Assembly (NCBI GenBank): GCA_001599595.1
Contig: BCHH01000020.1
Span: 506,578 to 570,577 of the forward strand
Direction of reading: 5' to 3'
Length of the DNA stretch: 64,000 bases
Source of the DNA: Beverwykella pulmonaria
Taxonomy: Eukaryota > Ascomycota > Dothideomycetes > Pleosporales > Melanommataceae
Below, piece after piece: positions 1 to 64,000 of this stretch (position 1 is the stretch's first letter; the number at the start of each line of letters is the position of its first letter). A program made the translations under genes and the position numbers. Under the pieces are notes generated by a model. The model saw only the letters and a program-made list of their open reading frames with translations. It did no database searches and was not told the origin of the DNA.

Positions 1-1
1 G

Positions 2-432
2 CTAGGTACAACTAAGAGAATAAACGCCGCTTACAGTAGCGCAGCACTGATCTCCTATTTTACCTCCAACAGGGCAAGTAAAGCCATGAAGGCAGATGTT
101 TCCATTTCCACAACATGACTATATAGAGACTATTAGCTTATAGTACTCACCATATCGTTCAATTCCACCTTAGACGTAATTGTCTCGTGTAAATAGAATG
201 CCAGGTGCCTGTGTAGAAACCTCGTAAAGGAACAAAGACTAACTTCTCCTAGAGACGGATTATAACAAAGTTGAACAGACAGCCCAGCACAGTATACTGA
301 GGAGGTACCATATAGCTGGCTGCATGATTTCCCGTCTGCTCGGGGGAGAAGAGTAGGGTTGCCTGCATATTTGGCTCCTATTAAGCTAAACATAGATCCG
401 AGTAGGAGAAGGATTGACACAGATGGTATCAT
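2..432 (-). CDS. Small cysteine-rich secreted protein
   Basis: Two-exon model: 432..244 and 118..2, with an intron at 119..243 (GTTAGT donor, GCTAAT branch site, ATAG acceptor, phase 0). It gives 101 residues. The Met at 432 is preferred because a hydrophobic signal sequence (MIPSVSILLLLGSMF, cleavage near IGA/KY) follows at once; an upstream in-frame Met at 489 would only add polar residues. The mature part has about ten cysteines, including two CC pairs (SCCGNG and DQCCAT), a spacing usual in disulfide-bonded secreted fungal proteins. A 32-nt intron starting at the GTGAGT near 147 would also keep the frame but is too short to be likely. Function is unknown; an effector or cell-wall role is only a guess. 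The stop lies two bases from the window edge, so the gene is complete. Confidence 0.6.
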
Positions 433-1567
433 GGTCGTAGTTATAGTAAACGTCTGCAGGGGTGTTTGGTGCATAGATGATGTATACAATTGTTATGGGA
501 GCTTTTGTATTTGGGAAATTTTGTCTCCTTTCTTTCAGCTCTTGTTATAAGCTAGTCTGGACATAGATTTCCAAGAGAAGAGGCTGAACCTTGGCATACC
601 TTTTTCGCGAGATCATGAAACATAGTGTATTAATTGGTTCGGCTGTATTTTAGTGTGAATGCAAAGAGTTAATGAAAATACTAAGATTTATGGCTGAAAA
701 TCCAATATTGTGCTATCGAGCTACGTCATTCGTTCTTCGTCTCACTTCGGTGCTGTTGTTTTCACTTAGAAATATGAAAAATACTTTTATTGCGGTATAT
801 ATGACTTTCTATCTTTGGTAAGATATAAGTTCTAGTAGTTGTACACGAAGGGCAAGCAGGATTTGCAAGAATCCAAATGCCGAACTCCACGAGGTGATCC
901 GAACTTTTCAAACTCAACTCGATGCTGTTTTAGTGTCACCACCATCAATGTGAATGTGTGCATCGACAGCAACGAGTGGAAGCAGAACTGAATTAGGCGC
1001 AAGTGTCCCAACACAACGAGCACCGATTATCTGAATAAAGAACCTAACTGCCTTCCAATTCGCACCTGATCGAGCTCTGATCTTACCGATAGCCATGACG
1101 CAACCCTTACACGATACCTACCTTGACGGCATAAATTATCCGTAACGGCCTTCATAGAAACCTCAAGCTATGTTGGAGCGCGGCATGCCAAATGCGTGTG
1201 AGACGTATGCCTTGTATGCTGTTTTTGCATTAGTTGACAAAGGCTTCCCAAAGTGGATACGAGATGTTCGAACGCACCAAATATCCATAGACAGAGGAGC
1301 ATTTAGACGTATAGGGATCATTTCTGATGTACGTAAAAATTTTCAATGGTATAGTTCTAGCTTTGACATAATAAATCCCTCAAATGCCAAATGGTAGACG
1401 CAAGCTTACCTGGTCACGAAAAGTTCCTATCTTTACTCTCTTTGCCAGGCGGACTCGGCAAGTAGAATCATTGGGCTTTCAACATAGTCACGCAGCGTTG
1501 TCTGGATCTTGAAGGATATAGTTAACCCTCATGTATTGAAGCTATCAAGAAAGATCGACAGGTGCTT
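433..1567. other. Intergenic, no supported gene
   Basis: AT-rich spacer between two minus-strand genes. Open frames of 60-75 codons occur on both strands, but none has a signal peptide, a recognisable motif or spliceable extensions. The part near 432-600 probably holds the promoter of the cysteine-rich gene. Confidence 0.5.
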
Positions 1568-3091
1568 CTAACTAAAGTGGGGGATGTATTTAGCCCAATC
1601 GACAGTTTCAAAAGCCGAGGCTGGCAAACTTCTTAACCCAGCAAGGTCTTCCGTAAAAATATATATTCGACAGGCGCAGTATATTGCACAGAGAAAGGTT
1701 ACAGGAATAAGAAGGGTTAGAGATATCTCCAATTCTGGGTCAAGCGGTGATGAAATATTGCGTAATCTGTCAGCGACTGTCCTACGTGTCGGTTCCTGGA
1801 CTTGTCGCAGTGGGATATGATGTGAAGGTAGGGCTCTGGATTTTTGCATTTTTGGAATGACATGTTCCCAGAACCAGACATAACCACCACCGAACACGGA
1901 GAAAACAAGATTGAAGGTGCTCGCTGCCCTCCACAGTGTCCGCTCCGTAGAAGTTGGGAATGAGAAATTCCACGCAGCCATGAGCGTAATAGCGAAAGCA
2001 AGGATGAATATACTAGAAAAAAATTCGCGGTGAAGGTCGGGTTTCAACCATACGTCGCTTGGGATACGATCTCGTGGCTTAACCTTAATTGGGCGGGAAT
2101 ACAGTGGCAGATGCAGGTGTCTCATGATTTGGGAATAATACGCCCAGATTTTGCTTAGTGAGTACTCGCGTCGACTAACAAAATCAAGTGGGGTTTGAGC
2201 CCACTGTTCATTAATTAGGCCAGCCTATAGTGACTCTAAGTGTTTGTTCCAATAACGAACTGGTGGAATTTACTGACCTCACTATGGATTTGCTCAATCG
2301 TTTTCCTGCAGAAAAGTATTGTTGGTGTTGTCACATCTAAAGGTTTGTGAATCCAGTAGAATGACGTGGCAAACATGACAACAATAAAGGACATGGTTGT
2401 CAATTCAAGAGTGCTTATAGCAAGGCCTTGGAATGCACGTGCAATTGTGTTGACGAAGAACCATATAGCCTGGATTACGGTAATCAGTCTAGGCTCGTGT
2501 TAGCGAACGAAAAGGCTTTAGAGAGTCTATAGTTGCAAACCTCGCGAGTCCATCAGCTTTATTCTTGTCCTGAATTTCCTCCCTCCCAAGTTTGGGATAA
2601 TCCAAGTAGCCCTTGTTGATGAGGTAAAACAGTTGTTTAGAATTGATAGGAAACGCTATTTCCTTGTCACCTTGCTTAGCTTTTAGAAGAAACCCCCCCA
2701 TGTCTGCGTAAAAAGCATGCGTGAGCGTCCAGCCTGAGAGGTTATTTTGTCGAAAGTCCTATATAAAACATTAACTAGCGTTACAATTTGGAAGACTAAT
2801 GGCTACCTTTACCGATGCCGCTGCTGAAGTCATTTGACCAGCAGCGATTCCAAGTAAGAACTCCGGCCCGAGCAACGCGATTAACGCTAGAGTAGCTTTA
2901 TCATGCAGTCGATCCCATTTAGAGTCTGATAATGCTGAGACATTGGGGCAGACGGAGGACCAGCAGCACAGAAAGATGGTTAGGAGGCACGAACTAAGAA
3001 TGCTAGCTGTTCCGCGGCCTGATGGTGAGGGTGTCCACCCGTAGTAGAGTCTACCCTCGCTTGCTGTGGAGTTGAGAGGAACAACGCTCAT
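1568..3091 (-). CDS. Fungal multi-pass membrane protein (GW-PSP-SGRG family)
   Basis: Four exons: 3091..2807, 2758..2541, 2488..2278 and 2224..1568. The introns are 48, 52 and 53 nt, all GT-AG, and the frame closes at 456 residues. The N-terminus has the GW-PSP-SGRG motif followed by a hydrophobic stretch (SCLLTIFLCCW). Further family landmarks are ALLGPEF, the MGGFLL block, a KADGLA segment, a TM helix ending before HKPLDV, the TPLDFVSR block, a WNFSFPT-T-LWR segment and a C-terminal TM followed by LRSLPASAFETVDWA. From memory this order is that of a large uncharacterised family common in Pezizomycotina; no function is known to me. It is likely in an internal or plasma membrane. All landmarks are present without internal stops, so it appears intact, unlike the related relic at about 49.5-51.3 kb. 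Confidence 0.85.
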
Positions 3092-3569
3092 TGCTTATTA
3101 AGAAAAATCGTCAAGGCCAGCCTCAGGTAATTAGACACAAAGGCGAGCGAGTATAGTACAGTCTCAAGCGGCGACCGTTGAGCAGTCAAAGTTGGAGGGA
3201 AGGGGCATTTATTGCTTTTTGCAATAGGCGGCACAGCAACCCTTTTTACCGCCTAAATGGAGGACGAGGGGCGGCCCGAAGCGTGAGATGTTCCCGGCGC
3301 GTTTCGTTCAGCCAATCGGGTTGCGCCGAAAGCTCGGCTGGTGCCGGAGCTTGGTTGCCTGCAGAAGCGTAACGCCCACTCAAAGAGGAACAGACGACAC
3401 CGTAAACAATCCCAAAGGCTCCTTTTCGTTGCGATAATGTACGTTACGGGTTTTGTCCTCAATTTTCGCACTGATGGACAGGCCCGCTTCTGCTCACTTC
3501 AGAGCTAAGCCCCTGGATCCTAAGCTGGGATCAGAGAAGACGTATCGTTTTATTTTATTAATAGAACTA
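3092..3569. other. Intergenic, no supported gene
   Basis: Upstream region of the minus-strand membrane-protein gene, ending at the inverted-repeat element. No convincing coding frame is seen on either strand. Confidence 0.5.
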
Positions 3570-4095
3570 ACGTGTTTCACCACCGAGCGGCTCACCCCAA
3601 AATATCTCAACTACCATTAGATAATAAACTTTAAAATTCCAGAGCTGGGCTTTTGTAAATGTACTCTATGATATGTACTGATTATAGATACATTGAATAT
3701 TTGATTCGTTAAATATTGAGATTTGGGGCTAAAGTAGCCCCCACTTTGGGCTATTTGTCACGTGTACCAGGTGATATACCCTATGTCCTATTCTAGCTAG
3801 CTCACCCTTCATGGGTATATATAGTCGTCGTGCGAGCAGTCAGCTCTTCACGGCTTTCATACTCTTTTATACACACTTTACCCATCAGATAGTTGACTTC
3901 CGCTTCTCATCGTGACGCTATCTGCACTTAATATCTTTGAGATTGATACAGACTACAGATTATGTGTAAGAAAGCCCAAATCTGGAATTTTAAAGTTTAT
4001 TATGGGGTAGTGGTTAAGATATTTTGCTTCCAAATTGCGGTATTTTGGTGTATTTTGGCGTATTTTGGGGTGAGCCACTCGGTTGTGAAACACCT
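3570..4095. mobile_element. Long-TIR non-autonomous element (MITE-like), TA-flanked
   Basis: The left end (ACGTGTTTCACCACCGAGCG at 3570) is matched in inverted orientation by the right end (GGTTGTGAAACACCT ending at 4095). The ends continue through GGCTCACCCCAAAATA and, further in, ATAATAAACTTTAAAATTCC on both arms. The right arm holds extra tandem units of the type GTATTTTGG near 4030-4070. Both outer edges abut TA (3568-3569 and 4096-4097), as expected for a TA target duplication of the Tc1/mariner class. No transposase is inside. A solo LTR sits between the arms, so its sequence is not part of the original element. Confidence 0.7.
3756..3917 (+). mobile_element. Solo LTR, copy 1 (nested)
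   Basis: Starts TGTCACGTG and ends CGTGAC, and shares a long block with the second copy at 19266-19468: TCCTATTCTAGCTAGCTCAC, then a TATATATA box, GTCGTCGTGCGAGCAGTCAG and GTTGACTTCCGC. Flanks are GCTAT on both sides if the LTR is read as TTGTCACG..CGTGAC, or CTATT/CTATC if read as TGT..ACG, so a five-base target duplication is likely. It is about 40 bp shorter than copy 2, mostly in the 5' CACGTG-rich part. No internal retroelement genes lie beside it. It lies between the two arms of the inverted-repeat element. Confidence 0.7.
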
Positions 4096-4397
4096 TATAT
4101 GCTACTGAAACATTCCAATGATCGAATATTAATTCTATGAAATATATTTCTGTTACATATTTTGATAAAATCTTTCCAAAAAGAACATGTTTTACTGATG
4201 TACTCATATCTCAAGAGAAGTGGATGATTACCTTGGCCTCGTTAACAGGGAGCCCCGTATGGGCGAAGGTCGTCGTCCAAAATGTTTAGGCTGTCTATAC
4301 AATCTCATCGGCCCGAGAAAAGTGTGGTGGTTGGTTTTTTTGGAGAAAAACAAGGCTATATTTGGGGACGTAGGCTCGAAGTGTGTTCACGTGACTG

Positions 4398-4505
4398 CTA
4401 TCTTGATGAGGTTCTTAAGCTGCCGTGAGCGTCAAACCTCATCAAAGGGGATTCAGCTATCTTGACCAGGTTCTTGAGCTGCCGTGAGCGTCAATACCTG
4501 ATCCT
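4398..4505 (+). repeat. Two-copy direct repeat, about 60-bp period
   Basis: GCTATCTTGATGAGGTTCTT at 4398 followed by AAGCTGCCGTGAGCGTCAA is repeated at about 4458 as GCTATCTTGACCAGGTTCTT followed by GAGCTGCCGTGAGCGTCAA. The copies differ mainly by transitions. Origin unknown. Confidence 0.65.
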
Positions 4506-7172
4506 GAATCTCACTAAGCGCGTCAATCGTGAGCCAGCTGTTCGGCCGAGCGCAAAGCGCGATAACTATCTACAACGGGCAACAACAGAGAACTATGGGA
4601 TGGTGGGCGGGATCGCAGAATTGTACAATCTGGGGCCGAATTGATTGCTTGATGAGGTTGCTGATAGTTGATGGTTGAGGCTCTGAGACATCCTGGGATC
4701 GACTCAGGAACTCTACTGAGAAGCTTGGCGGCCTAACCCAGTATAGAACAAACATAAATTGGCCAAGATAGCCTATGCTAGCAACATTTTTGGTGTAGAG
4801 AATGCGTGTTTTGCACCGCTCTGCTTATATCTGTATCAGAATGCCCCTGAGCTGCAAGTCCACCTCTTATAACGGTTGTCCTGGCCTCAAGTTTTGGTAG
4901 TATTTAACTGAGGACCAATCAAGATAGTCTGCCCAGAGCACTTGCTCCAGGCCCTGGCATCGCAGACTCTTCAATGCAGAGCACAAATTTCTGGTAATCG
5001 GCATACCTTTCTCTTCTACTTGGGCCGGCAATATATCGCTTGCGTCTCACTAGACATACTACAATGCTTCGTATTCGACAGCATTGTCTAGCAAAGCCAC
5101 GGTAAAGCAGCAGCACAATTCGTTGTCACGGATTCCGAGGGAGACACGCAGGGGTCGGACCTGTCTTTTGGTTTCATCAGGCAGCGTATAAGAGACTTCT
5201 CCGGCAGGAAACGTGTTGATGGATTTGTATATGTTAGGGTCGCTAGGTTGACATTAGATGAAATTCCCCGCTGTAGATCATTAAGCTACAGCTTCTCCCA
5301 TGAATAAGTGGCGTTGCAGACCATGGCCTGTGCATGGAAGTAAGGTGAAGCTTCTGGCAACAGCACACCAAATTATAATAAACGCTTAGAGCGAACTCGG
5401 CTAGCGCTCAGACCATGCCCTATTGTATAGAGGATCGATCCCTTAAAGCCTCTTCGCTCCTCATCATGGCGTAGCATGGAATAGAGTCAATCTATCCTAT
5501 CATTTGCACCTCGCGCAATCACAACAGTGAAGACCGAGCTCGTCATCACACCTATACTAAACAACGCATCTTTTGTATGTAATTTACATATAGAATTACA
5601 CTTCGTAGCTATTCTACACACGAGTCAATTGCCACAGTAGCCCCTGCGACGCTACTAATCCAATCGTGGGAGGGCTGCAAGCCGCGTTGCACCTTCAACA
5701 CAATATGTCGTCTGTTCTCGAATGCTAACCCTCTGTATATAGAGTTTGGTAGAACGCCACGATACGAAACATGCGGAATGCTTGCACACATGCATTGACT
5801 TTGGAAAATCTCCGTCCTTGCCGGTAGCACAAGTTCGAAGCTCAAATCACATTTTGCAATAGTTCCAAGCTTCCATACCAGCGTGGGAGCTTTGTGATAA
5901 TAATGAAAAAAAAAATCACCAGAGTAAAGAGATACTTGCTACAGACATGATGTAGCCGGCGAGCGCTTTCAGTCGTCCATCTAGGCACGCCATGTCGAAA
6001 GCACTCCACATGTCATCTTCATTTCGTTCATCTTCATTGCCGTGTCAATTCTATTAAACAGTCGAAAGAGAGATTTCTTTTCAAACTCGTTAAGAAAACC
6101 ACAGAGAAGGAAAGAAGTCGACACCTCTTTATGAAGTCATCTTCGACGACCAGCATCGCGTTGATTGAAGTTGCAGTCAAGTAACGTTATTCGGCTATCC
6201 GTCATAGTATGCTCGCCCACGTCTCTCGATTCCACCAACCAAGGCAAGTGGAAAGGATCAAAGGTTAATACAATTCAACTGTACTTGGGGGGGGGGGGGA
6301 GACCGGGGAATCTGGAGAGACGATCGGACATACCCGTCTCCCTGGTCTACCTCCGGCCACGTCTCTACGGGTACATTCTTTTGATTCACTATACCAGGCT
6401 AGCGGACCTTCCAGCAACAAGATAGGGCGTCTTGGCGGGCGTTAAAACACTGGGCGGAGCTGTTTTACTTTATATTAAAATGTCTAACATCCTTCCTTAT
6501 CCGGACTAGACTGGAGGACTTGAGCAAATCACATGGGCGTGCGGGACGAGTTTGCCTTTCGAGCCAAGATAATTATGTGTGTGTTTATGATCGTTAACGG
6601 CGATTGCCTTATTTCCCCTGGCCAGAAACGGGCAGTCGATGAGATGAGATCTTGGCGGATGTCTTGGCTCTGTTTTCCTAGACAGACAACCCGCTCCGCC
6701 ACGCCACGCCACTTCCTAAATCCTACATTGCAAAACCATGGATGATAATTTTCTAAAACCACCGGGTTCCTGTTCAGGGTTGCCTTAGCGAATCCAGGCC
6801 ACGTTCGCCAATCATTCGACGATCCTGTTCCTTCTCTGCATGTCTTGCTGCGATCAAGTCGACAACCACCCACAGCCACACTGCCTGAGAGCATGAAAGA
6901 CCTGCCCATTCCAGAGGCTTGGCCCTAGAAGTCTCTCCACATCTCACTGCACCGAAATCCATACACTCCTTCTGCATCGAGCACACCTTCCACGCAGCGC
7001 TAGGCTGCGACTTGACTGCGGATAAGGATTCATTTCTTGTAGTCAAGAACACCTAGCAGCGCATCTAAGAGAAATATATATATGCCATCCAGATCGCGCA
7101 CTATGTTGTCCATATCACATCATCCCAGACCACTTTGAATCTCTACTCCCTGGTAACCGTCTCCAGTCTACC
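4506..7172. other. Intergenic, no supported gene
   Basis: About 2.7 kb with many short frames but no coherent protein. A run of about 12 G occurs near 6288. Bases just before 7173 form the protease promoter, with a short TATATATA stretch near 7075. A degraded gene or repeat cannot be excluded around 4560-5850. Confidence 0.45.
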
Positions 7173-8146
7173 ATGGTTCACTTTACTGCATTGGCTCTTG
7201 CCCTTGGAGCTTTGATCCCAGGCATTGTTGCCCACCCGGCCAATGCTCCTCGTGCCGGAACAAACTTCGGTTGCAGAGTCAAGCCTTCGGCAGAGTTCCT
7301 TGCTGCATCCGAAGCTATGGCCGCTGCTGAAGCGAACACCACTTCTTCGGATGAATTCTCAATCCAGGCCACAATTACAGTCCAAACGTACTTCCATGTT
7401 GTGGCTAAGTCTACAGCTGCATCCGGAGGGTATATTCCCCAGAGCCAGCTCACAGAGCAATTGGCTGTTATGAATAGCAACTATGGTATGCCTATCTCAA
7501 ATATCTCCTTCTCCCTCTCCTCTTGGACATGTATACTGATAAGGAACAGCTCCCCACGGCATTCAATTCAACTTGGTCTCCACTGACTACACTGTTAACA
7601 CAAACTGGGCATCCGACGGCGCTGAGCTTACAATGAAGAAAGCACTCCGCAAGGGCGACTATGCCGCCCTCAACATCTACTTCCAGTACTCCATTGGCGG
7701 CGACTTCGGATACTGCTACTATCCAACCACAGTCACCACTGGCTCAAATGCGTTCTACACGGATGGCTGCTCCATCCTTTATTCGACCGTGCCCGGAGGA
7801 TCTTCCACCAACTTCAACCTCGGAAAGACTGTCACTCACGAGGTTGGCCACTGGTTCGGTCTTGCGCACACGTTCGAGGGCGGCTGCACCGGCGCTGGTG
7901 ATAGCATTGCGGATACGCCTGCCCAGGCGAGTGCTTCCAGCGGATGCCCTGTCGGACGTGATTCTTGTCCCAGTGCTGCAGGTCTAGATCCTATTCATAA
8001 CTATATGGACTACTCTTATGAGTGAGTTGCTCCTTTTAATAATGCTCGAGGATTGGAAGCTAACGTGGGATAGTTCTTGCTACGAGGAATTCACCCCTAA
8101 CCAACAGACGAGAATGTACAATATGTGGAATACGTATCGCGCTTAG
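7173..8146 (+). CDS. Secreted M43-family zinc metalloprotease
   Basis: Three exons: 7173..7485, 7550..8021 and 8074..8146 (introns 64 and 52 nt, GT-AG), 285 residues. Residues 1-20 form a signal peptide ([20 protein letters not shown]). The zinc site [11 protein letters not shown] at residues 201-211 matches HExxHxxGxxH of the metzincin clan, and the downstream MDYSYDSC is the Met-turn region. This combination, with paired cysteines around GGC, GYC and DGC, is typical of M43B extracellular metalloproteases of the fungal MEP1 type. The length agrees with the family. It should hydrolyse proteins outside the cell, in nutrition or host/substrate attack. The ATG at 7173 is the first in frame and directly begins the signal peptide. 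No other secreted protein gene lies beside it. Confidence 0.92.
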
Positions 8147-9508
8147 ATCATGAATGAGGAAATGGACGAGACGTATATAATGAGACGCATGAGATGTGTG
8201 GGAGTGAGGAACAAGTCTGATAGAGATGCTGTTTATGAAGTCATGTGATGAATGTAATATTTCTGTGCAGACATATACCTGGCCATATCTCTGCCATTGC
8301 AGTGACTTCACGTCTTGTATAATTAGTAGCCAGTATTGAAGTGCTGCATGTTCTCATGTCTGTGGAGAATCATAGGGGTGCTCCTAAGAGACTCTTTTAG
8401 AGGCTGTAAAAGGTGTATGTTAGTAGGGCAACTTCACTCTTCCTGCCTCCACGTGAATTCTAATAATGCTTCTTAAGTTTCATTAGTGGACACAATTCCT
8501 CTGTGCTTACAGGAAGTAAGTAAACGACACATACTTGACAATTATACGTACATGACGCTACACACTAGCAGGCATGTTCCCAACACAATTTCCAGTTTCA
8601 TTAGGGAAAATCAAGATTCTCCAAGTTGCTTGTTTCCACAGTGTTCTTCTCTTTGCTATTAAATAATGTGAAATTGTTCCTCACCCCTGCATTTTCTTCG
8701 ACGCTGTCCAGTTTTTCGGGGCAGAATTTGCAAGCTTCTTGTCTGCGTGCATATCGTGGTGGTCACTGAGTGTAAGGGAATAGGCAAGAGGCTAACTTGT
8801 ACGCATTGTATTCCTAAACTAACAGAAGAAAGCATAAAGAAGAGAAGAAAGGTTGCCGGCAAGCATAGGTGCTTACCGAGGCCTCGCACGCTAATTGGGT
8901 AAGCAGGGCTAGAGGAACTTGACCAATAGGGCGCAGCCCATCACACCAAAGCGATTCTTCATCAAAGCAATCATTGAACATTTTACATGAAAAAAAATTA
9001 TAACTTCTCTTCACCTTGCTCATTGAGTAGTAGTTATTTGTTGGCACGGGTTGGAGAGGTTTAAATGCTGCCCAGGTGGAACGGTGAAACTCGCCAAGAT
9101 TGTAAATTCACTAGGCTAATTTTGAATAAGATCTATTCCTCTCAGCCTGTTGTCACGTTACTTTTCCCGCCAAGCCCAAGTCTCAAGTCACAGGTCACAA
9201 GCCACTCAACGCCATGTGTCCATGGCGTAGCCCTCAACAGGGATCCCGCCAATACAAGAAAACGGGCTGAGCCCAGACCGCAATGGGGCTCTGCCCACGA
9301 CTCAGGTCCTTCCAAAAGTGTGGAGGATTTGCGCAGGGGAAACGACATATTCATCACATCTAGATCTCCAACCTTTCAGCCCGCAACTCTTTGCTTCAAA
9401 GTTGTTCTCAATGAAAGTTCAAGGAGTTAGCATTGGTGTTTGAGCCCGAGCGGGAACGTCCTGGATCCGAGCCAATCCGGCGCCGAGACCACGGCTAGAA
9501 CGGGAAAC
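8147..9508. other. Intergenic, no supported gene
   Basis: 3' flank of the protease, then AT-rich sequence. Short frames on both strands show no family signature. Confidence 0.5.
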
Positions 9509-9510
9509 TA

Positions 9511-9637
9511 CACGGCCCTCGCATGACCAAGTGACTAGTACTGTCCGTGTGCCTTCCATACATTATCTTTAATTTTCGATACAAATTTTTACCTGTGCTG
9601 TGGCTAGTGCTAGTCACTTGTTAATGGGAGGGCCGTG
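9511..9637. mobile_element. 127-bp MITE with TA target duplication
   Basis: The left end CACGGCCCTC then CAAGTGACTAGTACT is mirrored by the right end TAGTGCTAGTCACTTG then GAGGGCCGTG. The imperfect terminal inverted repeats cover about 33 bases each. TA occurs on both outer sides (9509-9510 and 9638-9639). The short AT-rich core has no coding capacity. This is the layout of a Tc1/mariner-type MITE; the family is not known to me. Confidence 0.75.
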
Positions 9638-9639
9638 TA

Positions 9640-10915
9640 TGGCGGGAGCGACCTCAACAGATTGCATAGAAAGCTGGTATCGACCGTTTCTATTGCTAGG
9701 CGCTCAGGCATGACACAAAGCTAGGAACGCACTCAACGGAGGCAGCCGATTTCCAACGTCTGGCGTGAAGAATCTTCCGTGACGAATCTTCCGTGACGAA
9801 GTTCCTAGTCTAGAGGCACTAGAAGCCTTGTATTTCTGCTTCCAACCTAGCATGCGACCTACGAGGTATCGGTTCTTCAGAAGACGGGACACGGGACCGT
9901 ATTCGTGGTAGGTTTGGGGCTAGCTTTGCTATCGTTACAGCAAAAGTGCGCAGCGATTCGCTCGCGGATTTTGCCCTGCTGTCTCTCACAAACCGTTGGT
10001 AAAACATCGCAGTTTTGCACATGGGAATTCGAAATTGGAGCAGTTTGAGGTTCAATATTGCCTTCAGACTGTTTTCATTAACCCAAATAGATGAGAGGCT
10101 AGACGGCTCCAACGCTTGGCGGAACACACGTCATGCGATTTGAATGATGCCACACAAACTGACACGATTCAGATAGGGGTACTGGCTCTACTAGCTTGCC
10201 CATCGTCCGAAGATCTAGATGTCAAGTGGAGCCTCCCCGCAATGCCGCCATGCCGCCATGTCGCCATGCCAAGCTACGAAATTCCAAAAATCGTCAGCCT
10301 TGGTGCTAGTCGACTCGCATCCAATGTTGCCGTCGTATGATACCTGCAGTTTCCACATTCCACTCCACTTTCAGGCCATGCACCCTACCGCTCTGCGAAC
10401 ACTTCGCAACTTTAAGGATTGTAAGGATTGGATGCGCCATAAAGAAGCAGCGGTTTTCCGTGAGCCGACCTGCAGAATTGGACCGCTAAGGGGGAAATCC
10501 TCCGCATTTGCGAAAATATCACCCGAATAGGACTATGATTGGACGATTACAGGGGTGCGCTCACGTATACTTCCCAGGAACCATCTTCTTAAATCGACCG
10601 GGGAACCCGAATACCTGTCACATTGATTGGCGTTTCGTACATGAATTCAGCTAATGGCGACGTCGGAAATTCTGTTGTGGGTCAACAAAGTTTTGATAGA
10701 TGGCCGTGCGAATGCTGAACATGGGGCGGGGCGGGTGATTCTTGGAGGTTCCTGCAAGTACCTGCGGCTGCTTCTAAAGAGAGGCTTTTGCTGCTCTTCT
10801 GTACTATACATCGCTCCTTCGTTCTTGTGCGCCCACCAAAGCAGATTGGAGGCTTCACGGGGCCCTCTTTGGCCTCTAGATTACTGCGACACCAACAGAC
10901 CTCCGGACACACCCC
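9640..10915. other. Intergenic, no supported gene
   Basis: No gene recognised. A small tandem array of the unit GCCGCCAT / GTCGCCAT lies near 10240-10270. The last few hundred bases are the promoter of the seven-TM gene. Confidence 0.5.
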
Positions 10916-12495
10916 ATGGATAAAGAGTTCAAACCGGACCCGTCGTTTGTGGCATGGGGTCCTTTTATTCCGAAAGACTACAAGATTGCACCTGTCACTT
11001 TCATCGATATCACCATAGCTTCGATTGTTTGGGGATTAACATGCCTAGCCATTCTCGTCGCACTCTACCTTGGATACGGGCAGACGAAAGCATCACGATC
11101 ACCACTAAGGAGCACATATGTTTGGCTGATATGGTTGGAGTTAATTGCATCGTTCCTGATGGGTTTAGAGAGCTACCTGCATCTCCTGAAATACATCAAA
11201 CCCAGTAAGCCTATAATGTGTAACGAGGGTTGAGAACTTGCGCCAACGAAACCACAGGTCTTATGTTCTACTTCAGCATCTGTAAGTCAGGAAGGGTATG
11301 CAGAGACCTGCCAACTCTAGCCTACGAGGACTTCTATGTGCTAATAGTCGATATGTAGTGTTGTGGTGGTGCATTCAGGTCCAGCTTCTCCTTCAGATCA
11401 TAATCAACCGGATCCGAGTCATCGTACCCGATCGTCGTCGCTCGAGACACATCATGATTGGAACTGCCGTCATTGTTACTGCTATTAATATCTCCGTGTT
11501 CAATATTTGGATACCCGCACGTCTGCAAATTAGCCATCGGTAAGTGGCTATCTCTTTCCCTTCCACCAACCGCATCATCATCGCCTTGTTTGCTTGGTGA
11601 TCACAGTCTTGCTAATGTTATTCTAGGTATATAAAAATTAATGCGATATGGGATCGCATTGAGAAAGTGATCTATCTCATCATCGATGCGCTCCTCAATT
11701 GGTATTTCCTCAAGACTGTCAAGGAAAACCTCATCAACAACGGCCTCGAGAAATACAACAAGCTCATGCGTTTCAACCAGCGCATCATTGTGGTCTCGTT
11801 GCTCATGGATGTCATGATCATCGCCGCGATGTCAATACCCAACTCCTTTGTGTACGATTCCCTCTCCCAAGCTCTCCCTATCGCGTGCTAATCGAATCTT
11901 GAACAGTTATGTCCAATTCCACCCCCTCGCCTACCTCGTAAAGTTGAACATCGAAATGACCATGGCCAATTTGATTAAACGCATTGCAATATCTAAGTCC
12001 CGCCGCACAGGTAACAACTCAATCATGCAAGAATTCGCCTCGACCAACAAATCTTCAACTGGCAACACGAGCGCTGGCGGTCATGTCCGGAACAGCTCCT
12101 ACATCGAGCTCTCGACGAGAGTCTTCATGGCTAAACGCAACTCAATCAGCGGGAAACGGAACTCTATATCGATCGGCCCAAGCGGTCATCGCGACCGCGC
12201 GGTCAGCTTCGCGCCCACTGGGACTCAAATCAAGAAGACGGAGGAGATCATAGTGCGAAGCGAGCCAAACCCAAAGTTCCAAAGGAAAGGGGAGGAGGAT
12301 ATGGGGCTAAAGAACATAGATGAGGAAGGGGTCGTGGTTATGGAGAGGGAGGTGGATAATAGTAAAAGCTTGGATGATGTCACTGAGGGGGCGGAGAGTG
12401 TGAAGAGTACGGAGGGGAGGAGGAGAGAGGATAGCGATGATGAGGCGGTGTTAGTCACGCCCAAGGACAGGAATGGGTGGCGGTTCAGGGGCTGA
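10916..12495 (+). CDS. Seven-transmembrane fungal integral membrane protein
   Basis: Five exons: 10916..11204, 11258..11281, 11359..11539, 11627..11851 and 11907..12495; frame closes at 435 residues. Exon 2 is a 24-nt micro-exon (SLMFYFSI). Seven hydrophobic segments can be counted: FIDITIASIVWGL, STYVWLIWLELIA, the micro-exon joined to LLWWCIQVQLLL, HIMIGTAVIVTA, VIYLIIDALL, RIIVVSLLMDVMI and FHPLAYLVKLNIEM. The last helix is followed by a 150-residue polar C-terminal tail rich in Ser, Arg, Glu and Asp, as on a cytoplasmic signalling tail. The topology resembles fungal PTH11-like or opsin-like receptors, but no CFEM domain or retinal-type lysine is evident. Ligand and role are unknown. All introns have GT-AG ends. 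Confidence 0.8.
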
Positions 12496-13300
12496 AGCTG
12501 AGGAGAGCGGCGTTCATGGACACATCTTTACATACCCCGGGTGGCTGTTATCGCATTCGCATTGACGTTACTAAGCGGACCTTCGCGAACATATTCTAAA
12601 AAGCTTTTTTCACATGGAACTTTCCACAAGCGTATTTGTCGGACACGCTGCGGAGATGCAATAGCAATGAGTGACTCGCCGTAGAGGGGCTACTGACTCG
12701 CGTTCGCTTGGTACAGCGGATATCGTTTGTTGCGAAGAATAACCGAAGACTCGCCGTTTTTCGTTTTTACACCAACTACAAGGAGGAATGAGTTCAAAAG
12801 CATACTGCCTTGTTTCCCTACCGGATATGCATTTCCTAAGTACTTTTTGTACGCTATTACGCATCATGGTGGTTGCAGGAGACGCGTGGAGCTCAGATAT
12901 GGGAGTGAATTAGGCCTGCGCCCACTGATACCTTTATTTCTAGGCTTATTTTGAGTAAAATGCAACACTGAATACAAGTCTTAGTTAACCTCAAGTTGTG
13001 CGCAATTTATTGAATCTTGAATCCTGTAACTGGTTAAAAAAAAACCCGTGTTTCTATGAGGTATTGTTATGGTGTTGAGGCTCGCCAAGGCATTTTTGGT
13101 CATCAGCGTGCCGAGATTAGCGCAGTATCTTTTTGGAGATCGACACGCACTGTAACTTTTTGCGAAACCTGGTATCTGCGCGGTGGAGATTATCGAATCA
13201 ACTTCGACCATGAGAGACGATGACGGACGTTGATATCCGAGCCCTGAGAGCTTAACTCTGCTCTCCCACCTGTTCCATCGCTGAAAGCCACCCGCACACC
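12496..13300. other. Intergenic, no supported gene
   Basis: Spacer between two plus-strand genes with only short unsupported frames. It holds the 3' end of the seven-TM gene and the promoter of the SDR gene. Confidence 0.5.
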
Positions 13301-14180
13301 ATGCCGCCCACCTCCCAAGCAATTCTCGTCGTCGGGGGTGGCCAGGGCATTGGTCTCTGCACCACACGCGCCATTCTTGCGTCCTCGCCTTCCTCGACTA
13401 AAGTTTTTGTCTTCGGACTGCATGCAGATCCCGTGCTCTCCTCGCTCACGGATTCTCATCCGGGGCGCGTAGTGACGGTACTAGGCGACGTGACGTCTGC
13501 GTCTGATAGGATGAAAGCGGTCGACACGTGTGTGAAGGAAATGGGGCGTATAGATACGCTTGTGTATTGCGCGGGTGTGATAACGCCGATAGAAGGGATA
13601 GAAAACGTGACAATAGAGGACGTAAAAGCGACATTTGACGTTAATATTTTTGGGGCTGTGGGCATGGTACGTATTTTCTTCGTCGTTGATCTCTAAGAAC
13701 TAGAACAGCAGCTGACGTTTTGGTTATGTGAAGACGCAACTCTGTCTCCCCCACCTCCGTCGCTCCTCTTTCTCCAACCCCACAAACGCCGCCTTCGGCA
13801 AAGCCATCTTCCTCTCCTCTGCCTGCGACTCAACCGTCACATACATGGGCTGGATGGCATACTGCACGTCCAAGGCTGCATTAACGCGCTTTGTGCAAAT
13901 GCTCGCGCACGAGGAGCCTACGCTCTCTATTCAAGGTGTATACCCGAAGTTGACGCGGACGAAGATGGCGGAGGATCTTGTGAAGGGGAGGTACAAGGGT
14001 GTTATGGCGGACCATGAGATTGAGCGGTTTAGGATATGGGATGAAATGGGGGATGAAATGGTCGAGCCACCTGAGTGGTGTGCGGAGGCTACTGCGAGGC
14101 TGGCAGTGGGGAAGTTTGGGGGTTTGCGAAGTGGGGAGGTCGCGGATTATGATGTTCATGTTCCTAAGGCTAAGCTTTGA
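13301..14180 (+). CDS. Short-chain dehydrogenase/reductase (classical SDR)
   Basis: Two exons, 13301..13666 and 13734..14180 (67-nt intron, phase 0), 270 residues. The N-terminal nucleotide motif is VVGGGQGIG (TGxxxGxG variant), followed by LGDV for the adenine ring and YCAGV in place of the usual NNAG. Catalytic residues are Ser150/151 in FLSSA and Tyr165/Lys169 in YCTSK. It should be a cytosolic NAD(P)(H)-dependent oxidoreductase; substrate unknown. The C-terminal part resembles the yeast YIR035C/sepiapterin-reductase-like branch (EGVYPKLTRTKMAEDL type, here QGVYPKL), which is an inference. It is tail-to-tail with the flavin monooxygenase gene, 155 bp apart, so the two are not co-transcribed. 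Confidence 0.88.
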
Positions 14181-14335
14181 GGTATGGAGATGTTGGAGTG
14201 GCGCGATTTGCGCGATTTGCGGGATTGGCACATGGTTGTGAGTCCAGCGGCTTGATGCTGATCATTCCGCATGAGGACACATTTTTCTCACATCCACCAT
14301 CCAACACGCATACTCGCAAGCCTCCGACATACCAA

Positions 14336-16289
14336 CTATACCGCAATTCCCTCCTCAAGCGCCTTGATCTGCAGTGCCAAGATCCTTGAATAGTACCTCG
14401 ACAGCGCCAGATTCCCACCCATGAACCACAACCCCGGATGCCCGCTCCTCTGCCACATTATTCTAAACTCTCCCTCTTCATTGAAACCCCAAACATCACC
14501 GACCCTATCCGCAACCTCGTCTCCAAAGATGATCCTCGCCTGCGACCGCATGTTCTGGTACCCAGTCGCGAAGATGATCTCATCAGCCTCTAACGTGGAT
14601 CCATCCGCAAACTTTAGCCCGTTGGGCAACACCTCGGCGATCTCTTGGCCCTGCTTAATTTTGACCTTGCCATCGACGATGAGCTGAGAGGCTCCGACGT
14701 CGATATAATATCCACCTCCACGTTGGAAGTACTTGATCAGCAGCCCTGCGTCGTGGGGTCCGTTATCTAGCGCAAATCCAGCTTTTCGAAGCCCATCGAG
14801 GGTCTTCTTGTCGGCCTCGTTTTGCACCTTTGTGAGCTTGACTTGCTGCGCTTTAAATAGCGCAGATGGTATGCTCCAGAGGAACAGGTCTGCGTCCTCG
14901 ACTGGCGGGCCGTCTTCGTCATAGAGCCCTTTTAGTCCAATGTCGGTGATGGACGCGGAGGATATAACGCAAGTGGTGCTGCGCTGCACGATGGTGACAT
15001 CGTACCCTTTTTCGTAGAAGTCCTGCGCGATATCGTGACCTGAGTTGCAGCAGCCCACAACTACCGCTTTCTTGCCGGCGGAATTTAGGGAGGCGCCAGG
15101 GAAGTCAGAACTGTGGCAGAGACGGGCGCCGGAGAACGTGTCCATGCCAGGGATGTCAGGGAAGTTTTTCTTTCCCGAGTGCCCTGTTGCTTGAACGATG
15201 TGCTTTGGGTGGAGAGTGCGTGATTGTACTGTTCCGTCTGACTTCTTACGTTCTACCGTCACAGTCCATACTTTCTTCTCTTCGTCCCATGAGGTAGATG
15301 TCAAGGTTGTTGATGTCCAAACGTTGAGTTCGAGCAGCTTGACGTACGCCTCGAAGAACTCAGCGAGCTTGTCCTTGGGCGTAAATACGGGCCAGTGGTC
15401 CGGAAAGGGGACATATGGCATATGGTCGTACCAGACAGGATCATGGAGAACGAGTTGGTGGTAGCGCTTGCGCCAATTGTCGCCCACGCGCTCGTTGAGA
15501 TCGATCATCAGGGAGGGGATGCTGAGCATTTTGAGGCGCGCGGCGACTGTAAGCCCACCTTGGCCGGCACCTGTCTGGTTCAGTGCACCGTGCATTACGA
15601 TTCAAATAAGGGTAAGCCAAACACATACCGATGATCAAAACCTTGGGCTCGCCATTCTCAAACTCTGAATCCGCCTCCCGCGTCTCCCTCCAATTCTTCC
15701 TCTCCGGATTACCTCCATGCTCCACACCCCTCGTTCTCCTCTTTCCCCTCGGCTCCTCATACCCCTTCAATTCAATCAACACGGTCGATATCGTAAATAC
15801 CAACCACTTTCCATCCTCCTCCGCTAGTGTCACCATGCCTTCCCCGCTCCCGACATCTGTCTCAAAAGCGATGAAAAACTGAATCCCCTGCACATCACCC
15901 CACGCATCGATGGGCCCAAACTTGGGCTTCTTAAACGCCGTCTTGTCGTCGATTTCAATCTTCGTGGGCGGCGTCTTGCTCGCCTTCACATACGTAACGA
16001 TGCTCTCTGTCCCTTTTAGGCTTCGAAGCTCCCAGGTCAAGGCTAGGTGGTCGCGCCAGTAGCTCTTCTCTCCAACAAATAAGTCGGCGAGCGCAGAGTA
16101 GTTCTTTTCAGAAAGCGCAGACGCAAGCTTGCCGATGACGTCATGCGCGACGGCCTGAGCGTCGACGGAGGAGGAGAGAGAGGTAGCGGGATATTCTCCT
16201 AGTGGTAAGTTTACAGACCCCGGCTCTACACGTGAGCGCGAGGGCACCGAGCTGTGAGATGGCGTGGTGGCCATCGGGGAGGTGCTCAT
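14336..16289 (-). CDS. Flavin-containing monooxygenase with N-terminal NTF2-like region
   Basis: Two exons, 16289..15629 and 15570..14336 (58-nt intron, phase 1), 631 residues. The Met at 16289 is chosen; a more upstream in-frame Met at 16340 adds little. The first ~210 residues look like a SnoaL/NTF2-like domain (KLASALSEKNYSALADLF, then YWRDHLALTW). The FAD motif GAGQGG starts at residue 221, split by the intron. The FMO signature FSGARLCHSSDF fits FxGxxxHxxxY/F, the NADP motif is GCCNSGHDIA in place of GxGxSG, and FATGYQN is the late ATGY motif. This two-part build is known in fungal YUCCA-like/FMO enzymes that oxygenate nitrogen, sulfur or carbonyl groups with NADPH and O2. Substrate is unknown. 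The NADP-motif glycine replaced by Cys is worth noting. Confidence 0.88.
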
Positions 16290-17240
16290 GATTAGCGGAT
16301 TTTTTTGGGACTGATAGGAGCGGGTTGAATGGCAGAGCACGTGTTGAGGGGGAGCTCGATGAGGGTTTTGTAACTGTAGTCAAGAAGGCGATTATTCACA
16401 TCTGAGCGGCTGTGAAGGCGCCCTCAGTGTTCCGAGCTCTTGTAAACACTTGATATGGTCATGTGCAACGTGCGCAAATCGTACTGGCTCGGCATACTTT
16501 CCGTCTACACAGCACGGCGGGGAAGTGCTCGCATCACCGGAAGAAGAAAACATAGGCAAGGAGGTTTGTGGGCCTCTGAAAATGGAAGCGAGAGAGCGGG
16601 GAAGGAGGCGCACGACTTTGGCGCCATCACCTACTCTTCTACGTTTCATGATGTGATAAGGCGCCCTCTGCGCCGCATACCCCTCCCATGTCTATCCTTA
16701 TACCCGATCGCGTTTGCTCAAACATCTCGTACGACCAGGGGGGTTCTCACGCATTTTATTTGGGGATCCAGCGATGTTGCTCGGGCCGAAGTGATGCGGA
16801 CTTCGGGACATTTGGTCAAATCCCGAGACATGCAGCCAATCAGCGCCCGCTTTTGCACTCGCTTAATTCCATTTTGGGATGTCGAGAACGAGAGTCACCT
16901 CACGACGAGGAAATGTCTGTCGACAGCAATGGTAAAACAGCATCAGCATTTGATCGTGAAATAGCTCAGCGCTACTGCAATGGGTCATGGAGATGTATTA
17001 ATCTCTATCTGTGTGCTGCGTCGGGACATGTCGCGTGGGTAGTCACACGCCTTAGAGGCTCAGCAACCTCCGTGTCCATAAACCAAAGCCGATTGATGCC
17101 CGTCGGCCATCCTTCAAACAATTCTTAACAGTAAGCCTCGTCAATGTATAAGACCCGGGGGGGTTCCATATGCATTATCCTATTCCACCACCCACAGTAT
17201 CGATAATTCCCTCCCTCGATCATCGATCAAGTCATCGATC
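16290..17240. other. Intergenic, no supported gene
   Basis: Divergent spacer between the monooxygenase and the membrane protein, so it holds both promoters. A frame of 169 codons at about 16455 has no recognisable features and is probably chance. Confidence 0.5.
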
Positions 17241-18272
17241 ATGCCTATCATTTCGCTGTTCGATCCCGTGCTCGACCGCGTGATGGCGAACACGCGCTCG
17301 AGGCGCGAGCCCAATCTCTTCGATGAGACGTTGTTCGCGCTCAAAGTCACATTTTCAGGCAAAGGCCCCGGCGTCTTCACTCGAGAAAATCGTAGCAACG
17401 TTTTCGTGGACTTGTTTTGGGCAGGCGTACTGTTTTGTATTTCGTTGGTGTATGCGGGGGCAAGGCTGCAGGAACTTCGTAGTACGCTCACGATTTCTAT
17501 CCCAGGGTTCGATCCAAGATTCCAGGCTGATTTCAAAGAAGTCGATGCGAATCTCCTGGGCTCCTGGTTGGCGGACCATCCTGAAGGGGCGAACAAGGCC
17601 ATTGATGGTGCAAATGCTGTAAGAGCCCCAACACCTTTTGCGAACCAAGTGTCTGACCATAACCTGAAGATTATCCACTTCCTAGCATCCATCGTCGACC
17701 CCCTCCCGGAATTCATCTCCCACCCCTCAACTATAACTCTCCACATCGCCAAAGTCGCAATCCTCTATTGTGCATTCCGATTCCTCGTCCTACACCGCCA
17801 ATGGCGCTTCAATTTTCTCCTCCCACACGTTTCCTACGCCGTTCTTTCTCTGGCCCTCTGGTGGGTGTACTCGGTCGACCCCTGGCTTGCCCTCTTCGCC
17901 GCCTGCCTCTGGTGCTTCCCTACCATCATCGCGGCCACAGTCCTCCTCCATGAACTCCTTGGCGATAATGCGTGGAAGACACGGAGCGCCCTCGATCATA
18001 GTTATACCACGAACGATCTGTGGCATGATCTCGAGAAGAAACTGTATAGTCCGAAATTGAGCACCGGGTTCTTCAGTCAACCAAGCCCGAAACCTGTTGG
18101 ATATACGATGGTGGGAAGGGGAAGAGTGTATACTCTATTAGATGAAGAAGACTCGGAAGGAGAGCAAGAAGCGCAGGAAGGTGCTTTTACAAAGCTACTG
18201 GACCTCAACAAACCGGAAGGAGACCGACGGCAACGGAACAGAACACCCTGCAGTACACCGATTCTATCATGA
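17241..18272 (+). CDS. Fungal membrane protein of unknown function
   Basis: Uninterrupted frame of 343 residues starting MPIISLFDPVLDRV. Hydrophobic segments: VFVDLFWAGVLFCISLVYAG (about residue 54), STITLHIAKVAILYCAFRFL (about 163) and two or three more between about 190 and 245 (LLPHVSYAVLSLALWW, LALFAACLWCFP, IIAATVLLHELL). The C-terminus is polar and acidic (LLDEEDSEGEQEAQEGAF). A soluble loop of roughly 85 residues separates the first and second segments. I do not recognise a named domain. The codon pattern and absence of stops over 1 kb support a real gene, and fungal orthologues seem likely. A role cannot be stated. Confidence 0.75.
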   Translation: MPIISLFDPVLDRVMANTRSRREPNLFDETLFALKVTFSGKGPGVFTRENRSNVFVDLFWAGVLFCISLVYAGARLQELRSTLTISIPGFDPRFQADFKEVDANLLGSWLADHPEGANKAIDGANAVRAPTPFANQVSDHNLKIIHFLASIVDPLPEFISHPSTITLHIAKVAILYCAFRFLVLHRQWRFNFLLPHVSYAVLSLALWWVYSVDPWLALFAACLWCFPTIIAATVLLHELLGDNAWKTRSALDHSYTTNDLWHDLEKKLYSPKLSTGFFSQPSPKPVGYTMVGRGRVYTLLDEEDSEGEQEAQEGAFTKLLDLNKPEGDRRQRNRTPCSTPILS

Positions 18273-18788
18273 CAACACCTTGACGGATACAATGTCTTTC
18301 TTCTCTTTCATTTTTTTTCTTTGCATTTTCCTTTGTTTAGAATCCTGCATTTCAGCCTATCCCTCGTCGGGAATTTCCATCTTCGCATTGCATGTATTAT
18401 GTAATTAGCATATGAGTGGTGGGCGGTCGCGAGTGTTATATACCCATGTGCGCTGTACAACAGTCTTTAAAGGCGGAAATTGAGGGGGTTGTTTTTCTTT
18501 ACATCTTGGTCGGTTTTTTTCCTTCATCAAAGAATTCGCTTGTAGATATTCTTCGTTGTAAATATTACTTGAGAAGAGGTGGTTGAATATAATATATGAA
18601 ATATCCCAGCAGTTGGCTTACAGCCACAGATGAGTGAACCGGTGATGTCGTTGAGCCATGTCTTATAAAAAGCCTATTCGAACCACAACATTCATCGCTG
18701 CGTACTGCGCAACCCTAGCCCCCTTGGGTTTAAGTCAATCTTTCGTAACATGTCGAATACTCAAACGTCTACATAGAAGTCCCAAAGC
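18273..18788. other. Intergenic, no supported gene
   Basis: T-rich 3' flank of the preceding membrane-protein gene (TTTTTTTTCTTTGC near 18310). No coding signal seen. Confidence 0.5.
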
Positions 18789-19199
18789 ATGCAATTTCTC
18801 CATATCACCCTGACACTACTCCCCTCATTCACGAACTCTCAATCAAATCATATCTCCTGTTCCCCAATTTCCGAACCCTCGCACATTTCCAACCCCTCTC
18901 GGACCTCTCTACTCCTTCCTTCATCCACTCCAGAAGAATACAGCATCATCGGCCTACTTCTCCAAGCCATCCATTCTTCTACCTCCCCACTGACTGGCTT
19001 AGCTGTAGACCCAGATCTCAGCCTATACCTCACCTACCTCCAGAATAGCAGCTCAACCGTAAGCAATGTTGTCATTTGCTCTTCCTTCAACGCCGAGCAG
19101 CCCAAGCCAAACGCTTCAGTCCAAAACTGCGCCGAAGGTCAAAACGCCAGCATGTGTTTCACCAATGTGCAAAATGTGGTTCTCGGCTTGTTGAATTAA
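18789..19199 (+). CDS. Putative small secreted protein
   Basis: Single frame of 136 residues. The first 17 residues (MQFLHITLTLLPSFTNS) could be a weak signal peptide. The body is Ser/Asn-rich with several N-x-S/T sites (NSSS, NASV, NASM) and four cysteines (residues 24, 97, 113, 122), arranged as one N-terminal and three C-terminal. The segment EYSIIGLLLQAIHSSTSPL could be a buried helix. I do not recognise the family. The gene ends just before a solo LTR. Composition is consistent with coding, but the call rests on frame length and composition only. Confidence 0.4.
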   Translation: MQFLHITLTLLPSFTNSQSNHISCSPISEPSHISNPSRTSLLLPSSTPEEYSIIGLLLQAIHSSTSPLTGLAVDPDLSLYLTYLQNSSSTVSNVVICSSFNAEQPKPNASVQNCAEGQNASMCFTNVQNVVLGLLN

Positions 19200-19265
19200 C
19201 TTTACGTAGTAAATTCAGGGGATCTCGTCGGGCGAGAAGGGAGCTGTTGAGTATAGGGCTAAGAT

Positions 19266-19468
19266 TGTCACGTATATCACGTGTTCTACTATGTCACGTG
19301 TATCACGTATGTCACGTGTCTCACATGACATACCATATGTCCTATTCTAGCTAGCTCACCGTTCATGGGTATATATAGTCGTCGTGCGAGCAGTCAGCTC
19401 TTCACGGCTTTCTCACTCTTTATACACACTTTCATCAGACAGTTGACTTCCGCCTTCTACTCGTGACA
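19266..19468 (+). mobile_element. Solo LTR, copy 2, with AAGAT target duplication
   Basis: TGTCACG at the start and CGTGACA at the end form the short inverted termini of an LTR. The five-base AAGAT occurs directly before (19261-19265) and after (19469-19473). The first 70 bases carry repeated TCACGTG/TATCACG units, followed by a TATATATA box and a downstream block shared with copy 1. No gag or pol sequence is attached, so this is what remains after LTR-LTR recombination. Confidence 0.85.
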
Positions 19469-19473
19469 AAGAT

Positions 19474-20138
19474 TATGAGTTTTTATTATAAGATTAGAGG
19501 GTGGAATCGTGTGCTGGGTGTCCTCGCGTCTCGGTGCAGGTACTATATTCTGCAGTCTTTTTCAATAGACTCGTCGATAAGCGAAGATGAAACCCTAGCC
19601 ATGGTCGTATTTTAGAGTCAATTAGGCACCGAGCAAGCTGGTTTTACGGCTGATGAGTGCGGTCGCGTACACATCACCACCTTGGAGCATAACGCAATCT
19701 TCTACGTTGATACTCTACAGTTACCAGTCTCCGAGCAGGTCAATGGCGTACCGACCGAAGGAAAGAGCTTCGTAGATCCAGAAAATTATGTGATTAAGAC
19801 GCAATCTAGGAGCGCGTTGATCCAGCATGCGGATTCAGCGGCCACTTGGGATAGCTGGTTGTATTTTGTACGAATCAGTTGGAATTGGCCCCGCAGACGC
19901 AGTGTAGGAATTTAGATACGAGGAGGGGGCTATTTGGAAGTTATCGGGGTTGGGTTGGCTGGACCCGCAATTTGATTAGGTATGGCTGAAGTGTGGTGGC
20001 AGTGTAAATATTAAGATGTCAAACGTTTGAAACGAGTAAAATTTGGGCTTCTCTAATGTGGTTTCGCTCTATTGGTATGATTAATATCCTTTTCATTGTC
20101 TGGATTTCGTTTCCCCTGCAAAACTTGCCCGTTTTCCC
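19474..20138. other. Possible gene remnant next to the solo LTR
   Basis: An open stretch from about 19589 to 19915 on the plus strand is broken by one TAG near 19613. It then reads coherently for about 100 residues (TADECGRVHITTLEHNAIFY and onward) before stopping. It has no recognised family and could be a decayed exon or chance. The rest is the 3' flank of the MFS gene. Confidence 0.25.
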
Positions 20139-21968
20139 TCATGGAGCATATCTAAACCCCTCGACCCCCTCCAACGCCGGCCTCTTCCCTACATCTGCCA
20201 ACTGATTCAACCTCCTTAAATACATACTCATACAAAATGTAACAATCGAGTACAGCATCTGCATACTAATCGTCGCCCACATCCCCGGAAGATACAACGG
20301 CGCATCTTTACTCTGAAAGATCGTACTTCCTGTAATTCCCCCCGCCGCACCCACACTTATCATGGCCGCCGCGACAATGCCCCGCTTCTGCACCTTCGCT
20401 GTTTGGTTCTGGCCGTAGGCTAAACTTGCAGGGACGTTCGCTTGGGTCCCGAAAGTCGCGAGAAAGAGGCCAAAATATCTTACACCTGGTGGCTTTGTGT
20501 ATAAAATGATGAGGAGACCAACAATTGCTGTGAGAGATTGAGTGATCAAGATTGGCCAGCGGAGCTTTATCTTGTCTGAGAGCCAGGCGAAGGCCAAGGA
20601 TGCGATAATGGCGAATATGTATGGAGGTGAGGAAAGTATTTGGGATAAAGCATAGGAGAAGCCCATGCCTTCGCGTAGAATTATGGGCTGGAAGAAAGCG
20701 AGGGAGTAGACGCTAGAGGCTGCGACAAAGTATTGGATCGAACTAGATTGTGATCAGCAACAGTAGGATAGGATGCCTAGAAAACATACTAAACGCCGAT
20801 CTTCCAGTCTAATAGCATGGATAGCGTCTGCATGATGGTCGGGTGCTCAAGATCGCCTTCTTGTTTCTCGAGACTGACACGCGTGATGGCTATGTGCTTT
20901 TGGCGTGGAGTGAGGAATTTGACCTTTTCGGGGACTTGGGTGGGTCAGTAACATTTCTCACTCTAGCATTAAACTACTCGACATACATTCGATCAGGAAA
21001 AAGGGTGCGACGAAGCCGGCAACAATTGTCGCAATACCCTCAATGATGAATATCCACCTCCATCCACTCCGATACATGCCGTCACCAACCCTAATTAGAG
21101 AGAGCGCGTATGCGAACTAGCCAGTTAGCAGACTTGGGTGTGAGGAGTGGAATGGGACGCACGATTGGGCCGAAGCCGGAAGATAGCAGTGAAGCCATGT
21201 AGAAGATGGAAACACGCTTCGCGGTTTCGAATTGGCGGTACCATGATCCGATGATGTAGACGGCGCCCGGGAACACTGCACTGAAGTCAGTCATTACACT
21301 TATGTTCATTGAATTTATTGAGAGAGAAGGGATGGCGTACACCCCGCCTCAAACACTCCCAACAGCGCCCGAAGAACAGTTAGTGTCTTCCAACTATGCA
21401 CGAATCCCATACCGAGCACACAAGCACCCCATGATATAATGAGGAAGGTGAGCCAGTATCTCGCGCCGAGTCTGCGAATGATGAAATTCGACGGTAGTTC
21501 AAACAACGCGTAACCTTCGTACACGGAATCAGCATATACATTTCCAAGACTTTCAATTTTCTCTTTTGGATGGTGTGGTGCTACATACCAATGAAGAAGA
21601 TCAGCAGGGCAATGTTATACCGCGCACCGATCTTGAGTTGAAGGTCTTTTGCTAAACCGGCGATGTACGCGGCAGATATGTTTGTTCTATCCAGTAGGGA
21701 GAGACCGAAGACGACGCAGAGCATGGGAAAGACGCGCCAATCCGCTTTGCGGCTGTTCCTTTCGTTAGCATTCTGGCCGCTGGTGTTAGAAGATTGGAGA
21801 TGGGTGAACATACACAACGGCTCGTTCTTCCTCGGGCGTCCAGTCCAGTTCTGGAGAAGCATCGTCGGCTTGGGACGATGTGTTCGTGAGTACCTTTTCG
21901 ATCTGGGCTACGTCTTCTTTGGAGTCGAGCATATTTGCCATTATGATGTTCTGATCCAATGGCTTCAC
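20139..21968 (-). CDS. MFS transporter, anion:cation symporter (Dal5-like) family
   Basis: Seven exons: 21968..21814, 21752..21589, 21514..21343, 21280..21163, 21116..20987, 20934..20790 and 20742..20139. The introns are 46-74 nt, GT-AG, and the frame closes at 495 residues. The soluble N-terminus ends in DWTPEEERAVVRKADWR, followed by TM1 with FGLSLLDRTNISAAYIAGL. Then come YALFELPSNFIIRRLGARYW (TM3 and the loop) and WRWIFIIEGIATIVAGF, all hallmarks of the Dal5/TNA1 group. These are plasma-membrane proton symporters for allantoate, nicotinate, vitamins or other organic anions; the substrate here is unknown. The N-terminal Met could alternatively be at 21941. The exon 3/4 junction (EAG-AVFPG) gives one residue more than usual and is the least certain joint. 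Confidence 0.9.
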
Positions 21969-22822
21969 TTCGATGTCGATGAAGGTTCAACCAGGGTTTC
22001 AAATGAAGGTATTTCTGCACAATAACTGCAAGGATTAATGGGTGAATGTCATGGCTTTTAAGTAGTACTCCTCTTTCCTATCAACGACCGTACGATACAT
22101 GGAGTAGATGCACCAACTGCCGCTCATTTTCGCGCTCTGGGGTAGCGACTGGGGCTGAAGATCTGAGGCCCCGGAAAATCTAGGCCCAGTGCAGTTTACC
22201 GGCTTGGCGCCGATGCTTTTAGGGCTTGTGCCAAGTGCATAGAAGGTGGAGTGGAGAGCTTGAGAGAGTAGAACGTGGGTGAAATACCAAGACGCCAAGA
22301 GCGAGTCGTGAAAGTTGACTCGAAGGGTGCGGAATTGGAAGGACGACGTCGGATGTATGTCGTGCATTTGATAAACTAGAAATCCTTTACAAGTCTTTGT
22401 GTCTATCTGCACTGCGATGGGATTGTGTTCAAATATCCCTTTCTGTACATTCGTTGATCACGTTTCTTATGAAATGGCTGGGGTGAGAGGAAAAGGTACT
22501 GACGCCTAGGATCCGAAGTTGCACGTTCGTAGAGTATTGCGTGAAGTCGTATAGGTCGAGTCGTACTAGCGAATCGACAATTTAGAGTTTTGGTACCCCG
22601 GGCCATTTAATCCGATGATTTATGAGTTTACTTCGGCTGTAGGATGGCACAAAGACAACAGCAACATAATGTGCAAGATGAAAGTATTAACATAAAACCG
22701 AAGCTAAGCTAAAGAACCCATATGGATAGCATAATTAAACTGAAAAGACAGGTGAGACTGAATCTGAAATAGGCGTACTCTCAGCCAATCAGTACGCAGC
22801 GAACGAAAACTTCGCAGTCCTC
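21969..22822. other. Intergenic, no supported gene
   Basis: Upstream region of the MFS gene and 3' flank of the MDR gene. A 125-codon minus-strand frame at 22035-22412 shows no recognisable features. Confidence 0.5.
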
Positions 22823-23845
22823 TCATACAGCAACATCATCCGCGATCTTGACAACCACCGATCCAATGCCTTTACTCTGCGTCCACGTACGATGCGCTTC
22901 GGGAACCTCGTCTAGAGTTATGGCCTGCTTGATGGCTGCTGAGATCTTTCCCTCCTGAACAAGCTTGAAACATGCCTTGAGTTCTGGCTCGAAATGAGCG
23001 TTGTCGCGTGCGATGTAAAAGAAGGAAGTTTTGTTTTTGCAAAACGGAACTAAGTTCCTCGCTAACAGTTTCGCCACTGACGGTGCAACGCTCCTCGTCT
23101 CTCCGCCTTGCAACATGTTCAAATTTCCTCCATAGCCGACGAGATGACCGCCCTCAGGTGCAAGGATAGAGAAGCTCTCGTCCCAGGACTCGAAGCCCAG
23201 TGCGTCGAAGACGGCGTGTGCACCGCCAATAGCGTTCATGGCCATGATCCAGTCTTTGTTGGAATAGACAAAGGGGATTGCACCTGCTTCCCGGAGAGCA
23301 GTGTGGTTTGACTCAGATGCGGTGCCGTAAACTTCTGCTCCATTAAGTTGGCAGAGTTTGAGTGTTGCGTAGCCGACTGCGCCGCTGAGGCCATGAACGA
23401 AGACACGTTGGCCCTTAGAGACTTTGGCGCAGCGATTCACCATCCCATAGGCGGTATTCCAGTCGAGAATCATGGTAACGGCTTGCTTCAGATCTATACC
23501 ATCAGGAACAGGGACGAGGAATTTCTCGGGGAGGTTAGCGAGCTCGGCTTGTGCGTCGTAGATGGAGAGGCAGGCAACGAGGCTTCCGGGCTTGAATTTT
23601 GAGCATCCTGGTCCGTTGACGTGGACGCGACCGACAAGGCAGTATCCGAGTGTAAGAGGAGCTTTCTTCTGCAAGGGGTAGACACCCATTCGCATGGTGA
23701 TATCTGCGCCACCCATACCGGCGTAGAGCACTTTCACTTGGACCTCTTTGGCGATGGGAGCGGGTTGCTCGGCCTTGACGATGTTCACATGGGTGTAGTC
23801 GCCGAAGCTCGAGACGAGGGCCTTGCGGATTGTGGTTGTAGACAT
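22823..23845 (-). CDS. Zinc-free MDR oxidoreductase (quinone reductase-like)
   Basis: Single exon, 340 residues, full length for the medium-chain dehydrogenase/reductase superfamily. The GroES-like N-terminal part has VKVLYAGMGGADITMRMG in place of the zinc-binding Cys/His pattern, so no catalytic zinc is expected. The nucleotide-binding domain starts with VFVHGLSGAVGYA (residues 148-160), the usual GxSGAVG of NADPH quinone reductases, and continues with GAEVYGTA. The C-terminal end includes KQAITLDEVPEAHR. A soluble NADPH-dependent reduction of enones or quinones is expected. It lies upstream of the MFS gene in the same orientation with 0.85 kb between, so any functional link is speculative. 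Confidence 0.9.
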   Translation of the reverse strand: MSTTTIRKALVSSFGDYTHVNIVKAEQPAPIAKEVQVKVLYAGMGGADITMRMGVYPLQKKAPLTLGYCLVGRVHVNGPGCSKFKPGSLVACLSIYDAQAELANLPEKFLVPVPDGIDLKQAVTMILDWNTAYGMVNRCAKVSKGQRVFVHGLSGAVGYATLKLCQLNGAEVYGTASESNHTALREAGAIPFVYSNKDWIMAMNAIGGAHAVFDALGFESWDESFSILAPEGGHLVGYGGNLNMLQGGETRSVAPSVAKLLARNLVPFCKNKTSFFYIARDNAHFEPELKACFKLVQEGKISAAIKQAITLDEVPEAHRTWTQSKGIGSVVVKIADDVAV

Positions 23846-24561
23846 TTTGATTGATGGAGACGGATGGTTGATTAGAATCTGATGATTGGAGATGAAGTTG
23901 GAGTGCTTGGTTGGTAGTGTAAATGATGTTTAAGTTGGCCATCGTGGGCGATACTTATCGAAAACCAACATGTGAGACGGGCAATCCTACATGTGAGACG
24001 GGCAGTCCTACATGTGGAGTCGGCCTATCTCATATCAGTGCGCACGAAGAGATCGGGCGCTAGGGAGATTTTCGTTGTTGTGTCGAGGGATGAGGCTGGA
24101 GTGCGGTGGAAGGCATGGAGCGGATACGAGACTCGCGCTTAGGAATGCCGAGTCGACCTGTTTCACACTAGCGCCCTCTAGTCGATGGAACGCTAAGGAT
24201 AAATGATTGGTGTTGGTTCAATGAGCTAATGAGCCCGACATCCGACCCGGGCAAAGGTCTTACCGACTCGCTAAGCATGGATCGTATTTACGCCGAACTT
24301 TTAAGGCCGTACGAGGTGGGATAACTTGGATCGAGATTTGAAGTGCATTCATTCTATCTATTCTTACCCGCAACACCCAGCATAGAAGAATTGAAAGGAA
24401 AGTGAAGAGACATGGCACCGCGAATCTCCCAATGTCGCACGGTAGGCAGAGTGGCGCAGCAACCTCGGGATGCAATGTAGCGCGTGTCAGTGCATTTCCA
24501 TACAAATCAACCTTTTTCCATACAAAATTTGTCCGTGCAGTGGCTAACACTGTGTGATGAT
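23846..24561. other. Intergenic, no supported gene
   Basis: Promoter of the MDR gene, with a short direct repeat ACATGTGAGACGGGCA(A/G)TCCT near 23970-24010. Further right there are only short frames. A weak inverted pattern near 24480-24550 was considered but is not convincing. Confidence 0.5.
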
Positions 24562-24838
24562 TGTTGTATTGATTCTACGGAGGAGCTACGGAAGAAATAT
24601 CTAGTCTTACCAAGCACGGTAGGAGCCTGCCAAGGTAGTCGACAAATATGGAAGCGAGTCACATTATATCACGGTATATCACGTGAATATCACGTGCACC
24701 ATATGATCTTGGATATCACGTGTACTGTACGCTTAGTCACATGTCCCGATTAGTCATGGCTGGATATATATGCTCGTCGATTTCCATAGCTTCTAAATCA
24801 ACTCAGTCCCTGATTTATCTCGTCAGTACGGCTAGCTG
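24562..24838. repeat. LTR-like dispersed repeat, copy A
   Basis: TGTTGTATTGATTCTACGGA and the following GGAGCTACGGAAGAAATAT match 57532-57575 with few differences. The next 90 bases align more loosely to 57576-57660. It then carries several (TA)TCACGTG units, a TATATATA box at about 24766 and a pyrimidine-rich stretch, resembling the LTR organisation at 19266. Ends and target duplication could not be fixed. It abuts the 3' end of the inverted gene fragment. Confidence 0.5.
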
Positions 24839-25193
24839 AATGGGTCTAGCCCCTGCAAACTCCTGAGGAGATATCTCAGATCTACCTGGACCAAGTTCAG
24901 TGCAGAAGTCTTGTTTATTTGGGAACTGTTGAAAGTCTAGTCAGATAAAGGCCTACTGGACGAATCAAAGGGTTGTTTTGAATTACCTGCTCTACGCAAC
25001 CCATGAGGCCAACAGGAAAGTCCGGCTCGAATATTGAGTTATTAGACCTGTCGATGGTGTTGCGATGAGCCAAAAAGAGCGGAACATCGAGTGCGTGTGC
25101 GAAGGTCACGCCTGGGTACTCGATCTGGATAATGCTGACATGGGCGTCTTTGCGCATCAGCTCAGGAAGAGGTGTCCAATTTGCGGATTCCAT
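24839..25193 (-). pseudogene. Ectodomain fragment of a split fungal membrane protein
   Basis: On the minus strand, reading begins FSSMESANWTPLPELMRKDA and continues with HVSIIQIEYPG, EPDFPVGLMGCVEQ and, after an intron (donor GTAATT at about 24987, acceptor CAG at 24926), FPNKQDFCTELG. This fits the family pattern W-P-PEL-R-DADVSL / DP-F-A-R / YEPDFPVGLMGC-EQ / FC known to me from a large class of secreted-then-TM fungal proteins. The C-terminal half of such a protein lies on the opposite strand at 25256-26057. The N-terminus and the middle are missing and no start codon with a signal peptide is present, so this is a fragment. Edges are approximate. Confidence 0.6.
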
Positions 25194-25255
25194 AGATGAG
25201 AACTGTGAAGCCCTTAAACTTTGTTAGCTCAGCTTAAACTTGCTACGAATAGTAG

Positions 25256-26057
25256 ATTTTTGCGTACTGGAGACTAATAGTTTCAGCGCTATTAGAGCTT
25301 CTGACCAAGGTGCCTCGCACGGAATTTGCCATAACGAAGGATTTGAACATGTCAACTACGGTCATGCCAATACCCGCCGTATCTTCGACCCAGTGGATCA
25401 ATGAAGCAAAGAGCTGGGCTAAATACGTCTTAGCAACAACCCAGCTAGTGCTTGTAGACTATGCCATAGGACCTGCAGCGCGCGTTCCAATCGTCAATAA
25501 AGCTGTTCGTACTCCTGAGACAGAAGTAGAAAAGGCACTGTGTGGTGCGCAGAAGATGCGGAAATCGGGTGGTTTTGCGTATGTGCCCTCCTCAAATCCA
25601 TGTCGCAGAGCTAACCTGCCCCAGGAATATTAATCTGTTCGGCTTGGTGTTTGTAGTTGCCACCTCGGTTACACTAATTATTGTCGATCTAGGACTTCTC
25701 CACGTCTTAGTCTTTCTTAGTAGATTCCGCCGAGGACTAAGCCCCCGCCTGGACCGCTGGATTCAAGGTGGAGTTCTCCAACTACAACGACGTGCTTTCG
25801 AGGCGGAGGGGAAAGGCTCGTGGGAGAATTCGAATAACGACATTCTTATTACCGCTGATGGCGAAAATTTCTCCGAGTTGTCTCTGGCAAAGTTCCCGCA
25901 TATCTACAGAATCACCGAGACAGAGGAAAACATTGTGAAGAAAGGTTCTTCGTTCAAAAGGGGACACATATTTGTTCGCATAGAATCTGTCCAAGCGTCA
26001 GTAAAGACAGCGAAGAGCACGTATGGCAGATTGATGCATGCAATCTCCAAGGACTGA
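25256..26057 (+). pseudogene. C-terminal half of the same split membrane protein
   Basis: Two exons: up to 25578 and 25625..26057 (46-nt GT-AG intron, phase 2). The frame is open leftwards to 25256 but has no signal peptide; the first ATG is at 25349. Visible landmarks: TQWINEAKSWAKYVLATTQL, VDYAIGPAA, an EKALCGAQKMR cysteine motif, a TM helix NLFGLVFVVATSVTLIIVDL, and the post-membrane RWIQGGVLQLQRRAFEAEG. The latter is the conserved QLQR-AFE tail of the family whose ectodomain pieces are on the other strand next door. If transcribed from 25349 it would encode about 220 residues of TM-anchored protein without most of the ectodomain. I treat it as half of a rearranged gene; a truncated working gene is possible. 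Confidence 0.6.
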
Positions 26058-26146
26058 GTTCCAAAAGTTGTTGGGGCTTAGGATGACGAGCAGCAAATGA
26101 AAAAAAAGCATTAAAGATAACAATAAGTAGCCCATATGTTATTCCT

Positions 26147-27876
26147 TCACAAGCCACAGGTGGCACAGCTCCAATTCCATATGTCTTTGATCCAACGCGC
26201 AGGCTTCCAGGCAGCACCCCGTCCTGGTCTTCTAGGCTTTGGCTTCTCACTGGACATTTCATGCAATTTCGATTGGTTTTCCGTCTTTTCGCGAGAGACT
26301 GGCGTCAGGTCAGTCTCTCCCTTCTCTAAAATGTATTCCTCAACAAAAGCTGCAAACACTTCAACATCCTTACTCGTGCTCATGGCCCCAAAACTGACCC
26401 TCACCATCCCTAGTGGCACGCCATCCATCACATCGTCTTCCTGTCCACATCGGAATCCCATCTCATATATGCTTCTCAGGTCCGTGTCACTAAGACCTAG
26501 CGCGAATGCCATTCCAGCTGGATTACACATGCTTCCTGTTCGAACGTAGATGCCTCTTTCTGTCGCAATCTGACCAAATTCTGAACTACCAATCCACGAC
26601 CCATCGCTCCGGCAGATGTTGAATGCAATCGTAGCTCCTTGTGTCCGTACATCTCCGTAATTAGAACTGGGATTCTTGTATATTCGACAGGCTGACCTCC
26701 CATTCGAGTATCTCAAAGCCATTATCCTTTCGTAAAGACATTTTGCCAGCCATCCAGTATGTCGTGATATCTCGTCAAATTCACCAAATAGCTGCTTGTG
26801 GACCTGAAGCGCACATCGCAGCGCTAAAATATTACGTATGGCTCCAGACCCATCCTCAAGCCTTTCATGTAGGGTAGCTTTCTTCCTCTCGACCCAAGGC
26901 TTGCTAATGCATGCCACCATTTCCGTTGTTCCTCCACCAAAATATTTCCTGTTCTCGAACACATGTCCAGCGGACTTCTTAATAATCAAACCTCCGAGAT
27001 CGGGAAAGCCGAAAATTTTGTAAAACGACATGACAATGAAATCAGGTGCAGCAATGTGATCGCTGAGGTTCAGTGGGCTGGTGGAAACGAGTGCCGCGAC
27101 ATCGAGCAATGTGTATGTATTTGGATGTTTGCAGTTGTTGCGGAGAGTCGAGGCCCAGGAGAGAGGAAGTCGGCGGCCGTTCATGTTGGATTGTGCTGGG
27201 TATGCGAACAGCCTTGGTCGATGTGCTAGCTCTTCATCGCTGCTGTATTGGCCTCTATCTAACGTGTCTTCAACCTCTTCATCTGACTCAAAGCAACAGC
27301 TGCGTTGTGCCAATTCCCTAACACCAACGAGACTTGTGTGCGAGTCTCGATGATAGTAGTACTCGAATCCCTTCTTATGTCCAGTGAATGCCTCCGCGAC
27401 AAGCTTGATCCCAGCTGTAGCATTTGCCACAAAAATAATATCGAAGTGTTCTTCGTCTGCTCTAAACAGTTGTAGTACTTGGCGCCTTGTCATTGCTACG
27501 ATGTGCTGCGATGTATTGGGTGACGATAGCGAACTTGAGTGAGGATTCGTCATGATAGTAGTTTCAAGCTCTCGCGAGAAAGCCTGTATCAGGGACTTGG
27601 ACGGAAGGGTTGTACCGGCATGGTCTAGATACGTTGCTCCTGAAGCTGTCAATACGACTGATCTGAGCTGCATGGGTAGGAAATATTACCATGAAGCATC
27701 GGGTATTCAGTTTTCCGGAGCTGTGCAATGCGTTCGTCGTACGATCGCGGTCTCCTAGAATCCAATTTATGGTCCGTTTTCTGCCTTAATATGGGCCCTG
27801 AAAGCGCCATGTGTAGTTTTATCGACCTCCGGGTATCTTTTGCTAAACTAACACTGCAATTGGAGGCGCTGGACAT
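26147..27876 (-). CDS. MOCO sulfurase-like PLP enzyme without MOSC domain
   Basis: Two exons, 27876..27690 and 27639..26147 (50-nt intron, phase 1), 559 residues. The fold-type I aminotransferase class V domain is nearly the whole protein. Landmarks: TEYPMLHGATYLDHAGTT (N-terminal signature, joined across the intron), NATAGIKLVAEAF, the PLP lysine in SFYKIFG (Lys about 270), GGGTTEM, and RTGSMCNPAG with the persulfide-bearing cysteine (about 434). In eukaryotic molybdenum cofactor sulfurases (HxB, ABA3, MOCOS) this domain moves sulfur from L-cysteine to the cofactor and is followed by a MOSC domain. Here the protein ends about 120 residues after the Cys motif with a basic, Pro-rich tail and WSCATC, and no MOSC. 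It could be a paralogue with its own acceptor. Confidence 0.85.
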
Positions 27877-30177
27877 AGGTTCGAGGGGTTAGCGAATATT
27901 CTAGTTCTGTATATAGTATAAGTCAGATCATGGTACAACAAACTAGGCATTCAAGATAAGCGTATACTGGTAGTTATAGATTATAATACATACCCCACAC
28001 TTCCTACTTCTTCTAATACTTCCCTTGTCCTACTGTGAAGTACCTTTTCCTTGGAAACCAGAGGAACCACGAGTACTTCTATAGATTTCTGTCGTCATGG
28101 CACATCTTCAGTCTTGCTGTGCCGCTCATGAGGCATAAAGGTGGTCAGCAATACGCCCCAAGCTTTGCCGTATTCGGCGAACTATTGTGCGCCAAGTGCC
28201 TATTCATTGTCTCATTTCGTATAATGAAGATCTTAAGCGGCGTAGTGAAGACTATCTATAGGTGGAAAATCCTTTTTCGATATCAATTCTTGCCTACATA
28301 GGCAGAGTGGCGTACAATAGTGGGGCCTATTTGGTCTACTAAAGATTTTGTGGAGCCCCTTAGTGACAAGGGCTTCGCAAAATGTGCTGGTTGCATTGCT
28401 TAGGCATGTGCAGGTTGTATCTGGTGTTAAATTGAAACTGATGTCAATCACACTGTGATCGAAAGCCAATTATTTACGATTTCCTGATATCATCAAGCAA
28501 TCAGGACATGAGCCTATGAACGAAACATGCTGTTCCTTCAGCTTCTTGTCACATTGTTATTGTGCATCAAAATTCGGATAGTAGCAAGATACGGACATTA
28601 GAGTGAAGGTGAATATGATAAAAATTGGAGAGGTGGAGAGATGTAACATCACTTCCTAATTAAGATATGAACCCTGGCTACTTGCATGACCCTGTGATAG
28701 CGTATCCCAGTCTACGTTCTGAGGCATATCCCAGGATACATAGCACCACAGCGACATCGCACCTCGATCAAAACTACATATCAAAGTTACAGTCATAAAA
28801 ATGTCGCGCTATCACATGTGCTACACTCTTGCACTTGAACCTAGCACCATCTTAAATTCTTAGTTGGAGAGCTTCTCACTAATCTCTTCTACACTATAGC
28901 ACAAATATATTATGATTTCAAATACATAAAATCTACGTTTCATACTGCGCCGTAGCAAAGTGCTACTTTGCGTGAATATACCACTGGCATGGGTCGAAGG
29001 CTTGAATGTATGGTGCAGGGAATGGGTCTTGTTTTCTTTGTCAGCTGCTTGCTTCGTCATCAATCAATGCGGCATATATATGGGTATCCGAACACCACAC
29101 CCAACGACATGGAATTGAATGAGCACCAACACGAAACTCAACCCAACGAGACCACGAATATTTCATATATCTTTCATCACTGCTTCTTCTTTCATTTGAT
29201 TTGGTAGCTAGATACAACGAAATTGCAAATGGTCTACTGCCAAACCTCCACGGTGATGAATCTCCCTCCTTCAGTGCATTGTTGCTTCGGACATCGCATG
29301 ACTGCGAGTCGCCCTCCTACCCCCGTGTGATATATTTCTATCACACACACCTTTCCTCCACTGCAATACATGCGCTACATCATTACCTAAAAAAATGTAT
29401 TTAACCTTTGTAGGAGCATCCTATATTGTTGGTTTTCATACCCTGCCTGAGTATCTGCCCAATCGTTGTACGTTCTGAACTCCAACGCCTGTGCCTTGTT
29501 TGCCTGAATAGTCTGCGGAAACAACTTTGAACAAATCAAGTTCATGAATGAAGAGAGCTTATCCGGCTAAAACCCGTTGAAATTCGTATCACTTTCCCAA
29601 ACCTGCATATGCGAACAGACAGGGCTCCTTTTACGGAGACTCAGTTTTATTGTTCCGTGTTTTGTGAGAATGTTGAAACTTTGTTCAAGCCGCTAGATCA
29701 TCATACAATTTTGTATGTACATTCAACATCAGAATGCTGTTGGCTCTTACGTTGGTCTTGCGCGCCATCAGCTCGTCGCGAAAGGCATAGTACACTGCCG
29801 CCGTCCCCCCCCTTCTTCTTCTCATAAAACCATCCACGGTCATTCTTCGGGCCACAAGAGCGTTAGAAGACCACGCGTCGCGTCCGCTCAAGTGCGCTCT
29901 TTGATTTTCTCCTTCGGATGCTGGTCATTATTTCTCTAGCGCTTGGATTTTCGTTGCGTGGACCGTGGGGCACAAAGCAATGTCGGGAGGCAAAAAGTTC
30001 TTCAGCTGGAGCATCGAATTTAATATAGCTCCTAGGGTTTCCTATATGTCCCAACACAGCCACCTGTAGCTCTGTTACATCTTAATCTTATTGATTGAGA
30101 TCTGTACCTTTCCATTCGCTTTTTGGTGACCAACTTTTCTTTACTCTTTTCGGTTGGGCATTCCATAGCCATCAAAC
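27877..30177. other. Intergenic, no supported gene
   Basis: 2.3 kb of AT-rich sequence. Frames of 60-90 codons on both strands have no common reading, splice context or motifs. A run of eight C lies near 29808. No tRNA cloverleaf was seen. Confidence 0.5.
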
Positions 30178-32720
30178 ATGATGAAGCCTTCTTCACCACC
30201 ACCTTTGCTGCAACCTCCTCAAACTATGCATTCTACCTCCTTAGCTCCGGTACAATCATACTAGGCGTCTGAAAAGGTGTATACGACCGCGCCTCCGCCT
30301 TCGTCTCGACGTTCAGTACCGCGGAAAAGATTTCCATCATCTCCAGTGGCGATACAGGGAATTTCAGTGCTATCTATGTTGGACTCCTCTTTTAATCCGC
30401 TGACATACTATTATGTTACTACATGGCCTGCGGCCCTAGCGATGGCTATGACGTGGAACCATTCGACGATTAAGGGCCAGGGGAAGGCGCTGGGGGATGA
30501 GTACAAGGGCAACCGTATTAATCTGGCGTATGCACCAACTTTGGAACCGCTGGAACGGAGCACATGGTGTGGACGGACGAGGGAGATGTATAGGCCTGAT
30601 CCGTACTTGCAAGGAAGATGGGCAGATGTTTCAGTATGGTAAGTTACACTAGTCGAACTCCACTACTCGTATTGGCAACATTAAAACATTACAGGGCATT
30701 TCCAATGCGGGTGTCATTCCCAGCACTAAGCAATTCATCCTAAACGAATTCGAGACCAGCTTCTAGGGCTCCTTAGTAGGTGGTATGGGCGGCGGCGGTG
30801 CGCATAGAGACGGAGGTGCACCACTTACTAAACGGCAATTCAGTAACGACACTACTTCAATCAATCCAACTTCCACGCTCATCGACGGCTACAGTGTTGT
30901 TATCTTGGACAAATTATTCACGAAACCTATCTCTTCCCATTTAACGGCAAGCATTTAACGGCACAGTGAAGAATGGAATTGGCGGCGCCATGTGCGAGTC
31001 TCAGGGTCTGCTCGGAGAGTAACTGAAAGTCGAACTTGGGTTTCCGGGTATTGTGAATGCAGACGCCGGTACGCAGAAGCGCGCAGTAAATTCAGCGCTT
31101 GCGGGTATGGACTTTTCATCGGGAAGCATGTGGAACAACTCAAGTCTGGGTGCATCATTATCCAAGGTACGCTGTCAGCTGCAAGACTTGACGATGTGGC
31201 GATAAGAAATCTCATGGGGTATTTCCATCTCAACTAAGATGAGGGGTTCCCGGAGCATGCTGGAGTGACGGATCCGGTGGACGTGAGGGGAGATCATGCA
31301 AACCTTGCACGGGCTTATGCTGCCAAGTCGATGGTGCTATTGAAGAATACCAATAATGCCTGCCGCTGAAGAACAGGAAGTCGATCAGCATCTTCGGATA
31401 CCACGCTGCTCCGAGGTTCGTTGGCGTCAACATTCGGCTCGTAGTTTACGGCGGTCTTCCTCCTACCATGTATGGGCGTTAGTATCACCTCATTTACTTA
31501 ATATCTTTGCACTGATACTAACAACTCTTATCAAACATAGCTGCTGTGGGTGATAGCGCCATGGGCTCTCTCGCATACCTTACCACGTCCTTCCAACTCT
31601 TCAACGAACGCACGGCCAAAGACGGTTTCATGCTTCCATGGTGGCTGAACGATAGTGTGGAATCCGTGAGTTCGGGAATGCATGATGTCTGGCTCGGAGC
31701 TCACTGAAACCACCGTCGGCGTCATTGCGAACTCTAATGCCTGCGTTGGGTTCTTGAACACATGGGGCGGAGAAGTGCCGGATCGCGCTGAGCTCACTAA
31801 TGGAACCCAGGATGCGTAAATGATCCCACAATATCCACTAGTTAGTATGACACTGAAAATTGCCAGGCCCGTCACCACCGTAGCAGACAACTGCAATAAC
31901 ACCATCGGGCCCCGCCTCCTCGACCAATGAATCACGCACACCAACGTAACTGCCGTCCTTTACACTTTACAGCAACCCACCCGGCCAAGAAAGCGGTAAC
32001 GCCATTGACGACGTGCTCTTCGAAGCCGTCAATCCCTCCGGCAAGCTCGTCCACACCATTGCAAAGACCAAATCGGACTACAACCCCAGCACCCAGGTTA
32101 GCCAGTCGCTCGAGCTCAAGTTCACCGATAGGAATTACATTGACTACAAGTACTTCGACAATCACAACATCACGCCCAGACATGAGTTTGGATATGTGTT
32201 TTCGTATACCACGTTCGAATACGCCGCAGAAATCTCGACGCAGAAGACGTCAAACTTCATGTCTGGCTACGCTACTGGTGCTCGTGCGGTCGGTGGAAGC
32301 GAGGATCCGTGGCCTGACATCGCGAGTGTTACGGCGAACATCTCCAACTCTGGTGACATTGCCGGTGCCGAGGCCGCGCAGTTGCATGTGAGCTTCCCCA
32401 ATGCGGCTGGTCAGCCTAATCGACAACTGCGCGGGTTCCAGAAGGTCTTGATTCAGCCTGGTGCAAGCGAGGCGGTGGTATTTACGCTGAATAAGAGGGA
32501 TTTGAGTTTCTGGGATATGGAGACGCAGAGCTGGAAGGTGGCGAGCGGGACGTATACTTTCGATGTTGGCGCGAGTAGCAGGCACTTGAAGGGCAGCACT
32601 TCCCTTACTGTCTACATAAAGGAGGCGAGAGTAGAGGTTAGCTTCGCTAAACGCATTTTTCTGTTTCCACGATTGAAAAATGTAGGTTGTTCCAAAAGAA
32701 CGAAGCAGTGCGTGCTATGA
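30178..32720 (+). pseudogene. Glycoside hydrolase family 3 beta-glucosidase, decayed
   Basis: Family blocks occur in the right order on the plus strand but in changing frames with stops. They are YDRASAFVSTFSTAEKISII (about 30280), KALGDEYKG and SPDP-like RPDPYLQGRW (about 30490-30620), GISNAGVIPSTKQFILNE (30694-30750) and ELGFPGIVNADAG (about 31030-31070). They continue with RLDDVAIRNLMGYF (31184-31230), DVRGDHANLARAYAAKSMVLLKN-type (31270-31350), VGDSAMGSLAYL (about 31549) and PSGKLVHTIAK with NYIDYKYFD (32026-32160). The last long frame 32013-32720 is the fibronectin-like C-terminal domain. At least five frame changes are needed, for example near 31970 and 31690. A functional enzyme would be secreted and hydrolyse beta-glucosides; this copy cannot. 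Confidence 0.8.
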
Positions 32721-33128
32721 CGGTAGTCAGGAGCTGCACACATGTCGATGCTGTGGTCAATATGCTATCCAACAGCTCTTATCAATGATTGATGAGATCA
32801 AAGTGATGAGATCCAATTGATGAAAGCAGCGATAGTAACGTTGAAAGTTGATTGGGAGATAAGGGAGGAGGAAGAAGAAGAAGGAGGAGGGAGGGAGGAT
32901 GGTGTGGATTGGTCACTCTTACTCGTCCCATGTTCCGACGTATCCATCTCTGCAACACCAACACTACCCCGTTTCGCGGTCATGGCAGCAAGAGAACTGG
33001 ATTCATGTCTTTGGGTGCGATGGCTCACCATAGAGCACGTCAATAGAATAATGGCTTTCCCTTTGTTCTACGAGATGACGCCGTGCCGACGCACGAAGAG
33101 AATGGAAGACCTGCGCAGTCACCGCACC
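32721..33128. other. Intergenic between GH3 relic and CMD-like gene
   Basis: Contains a purine-rich tract of GAGGAAGAAGAAGAAGGAGG near 32867-32895, which makes long but meaningless open frames on both strands. The right part is the 3' flank of the CMD-like gene. Confidence 0.5.
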
Positions 33129-34112
33129 TCAAACGTCCTTCTCCACGTCTTCCATAGTGGGTATCTTGTTCAAAGAAGTGCCCATGAACTTGGCCACCTT
33201 CCTCACGCACTCCATGACCGTCTCCACGTCCTCTTTCGAAACACCAATGCGTCTTGTCCCTCGTATATGCCAATGAGTCTCCAACCGCAGGTTCTGGATC
33301 ATGATTCCCACGAGCACAGCCAGTTCGGTATCCAGATCGTCAAGATTCTGACGGTCGGACAGATACAACCCATACGTGATCTCGGTCGAGATCCACCTAA
33401 AGTCCTGATGTGCCTTGAACAGGTCCAGGGTAGGTTCCACGTTATGCGTGTAGATCTGCCTCATCCATTCCATCCCTTTATCGTGGTTCGCTTGGTCGCA
33501 CTGCCAGTGCTGCCGACTGAAGCTGTAGTCACGGTCCTCCTCCTTCTCAACCTTCATGATGGCAAGGATGGCCTCTAGCGGCTTGCAGACGCCGACGATA
33601 GACACCAGCTTCACCAACGTCTCTCGCAGTCGGCGGACGAGGGCTTGCCGCGCGCTAGATTGTTGGAAGTTGGGTTTGTTGATAATATGGAGGTAGAGCT
33701 GGTCGGCCATTTCCGGCTCTGTACCGCCGACGAGCGCTGCGATGGCCAAGATGTACCATCGTGTTTCTCCAAGCCTCGTGGTTGCGAATGTCTGCTCAAT
33801 ATCCTGGAATAACTGGGCAGCCGCAGCCGTAACGACTGGCGTAGCGGGCGCGCTACCATTAGTTCCCGTTTTGTCTCTATCCATCTTGTCCGAGGAGATA
33901 GAGCGCTGTTGATATCCCAGGTGGTTCGTGAGATGTGGAACCAGAGGGCGAAGTACCAGCGGAATTTGGTGGATATTATACGGCAGCGTAAAGAACGGCC
34001 TCAGAGAAGATGATGGCTTCTTAATTGATGCTCTCATTAGCGTCTTCATTGGGAAATTTTCCTTGTACGCACGATGAGGAGCTGACGCCATTGGCGGGGC
34101 GCGACGTTGCAC
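33129..34112 (-). CDS. Carboxymuconolactone decarboxylase/AhpD-like family protein
   Basis: Single exon of 327 residues if started at 34112; an internal Met at 33884 (MDRDKTG) gives 251 residues and starts right before the conserved part. The upstream 76 residues are basic, hydroxylated and free of acids over stretches (MKTLMRASIKKPSSSLRPFF), which could be a mitochondrial targeting sequence. The conserved part, all alpha-helical in pattern, includes TRWYILAIAALVGGTEPEMA, ARQALVRRLRETLVKLVSIVG and ISTEITYGLYLSD. This looks like the fungal AhpD-like CMD family. No CxxC pair of true AhpD is seen; one cysteine is in VGVCKPLEA. Activity unknown. Confidence 0.8.
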   Translation of the reverse strand: MQRRAPPMASAPHRAYKENFPMKTLMRASIKKPSSSLRPFFTLPYNIHQIPLVLRPLVPHLTNHLGYQQRSISSDKMDRDKTGTNGSAPATPVVTAAAAQLFQDIEQTFATTRLGETRWYILAIAALVGGTEPEMADQLYLHIINKPNFQQSSARQALVRRLRETLVKLVSIVGVCKPLEAILAIMKVEKEEDRDYSFSRQHWQCDQANHDKGMEWMRQIYTHNVEPTLDLFKAHQDFRWISTEITYGLYLSDRQNLDDLDTELAVLVGIMIQNLRLETHWHIRGTRRIGVSKEDVETVMECVRKVAKFMGTSLNKIPTMEDVEKDV

Positions 34113-34782
34113 CTCCGATGCTCGCCCGATATCGCCGACGCCGCCAACACACTCACATCATGAGTGAGCACGCCCATTACATCATGAATGAGCACGTCCA
34201 CTACATCGTGTCGCAGCACACTCCACGACACACGCGCATCCACTTTTGTTGCTTCTCTCTAACTCCGCGCTTACCTGCAGCTTAGTGTCATGGCCGACTC
34301 CGGTCCCCCTCCTCAGCACCTCGGGGAGGATGAGCACATATTAAGACAACTGGGGCCTCTAATAAAAAAAACATCCTTCGAACATGGTTGAAATCCATTC
34401 TGGAAGCGAGAACCACCTGAGCGTGATGGTCTGTGACTATCTAAGAGACAGCTTCAGCAACTAGTGTAGTTAACAACTTCGTTCTTTGACCATCCTGACC
34501 TGCCACGACTCCTGCATATCACAAAGAAAGGATTACACAGCCCGGCTCCTTCAAGGCGCCCAAATTTACGGATTCCTCCTTCATGGGCCCCGATACTCTG
34601 GCTATCATTTAGAGCTCATATTTCCAAACAGAGCTATGGCGGCTCCGCCAAGGCACGTTCAATGGGCGCATCTATTGCAAGAGTGTTCAAAACTTTGCGC
34701 TCCTTCCAGTCTCGTGGATTCTACATCCTTTCGTTCGTTCGCCAGAACTTAAGCAACAACCTATTACTAGCAAAGTAAGTAA
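34113..34782. other. Intergenic, no supported gene
   Basis: Includes a short three-fold pattern CATCATGA(A/G)TGAGCACG / CATCGTG near 34155-34215. No gene recognised. The right edge is the target of the transposon insertion. Confidence 0.5.
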
Positions 34783-34787
34783 CCGAG

Positions 34788-36358
34788 CACGAGGGGCGGG
34801 AAATAAGTGGCACACCAGAAAATGCCGAAAAATACGCCCACTCCTACATCTCTACACAACCACCCTATTTTTGCACCGAATTTTTTACAATAATTGTCGG
34901 ATAGTATAAAACCAAACCTCTGCTTATTTAGATTGCAAATTAATTGTGTTGTTGTAGCGCTGTGTTGATCTATAGGATCTTGTTTACACGACGCGTCGCG
35001 CGGCCTTTCTCTCAACATCAACATCAACATCAACATGCCTACGCCAGTGCCTTCAACGCCCTCAAAACGCAAGCCTGAGGAGCACGCTGATACTCCTAAT
35101 TGCGCGAAAGTAAAGGCGGTCTGCTCATTCAACAACGCTTATAAAATACCCTATAATTATACAGATGTGTTTGACTTCTTTGAGGTTTCTTACTGCACTA
35201 GATGGCGCGTTCTACAAGGCACCTCTAGGACTACACATAATAGAGATNAGGGACNNGATCCTNNAGGGCGGAAGCCTATATTNANNAGAGATGATCTTAA
35301 AAAGATGGAGGACGTGCTAGAAAGAGAAGGTCTCAAAGGACGCAGCCTTACTTAGATGGCTCTTAAGAATAAAGCTAGCATTGACAAATTAGTACATTGG
35401 AAGACTATCCAAACACACATGCAGGATCTTGACTATAGCAAGTGTATAGCTTGTTCAAGAGCCTGGATTTCTCCTCTTATACGCTAGAAGCGTAAGGACT
35501 AGGTCCGTGAGTAGCTTGCCTTAAGAAGGCGTTGGCAAGATTNGAAGTATGTACGCTTCTCTAATAAGGTCTATTTTNGCCTTGGTCNACAGAGGAAGCT
35601 CNNCATTATATAACGCCNAGGAGAGAGAGAGTGCNACAACTGCATACAGGAGCGTAAGCAGCCTAAGGAGAAGGACAAAAAGTGACTCTATGCCTAGGCC
35701 TTTGTTAGCTAGGATTTTAAGAGTAAACTTATTTNGTACACNACAAAAAACAAGAATAGAAAGATNAGTAAAGAGGTCTATATAGACCAAATTCTTCCTT
35801 ACNTTAAGGCAGCCCTTAAGGCTTNNAATNAAGAGGTAGAGGGAAGNAGGGCCTNGCACTCTAAAAACTTTATACTNTTTAAGGACAANAACTCTAGGCA
35901 TNGAGGAGGTGACGTACTTCCTAGGGAGGATNGTTTTACTAAGAGAAAGCTACGCAACAACGTCTAATACTAGAAGAAGGAGAATAAGCTTGATTGCCTC
36001 TTTAACGCTCCTAAGTCTCCTAACCTCTCAATTGTAGAGAACTGCTAGCAACTACTTAAGGAGAATCTCTCTAAGGAATCTTACTAGGATAAGGATGAGA
36101 TAAAAAGGCATGCTGAAGGTATATGGAGCAAGAAAGTTACTCAAAAGTTTATCAACGAGCGCGTAAAAGGATATATAGATAGACTCCACGCATGCCTTGA
36201 CCGCGATGGCAAGCTTACTGGCTATTAGCGCTAGCTTCAAATTGTAGTAATTAATTACATGTGTAAATATCAGCGTTATGCAGTTATAGGCCAAGTTTGA
36301 GTGTACGAGGCATTTTGGTGTTGGAGGTCAGTGCGCCACTTATTTCCTGCCCCTCGTG
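34788..36358 (+). mobile_element. Tc1/mariner-type DNA transposon, RIP-damaged
   Basis: The terminal inverted repeats match for about 30 bases. Left: CACGAGGGGCGGGAAATAAG then TGGCACAC. Right, read inverted: CACGAGGGGCAGGAAATAAG then TGGCGCAC. The element is 1571 bp. The flanks show CCGAG on both sides (34783-34787 and 36359-36363) rather than the TA expected for Tc1/mariner. It encodes one transposase on the plus strand, now broken. This is the only part of the window with N bases (35248-35932). Confidence 0.85.
35035..36300 (+). pseudogene. Transposase with DDE domain, inactivated by RIP-type mutations
   Basis: Reading starts at the ATG at 35035 (MPTPVPSTPSKRKPEEH) and keeps one frame to 36300, but with many TAG codons where CAG or TGG is expected, e.g. 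after GRSLT and in the block around 35484-35520. Helix-turn-helix-like parts (GRKPI, DDLKKMEDVLEREG) precede the DDE part. The first catalytic block reads SNKVYF where SDEVHF is usual, so the first Asp is probably Asn (GAT to AAT). The last block SPNLSIVENC retains the Glu. All these changes are C-to-T or G-to-A. Many N bases also lie at such sites. The copy is inactive. Confidence 0.85.
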
Positions 36359-36363
36359 CCGAG

Positions 36364-37006
36364 ATGGCCCGAGCGCGTATTTGCGTACTCAGGCCTTCTT
36401 CTTAATATGAAGAACCGCTATTGTGGCACCCTTCTGTATCACCTTCCCCAGTCAGCATACGCCTTTTAGTATAGTATTATCATAAGGCTGTAGTGTACGC
36501 GCAATTCGCTATTCGTCGGCAATTAAACTCAACATTCTCACCTTTCCGTTCTCTTCCATCCACAGTCTATAATCGTCGCCCCGTCGCTAACAAAGAATCC
36601 ATCCCAACCGTGTGGGAATGCTTAGCTTCTTCAATGCATGCCAATAATCACATGAGCCGGCAGTTGCCCCTCAGTACATCTTCTTACCTGGTGAATGGAG
36701 AAGCTTGGTCCGGCCCGCCAAGTCGAGTAAATTGTAAATAAATAAGCTTGGGCATTAGAGGAACTCCATCCCTGGGATGACGAGCTTTGATCCCCTGCAT
36801 CTGCCCACGGAGCCCCAATGGTATGGTTTTCTGGCTATGCCACCTTCCAGATAAGGAGTCCACGGTGTGCCGGACTCTGAGGACCCAGCACTGTAGATCG
36901 TGAAATAAGCTGGAGCACGTAGTGGGACTGTATGGGCGGATTTGACTTAAAAGGCGAGTCTGTCACTGTAAAAACTTGCACCTGCTCAGTTGTGGTTCTT
37001 GCAAAC
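36364..37006. other. Intergenic, no supported gene
   Basis: Right flank of the transposon and promoter of the choice-of-anchor-B gene. No coding signal seen. Confidence 0.5.
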
Positions 37007-38821
37007 ATGATGTATCTAGCAGCCATCGTTGGCCTCGCCGCCGTTGCCCTCGCCAAGGAGATGCCGAAGGATCCAGTACGAGCCGCCGAGCTGTATGATT
37101 CCGGAGTCATGCATGAACGTATAATGGCTATGAAAGAGGAGAAGTGGGCACAGATGAGAACTGACGGCGTTTTCAACACGGCGGATGGAACACAATACCA
37201 AGAGCTTCACTTTGCACTGTGCAAAGATGGGAAAGCCACGCCGTTTCGCGACGAGCCAAATAACTTCTACCGCTGCAACAATGTGTGTCTCTTCCTTCCA
37301 ATTCTGCGCCACATTCGGCAAGTGGCATAAATGGACTTTGGCTAATGCATTTTGTTGGAAAAGATCAACCTCCACCACTTCCTTTCACATACCGACCTCG
37401 GCAGCGTAACTGGCGAGGGCTCATCAAGTTGGGGATGGGTTTCAGATGACGGGCGCGAATTCGCTATCATTGCGCAGGCGGATGGAGCAGCCTTCGCTGA
37501 GGTGAAAGCCGCATGCTCGCATTATGTTCTCCGGGCTAACGGATTATAGGTTACCAACGCCGGAAAGCTTCGGTACTTGGGACGACTTCCTCAGACTGAA
37601 GGCACTACTAGCAGTCTGTGGAGAGAGATTAGACTGTTCAATGTAAGCCAGAAAAACGTATGAGCGCGAGAAGTGGAAGATGGCTGACGTTGAGCAGCAC
37701 TACATTGTCATCGGCAGTGAGACTTACAACCACCACATCCAGATCTTCGATCTCAAGAAGGCAAGCAGCACCACCCAGTCTTTCCAAGACTACCCATCCT
37801 GTAACAAAAACTGATGGATTCTTCTTAGCTCCTGACTATCGACTACAAGAAAGGACCCGTAACATTCCACCCCAAGAACGACCTGACCGGCTTCTATGGC
37901 AACCTCCCTGACGGCCGATCGCACAATGTCCTGACCAACCCCGACAGCGGCTTTGCTTATGTCGTCGGAGCCCGCCCTCGCAACTCTACATGTCGCTCTG
38001 GTCTCATATTCCTTGATCTCAGCGACCCTAGTAACCCTACCTCACCTGGCTGCGCTGCTGGCGACGGATACGTGCACGATGCGCAGTGTTTGATATACAA
38101 AGGCCCACATACGAAATATTTAGGCCATGAGATCTGCTATGGATATAATGAGGATTCGCTGACGATCTGTATGCCTACTTCTCTAGCCCCAACCTATATT
38201 CCAATCCACAACATTACCACTAATATCTGGCAGATGATGTCACGGATAAGAAGTGGCCTGAGGTCGTCTCTATAACCTCCTACGAAGGCGCAACCTACAC
38301 GCATCAAGGTTGGGTAACCAACCGCGAATGGCAAAACTATCTAATTCTCGACGATGAGCTCGACGAGTTTGAAAAGCGGGGGCCCGCTGCCAACGGCCGG
38401 CCCGTAACCTTCATCTGGGATATCTCTAACCTAGAAAATCCAAAACAGACGGGATACTATCAAGGACCGAGGACTGCCAACGATCATAATCAGTATGTGT
38501 GGGGGAATTATAGTTATCAGAGTAATTATGGGGCGGGAATCAGTATTTTGGATTTGAGCAGTATTCCAGCAGATCCCACAGGGGCGGGGGTCAAGGAGGT
38601 TGGATGGTTTGATATTTACCCCGAGAGTAAGTTGGATTTGTGTTAGGATGAGCGGTTTGATGTATGCTGACTGTGATGCAGATGATAATGGGACAAATGG
38701 CGGCACGATCGAATTCGTCGGTTCATGGAGTTCCTTCGGAGGGTTTCCGAGCGGACATATTCTCATCAACACGATGGAGCGCGGGGCCTGGATAGTGAAG
38801 GCGCAGAATCCTCTCCCATGA
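37007..38821 (+). CDS. Secreted choice-of-anchor-B (LVIVD-type) protein
   Basis: Seven exons: 37007..37282, 37364..37501, 37550..37642, 37698..37760, 37829..38168, 38234..38626 and 38682..38821; frame closes at 480 residues. Five introns are GT-AG. The fourth (37761..37828) starts GCAAGC and is a GC-AG intron, because no GT near it keeps the frame. Residues 1-17 form a signal peptide (MMYLAAIVGLAAVALAK). Family blocks follow in order: FLSHTDLGSVTGEGSSSWGW, LGRLP, REIR, HYIVIGSETYNHHIQIFDL, RSHNVL, SGLIFLDLSDP, GYVHDAQCLIYKGP, CYGYNEDSLTIYDV, YTHQGW, DHNQYVWG, FVGSWSSFGGFPSGHILINT. These are beta-propeller-type repeats of the choice-of-anchor-B proteins. Probable extracellular protein, function unknown. 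Confidence 0.87.
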
Positions 38822-39493
38822 AGAAGCGTGTGACTGAGACAGAATTGGGAAGCGAAGCGGTAGTGTAATATTGTATTGAGAAAAAAACGCAAATGCATCA
38901 ATTGCAAGTTTAGCTAACAGCAAGCAAGAAAATCTCATAGAATAAAAGTTGAGCATGTCAAATAGATTTCGCGTGTCAGTTTCAATGTGCGACGGATCTT
39001 TATTATTCCTAGCATTTGCGAAGGACTAGGGAAAGTTGAGACAACTGTTAGCTGCCCGGAGAAATTCCACGCCACTTCCTACTAGTTCCCGGAACTTCTG
39101 ATATGAATCACTTAAAATGGATGGAACCCCTACCTCTTGGCACGTGACCAACACCACGCATCCCTGTGAAGATCTCATCGCTTACCTTGGCGTAAACAAC
39201 AACAAGAAAAGCTTGCAAAATGTTTTTCCATCACCAATACCAAACAAAGATCTCGGTGAATTCTCAGTGCGACGTATGCCACGTGAGCCATACATTCACT
39301 TTCGACAACAAACACTCACATTCGGTACCCTTTGATTCTGCACGACATTGCGACCCTGCATTTCGGACCCTGCATATCCTCTCTTCAATAAAACAACGCC
39401 TAGCTCTGCTCAGGTCTAGTTTACATACAATATACCCATCGGGACTATTAAGAAGTCGCAATACAAATCTGAAAACCAAAATCCAATACGAAA
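38822..39493. other. Intergenic, no supported gene
   Basis: 3' flank of the anchor-B gene and promoter of the CWK/CGH gene. Only short frames. Confidence 0.5.
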
Positions 39494-40063
39494 ATGTGTT
39501 GGAAGAACTACACCCAACACACCGGCTGCGGACACTACGGCTCTCCCTCTGTGGGACCCTACACTCTGTGTTCTCTAGCCCAACAAGCGCTCCTCGAACT
39601 ACGAGGCCCCAACTCGCCCCCCCTCTCTATCCCACCATCTGCCACTCTCCCACCCCTAAAACGCTCATCCACGTCCACAAATCCGGTAAAGCGCTTCTTC
39701 TCCGCATCTATAAGCCGCTCCAACACCAGCGCGTCAATTTCAAACTCTCGACGCACTGTGTCTGGCCCCGCTGAGTCACGTGTATCAACTTCGTCTACTG
39801 GCGCGGAGCTCGACGTCACCCCACGAGCCAACATCACCGAGCACGAGTTGAAAACGGTGTTGTGTGAAGAGCCGGAGAAGAGGACAAGAGTGGTGAGCGG
39901 AGGCGAGATGGTAATTTGTGAGAAGTGCAGGCAGGCCGTTAGCGATATGCGGTTTATGATTGAGCGGCTGGATAAGACGGGGAGTATTAAGGGGACGAGG
40001 GCTTTTACGGAGTTTTTGCAGTTGAGGGGGGATGCGGTGGGGGGGAAGGAGATGTATGGCTGA
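39494..40063 (+). CDS. Small fungal CWK/CGH-motif protein
   Basis: Single exon, 189 residues. It opens with MCWKNYTQHTGCGHYG, a Cys/His-rich start (CW-x-x-Y-x-x-x-x-GCGH) that I know from many small uncharacterised ascomycete proteins. A Ser/Thr/Pro-rich disordered middle (KRSSTSTNPVKRFFSASIS) follows. The last part has VICEKCRQAVSDMRFMIERL, where CEKC could pair with the N-terminal Cys/His to bind zinc. No TM or signal peptide. Function unknown. Confidence 0.75.
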   Translation: MCWKNYTQHTGCGHYGSPSVGPYTLCSLAQQALLELRGPNSPPLSIPPSATLPPLKRSSTSTNPVKRFFSASISRSNTSASISNSRRTVSGPAESRVSTSSTGAELDVTPRANITEHELKTVLCEEPEKRTRVVSGGEMVICEKCRQAVSDMRFMIERLDKTGSIKGTRAFTEFLQLRGDAVGGKEMYG

Positions 40064-40791
40064 AGAATTATATGTGGGGGGGATGTATTTTGATAAACTT
40101 CAGCGAGCAGTTTAGCGGGGCGAAACGATAATGACTGAGACACTTCTTCACACTGAAGTATCAGTGGAGGACGAAAGGTGAATAGGAGGAAGATCCACGC
40201 ACATTCCATCCATGCTCCAGAGAAGGCCCATTCAAAGTAGGTTGCTCCTATTTGCAACCTCGTCTGTTCAATTACGTCTAATCTGCAAGTGAAAGCTCAG
40301 AAGTTTTCCTACGCAGTCTGCTCCAGATTCGCCCACACGATTCCAAACTGCCACACACTCCAAATTCCCAACACCCAGCTACACCACATCCTCCTGCACC
40401 AGAAATAGCAGCACCACATCCTCCCGCACCAGAAGCAGCAACACCGCCCTCCCAAAGATGTGTATAGAATGGCATTGGCGTTTCCGGCGCTGCTCCCAGA
40501 CGCGCTCTCTGCGCTTGCGCTTCGCTCCTCCCTGCCAGCTGACGACGCGAAATCGGACGCACGCGCGTGTCCGCGATACCGTAAGAAGTTTAACGACAGC
40601 CAAGAGCTGCAACTTCTACGATTGTTTATGCGCGCGAGCTCCACCCATATAATCGCCTTGTCACACGTGATGCTTTGGGGGAGTATGTCACTGTCTCCGA
40701 CTCAGGTGGTAAGACTACCACTTGCAAGACAATCAAAAGGCTAACGACCTTGAAAGTACATGCCTACTCACTCTATCGCAATGACGCCTCA
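40064..40791. other. Intergenic, no supported gene
   Basis: Convergent spacer between the CWK/CGH gene and RIX7. A short repeat ACACCACATCCTCCTGCACC AGAAATAGC / ACACCACATCCTCCCGCACC occurs near 40380-40440. It yields open frames on the minus strand that are not supported as genes. Confidence 0.5.
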
Positions 40792-43149
40792 TCACGACCA
40801 TAGCTCCGCCGCAAAACGCTCCCTCAGCTTCTCGTACTTGCGAATGTCGCCTACAGATGGCTTAATGTGCCTAGCGGCCATCTCTATGTCGAGCTGCTCT
40901 ACAACGTCCGACTTCCTGCGCAGCGCGTGCTGGCCGGCCTTCCTAAGCAAGGATTCCAAATCAGCACCGCTGAAATTCTTGCAGCCATCAGAATCGTCCC
41001 GACGGCCTATTTCAGCCAACTCAGGGGACATGACTCCTCCTTTCAGTATGAGGGCCCGCAAAATCGAGACCCTTTCCTCCGGTTTGGGTAGCTCGACGTA
41101 GAGTAGCGTCTCCAGGCGTCCAGGGCGTAACATGGCTTCATCTATCATTTCAGGCCGATTTGTAGCCGCGATGAGATAGATGCCTTCTCGGGTACTCAAG
41201 CCGTCGAGTTCGGTCAACAGCGTATTTACAACACGCGCGGATGCTTCGTGTAGATCGGAGCTGCGGCGCGGGACGAGGGCGTCGAGTTCGTCGAAGAATA
41301 TCACGCAGGGGACGGAGGAGCGCGCACGCATGAAGACTTGACGGACAGCGCGTTCGGATTCGCCGACGTACTGGAAGTGGTTAGTTTTTTGTATGTAGAA
41401 AATGGTTCTCTTGGAAGGGTAGGTAAATATAGAATGAATATTATGCAACTGAGTGGGCTTCGCACAATCCCACTGCATCTGCCAGGGTGGTGTCTGCACA
41501 CATACCTTGTTCAGTAACTCGGGCCCCTTCACACTGATGAAGTTGGCCTTGGATTCCGCAGCCACAGCCTTCGCCAGCAGCGTCTTTCCACAACCCGGTG
41601 GACCCCAAAGCAGCACTCCCGTGGGCGCAGATATGCCGACTTTTTTGTACCGCTGGGGATTCTTGATCGGCTCCACAATAGCCATTTGCAGCTCGTCTCG
41701 GACAGATTCCAGAGCGCCAACGTCTCTCCAGGTCGTATCTGGCACAGTCGCAAACCCCTCCCGTTTAGATGATGGTATGATGGTAGGCAGAACGGCCTCG
41801 AATGCTTGCATAGTGATGACTGTGTCCTCAAAACCCGGTGGTCGTGGAATATCCTTGTTGCGGACGCGCTGGACAAGGCGGCTTATTGATCGATCCATGT
41901 CTGAAGGCGGTGTTGCGTCTGTGGTTACGTCAATGTCCATTTCGGTCTCGGTCTCGGCGGCCTGTTTTTCGAGGGCTTCGCGGTATTGATCCATTGACCA
42001 GGTTCCGGCTTTGCTCACGAGATCTCGTAGATCTGCACCGACGAAGCCTGCAGTCATTTTTGCTAGTGCTTTGAAGTCTATGTCATCTGATAGAGCAGGA
42101 CCTCGCGTGAGAGCCTTGAGGATGCTTTCTCGCATGGGTTCGTTAGGGACGCCCATATTGATCTCGGTATCGAAACGGCCACCTCGTCGCAGCGCTGGGT
42201 CAAGACTGTCAGGCCGGTTTGTAGCTGCCAAAACGATGACGGGTTTGCCGTCGTTTGCTTCCATCGCTAGTCCGTCCATAGAGATCAATAGCTGGGCCAC
42301 AATTCGCTTCTCCATCTGACTCTGGGCGCTGTCTCGTTTGGGCGCAATAACGTCGATTTCGTCGATGAAGATGAGACACGGCGCGACCTCCTTAGCCCTC
42401 TCGAAGTGCTCTCGGATCTGTTTCTCGGACTCTCCTGACATGCCTGAAACGACCGAGGGCCCTAGAATCTCGATGAATGGCACCCCGAGCTCTGCTGCAA
42501 ACGCTCTGCAAATAACCGTCTTGCCGCATCCTGGAGGGCCATGGAGAAGGATCCCACGTGGGATAGGAATCTTTCGACTGACGTATTCCTCTGGATTGAG
42601 CAGGGGCATGATGAGGTGGTCCTTGAGCTGGCCTTTGACGTTGTCGACGCCCCCGACATCTCGTAGGCTAATGTGTGTCGGCGGTGCTGTCTCGATCTTA
42701 GATTCGGCCCTCTTTGACTTCCTGGTTTCCCCGTTCGTTTTTGGCTTGCTCTTTTCGATCTTGGCTGTCCCATTCGCAGTGGGCGTGGCGGTGCCCGACG
42801 ATTGCAGCGCCCAGCCAGCCGCAATTTGCTTGTTCATGATGTCCACTGTCTGCCGCTGCTTTTTTGGCTTTGGCTCTTCAACCTCACCGAAATCGCCGTC
42901 AATGGAGGCCATCTCGTCTTCCCCGCTTTCGTCTTCCTGAATAACCGCCAAGACGCGCTCGATTGAGTCCTCAAGCTGTTTCTTGGGCCGCCGTTTTAAG
43001 CTCGAGTTGGAGTTTTTGATCCAGTCATGTATGACATGAGGTTTGACCTTCAGCGATGATTCACCCTTGTCATCGAGATACTTCCTAACGACTTGGAAGA
43101 CTTCTCGGTCAAGGCCCTGTTGAAGAGAAGGCCGTCCACGGGAGGCCAT
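40792..43149 (-). CDS. RIX7: RIX7 ribosome-biogenesis AAA ATPase (NVL2 orthologue)
   Basis: Two exons, 43149..41506 and 41370..40792 (135-nt intron, phase 0), 740 residues. The N-terminal ~100 residues form an NVL-type helical bundle ([21 protein letters not shown]). Tandem AAA domains follow: D1 Walker A GPPGCGKT at 204-211 and Walker B LIFIDEID at 259-266; D2 Walker A GPPGCGKT at about 516-523, then [12 protein letters not shown] right after the intron and Walker [16 protein letters not shown]. The D1 and D2 arginine-finger regions RRGGRFD and RPGRLE are present. RIX7/NVL2 extracts assembly factors such as Nsa1/WDR74 from pre-60S particles in the nucleolus. It is divergent from the VPS20 gene with 302 bp between start codons. 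Confidence 0.95.
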
Positions 43150-43451
43150 CGCGTTGTCCCACCCCGAAGTGCCGCATACGATGGTACTGTCAAAAGCTTG
43201 GCTGAGCCTCTAGAATCCTTTCTGTTTCCGTATAGGTGGACAAAAGGATCGTGAAGCTTGTTGTGGGCGTGGTCGTCGTCAGGGATTTTGCGTGCCAAAA
43301 ATTTGAGCCAAGGCGTTATCGATAGCACGGACCACCAGACCACTACTTAGCGTTCGGTTGACTTGCATGATGCGTGAATCAAGGCACGCATCATCAGCTC
43401 GTTCGACTTCCTCCAACGCCAGTCGCTCATGGCGCTGTTCCGCACACCATC

Positions 43452-44186
43452 ATGGGCAACTCCAACAGCGCGAACAAGATCTCCGCCCAGGACAAGTGCG
43501 CGTCCTTGCTCTTCCCCTAGCCTCCTCATTGACATCTCGTAGGGCGATCCTAGACATGAAGAACCAGCGAGACAAGCTGCACCAGTACCAGAAGCGCATC
43601 ACCGTCATCACGGACCGGGAGAAGGAGATTGCAAAGGAGTGTTTGAAGCGCGGCGATACCAACAAGGCGAAGCTTGCGCTGCGGCGCAAGAAGTACCAAG
43701 AGAGCCTGTTAGCCAAGACGGACGGCCAGCTGGCGCAGCTGGAGGTGCTCACGAGCGACGTCGAATTTGCGCTCGTGCAGAAGGATGTCCTATTTGGGCT
43801 GCAGCAGGGCACGGCAGTGCTGAAGGAAATCCACCGCGAGATGGGCGGTATTGAGAATGTGGAGAAGCTGCTAGGTGAGAATGAGGAAGCGCGGGCGTAC
43901 CAGAATGTAGGATTCGCACTCTGCTCCAATCGGTGGTATACTGATAGTGGAATAGGAAATCAGCGAGCTCCTTGCAAACAAAATGTCAAACCAGGACGAA
44001 GACGAAGTCGAAGACGAGCTTGAGGCGCTCGAAGCCGAGCTCTCAAGCGTCAAACTCCCCGATGCCCCCGTGAACCTCAAGATCGAACTGAGTGAGGCAG
44101 AAAAGAAACAGCTGGCGAAGGACAGGGCGCAAAGGAGAGCAAGGGAGCGCGCCGCAGAGCAGGCCGCAGAACCCATGTTGGCGTAG
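43452..44186 (+). CDS. VPS20: ESCRT-III subunit Vps20 (CHMP6)
   Basis: Three exons: 43452..43495, 43543..43906 and 43956..44186 (introns 47 and 49 nt), 212 residues. It starts MGNSNSANKISAQDK. The Gly2 with Asn/Ser following fits the N-myristoylation signal of Vps20. Then comes AILDMKNQRDKLHQYQKRI, the charged helical core with ALRRKKYQESLLAKT, and the acidic helix NQDEDEVEDELEALEAEL, followed by a basic end. Snf7-family folding and ESCRT-III function in endosomal membrane scission are well established for this family. The start at 43452 is chosen because it supplies the Gly2 and joins through a GTGCGT donor. Confidence 0.93.
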
Positions 44187-44636
44187 TGAGAGAGGACGGA
44201 CACTTTTCCTAGTAGTTGTAGATGCATTAGAGCGAGGCGTTGTGGATACTGCTTGCTTGGACACTAGATACGGCACACGATGGGCGGCATACTTTTGTTT
44301 CGGCTTTCGTATGCGATATAGAGCGTCTCATTACTTGCTGTCTGATCAATCCATGTTCTTGCTGTCCACGTGCTCACGATGCGGGTGATGATGCGCGAGC
44401 CGCTCGTTTAGGCATCGGTTTGTCGCGTCGACCCTTGGGTGGCATGCTGGAGCGTCTTGCCACTGGAGCAGGCGACTGAATTGCACACCCCGTACAAGTC
44501 TCCTCTCCCCCATTTCCTTTCGAAAACTTTCCATTTCTCTCGATCCTCAGCCTCGAGCTCTATCAACACCATAGCCGAAGCTCTCCTCTCCATCAAAAGC
44601 TACCCCGCTACCCCGCCAACCGGCCCAGCACCCACA
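44187..44636. other. Short intergenic between VPS20 and PITH genes
   Basis: 450 bp holding the VPS20 3' end and PITH promoter. No extra gene seen. Confidence 0.5.
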
Positions 44637-45369
44637 ATGTCGCATCACCACGACCATGGCGGCCACGGCCACGACGACGAGCACGCGGAAGCGCACAACC
44701 ACATCCACGACCATTCCGATGACATCACGCCCGCACTCCAGAACCTCCTCTACGAACAAGTCGACTTCAGCAAGCTCGTCACGCTCAACGAAGAGGAGTC
44801 GAACTCTGGACGCGCAATATGTCAGAAGACGTGGGCAGAGAGGATGGAACTCCAGCCCGAGTTGAAAAGCAGTGCGGATGAGCAGTTGCTTATGATCGTG
44901 CCGTAAAACATCCTCACATCCCACACGCTCTAGAAGCGTGGCTGAGATATATTGGTATAGATTCACAGGTCAAGTTCGCCTACACAGCATCCTCCTCCGC
45001 ACCACGCCCAGCCCTTCCTCCCCCAAGACTCTAAAAGTTTTCTCCAACCCCTCCGACACACTCGACTTCGAAGCCGCGTCCGATACCACGCCCACACAAG
45101 TCCTCTCCGTCTCACAAACCTCCGAGGTACAAGAAATACCTGTTAAGCGCGCACACTTCAACACGACGCGTAGTCTGGCGCTGTTCTTTGAGGATAATTG
45201 GAGTGGAGGCGAGGAGGACGTGACGAGGATTAGCTATTTGGCATTCAAGGGGGACTTCATGAAGTTGAATAAGGAGGCCGTTAGCGTGATGTATGAGGCG
45301 GCAGCGAATCCAGCGGATCACAAAACCATAGTAGGCACGGGCGTGGGGATGGGAAGGTCGATACAGTGA
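44637..45369 (+). CDS. PITH-domain protein
   Basis: Two exons, 44637..44902 and 44961..45369 (58-nt intron, phase 2), 224 residues. The start is at MSHHHDHGGHGHDDEHAEAH, a His/Asp-rich N-terminus usual in PITH1 proteins. The PITH domain follows: LLYEQVDFSKLVTLNEEE, DEQLLMIVPFTGQVRLHSIL (joined across the intron), LKVFSNPSDTLDFE and ISYLAFKGDF. In other proteins the domain binds the proteasome (TXNL1). The standalone form is linked to proteasome-related or transcription functions, but its role in fungi is open. No thioredoxin domain is attached. Confidence 0.9.
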
Positions 45370-45840
45370 GCGATGGCATAGGGATGTCAAAGACGTGAAG
45401 GAGAATACCCAGGATCACAGAATTCCTGGGTAAATAAGAGCACGGGTGGTAAAAATGGAGTCGATAGGTTGCTAGATTTTGGCTCACGACACATCATGGT
45501 CATGGGAAATTTCAATTAATGCTTCATTGTGTGTGGTCTCTGCATTGCATCACAGTCTGGAGGTTAGCTGAAAAGCATCTGAATAAGAGGTAGACCAACA
45601 TACTTTTAGAAGTGTAGTGTTAGTTCTTCAAGGGTATCATTTGCTCCCATGCTCCATCTTGAGACGCAACAGCCAGCCTACTCGACTTCGGCATGTTGCA
45701 ACCTTCCTATACCATTCTTTCAAGAGCTTTTGTGCCCCAAATTTCTCCCAACATCGGCTGCATATACCCTCCAGTGCCTCCACGCTACCCTTCAAGTTGC
45801 AATGGCTTCATATCCATAAACTTCTTCCATCCCCTCATAA
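45370..45840. other. Intergenic, no supported gene
   Basis: Convergent spacer between the PITH and LSM8 genes. No coding signal. Confidence 0.5.
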
Positions 45841-46189
45841 TTAATGTTTCGTAGTCCCAATCACCTCCCCATGGACCTTACTCCAAGTTATCCGTCTATC
45901 AAGCTCCTCATCTACCCTTCCCACCACCGCCACACTATCTCCCCGTATAATATACAGTCCCAGTGGTACTTCTTCTGAGGGCAATCCATCATCAACAGGC
46001 CGGATAATACGCTCGATGGCTTCTTGAAGGACGAGGTTCATCGATTGGTCGCAGGAGAAGAGCGTGCCGACCATGGTGCGCCCGTCAAGGGTCAGCACGG
46101 AGACTTTCTCTGGGTGGGTTTAGCTCGAAGTGGAAGGAAGGGAGAAGGAGACGGGAAGACGCACTGTTTAGGTATGCGTTCAGCGCCAT
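45841..46189 (-). CDS. LSM8: U6 snRNA-associated Sm-like protein LSM8
   Basis: Two exons, 46189..46165 (25 nt) and 46109..45841, separated by a 55-nt GT-AG intron, phase 1; 97 residues. The joined N-terminus is MALNAYLNKKVSVLTLDGRT. The Sm1 motif covers VLTLDGRTMVGTLFSCDQSMNLVL and the Sm2 motif is LYIIRGDSVAVVG. The tail DEELDRRITWSKVHGEVIG matches the LSM8 family well. LSM2-8 bind the U6 snRNA 3' end in the nucleus and take part in pre-mRNA splicing. The first exon is too short to be seen without the splice signal. Confidence 0.93.
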
Positions 46190-46482
46190 CGCGGAGGTGG
46201 AACACTACCCGCGGGGTTATGGGTAGACGGGTACGGCAAGTGGACGCGTCCAGAAAGCACCTGTCGCCGTGCTCTTTGAGCTAGGTGAATACAGTACTGG
46301 TTCTGTCGTGAGGGACGTCCAGGCGGTGGCACGGCGAGCTTGCGAAAATGGCGATAGTATTAGGGTGGAAGAGTGGGAGATGCTTGGCGCGAAGTTAAGG
46401 TTTAGCGCGGCTAGTGCTAGCACTTAGTTCCCGCTTCACGTCTTCCTCCTTTTGAACGCACCGAGCTTCATTCTCAGACATC

Positions 46483-47639
46483 ATGCCCCCTGACCCAGCT
46501 GGGAAGCCTTTGGAGATCGAGCAATCTTGTCTTTTCTTCAGAATTCCACGAGAACTTCGGGACCAGATCTATGGATATATCTTTGCACGAGGAAGGTCGG
46601 ACGAGGGTGCCTTAAACCCACTCGCAGCATGCCGACAGTTCTATATTGAAGCTCGAAGCACGGCTTGGTCCTCTGTGACATTCCCGTTCGTTTGGGCAAA
46701 CATCGCACGCAAGTACTTTGACGGCGACAGGCTTCCCTCGCGTTCTCCTGGAGAAGAGGAATCATCTCATTACGAACGCCTTCTTAAGACGAGCAAGACT
46801 GCAAAGCTGGGTCCCGCCGACTTTACCATTCGATCGATAGCCATCCGTGCTGGTCTCGATACCCATCATTTTATGGCTATACGTCGTGTCCATTTGTATA
46901 CTTATATAAACTGTCCTCATGTGCCCTCCCGCGTCAGTGGCCTCTACTTGTTACCCCTTGCACAGCGATTCCTACAGAGCCTCCAAGGAGCCTCGGGTAC
47001 CCCAAACTTCAGCCAGCTTGATCAACTCACTATCGAAATGCCGTATAATGGATTCAGCCTTCATCAAAGGCCTGATCGCCTGTTCCTGTCGCCCTTTCTC
47101 GCAGGATTATGGGCGTACAATATTGCCAAAAAGATTGTCATCAGCTCTCCACACTCGATCGAGCAACCAGAAGCGTCCCTCGATGTTCGATCCACAACCG
47201 AGGACAATCTCCTAGTCTTTGCTCGTAGTCTTTATCTGGCCATTCACGAGAAAGAGAATACCGCCGCTGAGCAACGCCATTTTGGAACTCATGAGGGCGA
47301 TATGAGATGGGAATGGAAATACCACTGCATGCGCCCCGAAGGCTCTAATGACTATATAATAAGGTATATAGAGATCGTGAAACACGGAGATGAACCTTTT
47401 GGAGATTGGGAAGGTGTGTACAAGTCATATGTGCAGCACAAGACTCTGAACGGGCATCAAGACTGCTATCGACCATTCTTAGTTTTTTCGGAACCCGGAG
47501 CACTTGATATATCAGACGATGAGTAAGCTATGTTCCTCCCTCGTATTATATATATGGTAGAGATAAGTACTAACAAGTCCACTGAAGGTTCAAGGAACGT
47601 GTGAGGATGCAAGAGCAGTTGAGTATGCAGGGCGGATAA
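46483..47639 (+). CDS. 2EXR/F-box-like fungal protein
   Basis: Two exons, 46483..47522 and 47588..47639 (65-nt intron with the consensus TACTAAC branch site), 363 residues. Near the N-terminus, FFRIPRELRDQIYGYIF is the F-box-like 2EXR signature (LPxELRxxIY) of a large fungal family. It is followed by an ACRQFYIEARSTAW block (NRQIRxEA type), and the rest has alternating beta/helix patterns. The last exon adds FKERVRMQEQLSMQGG. If the intron were not used the protein would end at DDE, two codons into the intron. No catalytic motif. A substrate-adaptor role is possible but unproved. Confidence 0.82.
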
Positions 47640-48240
47640 GATTTGTCCCAAGACTTTCTATCTTCGAGGGTTCCTGCATAATGCACATGTCCAAAGGAAC
47701 ATAACCAGTGCTGCCATGGACACGGTACACCGACCTTCATCTGCTCGGTTTGTACACTCGCCTTCTTCACCCTCAATAAGCGTAATCGACTTGCCAAAGA
47801 GGCTTGTTTGGTTATATACCACCGAATACTAAACCAGAGCCTACATATAACCTGGAAATTTGTAAACCTCTGCAACACTGCAACAAGTACAATGCCTGGT
47901 TTCAAGCTGCAGATAAGAGTGGGAGTCGTGAAGATTTATCGCTTCTTGGCAGCTCTTCGTGAGACACGTTGACTGAGAACAGGTAGATAGGATTGATGTT
48001 AACAAAGAGAGCCGTGAAATGTACAGAAGTTTTGTAGTGAGTTCTAATCAGGCTGGGTATAGAGCCTGCTTCATCACCCACAAATTTCACAATCACCAAA
48101 GCCATATCCCCCACATGCACATATGCTGCATCCGAAACTTCTTTAACCTTCAAATTTCTCTTTTACCATTCATGAGTAGTGAAAGCATCAAATCTGAGCC
48201 TTCTCGATGCGATACCTTTTTACGTTCTGTTATTTACCAT
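47640..48240. other. Intergenic, no supported gene
   Basis: Convergent spacer between the 2EXR-like gene and the ribonuclease gene. No coding signal. Confidence 0.5.
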
Positions 48241-48686
48241 CTAGGTGCATTTAACGAAGTTGTTCCCACTAGCGCCAGTGTGCGTGATCGTGCCAGCTTG
48301 TTTGCAAGAAGTGTTGATCACAACACGATCGGGCCCCGGTGCCCCTACGACCTCGTCAGTATGACCCTTCCCAAACTTCCGCGACCGGAAGACTCACCAC
48401 CAGTGTACAGAGCACCACTAGACAAAATGGGGAACTCCTGGTAAGGTCCAGCGACAGCAAATGAAAAACCTTCATTGTTGTTGAACGTATGAGGATAAGT
48501 CGAACTTCCAGCAGTGGTACCAGCTTGGTAGTAGGAGCACGCTTTCTGAGACGCTGCGTTGACTGCAGCGGCGGTGTACACGACACTGCCACAGGTTGCT
48601 CCAGCACGTTTGTCGAGATCGGCGGGGAGAGCGGCAGAGGAGGTAAGGAGGAGCAAGAAGGGAAGCAGGGTGATAGGGTTGAACAT
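48241..48686 (-). CDS. Secreted guanyl-specific ribonuclease (T1/F1 type)
   Basis: Two exons, 48686..48398 and 48344..48241 (53-nt intron, phase 1), 130 residues. A signal peptide ([20 protein letters not shown]) and a short pro-part ending in KR precede the mature enzyme. The mature part has the family landmarks: an early cysteine (TCGS), [14 protein letters not shown] with catalytic Tyr and His, YQEFPI with the Glu base, GPDRVVIN with the Arg, and [12 protein letters not shown] with the His acid. All expected active-site residues are present. These extracellular enzymes cleave single-stranded RNA 3' of guanine. It lacks the long loops of ribotoxins, so ordinary RNase T1 activity is the natural reading. 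The Met at 48686 is the one immediately before the signal peptide. Confidence 0.92.
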
Positions 48687-49550
48687 GTTGAGGCTGTGAG
48701 AGAACGACGGAGAGAACTGGAAGCGACTCAAGGGAGTGGTCTCAACCTGTATGGTAGCAAGGCAATGAACTACGAGACGACTACCGTGAGCCGGGAAGGG
48801 TGTAATAGGGAATATATATACCCTTTCTACGGGCCTTCTGAGTCTGTACACGCTTCAACTTGATTGGTGGGCATGCTTTCGGTATGGAAGCCGTTCCTGA
48901 TGTCCACTTAGCAACCTTGCTTAGGCGAATGAATGCATCTTACAGGCCTATTATTTTCGACCGATTCACGATGGACTTGCTTCTTATTGACTCTGCGCAT
49001 CAAACATCGGAGAATCCGTTCGCAGCCCACCAATGTCACTAAAGATTTTAAGCCTGTTACCGGTTCGCTGGATATTTAATCTTGGCAGCAGGAACGTCGT
49101 TGCTTGAATTGGCAGGTATACGTGACAAGGCTATCTACACATCTGCGGTGGTAAGAAGACGTGCCGATAAGGTTGGCTGTGAGTGGATGTGGTAACGTTG
49201 AAACACGGCACTTGGCCCGAGGGCAAAGCCACGCTTGGACGGATGAGGAAGGCCATAATAGCCAATTATTCGGCACATGCTCAAGATACTGGTACGCCAA
49301 GAGAGCTTCCTGGAGTATATTGCCTATTGATGTCGGACTTCGCCTCAGTGCATGCTATACGGATAGCTATGTTTATTGCAAGCCTGGGAAAACATTGGAG
49401 ATCAAATTTAGCAGAGCCTGTACAGATTCCAGCTATGTCACAAGTGAGCGGAAGCATGGAGAGGAAGTTGCTACGTCGAATAGTAGATAATAGACGCATA
49501 GTATATATTTAGCTTGGAAATATGCATAAAATAGATCATTCATTGAAACT
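48687..49550. other. Intergenic, no supported gene
   Basis: Promoter of the ribonuclease gene (TATATATA near 48820) and then unsupported frames up to the relic gene. Open frames near 49161-49512 show no recognisable motif. Confidence 0.5.
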
Positions 49551-51340
49551 TCATAAAAAAGCACCATCTAAAAGATATGCGAGGCCTATAAAACGCTCAG
49601 CGACAAGATAGCTCCATGTAAACAAATAAGAGATCGCTAACAGGAGATTCAAAAGCCCTAATAACAAGTCGAATAGTCTTATCATTTTCCCAAGGACAGG
49701 CACTTCCCAGCGATCATCGTACAATATGAAGACAAAGTCCAAAATAATCAGGCAATGATCAGACGCTATAGCTACAATGGCTAATATGTACCAAAGAAGA
49801 TCGAGCAAGTTAGATGTAAAAGGTGCGTTCCATGCGACCAGCGACCGTAAATGTTCCTTGGACTACAATCACCTGTCGTCCCCCACCTCGTGTTTCTACC
49901 ATGAAGAGATTGACTTCTTCTGGCAATTCAGGTAGGCGAATACGATCAAAGTCTTCATCGAAGCGTCGCAAAACAGGGGGTGAATGCCTACATTTAACAT
50001 TGCCATACATACAATATTCCAGTATGTCCTATGGCGAGAGTTGTATTGGTGCGAGTTAGAAGCAAGGCGCAGGTCAGCGGTGATACCGGTTCCAGAGATT
50101 CGTCTATGGCGAATAAGTTGGCTAAGGTTAGGATAATCAACCGGAAGGCGAGCAAGTTCGTCCTGCCACGCTTCACGTATTTCGTTCATTATTCTGGGAT
50201 CATGCCAACCCTTGAAGTGAAAGGCTAGATCAGTCGTTTGGTGAGAGAAATGACCCATTCTCTGCCCAACCAATTGATCATATAAGAATCCTGGGTGTCA
50301 TCGAAATTAGTTATGAGTCAAATTTCTACAGGCAGGGAACGTATCAGACCCTCGAAAATCGCAACAGGCCCCTCAATGTCCATTAGCTTATCCGACCAGA
50401 AATAGTAAATTAGCATCGCGCACAATTGCGTGGGCAAACGTATTTAATTCGAGTAGCGATATCAGAATGCCTTGCATGAGTTGGAAAAGGCACTGCACGG
50501 CGAATCGTGTGGACTGAACGCAAATGATAGTCTTGTCTAGATCATTAGCTTTGTCTTTATCTCTATTCGTGGCTTCGGATATATTGAGGTGCTGTGATGG
50601 CTGGTGTTTGGCCAATTCCAAAATAGTTTTTCGTGTAAAAGTGACTCTTTCACGGTGCCCTGGCGATAGATATTTCTCTTCCTCAAGGAGGCCCGCGCTA
50701 TCGACACTAAAATCGCTCATTATCGTAAAAAAAGCCGTGCAAGTTTATCTAGGGGTTACGGGACTTAGGAGGATGGTGACCGGAACTTCTTTCATGTAGT
50801 TGGATTCGCCCATCAACTTCGACAACAGTTTCATCCTGGTTGCTCTCTACCATGGTCGGATTTTGACCAAGAGCTTCATTCATATATTTCATAAGTTGAC
50901 GGGCTTCTTTCCTCTAGGTCTAAGCAGTGAACGTAATCCGACCGTGATCAATATCTCGATTTACGATAATTTCATTTATCTACAACATACTACTTAGGGG
51001 ATGAGAAGATCCAAAATCGACCATTTCCGTTTGAGCCACTGCAGCCTTGTAACCCAGACTCGCGGGTCCCACCAGAGACGTTTCATTTCCTCCCCAGGAC
51101 CTGGAATGTTAGAGTGAGCTACATTTCAGATACAAAGACCAAGCGTGATAATGTATGTCAATAGAATCGCGAAATGCCCACAATCGCCAAGAGGTGGCTT
51201 CCAAGTAGCGGTACAGTTTTGCCAAACAGCTTGAGGGCATCTTTCGTGTGCTCACGTCTTTCTTCGCTGCGTTGAGAGCATAGGTTGGTGGTAATATTTG
51301 GAGACGATAGACCGTCGGTGTTGATCCATCAATGTTCAAG
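49551..51340 (-). pseudogene. Relic of a fungal multi-pass membrane protein
   Basis: Minus strand. The frame 50720-50388 contains NDLDKTIICVQSTRFAVQCL then LELNTFAHAIV, matching the central TM block of a family related to the gene at 1.6-3.1 kb. Its continuation, CAMLIYYFWSDKLMDIEGPV, is present only in the next frame, so there is a frameshift near 50422. Another in-frame stop follows near 50330. Downstream the last part ISYLFTWSYLVAERFIGLAYL at 49551-49808 resembles the usual C-terminal helix. Upstream, RKEARQLMKYMNEALG near 50880 fits the helix after the first TM. The 5' end is uncertain and may start near 51340 or beyond. Confidence 0.55.
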
Positions 51341-51782
51341 GCCGAGGTTTAAGCCTAACGACCTGGTATCTCTCAGCCAGCGCTTATCGTGAGCTGTGAT
51401 TTGTTGTGAATGATTTTGTCACGCTATAGAATTCTTTTGAAGCAATTTACGACCAGACGCAGCACTGGTAAACAAATTCGATGTGGTTGCATAATCGAAT
51501 CATCTATCTTTGACAGCTTGCAGATGCTTGATAGATCCCAAAAGAGTCGAGGAAATTTTCGCTACAGGACGCTGAAAACCCACCAATTTCACAGTACAGT
51601 CGACTCCCGCTGACGATCGGTACCTCTCCATCTAAGCCAGCAGGCCCTGGTCATCCCGAGTCGCGACTTGCACGCTCACAGAATTAGCCACAGGCAGGCC
51701 AACTCTATGGCCGGTAGATCTGTGGCACAGCATCCCACCCAGATACAGCGACTGGCAGCGGTTCGCGGGTTTTCACTTTCAC
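51341..51782. other. Intergenic, no supported gene
   Basis: Possible eroded 5' end of the relic membrane protein, and the 3' flank of the aldo-keto reductase gene. No confident coding sequence. Confidence 0.4.
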
Positions 51783-52730
51783 CTACCCCTGGAAGTTATC
51801 AACAGGCGCCTCCTTCTCCACACTCTTCCAAATCGCCTCAATCCTCTGCACCGCCTTCTCGCTCAACCCTCCCTTCGCCAACCACGCCGTCGTCTCCTCC
51901 ACCTGCTTCATCTTGCTCACCCCAAAGATAACTGCATCGCCCAGCTCCTCCTTGAGCGCAGAGTTGTACCCAACCCACCGATACGCCAACTCCGCCGTAG
52001 ACACGCCCTCCTCCTCTGCAACCGCATTCCACTCGGCCAACGCATCCAAGAAACTTGGCCGATTGTACAGCCGACGATACAGACCGCCAATTACCTCTGC
52101 ACCAAACCTGCCGACCCCGTCTTCGATCTGCTTCCTCGTCTTGGTCAGGAATCCACCTGCGATGGGACTATACGCATAAAACGCAAACCCGAGCTTCCTC
52201 AGCGTGGGGAAGAGTAACGTCTCCACCTTCCTCGCCACAGGGTTGTAATTCCCCTGATAAACACTCGGCACCACATACCCTTTGTCCTTGCAAATGTCGT
52301 ACATTTTCTGCACCTCCTCGGCTGTAAAATTGCTGAGCCCGAAGCGCTTAAACTGGCCCTTCTTGTAGCACTCGTTTATCCCTTCTGCCGACTCTTCAAA
52401 CGGTACGTCGCGAGACGGTGCGTGGATGTACAAAATGTCAAATTGGGAGATCTTGCACTTGTTCAGGGAATCCTGGACGGCGGCGATGATGTCGTCCTTT
52501 TTAGCACAACCTTCTCCAAAGGCACCCTCCACTTTCGTGTCGATGGTAAAGGTTTCGTGACCAGGCGTTGCGCCGATCATTTCCTCGGAACCGGGGTAGA
52601 GACGAGCTGTGTCAATTGTTGTCACGCCGGCGGATTTGAGGATCGAGAAGACCTTTGTTAGGGCGTCTGGGCTGGAGATTTCGCCCCAGGGGTTGAAGCT
52701 CCCGCCTCCGATTACGGCTTTAATTGGCAT
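51783..52730 (-). CDS. Aldo-keto reductase, AKR7-like (aflatoxin-aldehyde-reductase type)
   Basis: Single exon, 315 residues. The AKR tetrad is complete: Asp40 and Tyr45 in TTIDTARLYPGS, Lys66 in FTIDTKVEG and His103 in FDILYIHAPSRD. The family pattern continues with RFGLSNFTAEEV, VYQGNYNPVARKVE and FYAYSPIAGGFLTKT. The C-terminus (VIFGVSKMKQVEE) fits the NADPH-binding end. The absence of a signal peptide suggests a cytosolic protein. It should reduce aldehydes or ketones with NADPH. The GGSFNPWG start resembles AKR7/VdtF-type reductases; a role in a biosynthetic cluster is not supported by the neighbours. Confidence 0.92.
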   Translation of the reverse strand: MPIKAVIGGGSFNPWGEISSPDALTKVFSILKSAGVTTIDTARLYPGSEEMIGATPGHETFTIDTKVEGAFGEGCAKKDDIIAAVQDSLNKCKISQFDILYIHAPSRDVPFEESAEGINECYKKGQFKRFGLSNFTAEEVQKMYDICKDKGYVVPSVYQGNYNPVARKVETLLFPTLRKLGFAFYAYSPIAGGFLTKTRKQIEDGVGRFGAEVIGGLYRRLYNRPSFLDALAEWNAVAEEEGVSTAELAYRWVGYNSALKEELGDAVIFGVSKMKQVEETTAWLAKGGLSEKAVQRIEAIWKSVEKEAPVDNFQG

Positions 52731-53739
52731 GATGGCGGTGGTTTTGGGTTTTGGGGTTTTGGATCGGAGGTTAAAGTTTGGTGCTGTAGTTAAAGAACGA
52801 GGTAGGCTGAGGGTTGTGGTAGAGTTGTGTAGTGGGGAAGCTCAAGATATCCCTAGCTCTTCAGGACCGTATTCTTGGTCACGACTCCAATCTTAAAGTG
52901 GGCCTTCGTACCTTTTATACTAAGACCTCTATGTGCTAATCTGCACTCCGACTTATGCTAAGTGTATGTACATGCAAAAGTCCTTATTAATCCTTCACCA
53001 GTGTTAACAATTAAGCCCGCTAGCCCCACATCGCGAACCTCCACTCGCACAAAAAGTTCCCGCAGCATTTAGCCAGCAACTAGGGTCGTTGCTCAGCGGG
53101 GCGTTCTATAACGCCGGATAGCTAGTTTAGGATAAGGGGCAGGCCGCAGTGATGTGATTGGTTGTTTTAGTAGCCGAGGTACAGGAGATGGACAGTGCTG
53201 ACAAATGCTGTGGACTACAACGGCAAGCCACGGTCTCGCGGGTATGGACGATTTGGGGTCGGTATGGTGCCTGAATCCTTTATCAAAAGAAAGATTGTTT
53301 GGTTATGGCGGGTTTACGTTCATGTCCTAGAAATTGCACTTGCGGGTGTGTGCAATTAGTGAATTAGGTCTGTTGGATTGACGATCTAGGGTTAGTCGAA
53401 ATCAATGTGGATGCATAGTGAGGTGGTAAACGATGAATGAGGGAAGTTGTAATCACCCCAAATCTCGCCTAGCAGTGTGTGTTTTAGGCCTTGTCTTGGC
53501 TTCAGTGGTTCCAACTAGTCTGTAGGGGATCGACATATACAGATCACTGCGCGCTACGCTCTAGGGTCTTACAAATATATCGGGTCCGCAAAGAGCTTTA
53601 AAATACCGTTGCATTATAATATAGTTAATGACATAGTTATGCTTGTACGCTGTGCGCAATGATTGCATAACATCTAGTTCCGGCTTCAGCTCTATTAGGA
53701 GATGTCCCTTGTATGTATACTTCGCTTCGCCTTCTAGGC
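52731..53739. other. Intergenic, no supported gene
   Basis: Promoter of the aldo-keto reductase followed by AT-rich sequence. Short minus-strand frame at 53561-53743 has no recognisable feature. Confidence 0.5.
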
Positions 53740-54560
53740 TCAACTAAGATACCCTAGATTTCTTAGTAATGGAAAGAATGTCCAGACTATAATGCCGCAA
53801 TCCTGGGTAGCGGCTTGTTCTTTATATCGTCGAACGTCATCATCCGCTCTGCGACAAATGTAGTGGCCTCGACGTCGCGAGATGTACGACCGAATATACT
53901 CGTGCTTATCCCATCCGACGCTATGACCTCCGACTGCGGCCTTAACAGACTTTCCGATCGCGATTTCCGAAATGGAAGGGCTTTCGCGATGGTCAATCAA
54001 AAATCAAGCTCCCTCTCAAACTCGCTCTTCATACTGATGTTCTCAACCGGACTACTGTCAGGACTGAACTTGCTCAACAGATCCGCCGAGTTTGCTCGTG
54101 GAATATAAATCAGTGGCATCTCGGCCGGTTCATCTTGGCCGCGCAGTTTGGGTTTCCATCCTTTGGCTTTGCGCGTGAAGTCTTGTTGAGCGCCTCTCGT
54201 CGCATCTGGCGCACTTGATCTTCTAATGTGCCCTTTGACTAGTAGGTAGTGGCAGGGTATAGCCTCAAAGAGCTTTCTGTGGGATGTCAGTAATCTTATG
54301 CATCTCAGTCCCAAGTCGCTGCCCCTCTATGTTAAAGAAGTCAACCACCCTTGGTGCGATTAACTCCTGAAGCGTCCAACCTCGTGTAAACCATCAACTT
54401 GTCCTGAAGGCCTCCTCCCAAGCCCTTTCGCCACTCGCTCCCTCCAATTTAGACACATCCAAAAGTTAGACATAGCAGCGTGCGGCATTCTAATACCACC
54501 GAAACATGGAGTTGATCGCCGCGTCGAGCTCGACCGCATTCCTCTTGTCGATGCAGCATT
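53740..54560 (-). pseudogene. HET-domain gene relic
   Basis: The minus strand reads, in more than one frame and with stops, LWRQCCIDKRNAVELDAAIN then SMFRWY (about 54555-54490), WFTRGWTLQELIAPRVVDFF (about 54395-54335), and GTEMHKITDIPQKAL (about 54305-54260). These are the three well-known HET (PF06985) segments CCIDK, W-TRGWTLQEL and EITGIP. EMPLIYIPRANSADLL near 54120 follows where MPLIYGEG-NAF-RL is normal. Stops sit where Arg or Gln/Trp codons are expected (TGA before WFT; TAG after FRWY). The 5' part of the domain is missing. A working protein would be a heterokaryon incompatibility-type factor. Confidence 0.7.
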
Positions 54561-55439
54561 GTCGCCATAGGGCTAGCGATGACTGATTAGTGTGATTGCA
54601 AGGTTTCAAACTTCGAATGCTATTGGATTATGACTATTTAGAGCTCTAATAGCCTGGCGCTGCAAATTCGTGATTTGCAGTTGTGGCGGTGCTAATGGCC
54701 GCATTGGAACGCGGCTCCACGTGAAGCTGTGGAACAGCCCGGTCATGTCGCCGAAAGGGCGCCTCCTCTTCCATGCGCGACATTGGCGACAAGGCTGGTA
54801 ATTATTGCAGTGGCAGCAGTCGGAAGGTTGAGGAAGACCCGCAGCATCTAGCACAAGTATCATGGAGTAAACTAGACATGGGAAGAGGTTTTACTTCAAA
54901 GAAGTTGAAGTACCGATGATTTTTCTCGCTACGGTGTGGTTCTCGCTACGTAGTGGGAGATGTTAATTCATAAGTTAAAAAATACCAAAATAACGAGGTT
55001 TTAGTGCTGTTCAGGTACGAGGTAGTTATAGGAGAAATGGTCGCTAGAGTTACGCGGTGCACATGTCAGAACGCCATGCGTATCTTTGGTACTCCATGTG
55101 TTTGTAAGTGGTAGATACTGCAGGTCAGGACTCAAGATACGTGTATCTCAAACACCAATGTCAGTCATGCGTGGACCAAAACGGCCAAAGGAATGATAGC
55201 ATCTACTCGAATTTCCTCTACATTTGGATGAGTAGAAGCGGATAATCTCCTCGAACAAGCTAGTAACCTTGGAACCCTCAATTTCTCCGGGTTGCGGGGA
55301 TGGAGCGGAAAAGCTTCCATGCTGACCGGACAGCATTCCTCCGAGATCCCGGTACTATTGTCATGGTACCTGCAGAAACTATAAAATCTCGGCGTGACCT
55401 GAACGCAATGCACCGATCCGAAATCCAGGATTTCGAAAC
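54561..55439. other. Intergenic, no supported gene
   Basis: May hold the eroded 5' part of the HET relic. A minus-strand frame at 54606-54863 (Cys-rich, CCHCNNYQPCRQCRAW) is curious but not supported by a start or splice context. The right part is the promoter of the GH5 gene. Confidence 0.4.
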
Positions 55440-56942
55440 ATGTTTGTATCGTGGACCCTGCTCACCTTCGCCCTCGCGGGCATTGCCGCCTCTATTTTTG
55501 CTCCGAAATCTCCCAGAGATCTTCATTTCCGAGACGTGCTGCGCAAGCGTGTTGAGAATGGAACCTCGTTCAATGGCCCGTACAGCACGCGTGGAAGAGA
55601 CATCGTCGACAGTCAAGGGCAGAAGATTACCTGGGCCGGAGTTAATTGGCCAATGAGCGGTATATTGGACACATCCTACGAAGCGATTCCATTGTTGACT
55701 TCCTCGTAGGAGAGACAATGGTTGCGGAAGGCCTTGAGTGGGCTTCTGCAGAAGAGATCCTCGATCAAATTGCAAGCGTCGGATTCAACTACATCCGCAT
55801 GTGCGTAAAAGCGACCAACTGGGCCCAAGTATTACTCACTAATGCCTGACAGGGGCTATGCCATTGAGATGATCGATCAAGTATATGACAGAAACGGTGT
55901 CGACGTCCCGTTAGAAGTTTCCATGATCAATGCTCTTGGATACGTCAACGGGACAAAGGTTACAAACGAAATCGTCGCCAGAAATCCTGGATGGACTTCA
56001 CAGACGACTCGATTTGAGATCTGGAGCGACATCGCCCGTATTGCAGCGACTAAAGGGATCTTTATTAGCCCGGATGTGCACGTCGGAAAGGCGCAGTGGT
56101 GTTGTTCCCACACTGATGGCAATGCCTGGTTTGACGACCTTCAATTCCCAGCCGAAAATTGGCGCCGTGGCCTCTCGTATGTGGCGACTTGGGCCAAGGA
56201 CCACCCGAATATTGTCAGCATGTCCCTTCGCAATGAGTTGCGCGAGTCCTACAATGTAACATCCCTGATGTACAACTGGCAGACACTCGTGGGAAATATG
56301 ACACAGGGTGCCGATGCCATACATGAGGCCAATCCAGACATTCTGATTCTCTGGTCAGGCATGCAGTACGCAGAGGATCTCTCGGCACTCACAACAGGAA
56401 AGAATTTGCTCACCGCCTCATGCTACAAATGCACCGCGATTCGAGATGCTCATCGCCGCACGCCAGAGTACTTCGACCTCGAGGATCACCCGTGGAGTGA
56501 CAAAATTGTATGGGAAGTTCATCTGTACAGCATGAGCGAAGACCAAGATACCGGCACATGTCCGGTAATCCAGGCTGGGCTGTACAGGAATGGATTCAAC
56601 GCTCTTGGTATCGATCCTCCGGCAGCGTGTAACATCACTGGCGATTGTCTCAAAGCCGTCCGAGAAACGCCGGTAATCCTCTCTGAATTTGGCGGTGCTC
56701 AGGACGCGACTCTGTTCAACCATACGCTGAATAACTGCATGCGTGATTTCACGATTGAGAACGACGTGAGCTGGATGATGTGGTCGATTGCTGGATCCTA
56801 CAGGATCAGGTCAGGAGCCCAGGGAGTCGCTGATACTTGGGCATTGAGTAATTCTAAATGGAACGGCTGGAACTACAAGAGGGGAATCGACGAATGGTGG
56901 AAACCGTGGGTACAAGCAATGAATACTACGCGCATTGTGTAG
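55440..56942 (+). CDS. Secreted glycoside hydrolase family 5 enzyme
   Basis: Three exons: 55440..55659, 55710..55800 and 55853..56942 (introns 50 and 52 nt), 466 residues. A signal peptide (FVSWTLLTFALAGIAASIF) precedes the domain. The catalytic acid/base lies in SLRNELRE (Glu about 232) and the nucleophile in VILSEFGG (Glu about 382). The sequences ITWAGVNWPMSGE, GFNYIRMGYAIEM, VWEVHLYS and WMMWSIAGSYRIRSG agree with a GH5 (beta/alpha)8 barrel. Closest to fungal GH5 members annotated as cellulases; substrate (beta-glucan, glucosylceramide or other) is not decided by the motifs. Several N-glycosylation sites occur. No carbohydrate-binding module is attached. Confidence 0.9.
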
Positions 56943-57531
56943 ACTGTAATTAGAGCTCAGTAGCAGACATTCTATTCCGATAGAACTCGAATGATAAAGC
57001 ATAAAAAAAGGATACGTTCATACCTAAATGGCCCAGAGAATGCTTACATAATTGTTCCAAAGTAAAGTCGTAATTCCATTGTTCGTGGCATTTGCCACTT
57101 GAGGGACAAGAGCTTTGACGTTTACGCGCCGCGAATGATTTCAGTTGGATGGCATATCGAAGTGTCGAGACCATTCTTATGTACTGCACGATAACAGTCT
57201 GCTCGGATAGCATATTGTTAGCTGGAGGGCGGAGGAAAGAGGTGTCAAGATGTGTATTGTATGTGATGTATGTACAGCTGATATATATATGACGGACTGA
57301 TTAGTCAGTGGCATATCCACGTGACATTATGGTGTCCTCGGCTTACACATATCTCGAATAGGCATGTCGAACTTGTCGACAGACTTGGTGCGGCTTTTTG
57401 TCTCTGGTGTTTTCGTGGGTTTGTGAAATTCACGCTTTGATCACAAACTCAGACATAGAAGTTGCTAAGATCATGTGACATCATAGATGAACCCTTTTTC
57501 GCAGTGGGACGAAGTTTGATGGAGAGATAGA
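56943..57531. other. Intergenic, no supported gene
   Basis: 3' flank of the GH5 gene and AT-rich sequence with a short TATATATATG stretch near 57280. No coding signal. Confidence 0.5.
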
Positions 57532-57660
57532 TGTTGGTTGTATTGATTCTACTGAGGAGCTACCGAATAAATATCCGCGTGATTTCCAAGAACGCTAGGA
57601 GCGTGCTAAGATGGTGAAAGGAAACATGGAGGAAACACATCATGTGACGTGTGACTCATG
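57532..57660. repeat. LTR-like dispersed repeat, copy B
   Basis: TTGTATTGATTCTACTGAGG and GAGCTACCGAATAAATAT match the start of the repeat at 24562. Weaker similarity continues through GCTAGGAGCGTGC and AACATGGAGGAAACACAT. The later CACGTG-rich and TATA part of copy A is not evident, so this copy is partial or truncated. Confidence 0.5.
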
Positions 57661-58534
57661 CACAGAGAAATTACTTACCGGCCGACACCTTTAAGTAACG
57701 CGTCTCGACCGTGTTCCCAGCCAGCAGACATCGTGAGGGCATACACGTTTCACCAGGTGTTCATCGATTTTGGATACCGGCGTCATTTTACGACCAGCGA
57801 ACGTAATGGCCGGATCACGCCCAGGAAAGCGAGCGAGAATCTCATCTACAATCGAGGACAATGCACTGGCCGAAAACGAGCAGATACCACCTTCCCAACC
57901 TATATCTACACCCAAGGTCTCGCTGAGGGCCTATGGGGTTGAAATAGCGGTTCTTCATCACGAGGTATCGCCACGCAGCCACAGACGGTCGAAAGATATT
58001 GGCATGAAGCTCAATACCACCATCCCAACATGACTCCGGTCACAATTTCTTAATACCGGTATTCTTTGGGAGACCATCTTCGAGATCCTCAATAAAATCC
58101 GTGTACTCTAGAAGAACATCACCCAATGAAACATACACCAAGGTACAGTACACAAGGTCAGGGTACATAAAGGTTAGGAAACTTGAAATCCAGAAGTGCA
58201 ACGAATCTTAACAACCTTGTCTCGTTCTTGGATGGATCGAGGTCTTGGCATTGGTCGGGAATGCTGATGTTCCACGACGACGACCAGACATGGAATGATC
58301 TGCACTGGGGCGCATCAGATCTCGTCAGATCCCGCGACGTCTTTAGCATTCGAACCACGATGCAAAGGACATTATTGGCCGGAAGAGGTGTGGTTGTTGT
58401 GAAGCAGGTATTATAGGCAATCCGCTAGATGCGTGCGCGCCACAATAGCTCGGTATGACGTATGCACCCCCTGCACCACCTTCATCACTATTACCAACAC
58501 TGGACACGACAAAAACACGACAAAACTCGCAGGC
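57661..58534. other. Intergenic, no supported gene
   Basis: No recognisable gene. A plus-strand frame at 58183-58416 (SFLDGSRSWHWSGMLMFHDD) is unsupported. The right end contains the promoter and 5' UTR of the glycine-zipper gene. Confidence 0.45.
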
Positions 58535-59992
58535 ATGGCCGCCCAACAAGTAAAACAGACACCAGAAAAACCAAAGAGTGCAAACTCATCCAACAAGAAG
58601 ATGGCTAACGACAGTCCTACCGACAAGCAATGCAACATCCCCGAGCATGAGATAAAAAAGAACTCGGGCCTCTCCGCTCAAATGGCACTCCAAGCAGCGC
58701 AAAAGGCATGGCAACTCCGACAAGCGGCCAACGCAGCCGGCGACCCAAACGCGCGCGAAGAGATCCTCGCGAAAGCCATCAACAAAGAGATCGAAGCAGA
58801 ATCGTTCGGGAAAGCAGCAAAGTACACGCGCTCAGGCGCCTTCCAAGGACTTGCCGCCGGCGCTGGCTTGGGCGTGCAACCAGGCGTGACGTTGGGCAAG
58901 TTGACTGGGGCATTGGTCGGTGGTACCGTTGCAACAGTAACCGGGATGCTTGGAGGTGGCATTGGCGCCGTCTATGGGTCGATTAATGGCCCCTTTTGGA
59001 ATCTTGGAGAGATGGCGAGCAAAGGTGTTCGGGGAGTGGTGGGAGACTTTCCAAATTGGAAGTCGACGCCGGCACAGAAGAAGGCGTTGGAGAAGATGGT
59101 GATGCAGGTCAAAGAGACGCAAGCGCCGACAGAGGAAGAACTGGAAGAGATGCAAAAAGATGCACCAGATGACGCGCCGGAAAATTGGACCCAATCAGCC
59201 AAGGACATGACAAGCTGGAGACCTTCTATGCCGAGTATGCCGAACATGCCGAACATGCCATCGATGCCATCGATGCCGAAAGGAGTTTCTCTGGGTTTGG
59301 GGGGTTTGGGCGCATCGTTGCCTTCCTGGGGAGGAAACAAAGAGAGCCAGAACACGCAGCAAGATCCGCAGCAGGCCAGCCAGGAAGCACAGAGTCAGAA
59401 CCAGCAGGCTCCTCAAGCCCAGAAGCAACGACCAAAACCCAGCAGCAGACAGCCATCAAGACAGGAGGCCCAGAAGCCCCAAGAGTCGCCCAAACCAAAA
59501 GAGGTGTGCACATCTAAAGAAGCGCCCAAGTTCGATGAGCCTCTTGCGCAGCAAGCTCCCAAGTCAACTACGTCTTCGAAACCAAAAGCAGTCCCTACAG
59601 CAAGGACTCCCCCAAGACCACAAGCAGCCACCCAGTCTCAAGCGTCCCCAAAACCAAAGGCAACACCGAAACAGACAGTGCCCACGCCTCAACCCAAAGC
59701 TGCTCCACGCAAAGAAGCATCGAAGCCGCAAGCTTCGGAGCTTCAAGCAGCCAGCAAGCCAAAATCGTCCAGCCAGCCGGAGCAAACCTCTTCTGGGGAC
59801 AACAAGGACAAAAAGGCCCCCGCAACAACCAACGGAGAACGGAAGAAACCGAGAAAGCTGCTTCCCAAGAGTAACAACTCTCAGGCCAGCCACGCATCTG
59901 CACCGAAGAAGTCCAGTCAAGCATCCATCCCGAAGAAGAAGCCCCGGAAACTTGAACCGCGTAAATCTGGTGTGTCAACTGCTGCCGCATGA
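58535..59992 (+). CDS. Glycine-zipper protein with long low-complexity tail
   Basis: The frame can start at 58433 (519 residues) or, more likely, at 58535 (MAAQQVKQTPEKPKS; 485 residues), because the upstream part is Cys/Thr-rich and unlike the rest. A helical part (MALQAAQKAWQLRQAANAAG) is followed by a glycine zipper, AFQGLAAGAGLGVQPGVTLG, then KLTGALVGGTVATVTGMLGG and GIGAVYGSINGPFWNLGEMA, expected to insert in or bind a membrane. After it come short tandem repeats (MPSMPNMPNMPSMPSMPKG) and a 200-residue Gln/Pro/Lys/Ala/Ser tail ending in basic KKPRKLEPRKS. Proteins with this zipper are widespread in Pezizomycotina and uncharacterised. No signal peptide. Confidence 0.75.
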   Translation: MAAQQVKQTPEKPKSANSSNKKMANDSPTDKQCNIPEHEIKKNSGLSAQMALQAAQKAWQLRQAANAAGDPNAREEILAKAINKEIEAESFGKAAKYTRSGAFQGLAAGAGLGVQPGVTLGKLTGALVGGTVATVTGMLGGGIGAVYGSINGPFWNLGEMASKGVRGVVGDFPNWKSTPAQKKALEKMVMQVKETQAPTEEELEEMQKDAPDDAPENWTQSAKDMTSWRPSMPSMPNMPNMPSMPSMPKGVSLGLGGLGASLPSWGGNKESQNTQQDPQQASQEAQSQNQQAPQAQKQRPKPSSRQPSRQEAQKPQESPKPKEVCTSKEAPKFDEPLAQQAPKSTTSSKPKAVPTARTPPRPQAATQSQASPKPKATPKQTVPTPQPKAAPRKEASKPQASELQAASKPKSSSQPEQTSSGDNKDKKAPATTNGERKKPRKLLPKSNNSQASHASAPKKSSQASIPKKKPRKLEPRKSGVSTAAA

Positions 59993-60540
59993 GATGAATA
60001 TTGCCTGTCAACGATGGCGTGTTGGCTGTTGCGAACTATTGTGATAATTTTCCCTACTCTGTTGCGTTATTTTGCAGGAGCTAGTTCGTAATTCTGAGCA
60101 AATCATGAAGCGTTTTGGGGCAATTGATTACTGTCATCCTTGACCATTGATAACATGCTAGTCTTGTAGTTGTTTTTGTGCTTATCTGCCGTGTCGTTAC
60201 CTCAATGGACCCGCACATGGTCGCAGGCTGAATCAAGATATATTTCCAGACCCAACAAGCTACATATGTATTGACCACGGTCTCAAACAGCAGAATGTTT
60301 CTTCACATGCGAGCAATGGGCCATAATTTCGCATAATTGGCACTAAGAAACACGTATAAGGCCTAAGGCCATGATGGGATACGTGGTGGTGTTCCTCGAG
60401 TACTGCGCCACTGCAAAAGCAGCCTCGTAGCCTGCCACATGGGGCTCAGCCCCTCAACCCAATATTGCATCAACAGACAGCTGCCTTGACATTCAAATAT
60501 AAATGAAGGTTTAATTCTCCGTAACTGGAGCTCTGTTTTA
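59993..60540. other. Intergenic, no supported gene
   Basis: Spacer between two plus-strand genes. No extra gene seen. Confidence 0.5.
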
Positions 60541-61299
60541 ATGCTGGAGTCAGACGTATTCATGGCCACCCACCCAAGCGGTCTCCAGGGCCTTCCCCAA
60601 GAGCTGCGCGACAAGATCTATGAACACACTATTGGCGACCTCACTACTCTCATAATTCCACCTAGCTTCCAAGGCACCGTACTCGGATTCCTCCAACGAA
60701 AGCTTCCCCGCTGCTTGCTTCTAAACCGCCAAATCAGAGAAGAAGCAGCAAATGCACTCTTACATCGCACGCTACGCGTCATACAGAGCCTCAAAGTTTC
60801 CGATCCAAGCATGATTTTCTCTGCAATTCCGCCCAACATGTTATTGAAGCATCTCCACCAACTTGAGTTTACACACGCGCAATCCCGCTACGCGATCGAT
60901 CCCCGCAATGGTTTGTCATCAACCTCATGTACCGTCCACGACGTTGCTCTACGTTGCCCAGAACTCCGTGAGCTCACCATTCCCGTAAAAACTGCCATTC
61001 TTCGTGACCCAGATGAGGGGTTGGGCCACTTCAGCCGCATATTCGAGCTTGCGAGCCTCCAGAAGCTGTATCTGACGTGCGACGATGCCCCGTGGGGTAC
61101 AGGATATGCACAATATCCGGACTGGACCATATTCGAGCCTTTCGCTGAGTGGTTCCAACGAGAAGCCGAGAGCAGAGGGAGTCGTATTGGGCTGGAAATT
61201 GATCTCTCACCGAAGACAGAATACGTAGATCACCCAGAGTGCTCGAGGGATCGAAGAGGTTGCATCAGATTCATTGTTTGGCAGGATTTCTTCGGGTAA
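60541..61299 (+). CDS. 2EXR/F-box-like fungal protein
   Basis: Single exon of 252 residues; a second Met (MATHPSG) lies at 60562. LQGLPQELRDKIYEHTI is the F-box-like LPxELRxxIY signature, and LLLNRQIREEAANALL is the NRQIREEA helix that follows in 2EXR proteins. The C-terminal half has leucine-rich patterns (CPELRELTIPVK, LASLQKLYLTCD). No catalytic motif. It shares only the N-terminal signature with the gene at 46.5 kb, so the two are not recent duplicates. Confidence 0.8.
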   Translation: MLESDVFMATHPSGLQGLPQELRDKIYEHTIGDLTTLIIPPSFQGTVLGFLQRKLPRCLLLNRQIREEAANALLHRTLRVIQSLKVSDPSMIFSAIPPNMLLKHLHQLEFTHAQSRYAIDPRNGLSSTSCTVHDVALRCPELRELTIPVKTAILRDPDEGLGHFSRIFELASLQKLYLTCDDAPWGTGYAQYPDWTIFEPFAEWFQREAESRGSRIGLEIDLSPKTEYVDHPECSRDRRGCIRFIVWQDFFG

Positions 61300-61579
61300 T
61301 TTTTGTCGCGAATCCATGTTCATGTTACGTTATCAGTCGTCCTTTGCGTAGATAGTTGTTCTCTCTACAATCAATCCTTGCGCTTTACGTTTTCAGACTA
61401 AGGAAAGGGAAGGCAAATGAGAATGAGAATAGTTGCCTGTCTATAAAACACAAACGAGCTGCCATTATCGAACCAACATTATGCATTTGAGCCCTGAAAA
61501 GGTTCATTAACAAATTTGGAAATCCTTCCACATGATGATCTGCAAAAGTCAAAAGGAAGTCAGACTTGGTTGTGGAAGT
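61300..61579. other. Convergent spacer
   Basis: Short region between the 2EXR-like gene and the HET gene. No coding signal. Confidence 0.5.
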
Positions 61580-63657
61580 CTAATGGATCGTAAGCCTCAT
61601 CACATCTCGCTCAGACTCTGTTGGGGTAGGCTTCTTCTGAAAGTTTTCATTCCAAGTCGAAAACCCTACACGTCGACACTTTCCAGGGTGCTCATCGTCT
61701 TGTCTCAACACCAAGGCGTGTATCATGTTGTCAGTCCTGGTAAAGTTTATTTTCCCAGTGGCTACTTCTAAGAAGAGCAGGGGGGTTTTCCCCGGCATGA
61801 CTTCGTCCAGAAATATAATGCCTTGCTTCCAATGCCGGGAGATTGTGTTCGGTGAAGATCCACCATCATACCCCTCTTTGGTCCGCACGATCATTCTAGC
61901 AGTGCCATCGCTGCCTATGATACCATGGCGAACATGTGATTGGAGAGTAATCGATCCTTGACTCCGTGCTGCAGTCCCAGAACACTCGAAAGAGATAATG
62001 CTCGCGGTTCGACGAAAGCCGACACTGAGATGTCCTGGCCAATTGACTTCACATGTGATACTCGCCCAGGACCAAGATGGTGCAACATCAAACAGTCGCG
62101 GGCCGCGTTTAGATGCCGCCCATAGCAATCCTTGAACAAGCATATCATGCGATCCATTCCAAACCCCTGCAGTGTACTCGAGCGACTTCAATGATGAAGT
62201 GATAGATGCGATACCGGATATAGCGATCAGTTTGTCTGTCTGGCGTGTCATGCCGCGGGAAGTATAGTCTTGAACCAGTCGACCCCAGTCTTTCGCGAAA
62301 TGGTCAGAAGTAGGGCTGCAATGTTTGTGTCTGTGAAAGATCTGGAAACCTTTCGCATCTCCTGTATCCAAAGAGCGCCTTGGAAAGATCCAATTCCGCT
62401 GTAACTCTGCCATGGTTGTTTCAACCTCTCTTGGGTCGCCACGGAAGGTAAAAGCATTACCCGGTTTATCTTTGATGAAGTCATCTATCTTCATTGCCAA
62501 TGGTGCCCGCTCATCAAAGCGCATCATCTGGCACCGCCAGGAAAAGCCGAACTTTCCATAAGTAAGCGTTCGCGGCGACAGAAGCTGTTCTTGCAAGACC
62601 CAAGATCTACTGTACAGTGGGAGCGGCTCCTTCAACTCTCCCAAGCAAAATCTCGAAATTTGGAACGACGTGTCGCGAGCATAAACATAGGCCTGTCGCC
62701 AATCATTACCATATTTGATCTTGACTAGACAGGGCTGGGTCGAGAGACCGTCTCGTTTGACAAATAGTCCGGCATCGCTATTTGATCCATGCGCTGCTGA
62801 TATTGTTACCAGAGCATTACTGTAATATTTTTCCATTTGAGATGCTTCACTCTCCCAATCGTTCGAAGAATCCTGGATGATACATAGCGAATCGATCCAG
62901 AGGTAGCGAATGCCAAGCTGACGAGTTGTTCGAATGGCATCTGCGAAAGTTTTGGGCAGAATTTTCCACTCAATCTTGGAAACATATACCGGCAGGGTCT
63001 CAATAGTTGTCTGGACGTGACTATTGCCTCCCCAACAGTGACTGAGAGCTATATAGCTGCCTGTCATTTGCCCTTCAGTTTCAAGCAGACACACGTCATT
63101 ACACCTTTCTACAGATCCAACGTCAATGACTCTTGTAGGCAGCTGTGCTTCTGATACCACAGGTGTGTTGCAGTGTGGGTGATGTTCTAGACATTCAGCT
63201 AGCCACGCGGACGCAATTCTAAAAGCGCTGGAGGAGCCGGTGTGAGTGTCCTTCGAACGATCCAAGCTTTCGAAGACATTCGCAATCCCGTCTAAGAAGA
63301 TCAGGTATTAGTAACAGCCGCTTCATCTCATTCTGAATACTCACTAGGAATATACAGTTGCTCTATAACTACCTTCACATCGACATCGATCGACTTGCTT
63401 TTGCCGCTCTCCTCCTCCAGCGGTCGAAAAGAAACGATTAACCCTTTATTTGCGATGCTGTTCGCGATAACGCCATAATCGCTACCAACTTTATCTATCG
63501 CTCGCCGCCTATGTATGTCGGATTCGATTATTCGGCAGAGGCCGCATCCTTCTTTTGAGCCGATGACAAGGCTGTCGAACCTATCGTGAAGCAGAAACTC
63601 TTGAGCTTGTGAGAGGTCAAGGCTTTGCCGGAACTTCTGACAAGTAGCACAGAGCAT
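61580..63657 (-). CDS. HET-domain (heterokaryon incompatibility-type) protein
   Basis: Two exons, 63657..63345 and 63291..61580 (53-nt intron, phase 1), 674 residues. It starts MLCATCQKF, the CxxC-type N-terminus common in this subgroup, with CGLCRII after about 37 residues. The HET domain (PF06985) runs about 175-330: YIALSHCWGG, LPKTFADAIRTTRQLGIRYLWIDSLCIIQDSSNDW, ASQMEKYYSNALVTISA. It is followed by LYSRSWVLQEQLLSPRTLTY, the W-LQE-LLSPR motif. Such proteins act in non-self recognition and trigger cell death in some species, but many have no known partner. No NACHT or WD repeat is attached. All HET motifs are intact in one frame per exon, in contrast to the relic near 54 kb. Confidence 0.92.
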
Positions 63658-64000
63658 GTTGCATGAGATTTAGAGTTCACGCGGTTGGTTTGATTAGAAT
63701 ATAATTCACAGTCACAGTCAGGCTGATATTAGCGTTCAGCCTTGTTGAGCTGTTCCTGTAATCCCAGGGATTGCAACTACGTTCTGAGGCTCGAATATGA
63801 AAGGACAAAGCAGCTTAAATACATGGATAGTTCTGCGAAGCATCAGCGAAAAGGAGATCTTGCGGAATGGGAGCGAATTAGTTTGCTACGTTATGCAAAG
63901 AGCCCCGCGGGGATGGGCTGAAAAAGTAAATAATACTCGGCCCCCGCCGGGTTTTAGTGCTGACTGGCTTTGCAGTGCACGGCCGCTCGTAGAGCGGCCC
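63658..64000. other. Right edge of window, promoter of the HET gene
   Basis: 343 bp upstream of the HET-domain gene. Two GC-rich tracts, CCCCGCGGGGATGGG and GGCCCCCGCCGGG, lie near 63905-63955, and GGCCGC..GCGGCC forms a short inverted repeat at the edge. No gene seen. Confidence 0.5.

Follow-up and report, generated by a model that had tools for sequence, protein, structure and literature searches.

A fungal membrane-protein gene probably broken by a sub-kilobase inversion and a deletion, with one break inside an LTR

Introduction

Inversions within chromosomes are frequent in Dothideomycetes and are known there as mesosynteny; simple repeats are over-represented near the breakpoints (PMC3516569). 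The locus considered here resembles mesosynteny, as described there, in being a probable inversion within a chromosome of a fungus with relatives in Dothideomycetes. It differs from that description in its sub-kilobase size, in its position inside a gene, and in having a break in a long terminal repeat (LTR) rather than near simple repeats. For the family of membrane proteins to which the gene belongs, our literature search found no paper; as the family has no name to search by, this negative carries little weight.

Organization of the locus

The window is the whole stretch of DNA that was analysed, 64,000 nucleotides in length (C20:506578-570577). It ends at the contig end and belongs to a genome assembly of 45.6 Mb in 31 contigs. 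The neighbours of the locus are an alcohol-dehydrogenase-like frame (22823-23929, minus strand) and a class-V aminotransferase-like frame (26147-27685, minus strand).

The exons of the locus do not all lie on one strand, unlike those of the family loci compared with it. The first exon is missing, and the LTR next to the coding parts is cut short. The best reading, to which we give a probability of roughly 0.78, is that a plus-strand membrane-protein gene was broken by an inversion and a deletion, with the outer break inside the LTR. The features are listed below; P0001 is the closest relative, described in the next section.

24552..24664, plus strand: remnant of dispersed repeat A, truncated at either end in comparison with other copies
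24662..24666: CATTA, putative left target-site duplication of the LTR, judged from its position and from 5-bp duplications elsewhere; the right partner is lost
24667..24824, plus strand: LTR of a Copia-like retrotransposon without its last 27 bp, recognized by likeness to other copies
24825..24925, minus strand: exon B, read as inverted (P0001 about 395-424); the LTR junction cuts codon 424, and an in-phase splice acceptor lies at 24926
24926..24986, minus strand: presumed intron between exons A and B (GTAATT...CAACAG); the family has an intron here
24987..25202, minus strand: exon A, read as inverted (P0001 about 309-384, the last part of the outer domain), its start presumed from a splice acceptor
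25203..25294: stretch between the coding parts, consisting of the 3' part of intron 1 on the minus strand and then of unassigned sequence up to the inner breakpoint
25295..25578, plus strand: exon similar to P0001 (about 425-520)
25579..25624, plus strand: 46-bp intron of ordinary form (GTATGT...GCTAAC...CAG)
25625..26057, plus strand: last exon with the last membrane segment, its one hydrophobic segment, and the tail (P0001 521-653)
25349..26057, plus strand: possible stub of 220 aa, a reading frame from ATG to stop with one 46-bp intron

An alternative acceptor is possible for the intron between exons A and B and would place its end at 24937. The remnant of intron 1 on the minus strand has a branch-like site, GCTAAC, and a CACAG acceptor.

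An earlier note on this DNA had described one gene broken into two halves of opposite orientation, and the motifs it named are where it put them. On the minus strand, PLPELMRKDA and EPDFPVGLMGCVEQ were found in the ORF 24915-25223, and QDFCTELG was located in exon B, at 24825-24934. On the plus strand, TQWINEA and VDYAIGP lie in the ORF 25256-25633, NLFGLVF and QLQRRAFEAEG in the ORF 25530-26057. Several of its limits had to be moved. The minus part extends to 24825 and not to 24839. The LTR-like repeat is a real LTR, but it occupies 24667-24824 and not 24562-24838; 24552-24664 belongs to a different repeat. The outer breakpoint, correctly placed at the LTR, falls inside the element and not beside it. 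Inversion of the 5' part is still the best reading; the locus is not, however, a whole gene in two halves.

Relationship of the two parts to one protein

The last plus-strand exon, used as a query, led to P0001, the hypothetical protein K504DRAFT_408484 of Pleomassaria siparia CBS 279.74 (687 aa). P0001 is intact and has one orientation throughout, and it includes residues 1-308, which the window locus lacks. Its identity with the locus is 51-52% over the two parts; the minus part covers residues of about 309-424 and the plus part about 425-653. As the earlier note had expected of a broken gene, both fragments match the same protein, and the minus part is N-terminal to the plus part.

We tested the pieces against chance by matching them to six related proteins, with the four window pieces kept apart. 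Exon A was 55% identical to P0001 309-384 (E = 9e-29), and exon B had 50% identity over 28 residues (395-422, E = 4e-7). For the two plus-strand exons, the identities were 59% (417-522, E = 3e-38) and 48% (521-653, E = 2e-34). P0001 was the top match by bit score for all four pieces among 21 full-length relatives. Its lead was wide for the two most telling pieces (96.7 against 55.1 and 125 against 72.4) and slim for the last exon (115 against 113). These relatives had been gathered with search words taken from the last plus exon and from a different locus, so the set is biased where the lead of P0001 for the minus part is concerned. When the minus exon itself served as protein query, 34 candidates came up, none of them significant; the search missed even P0001 at 55% identity, which shows its limit.

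The phylogenetic trees placed both parts in the same way. Outer-domain exons grouped with P0001 in a separate tree of 29 rows (support 100/98), and the last exons with the membrane segment did so in a tree of 31 rows (100/99, with the bootstrap unsettled). That the two parts belong to one subfamily, and most likely to one gene, agrees with the best matches and with both trees. From these sequences it is most likely that the minus-strand pieces (24825-25202) and the plus-strand pieces (about 25295-26057) were originally one gene.

The named relatives are fungi, including Pleomassaria, Zopfia, Massariosphaeria, Byssothecium and Lindgomyces, which we take to be Dothideomycetes and mostly Pleosporales. 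Pfam gave nothing for the window pieces, for four relatives or for one paralog ORF, and one paralog exon had a sub-threshold row of DUF3593 (E 0.095). The window pieces matched no NCBIfam model. Sequence searches of solved structures found no relative, and Foldseek with the predicted model of P0001 returned no match at E <= 0.001.

Paralogous loci and the missing first exon

Genome searches with each window part gave overlapping sets of family loci, and P0001 as a query gave 57 matches, which group by place into 18 loci. In 12 of the 17 loci other than the window locus, a single match on one strand runs across residue 424/425. Five of these 12 matches include one or two stops, which would be expected of introns or of decay. 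No match crosses this point in the remaining five (C19:516-518, C10:1982-1984, C1:1122-1124, C11:404-406 and C9:577-578). The family copy at G000:C11:404768-406400 lies on one strand, has stops in the matches of its first and last exons, and is probably a decayed pseudogene.

Eight paralog loci were compared. In all of them the N part lies upstream of the C part on the same strand, as the earlier note had supposed for an unbroken gene; the N match is weak in L053 and L057. Four paralogs, L053 (C20:327-329k), L051 (C19:516-518k), L050 (C9:1837-1839k) and L052 (C3:707-709k), have the exon order and motifs of the window locus, and paralogs are 46-52% identical to its last exon. These four differ from the locus in having their parts on one strand together with a first exon, and they belong to other subfamilies.

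The first exon (P0001 1-308) holds two of the three membrane segments and about 45% of the protein, and it has no match in the window. P0001 matches the window only from residue 307 on, with nothing for residues 1-306. Nine exon-1 ORFs from eight paralog loci likewise had no window match at E <= 0.05, whereas later ORFs of these loci do match. Since the first exon has no match in the window, a deletion must be added to the inversion. We found no spare first exon of the P0001 type in the genome; the exon 1 that matches P0001 best, at C3:709 (52% over residues 4-155), belongs to a paralog with later exons.

A further first exon of the family stands by itself at C9:577990-578691, and no later exons were found near it. 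It lies within L064 1147-1977 (G000:C9:577882-578712, minus strand) and has two in-frame TAG stops. An open frame on the opposite strand (L064 from 1) lies near it; the end of this frame looks, we presume, like a SAP motif.

The LTR and repeat A

For the LTR at 24667-24824, a search with 24440-25400 gave at least 39 other copies at 95-99% identity, among the 40 of 327 candidates that were scored. The whole LTR has 185 bp. The window copy ends 27 bp early, exactly at the junction 24824, and the other copies that were read continue for 27 bases past this point. Perfect 5-bp target duplications flank 15 of the 20 copies read, and one more has four of the five bases; the other four form two pairs with agreeing outer flanks, GAATG and GCTAC. 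All 20 start with TATC, and they end with GATA (15 copies) or AATA (5 copies). LTRs usually have the ends TG...CA, and such canonical ends are absent here.

Between the paired LTRs of C2:2874577-2880104 we found a sub-threshold match to rve of 32.0 bits (cut-off 32.6), followed by another, to SH3_retrovirus, of 17.8 bits (cut-off 27). An integrase followed by an SH3-like domain is the order that points to Copia, and we infer that the element is an LTR retrotransposon of the Ty1/Copia type. It resembles that type in its 185-bp LTRs, its 5-bp target duplications and its integrase-like and then SH3-like matches. It differs in its TATC...GATA/AATA ends and in having domain matches below the cut-offs, and the window copy is cut short. 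Two full-length elements were noticed, G000:C2:2874577-2880104 (in L059) and G000:C6:2292307-2299780 (in L060), both having 185-bp LTRs with the ends TATC...AATA and, on the outside, the duplications GAATG and GCTAC. The 158-bp repeat was also considered as a MITE; this was rejected in view of the paired copies with agreeing flanks and of the integrase-like match between one pair.

Over its 158 bp the window LTR is identical to the column majority of 19 other copies, which differ from it at 1-7 positions; these 19 were chosen by their likeness to the window copy, which biases the result in its favour. The lost 27-bp tail, taken with the three preceding bases, occurs at 59 places in the genome with up to three mismatches, none of them on contig C20.

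For the fragment of repeat A at 24552-24664, at least 41 other matches were found at 76-93% identity, all but two at 86% or more (40 of 233 candidates scored). Eleven other copies that were read extend in both directions, and the window fragment breaks where the LTR begins. The right part of repeat A was sought in 24825-25400, with nothing above shuffles. Another stretch of the window, 28945-29346, resembles sequence beside the paralogs L055 and L057 (up to 55% identity, E 1e-16, some of the matches containing stops), and is probably another dispersed repeat.

Junctions and alternative explanations

The outer junction, 24824/24825, lies both within the LTR and within codon 424, and the inner junction is at about 25294/25295, where the plus-strand similarity to P0001 falls off. 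The minus part stops at residue 424, and clear similarity in the plus part starts with 425, which is what an inversion requires. As the parts that are adjacent in P0001 now stand head-to-head, an inversion of about 470 bp fits best. The lost LTR tail was sought where the turned piece ends on its far side, and in three other stretches nearby; nothing rose above shuffles, and its absence from the far end again calls for a deletion besides the inversion. The turned segment is not bracketed by inverted arms of 11 bp or longer, and there is no repeat at the inner junction.

In 25223-25294 neither strand reads as clearly coding. On the minus strand this stretch has no resemblance to the end of exon 1 (register-free p 0.88); on the plus strand its likeness to P0001 has p 0.05-0.07 in fixed register and 0.95 register-free. 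The 39 bases before 25295 on the plus strand do resemble the end of the minus exon, with 6 of 13 residues alike (p 0.002 in fixed register, 0.04 register-free), a likeness that was noticed and not predicted beforehand. If real, it would favour an origin from two divergent copies, because a clean inversion does not predict it. Here, two tandem copies would have stood head-to-head, and two deletions would have produced the present locus with no inversion: one took both first exons and the shared promoter, the other the 3' part of the minus copy and the end of the LTR. The 13 codons could then be diverged, overlapping remnants, and the family is indeed multi-copy, with 18 loci told apart. This is the weaker explanation, and we think it unlikely. 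It needs a divergent pair as well as two deletions, and it would be mere chance that one part stops at the residue where the other starts. Moreover, the stretch before 25295 has no significant likeness to P0001, and a second copy of the P0001 type was not found in the genome. Inversion is preferred because the parts meet at the same residue, both are of the P0001 type, and no second such copy was found.

Wrong order or strand in the assembly, for example by a misjoin at the repeated LTR, would give a similar picture, and the outer junction does fall within a repeat that has numerous copies of 95-99% identity. The join, however, lies within the LTR, 27 bp short of its end, and not at a repeat boundary. 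The bare inner junction, the lack of bracketing inverted arms and the contiguity of the assembly also make an artefact quite improbable. Least probable of all is a translocation that split the gene and left its first exon on C9. The C9 copy is the only one of the 18 loci with a first exon alone, and the window locus is the only one with later exons and no first exon. The orphan, however, has its nearest relatives in P0008 and P0007 (50%) and shares only 38% identity with P0001, which is not among its 76 matches; two in-frame stops interrupt it, and there is no LTR tail next to it. We rejected it as the missing half on this affinity, which places it in another subfamily.

Possible course of the inversion and its products

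Under the inversion reading, the ancestor would have been a plus-strand gene for a three-pass membrane protein of about 690 aa. From the N terminus, this protein would have had two membrane segments, the strand-rich outer domain, a helical stretch, the third membrane segment and the tail. In one or two steps, a rearrangement may have taken away the promoter side and first exon, along with the final 27 bp of the neighbouring LTR. The next 470 bp or so, the end of the outer domain, would have been turned round, with the inner break at residues 424/425. As no inverted repeats bracket the turned segment, breakage followed by end-joining, or template switching in repair, would be a better fit than recombination between repeats.

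The break looks recent, because both parts are open and show no excess of change in comparison with P0001, and because the LTR was cut after its insertion and looks young. Among columns with agreement between half or more of the relatives, the window has private departures at 5 of 45 columns in the N part and 8 of 107 in the C part, and P0001 at 4 and 12 of the same columns. Three of the window departures fall at columns kept by all compared relatives. Neither part appears to have undergone long decay.

The locus would now be a pseudogene formed by inversion, its function presumably lost, and it seems to be an ordinary case of gene loss from a multi-copy family of fungal membrane proteins. It gives a recent-looking example of how such a family can lose a member through a sub-kilobase inversion with one break in an LTR and one in an exon. 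The locus could also mislead annotation, because gene finders might predict a 220-aa protein on the plus strand and a separate one on the minus strand. The case would gain weight only if the stub were expressed, or if many micro-inversions adjoined copies of this LTR family.

The earlier note had suggested that a truncated product may be made from 25349. The 220-aa frame is there, and a C-terminal stub of this size could at most be translated; no result supports its being made or kept. The comparison of changes at conserved columns showed no excess in either part and gives no ground for inferring selection on the stub. We regard it as improbable that the rearranged upstream DNA drives transcription of the remnant 25349-26057 and that this is retained as a new membrane protein with a single pass. 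In the predicted model of P0001 (27 sequences, mean pLDDT 76.2, pTM 0.67), residues 143-398 are mostly strands and 418-428 form a helix, which the break would cut. By this model the stub would consist of the helical part, a single membrane segment and the tail, and would lack the strand-rich domain.
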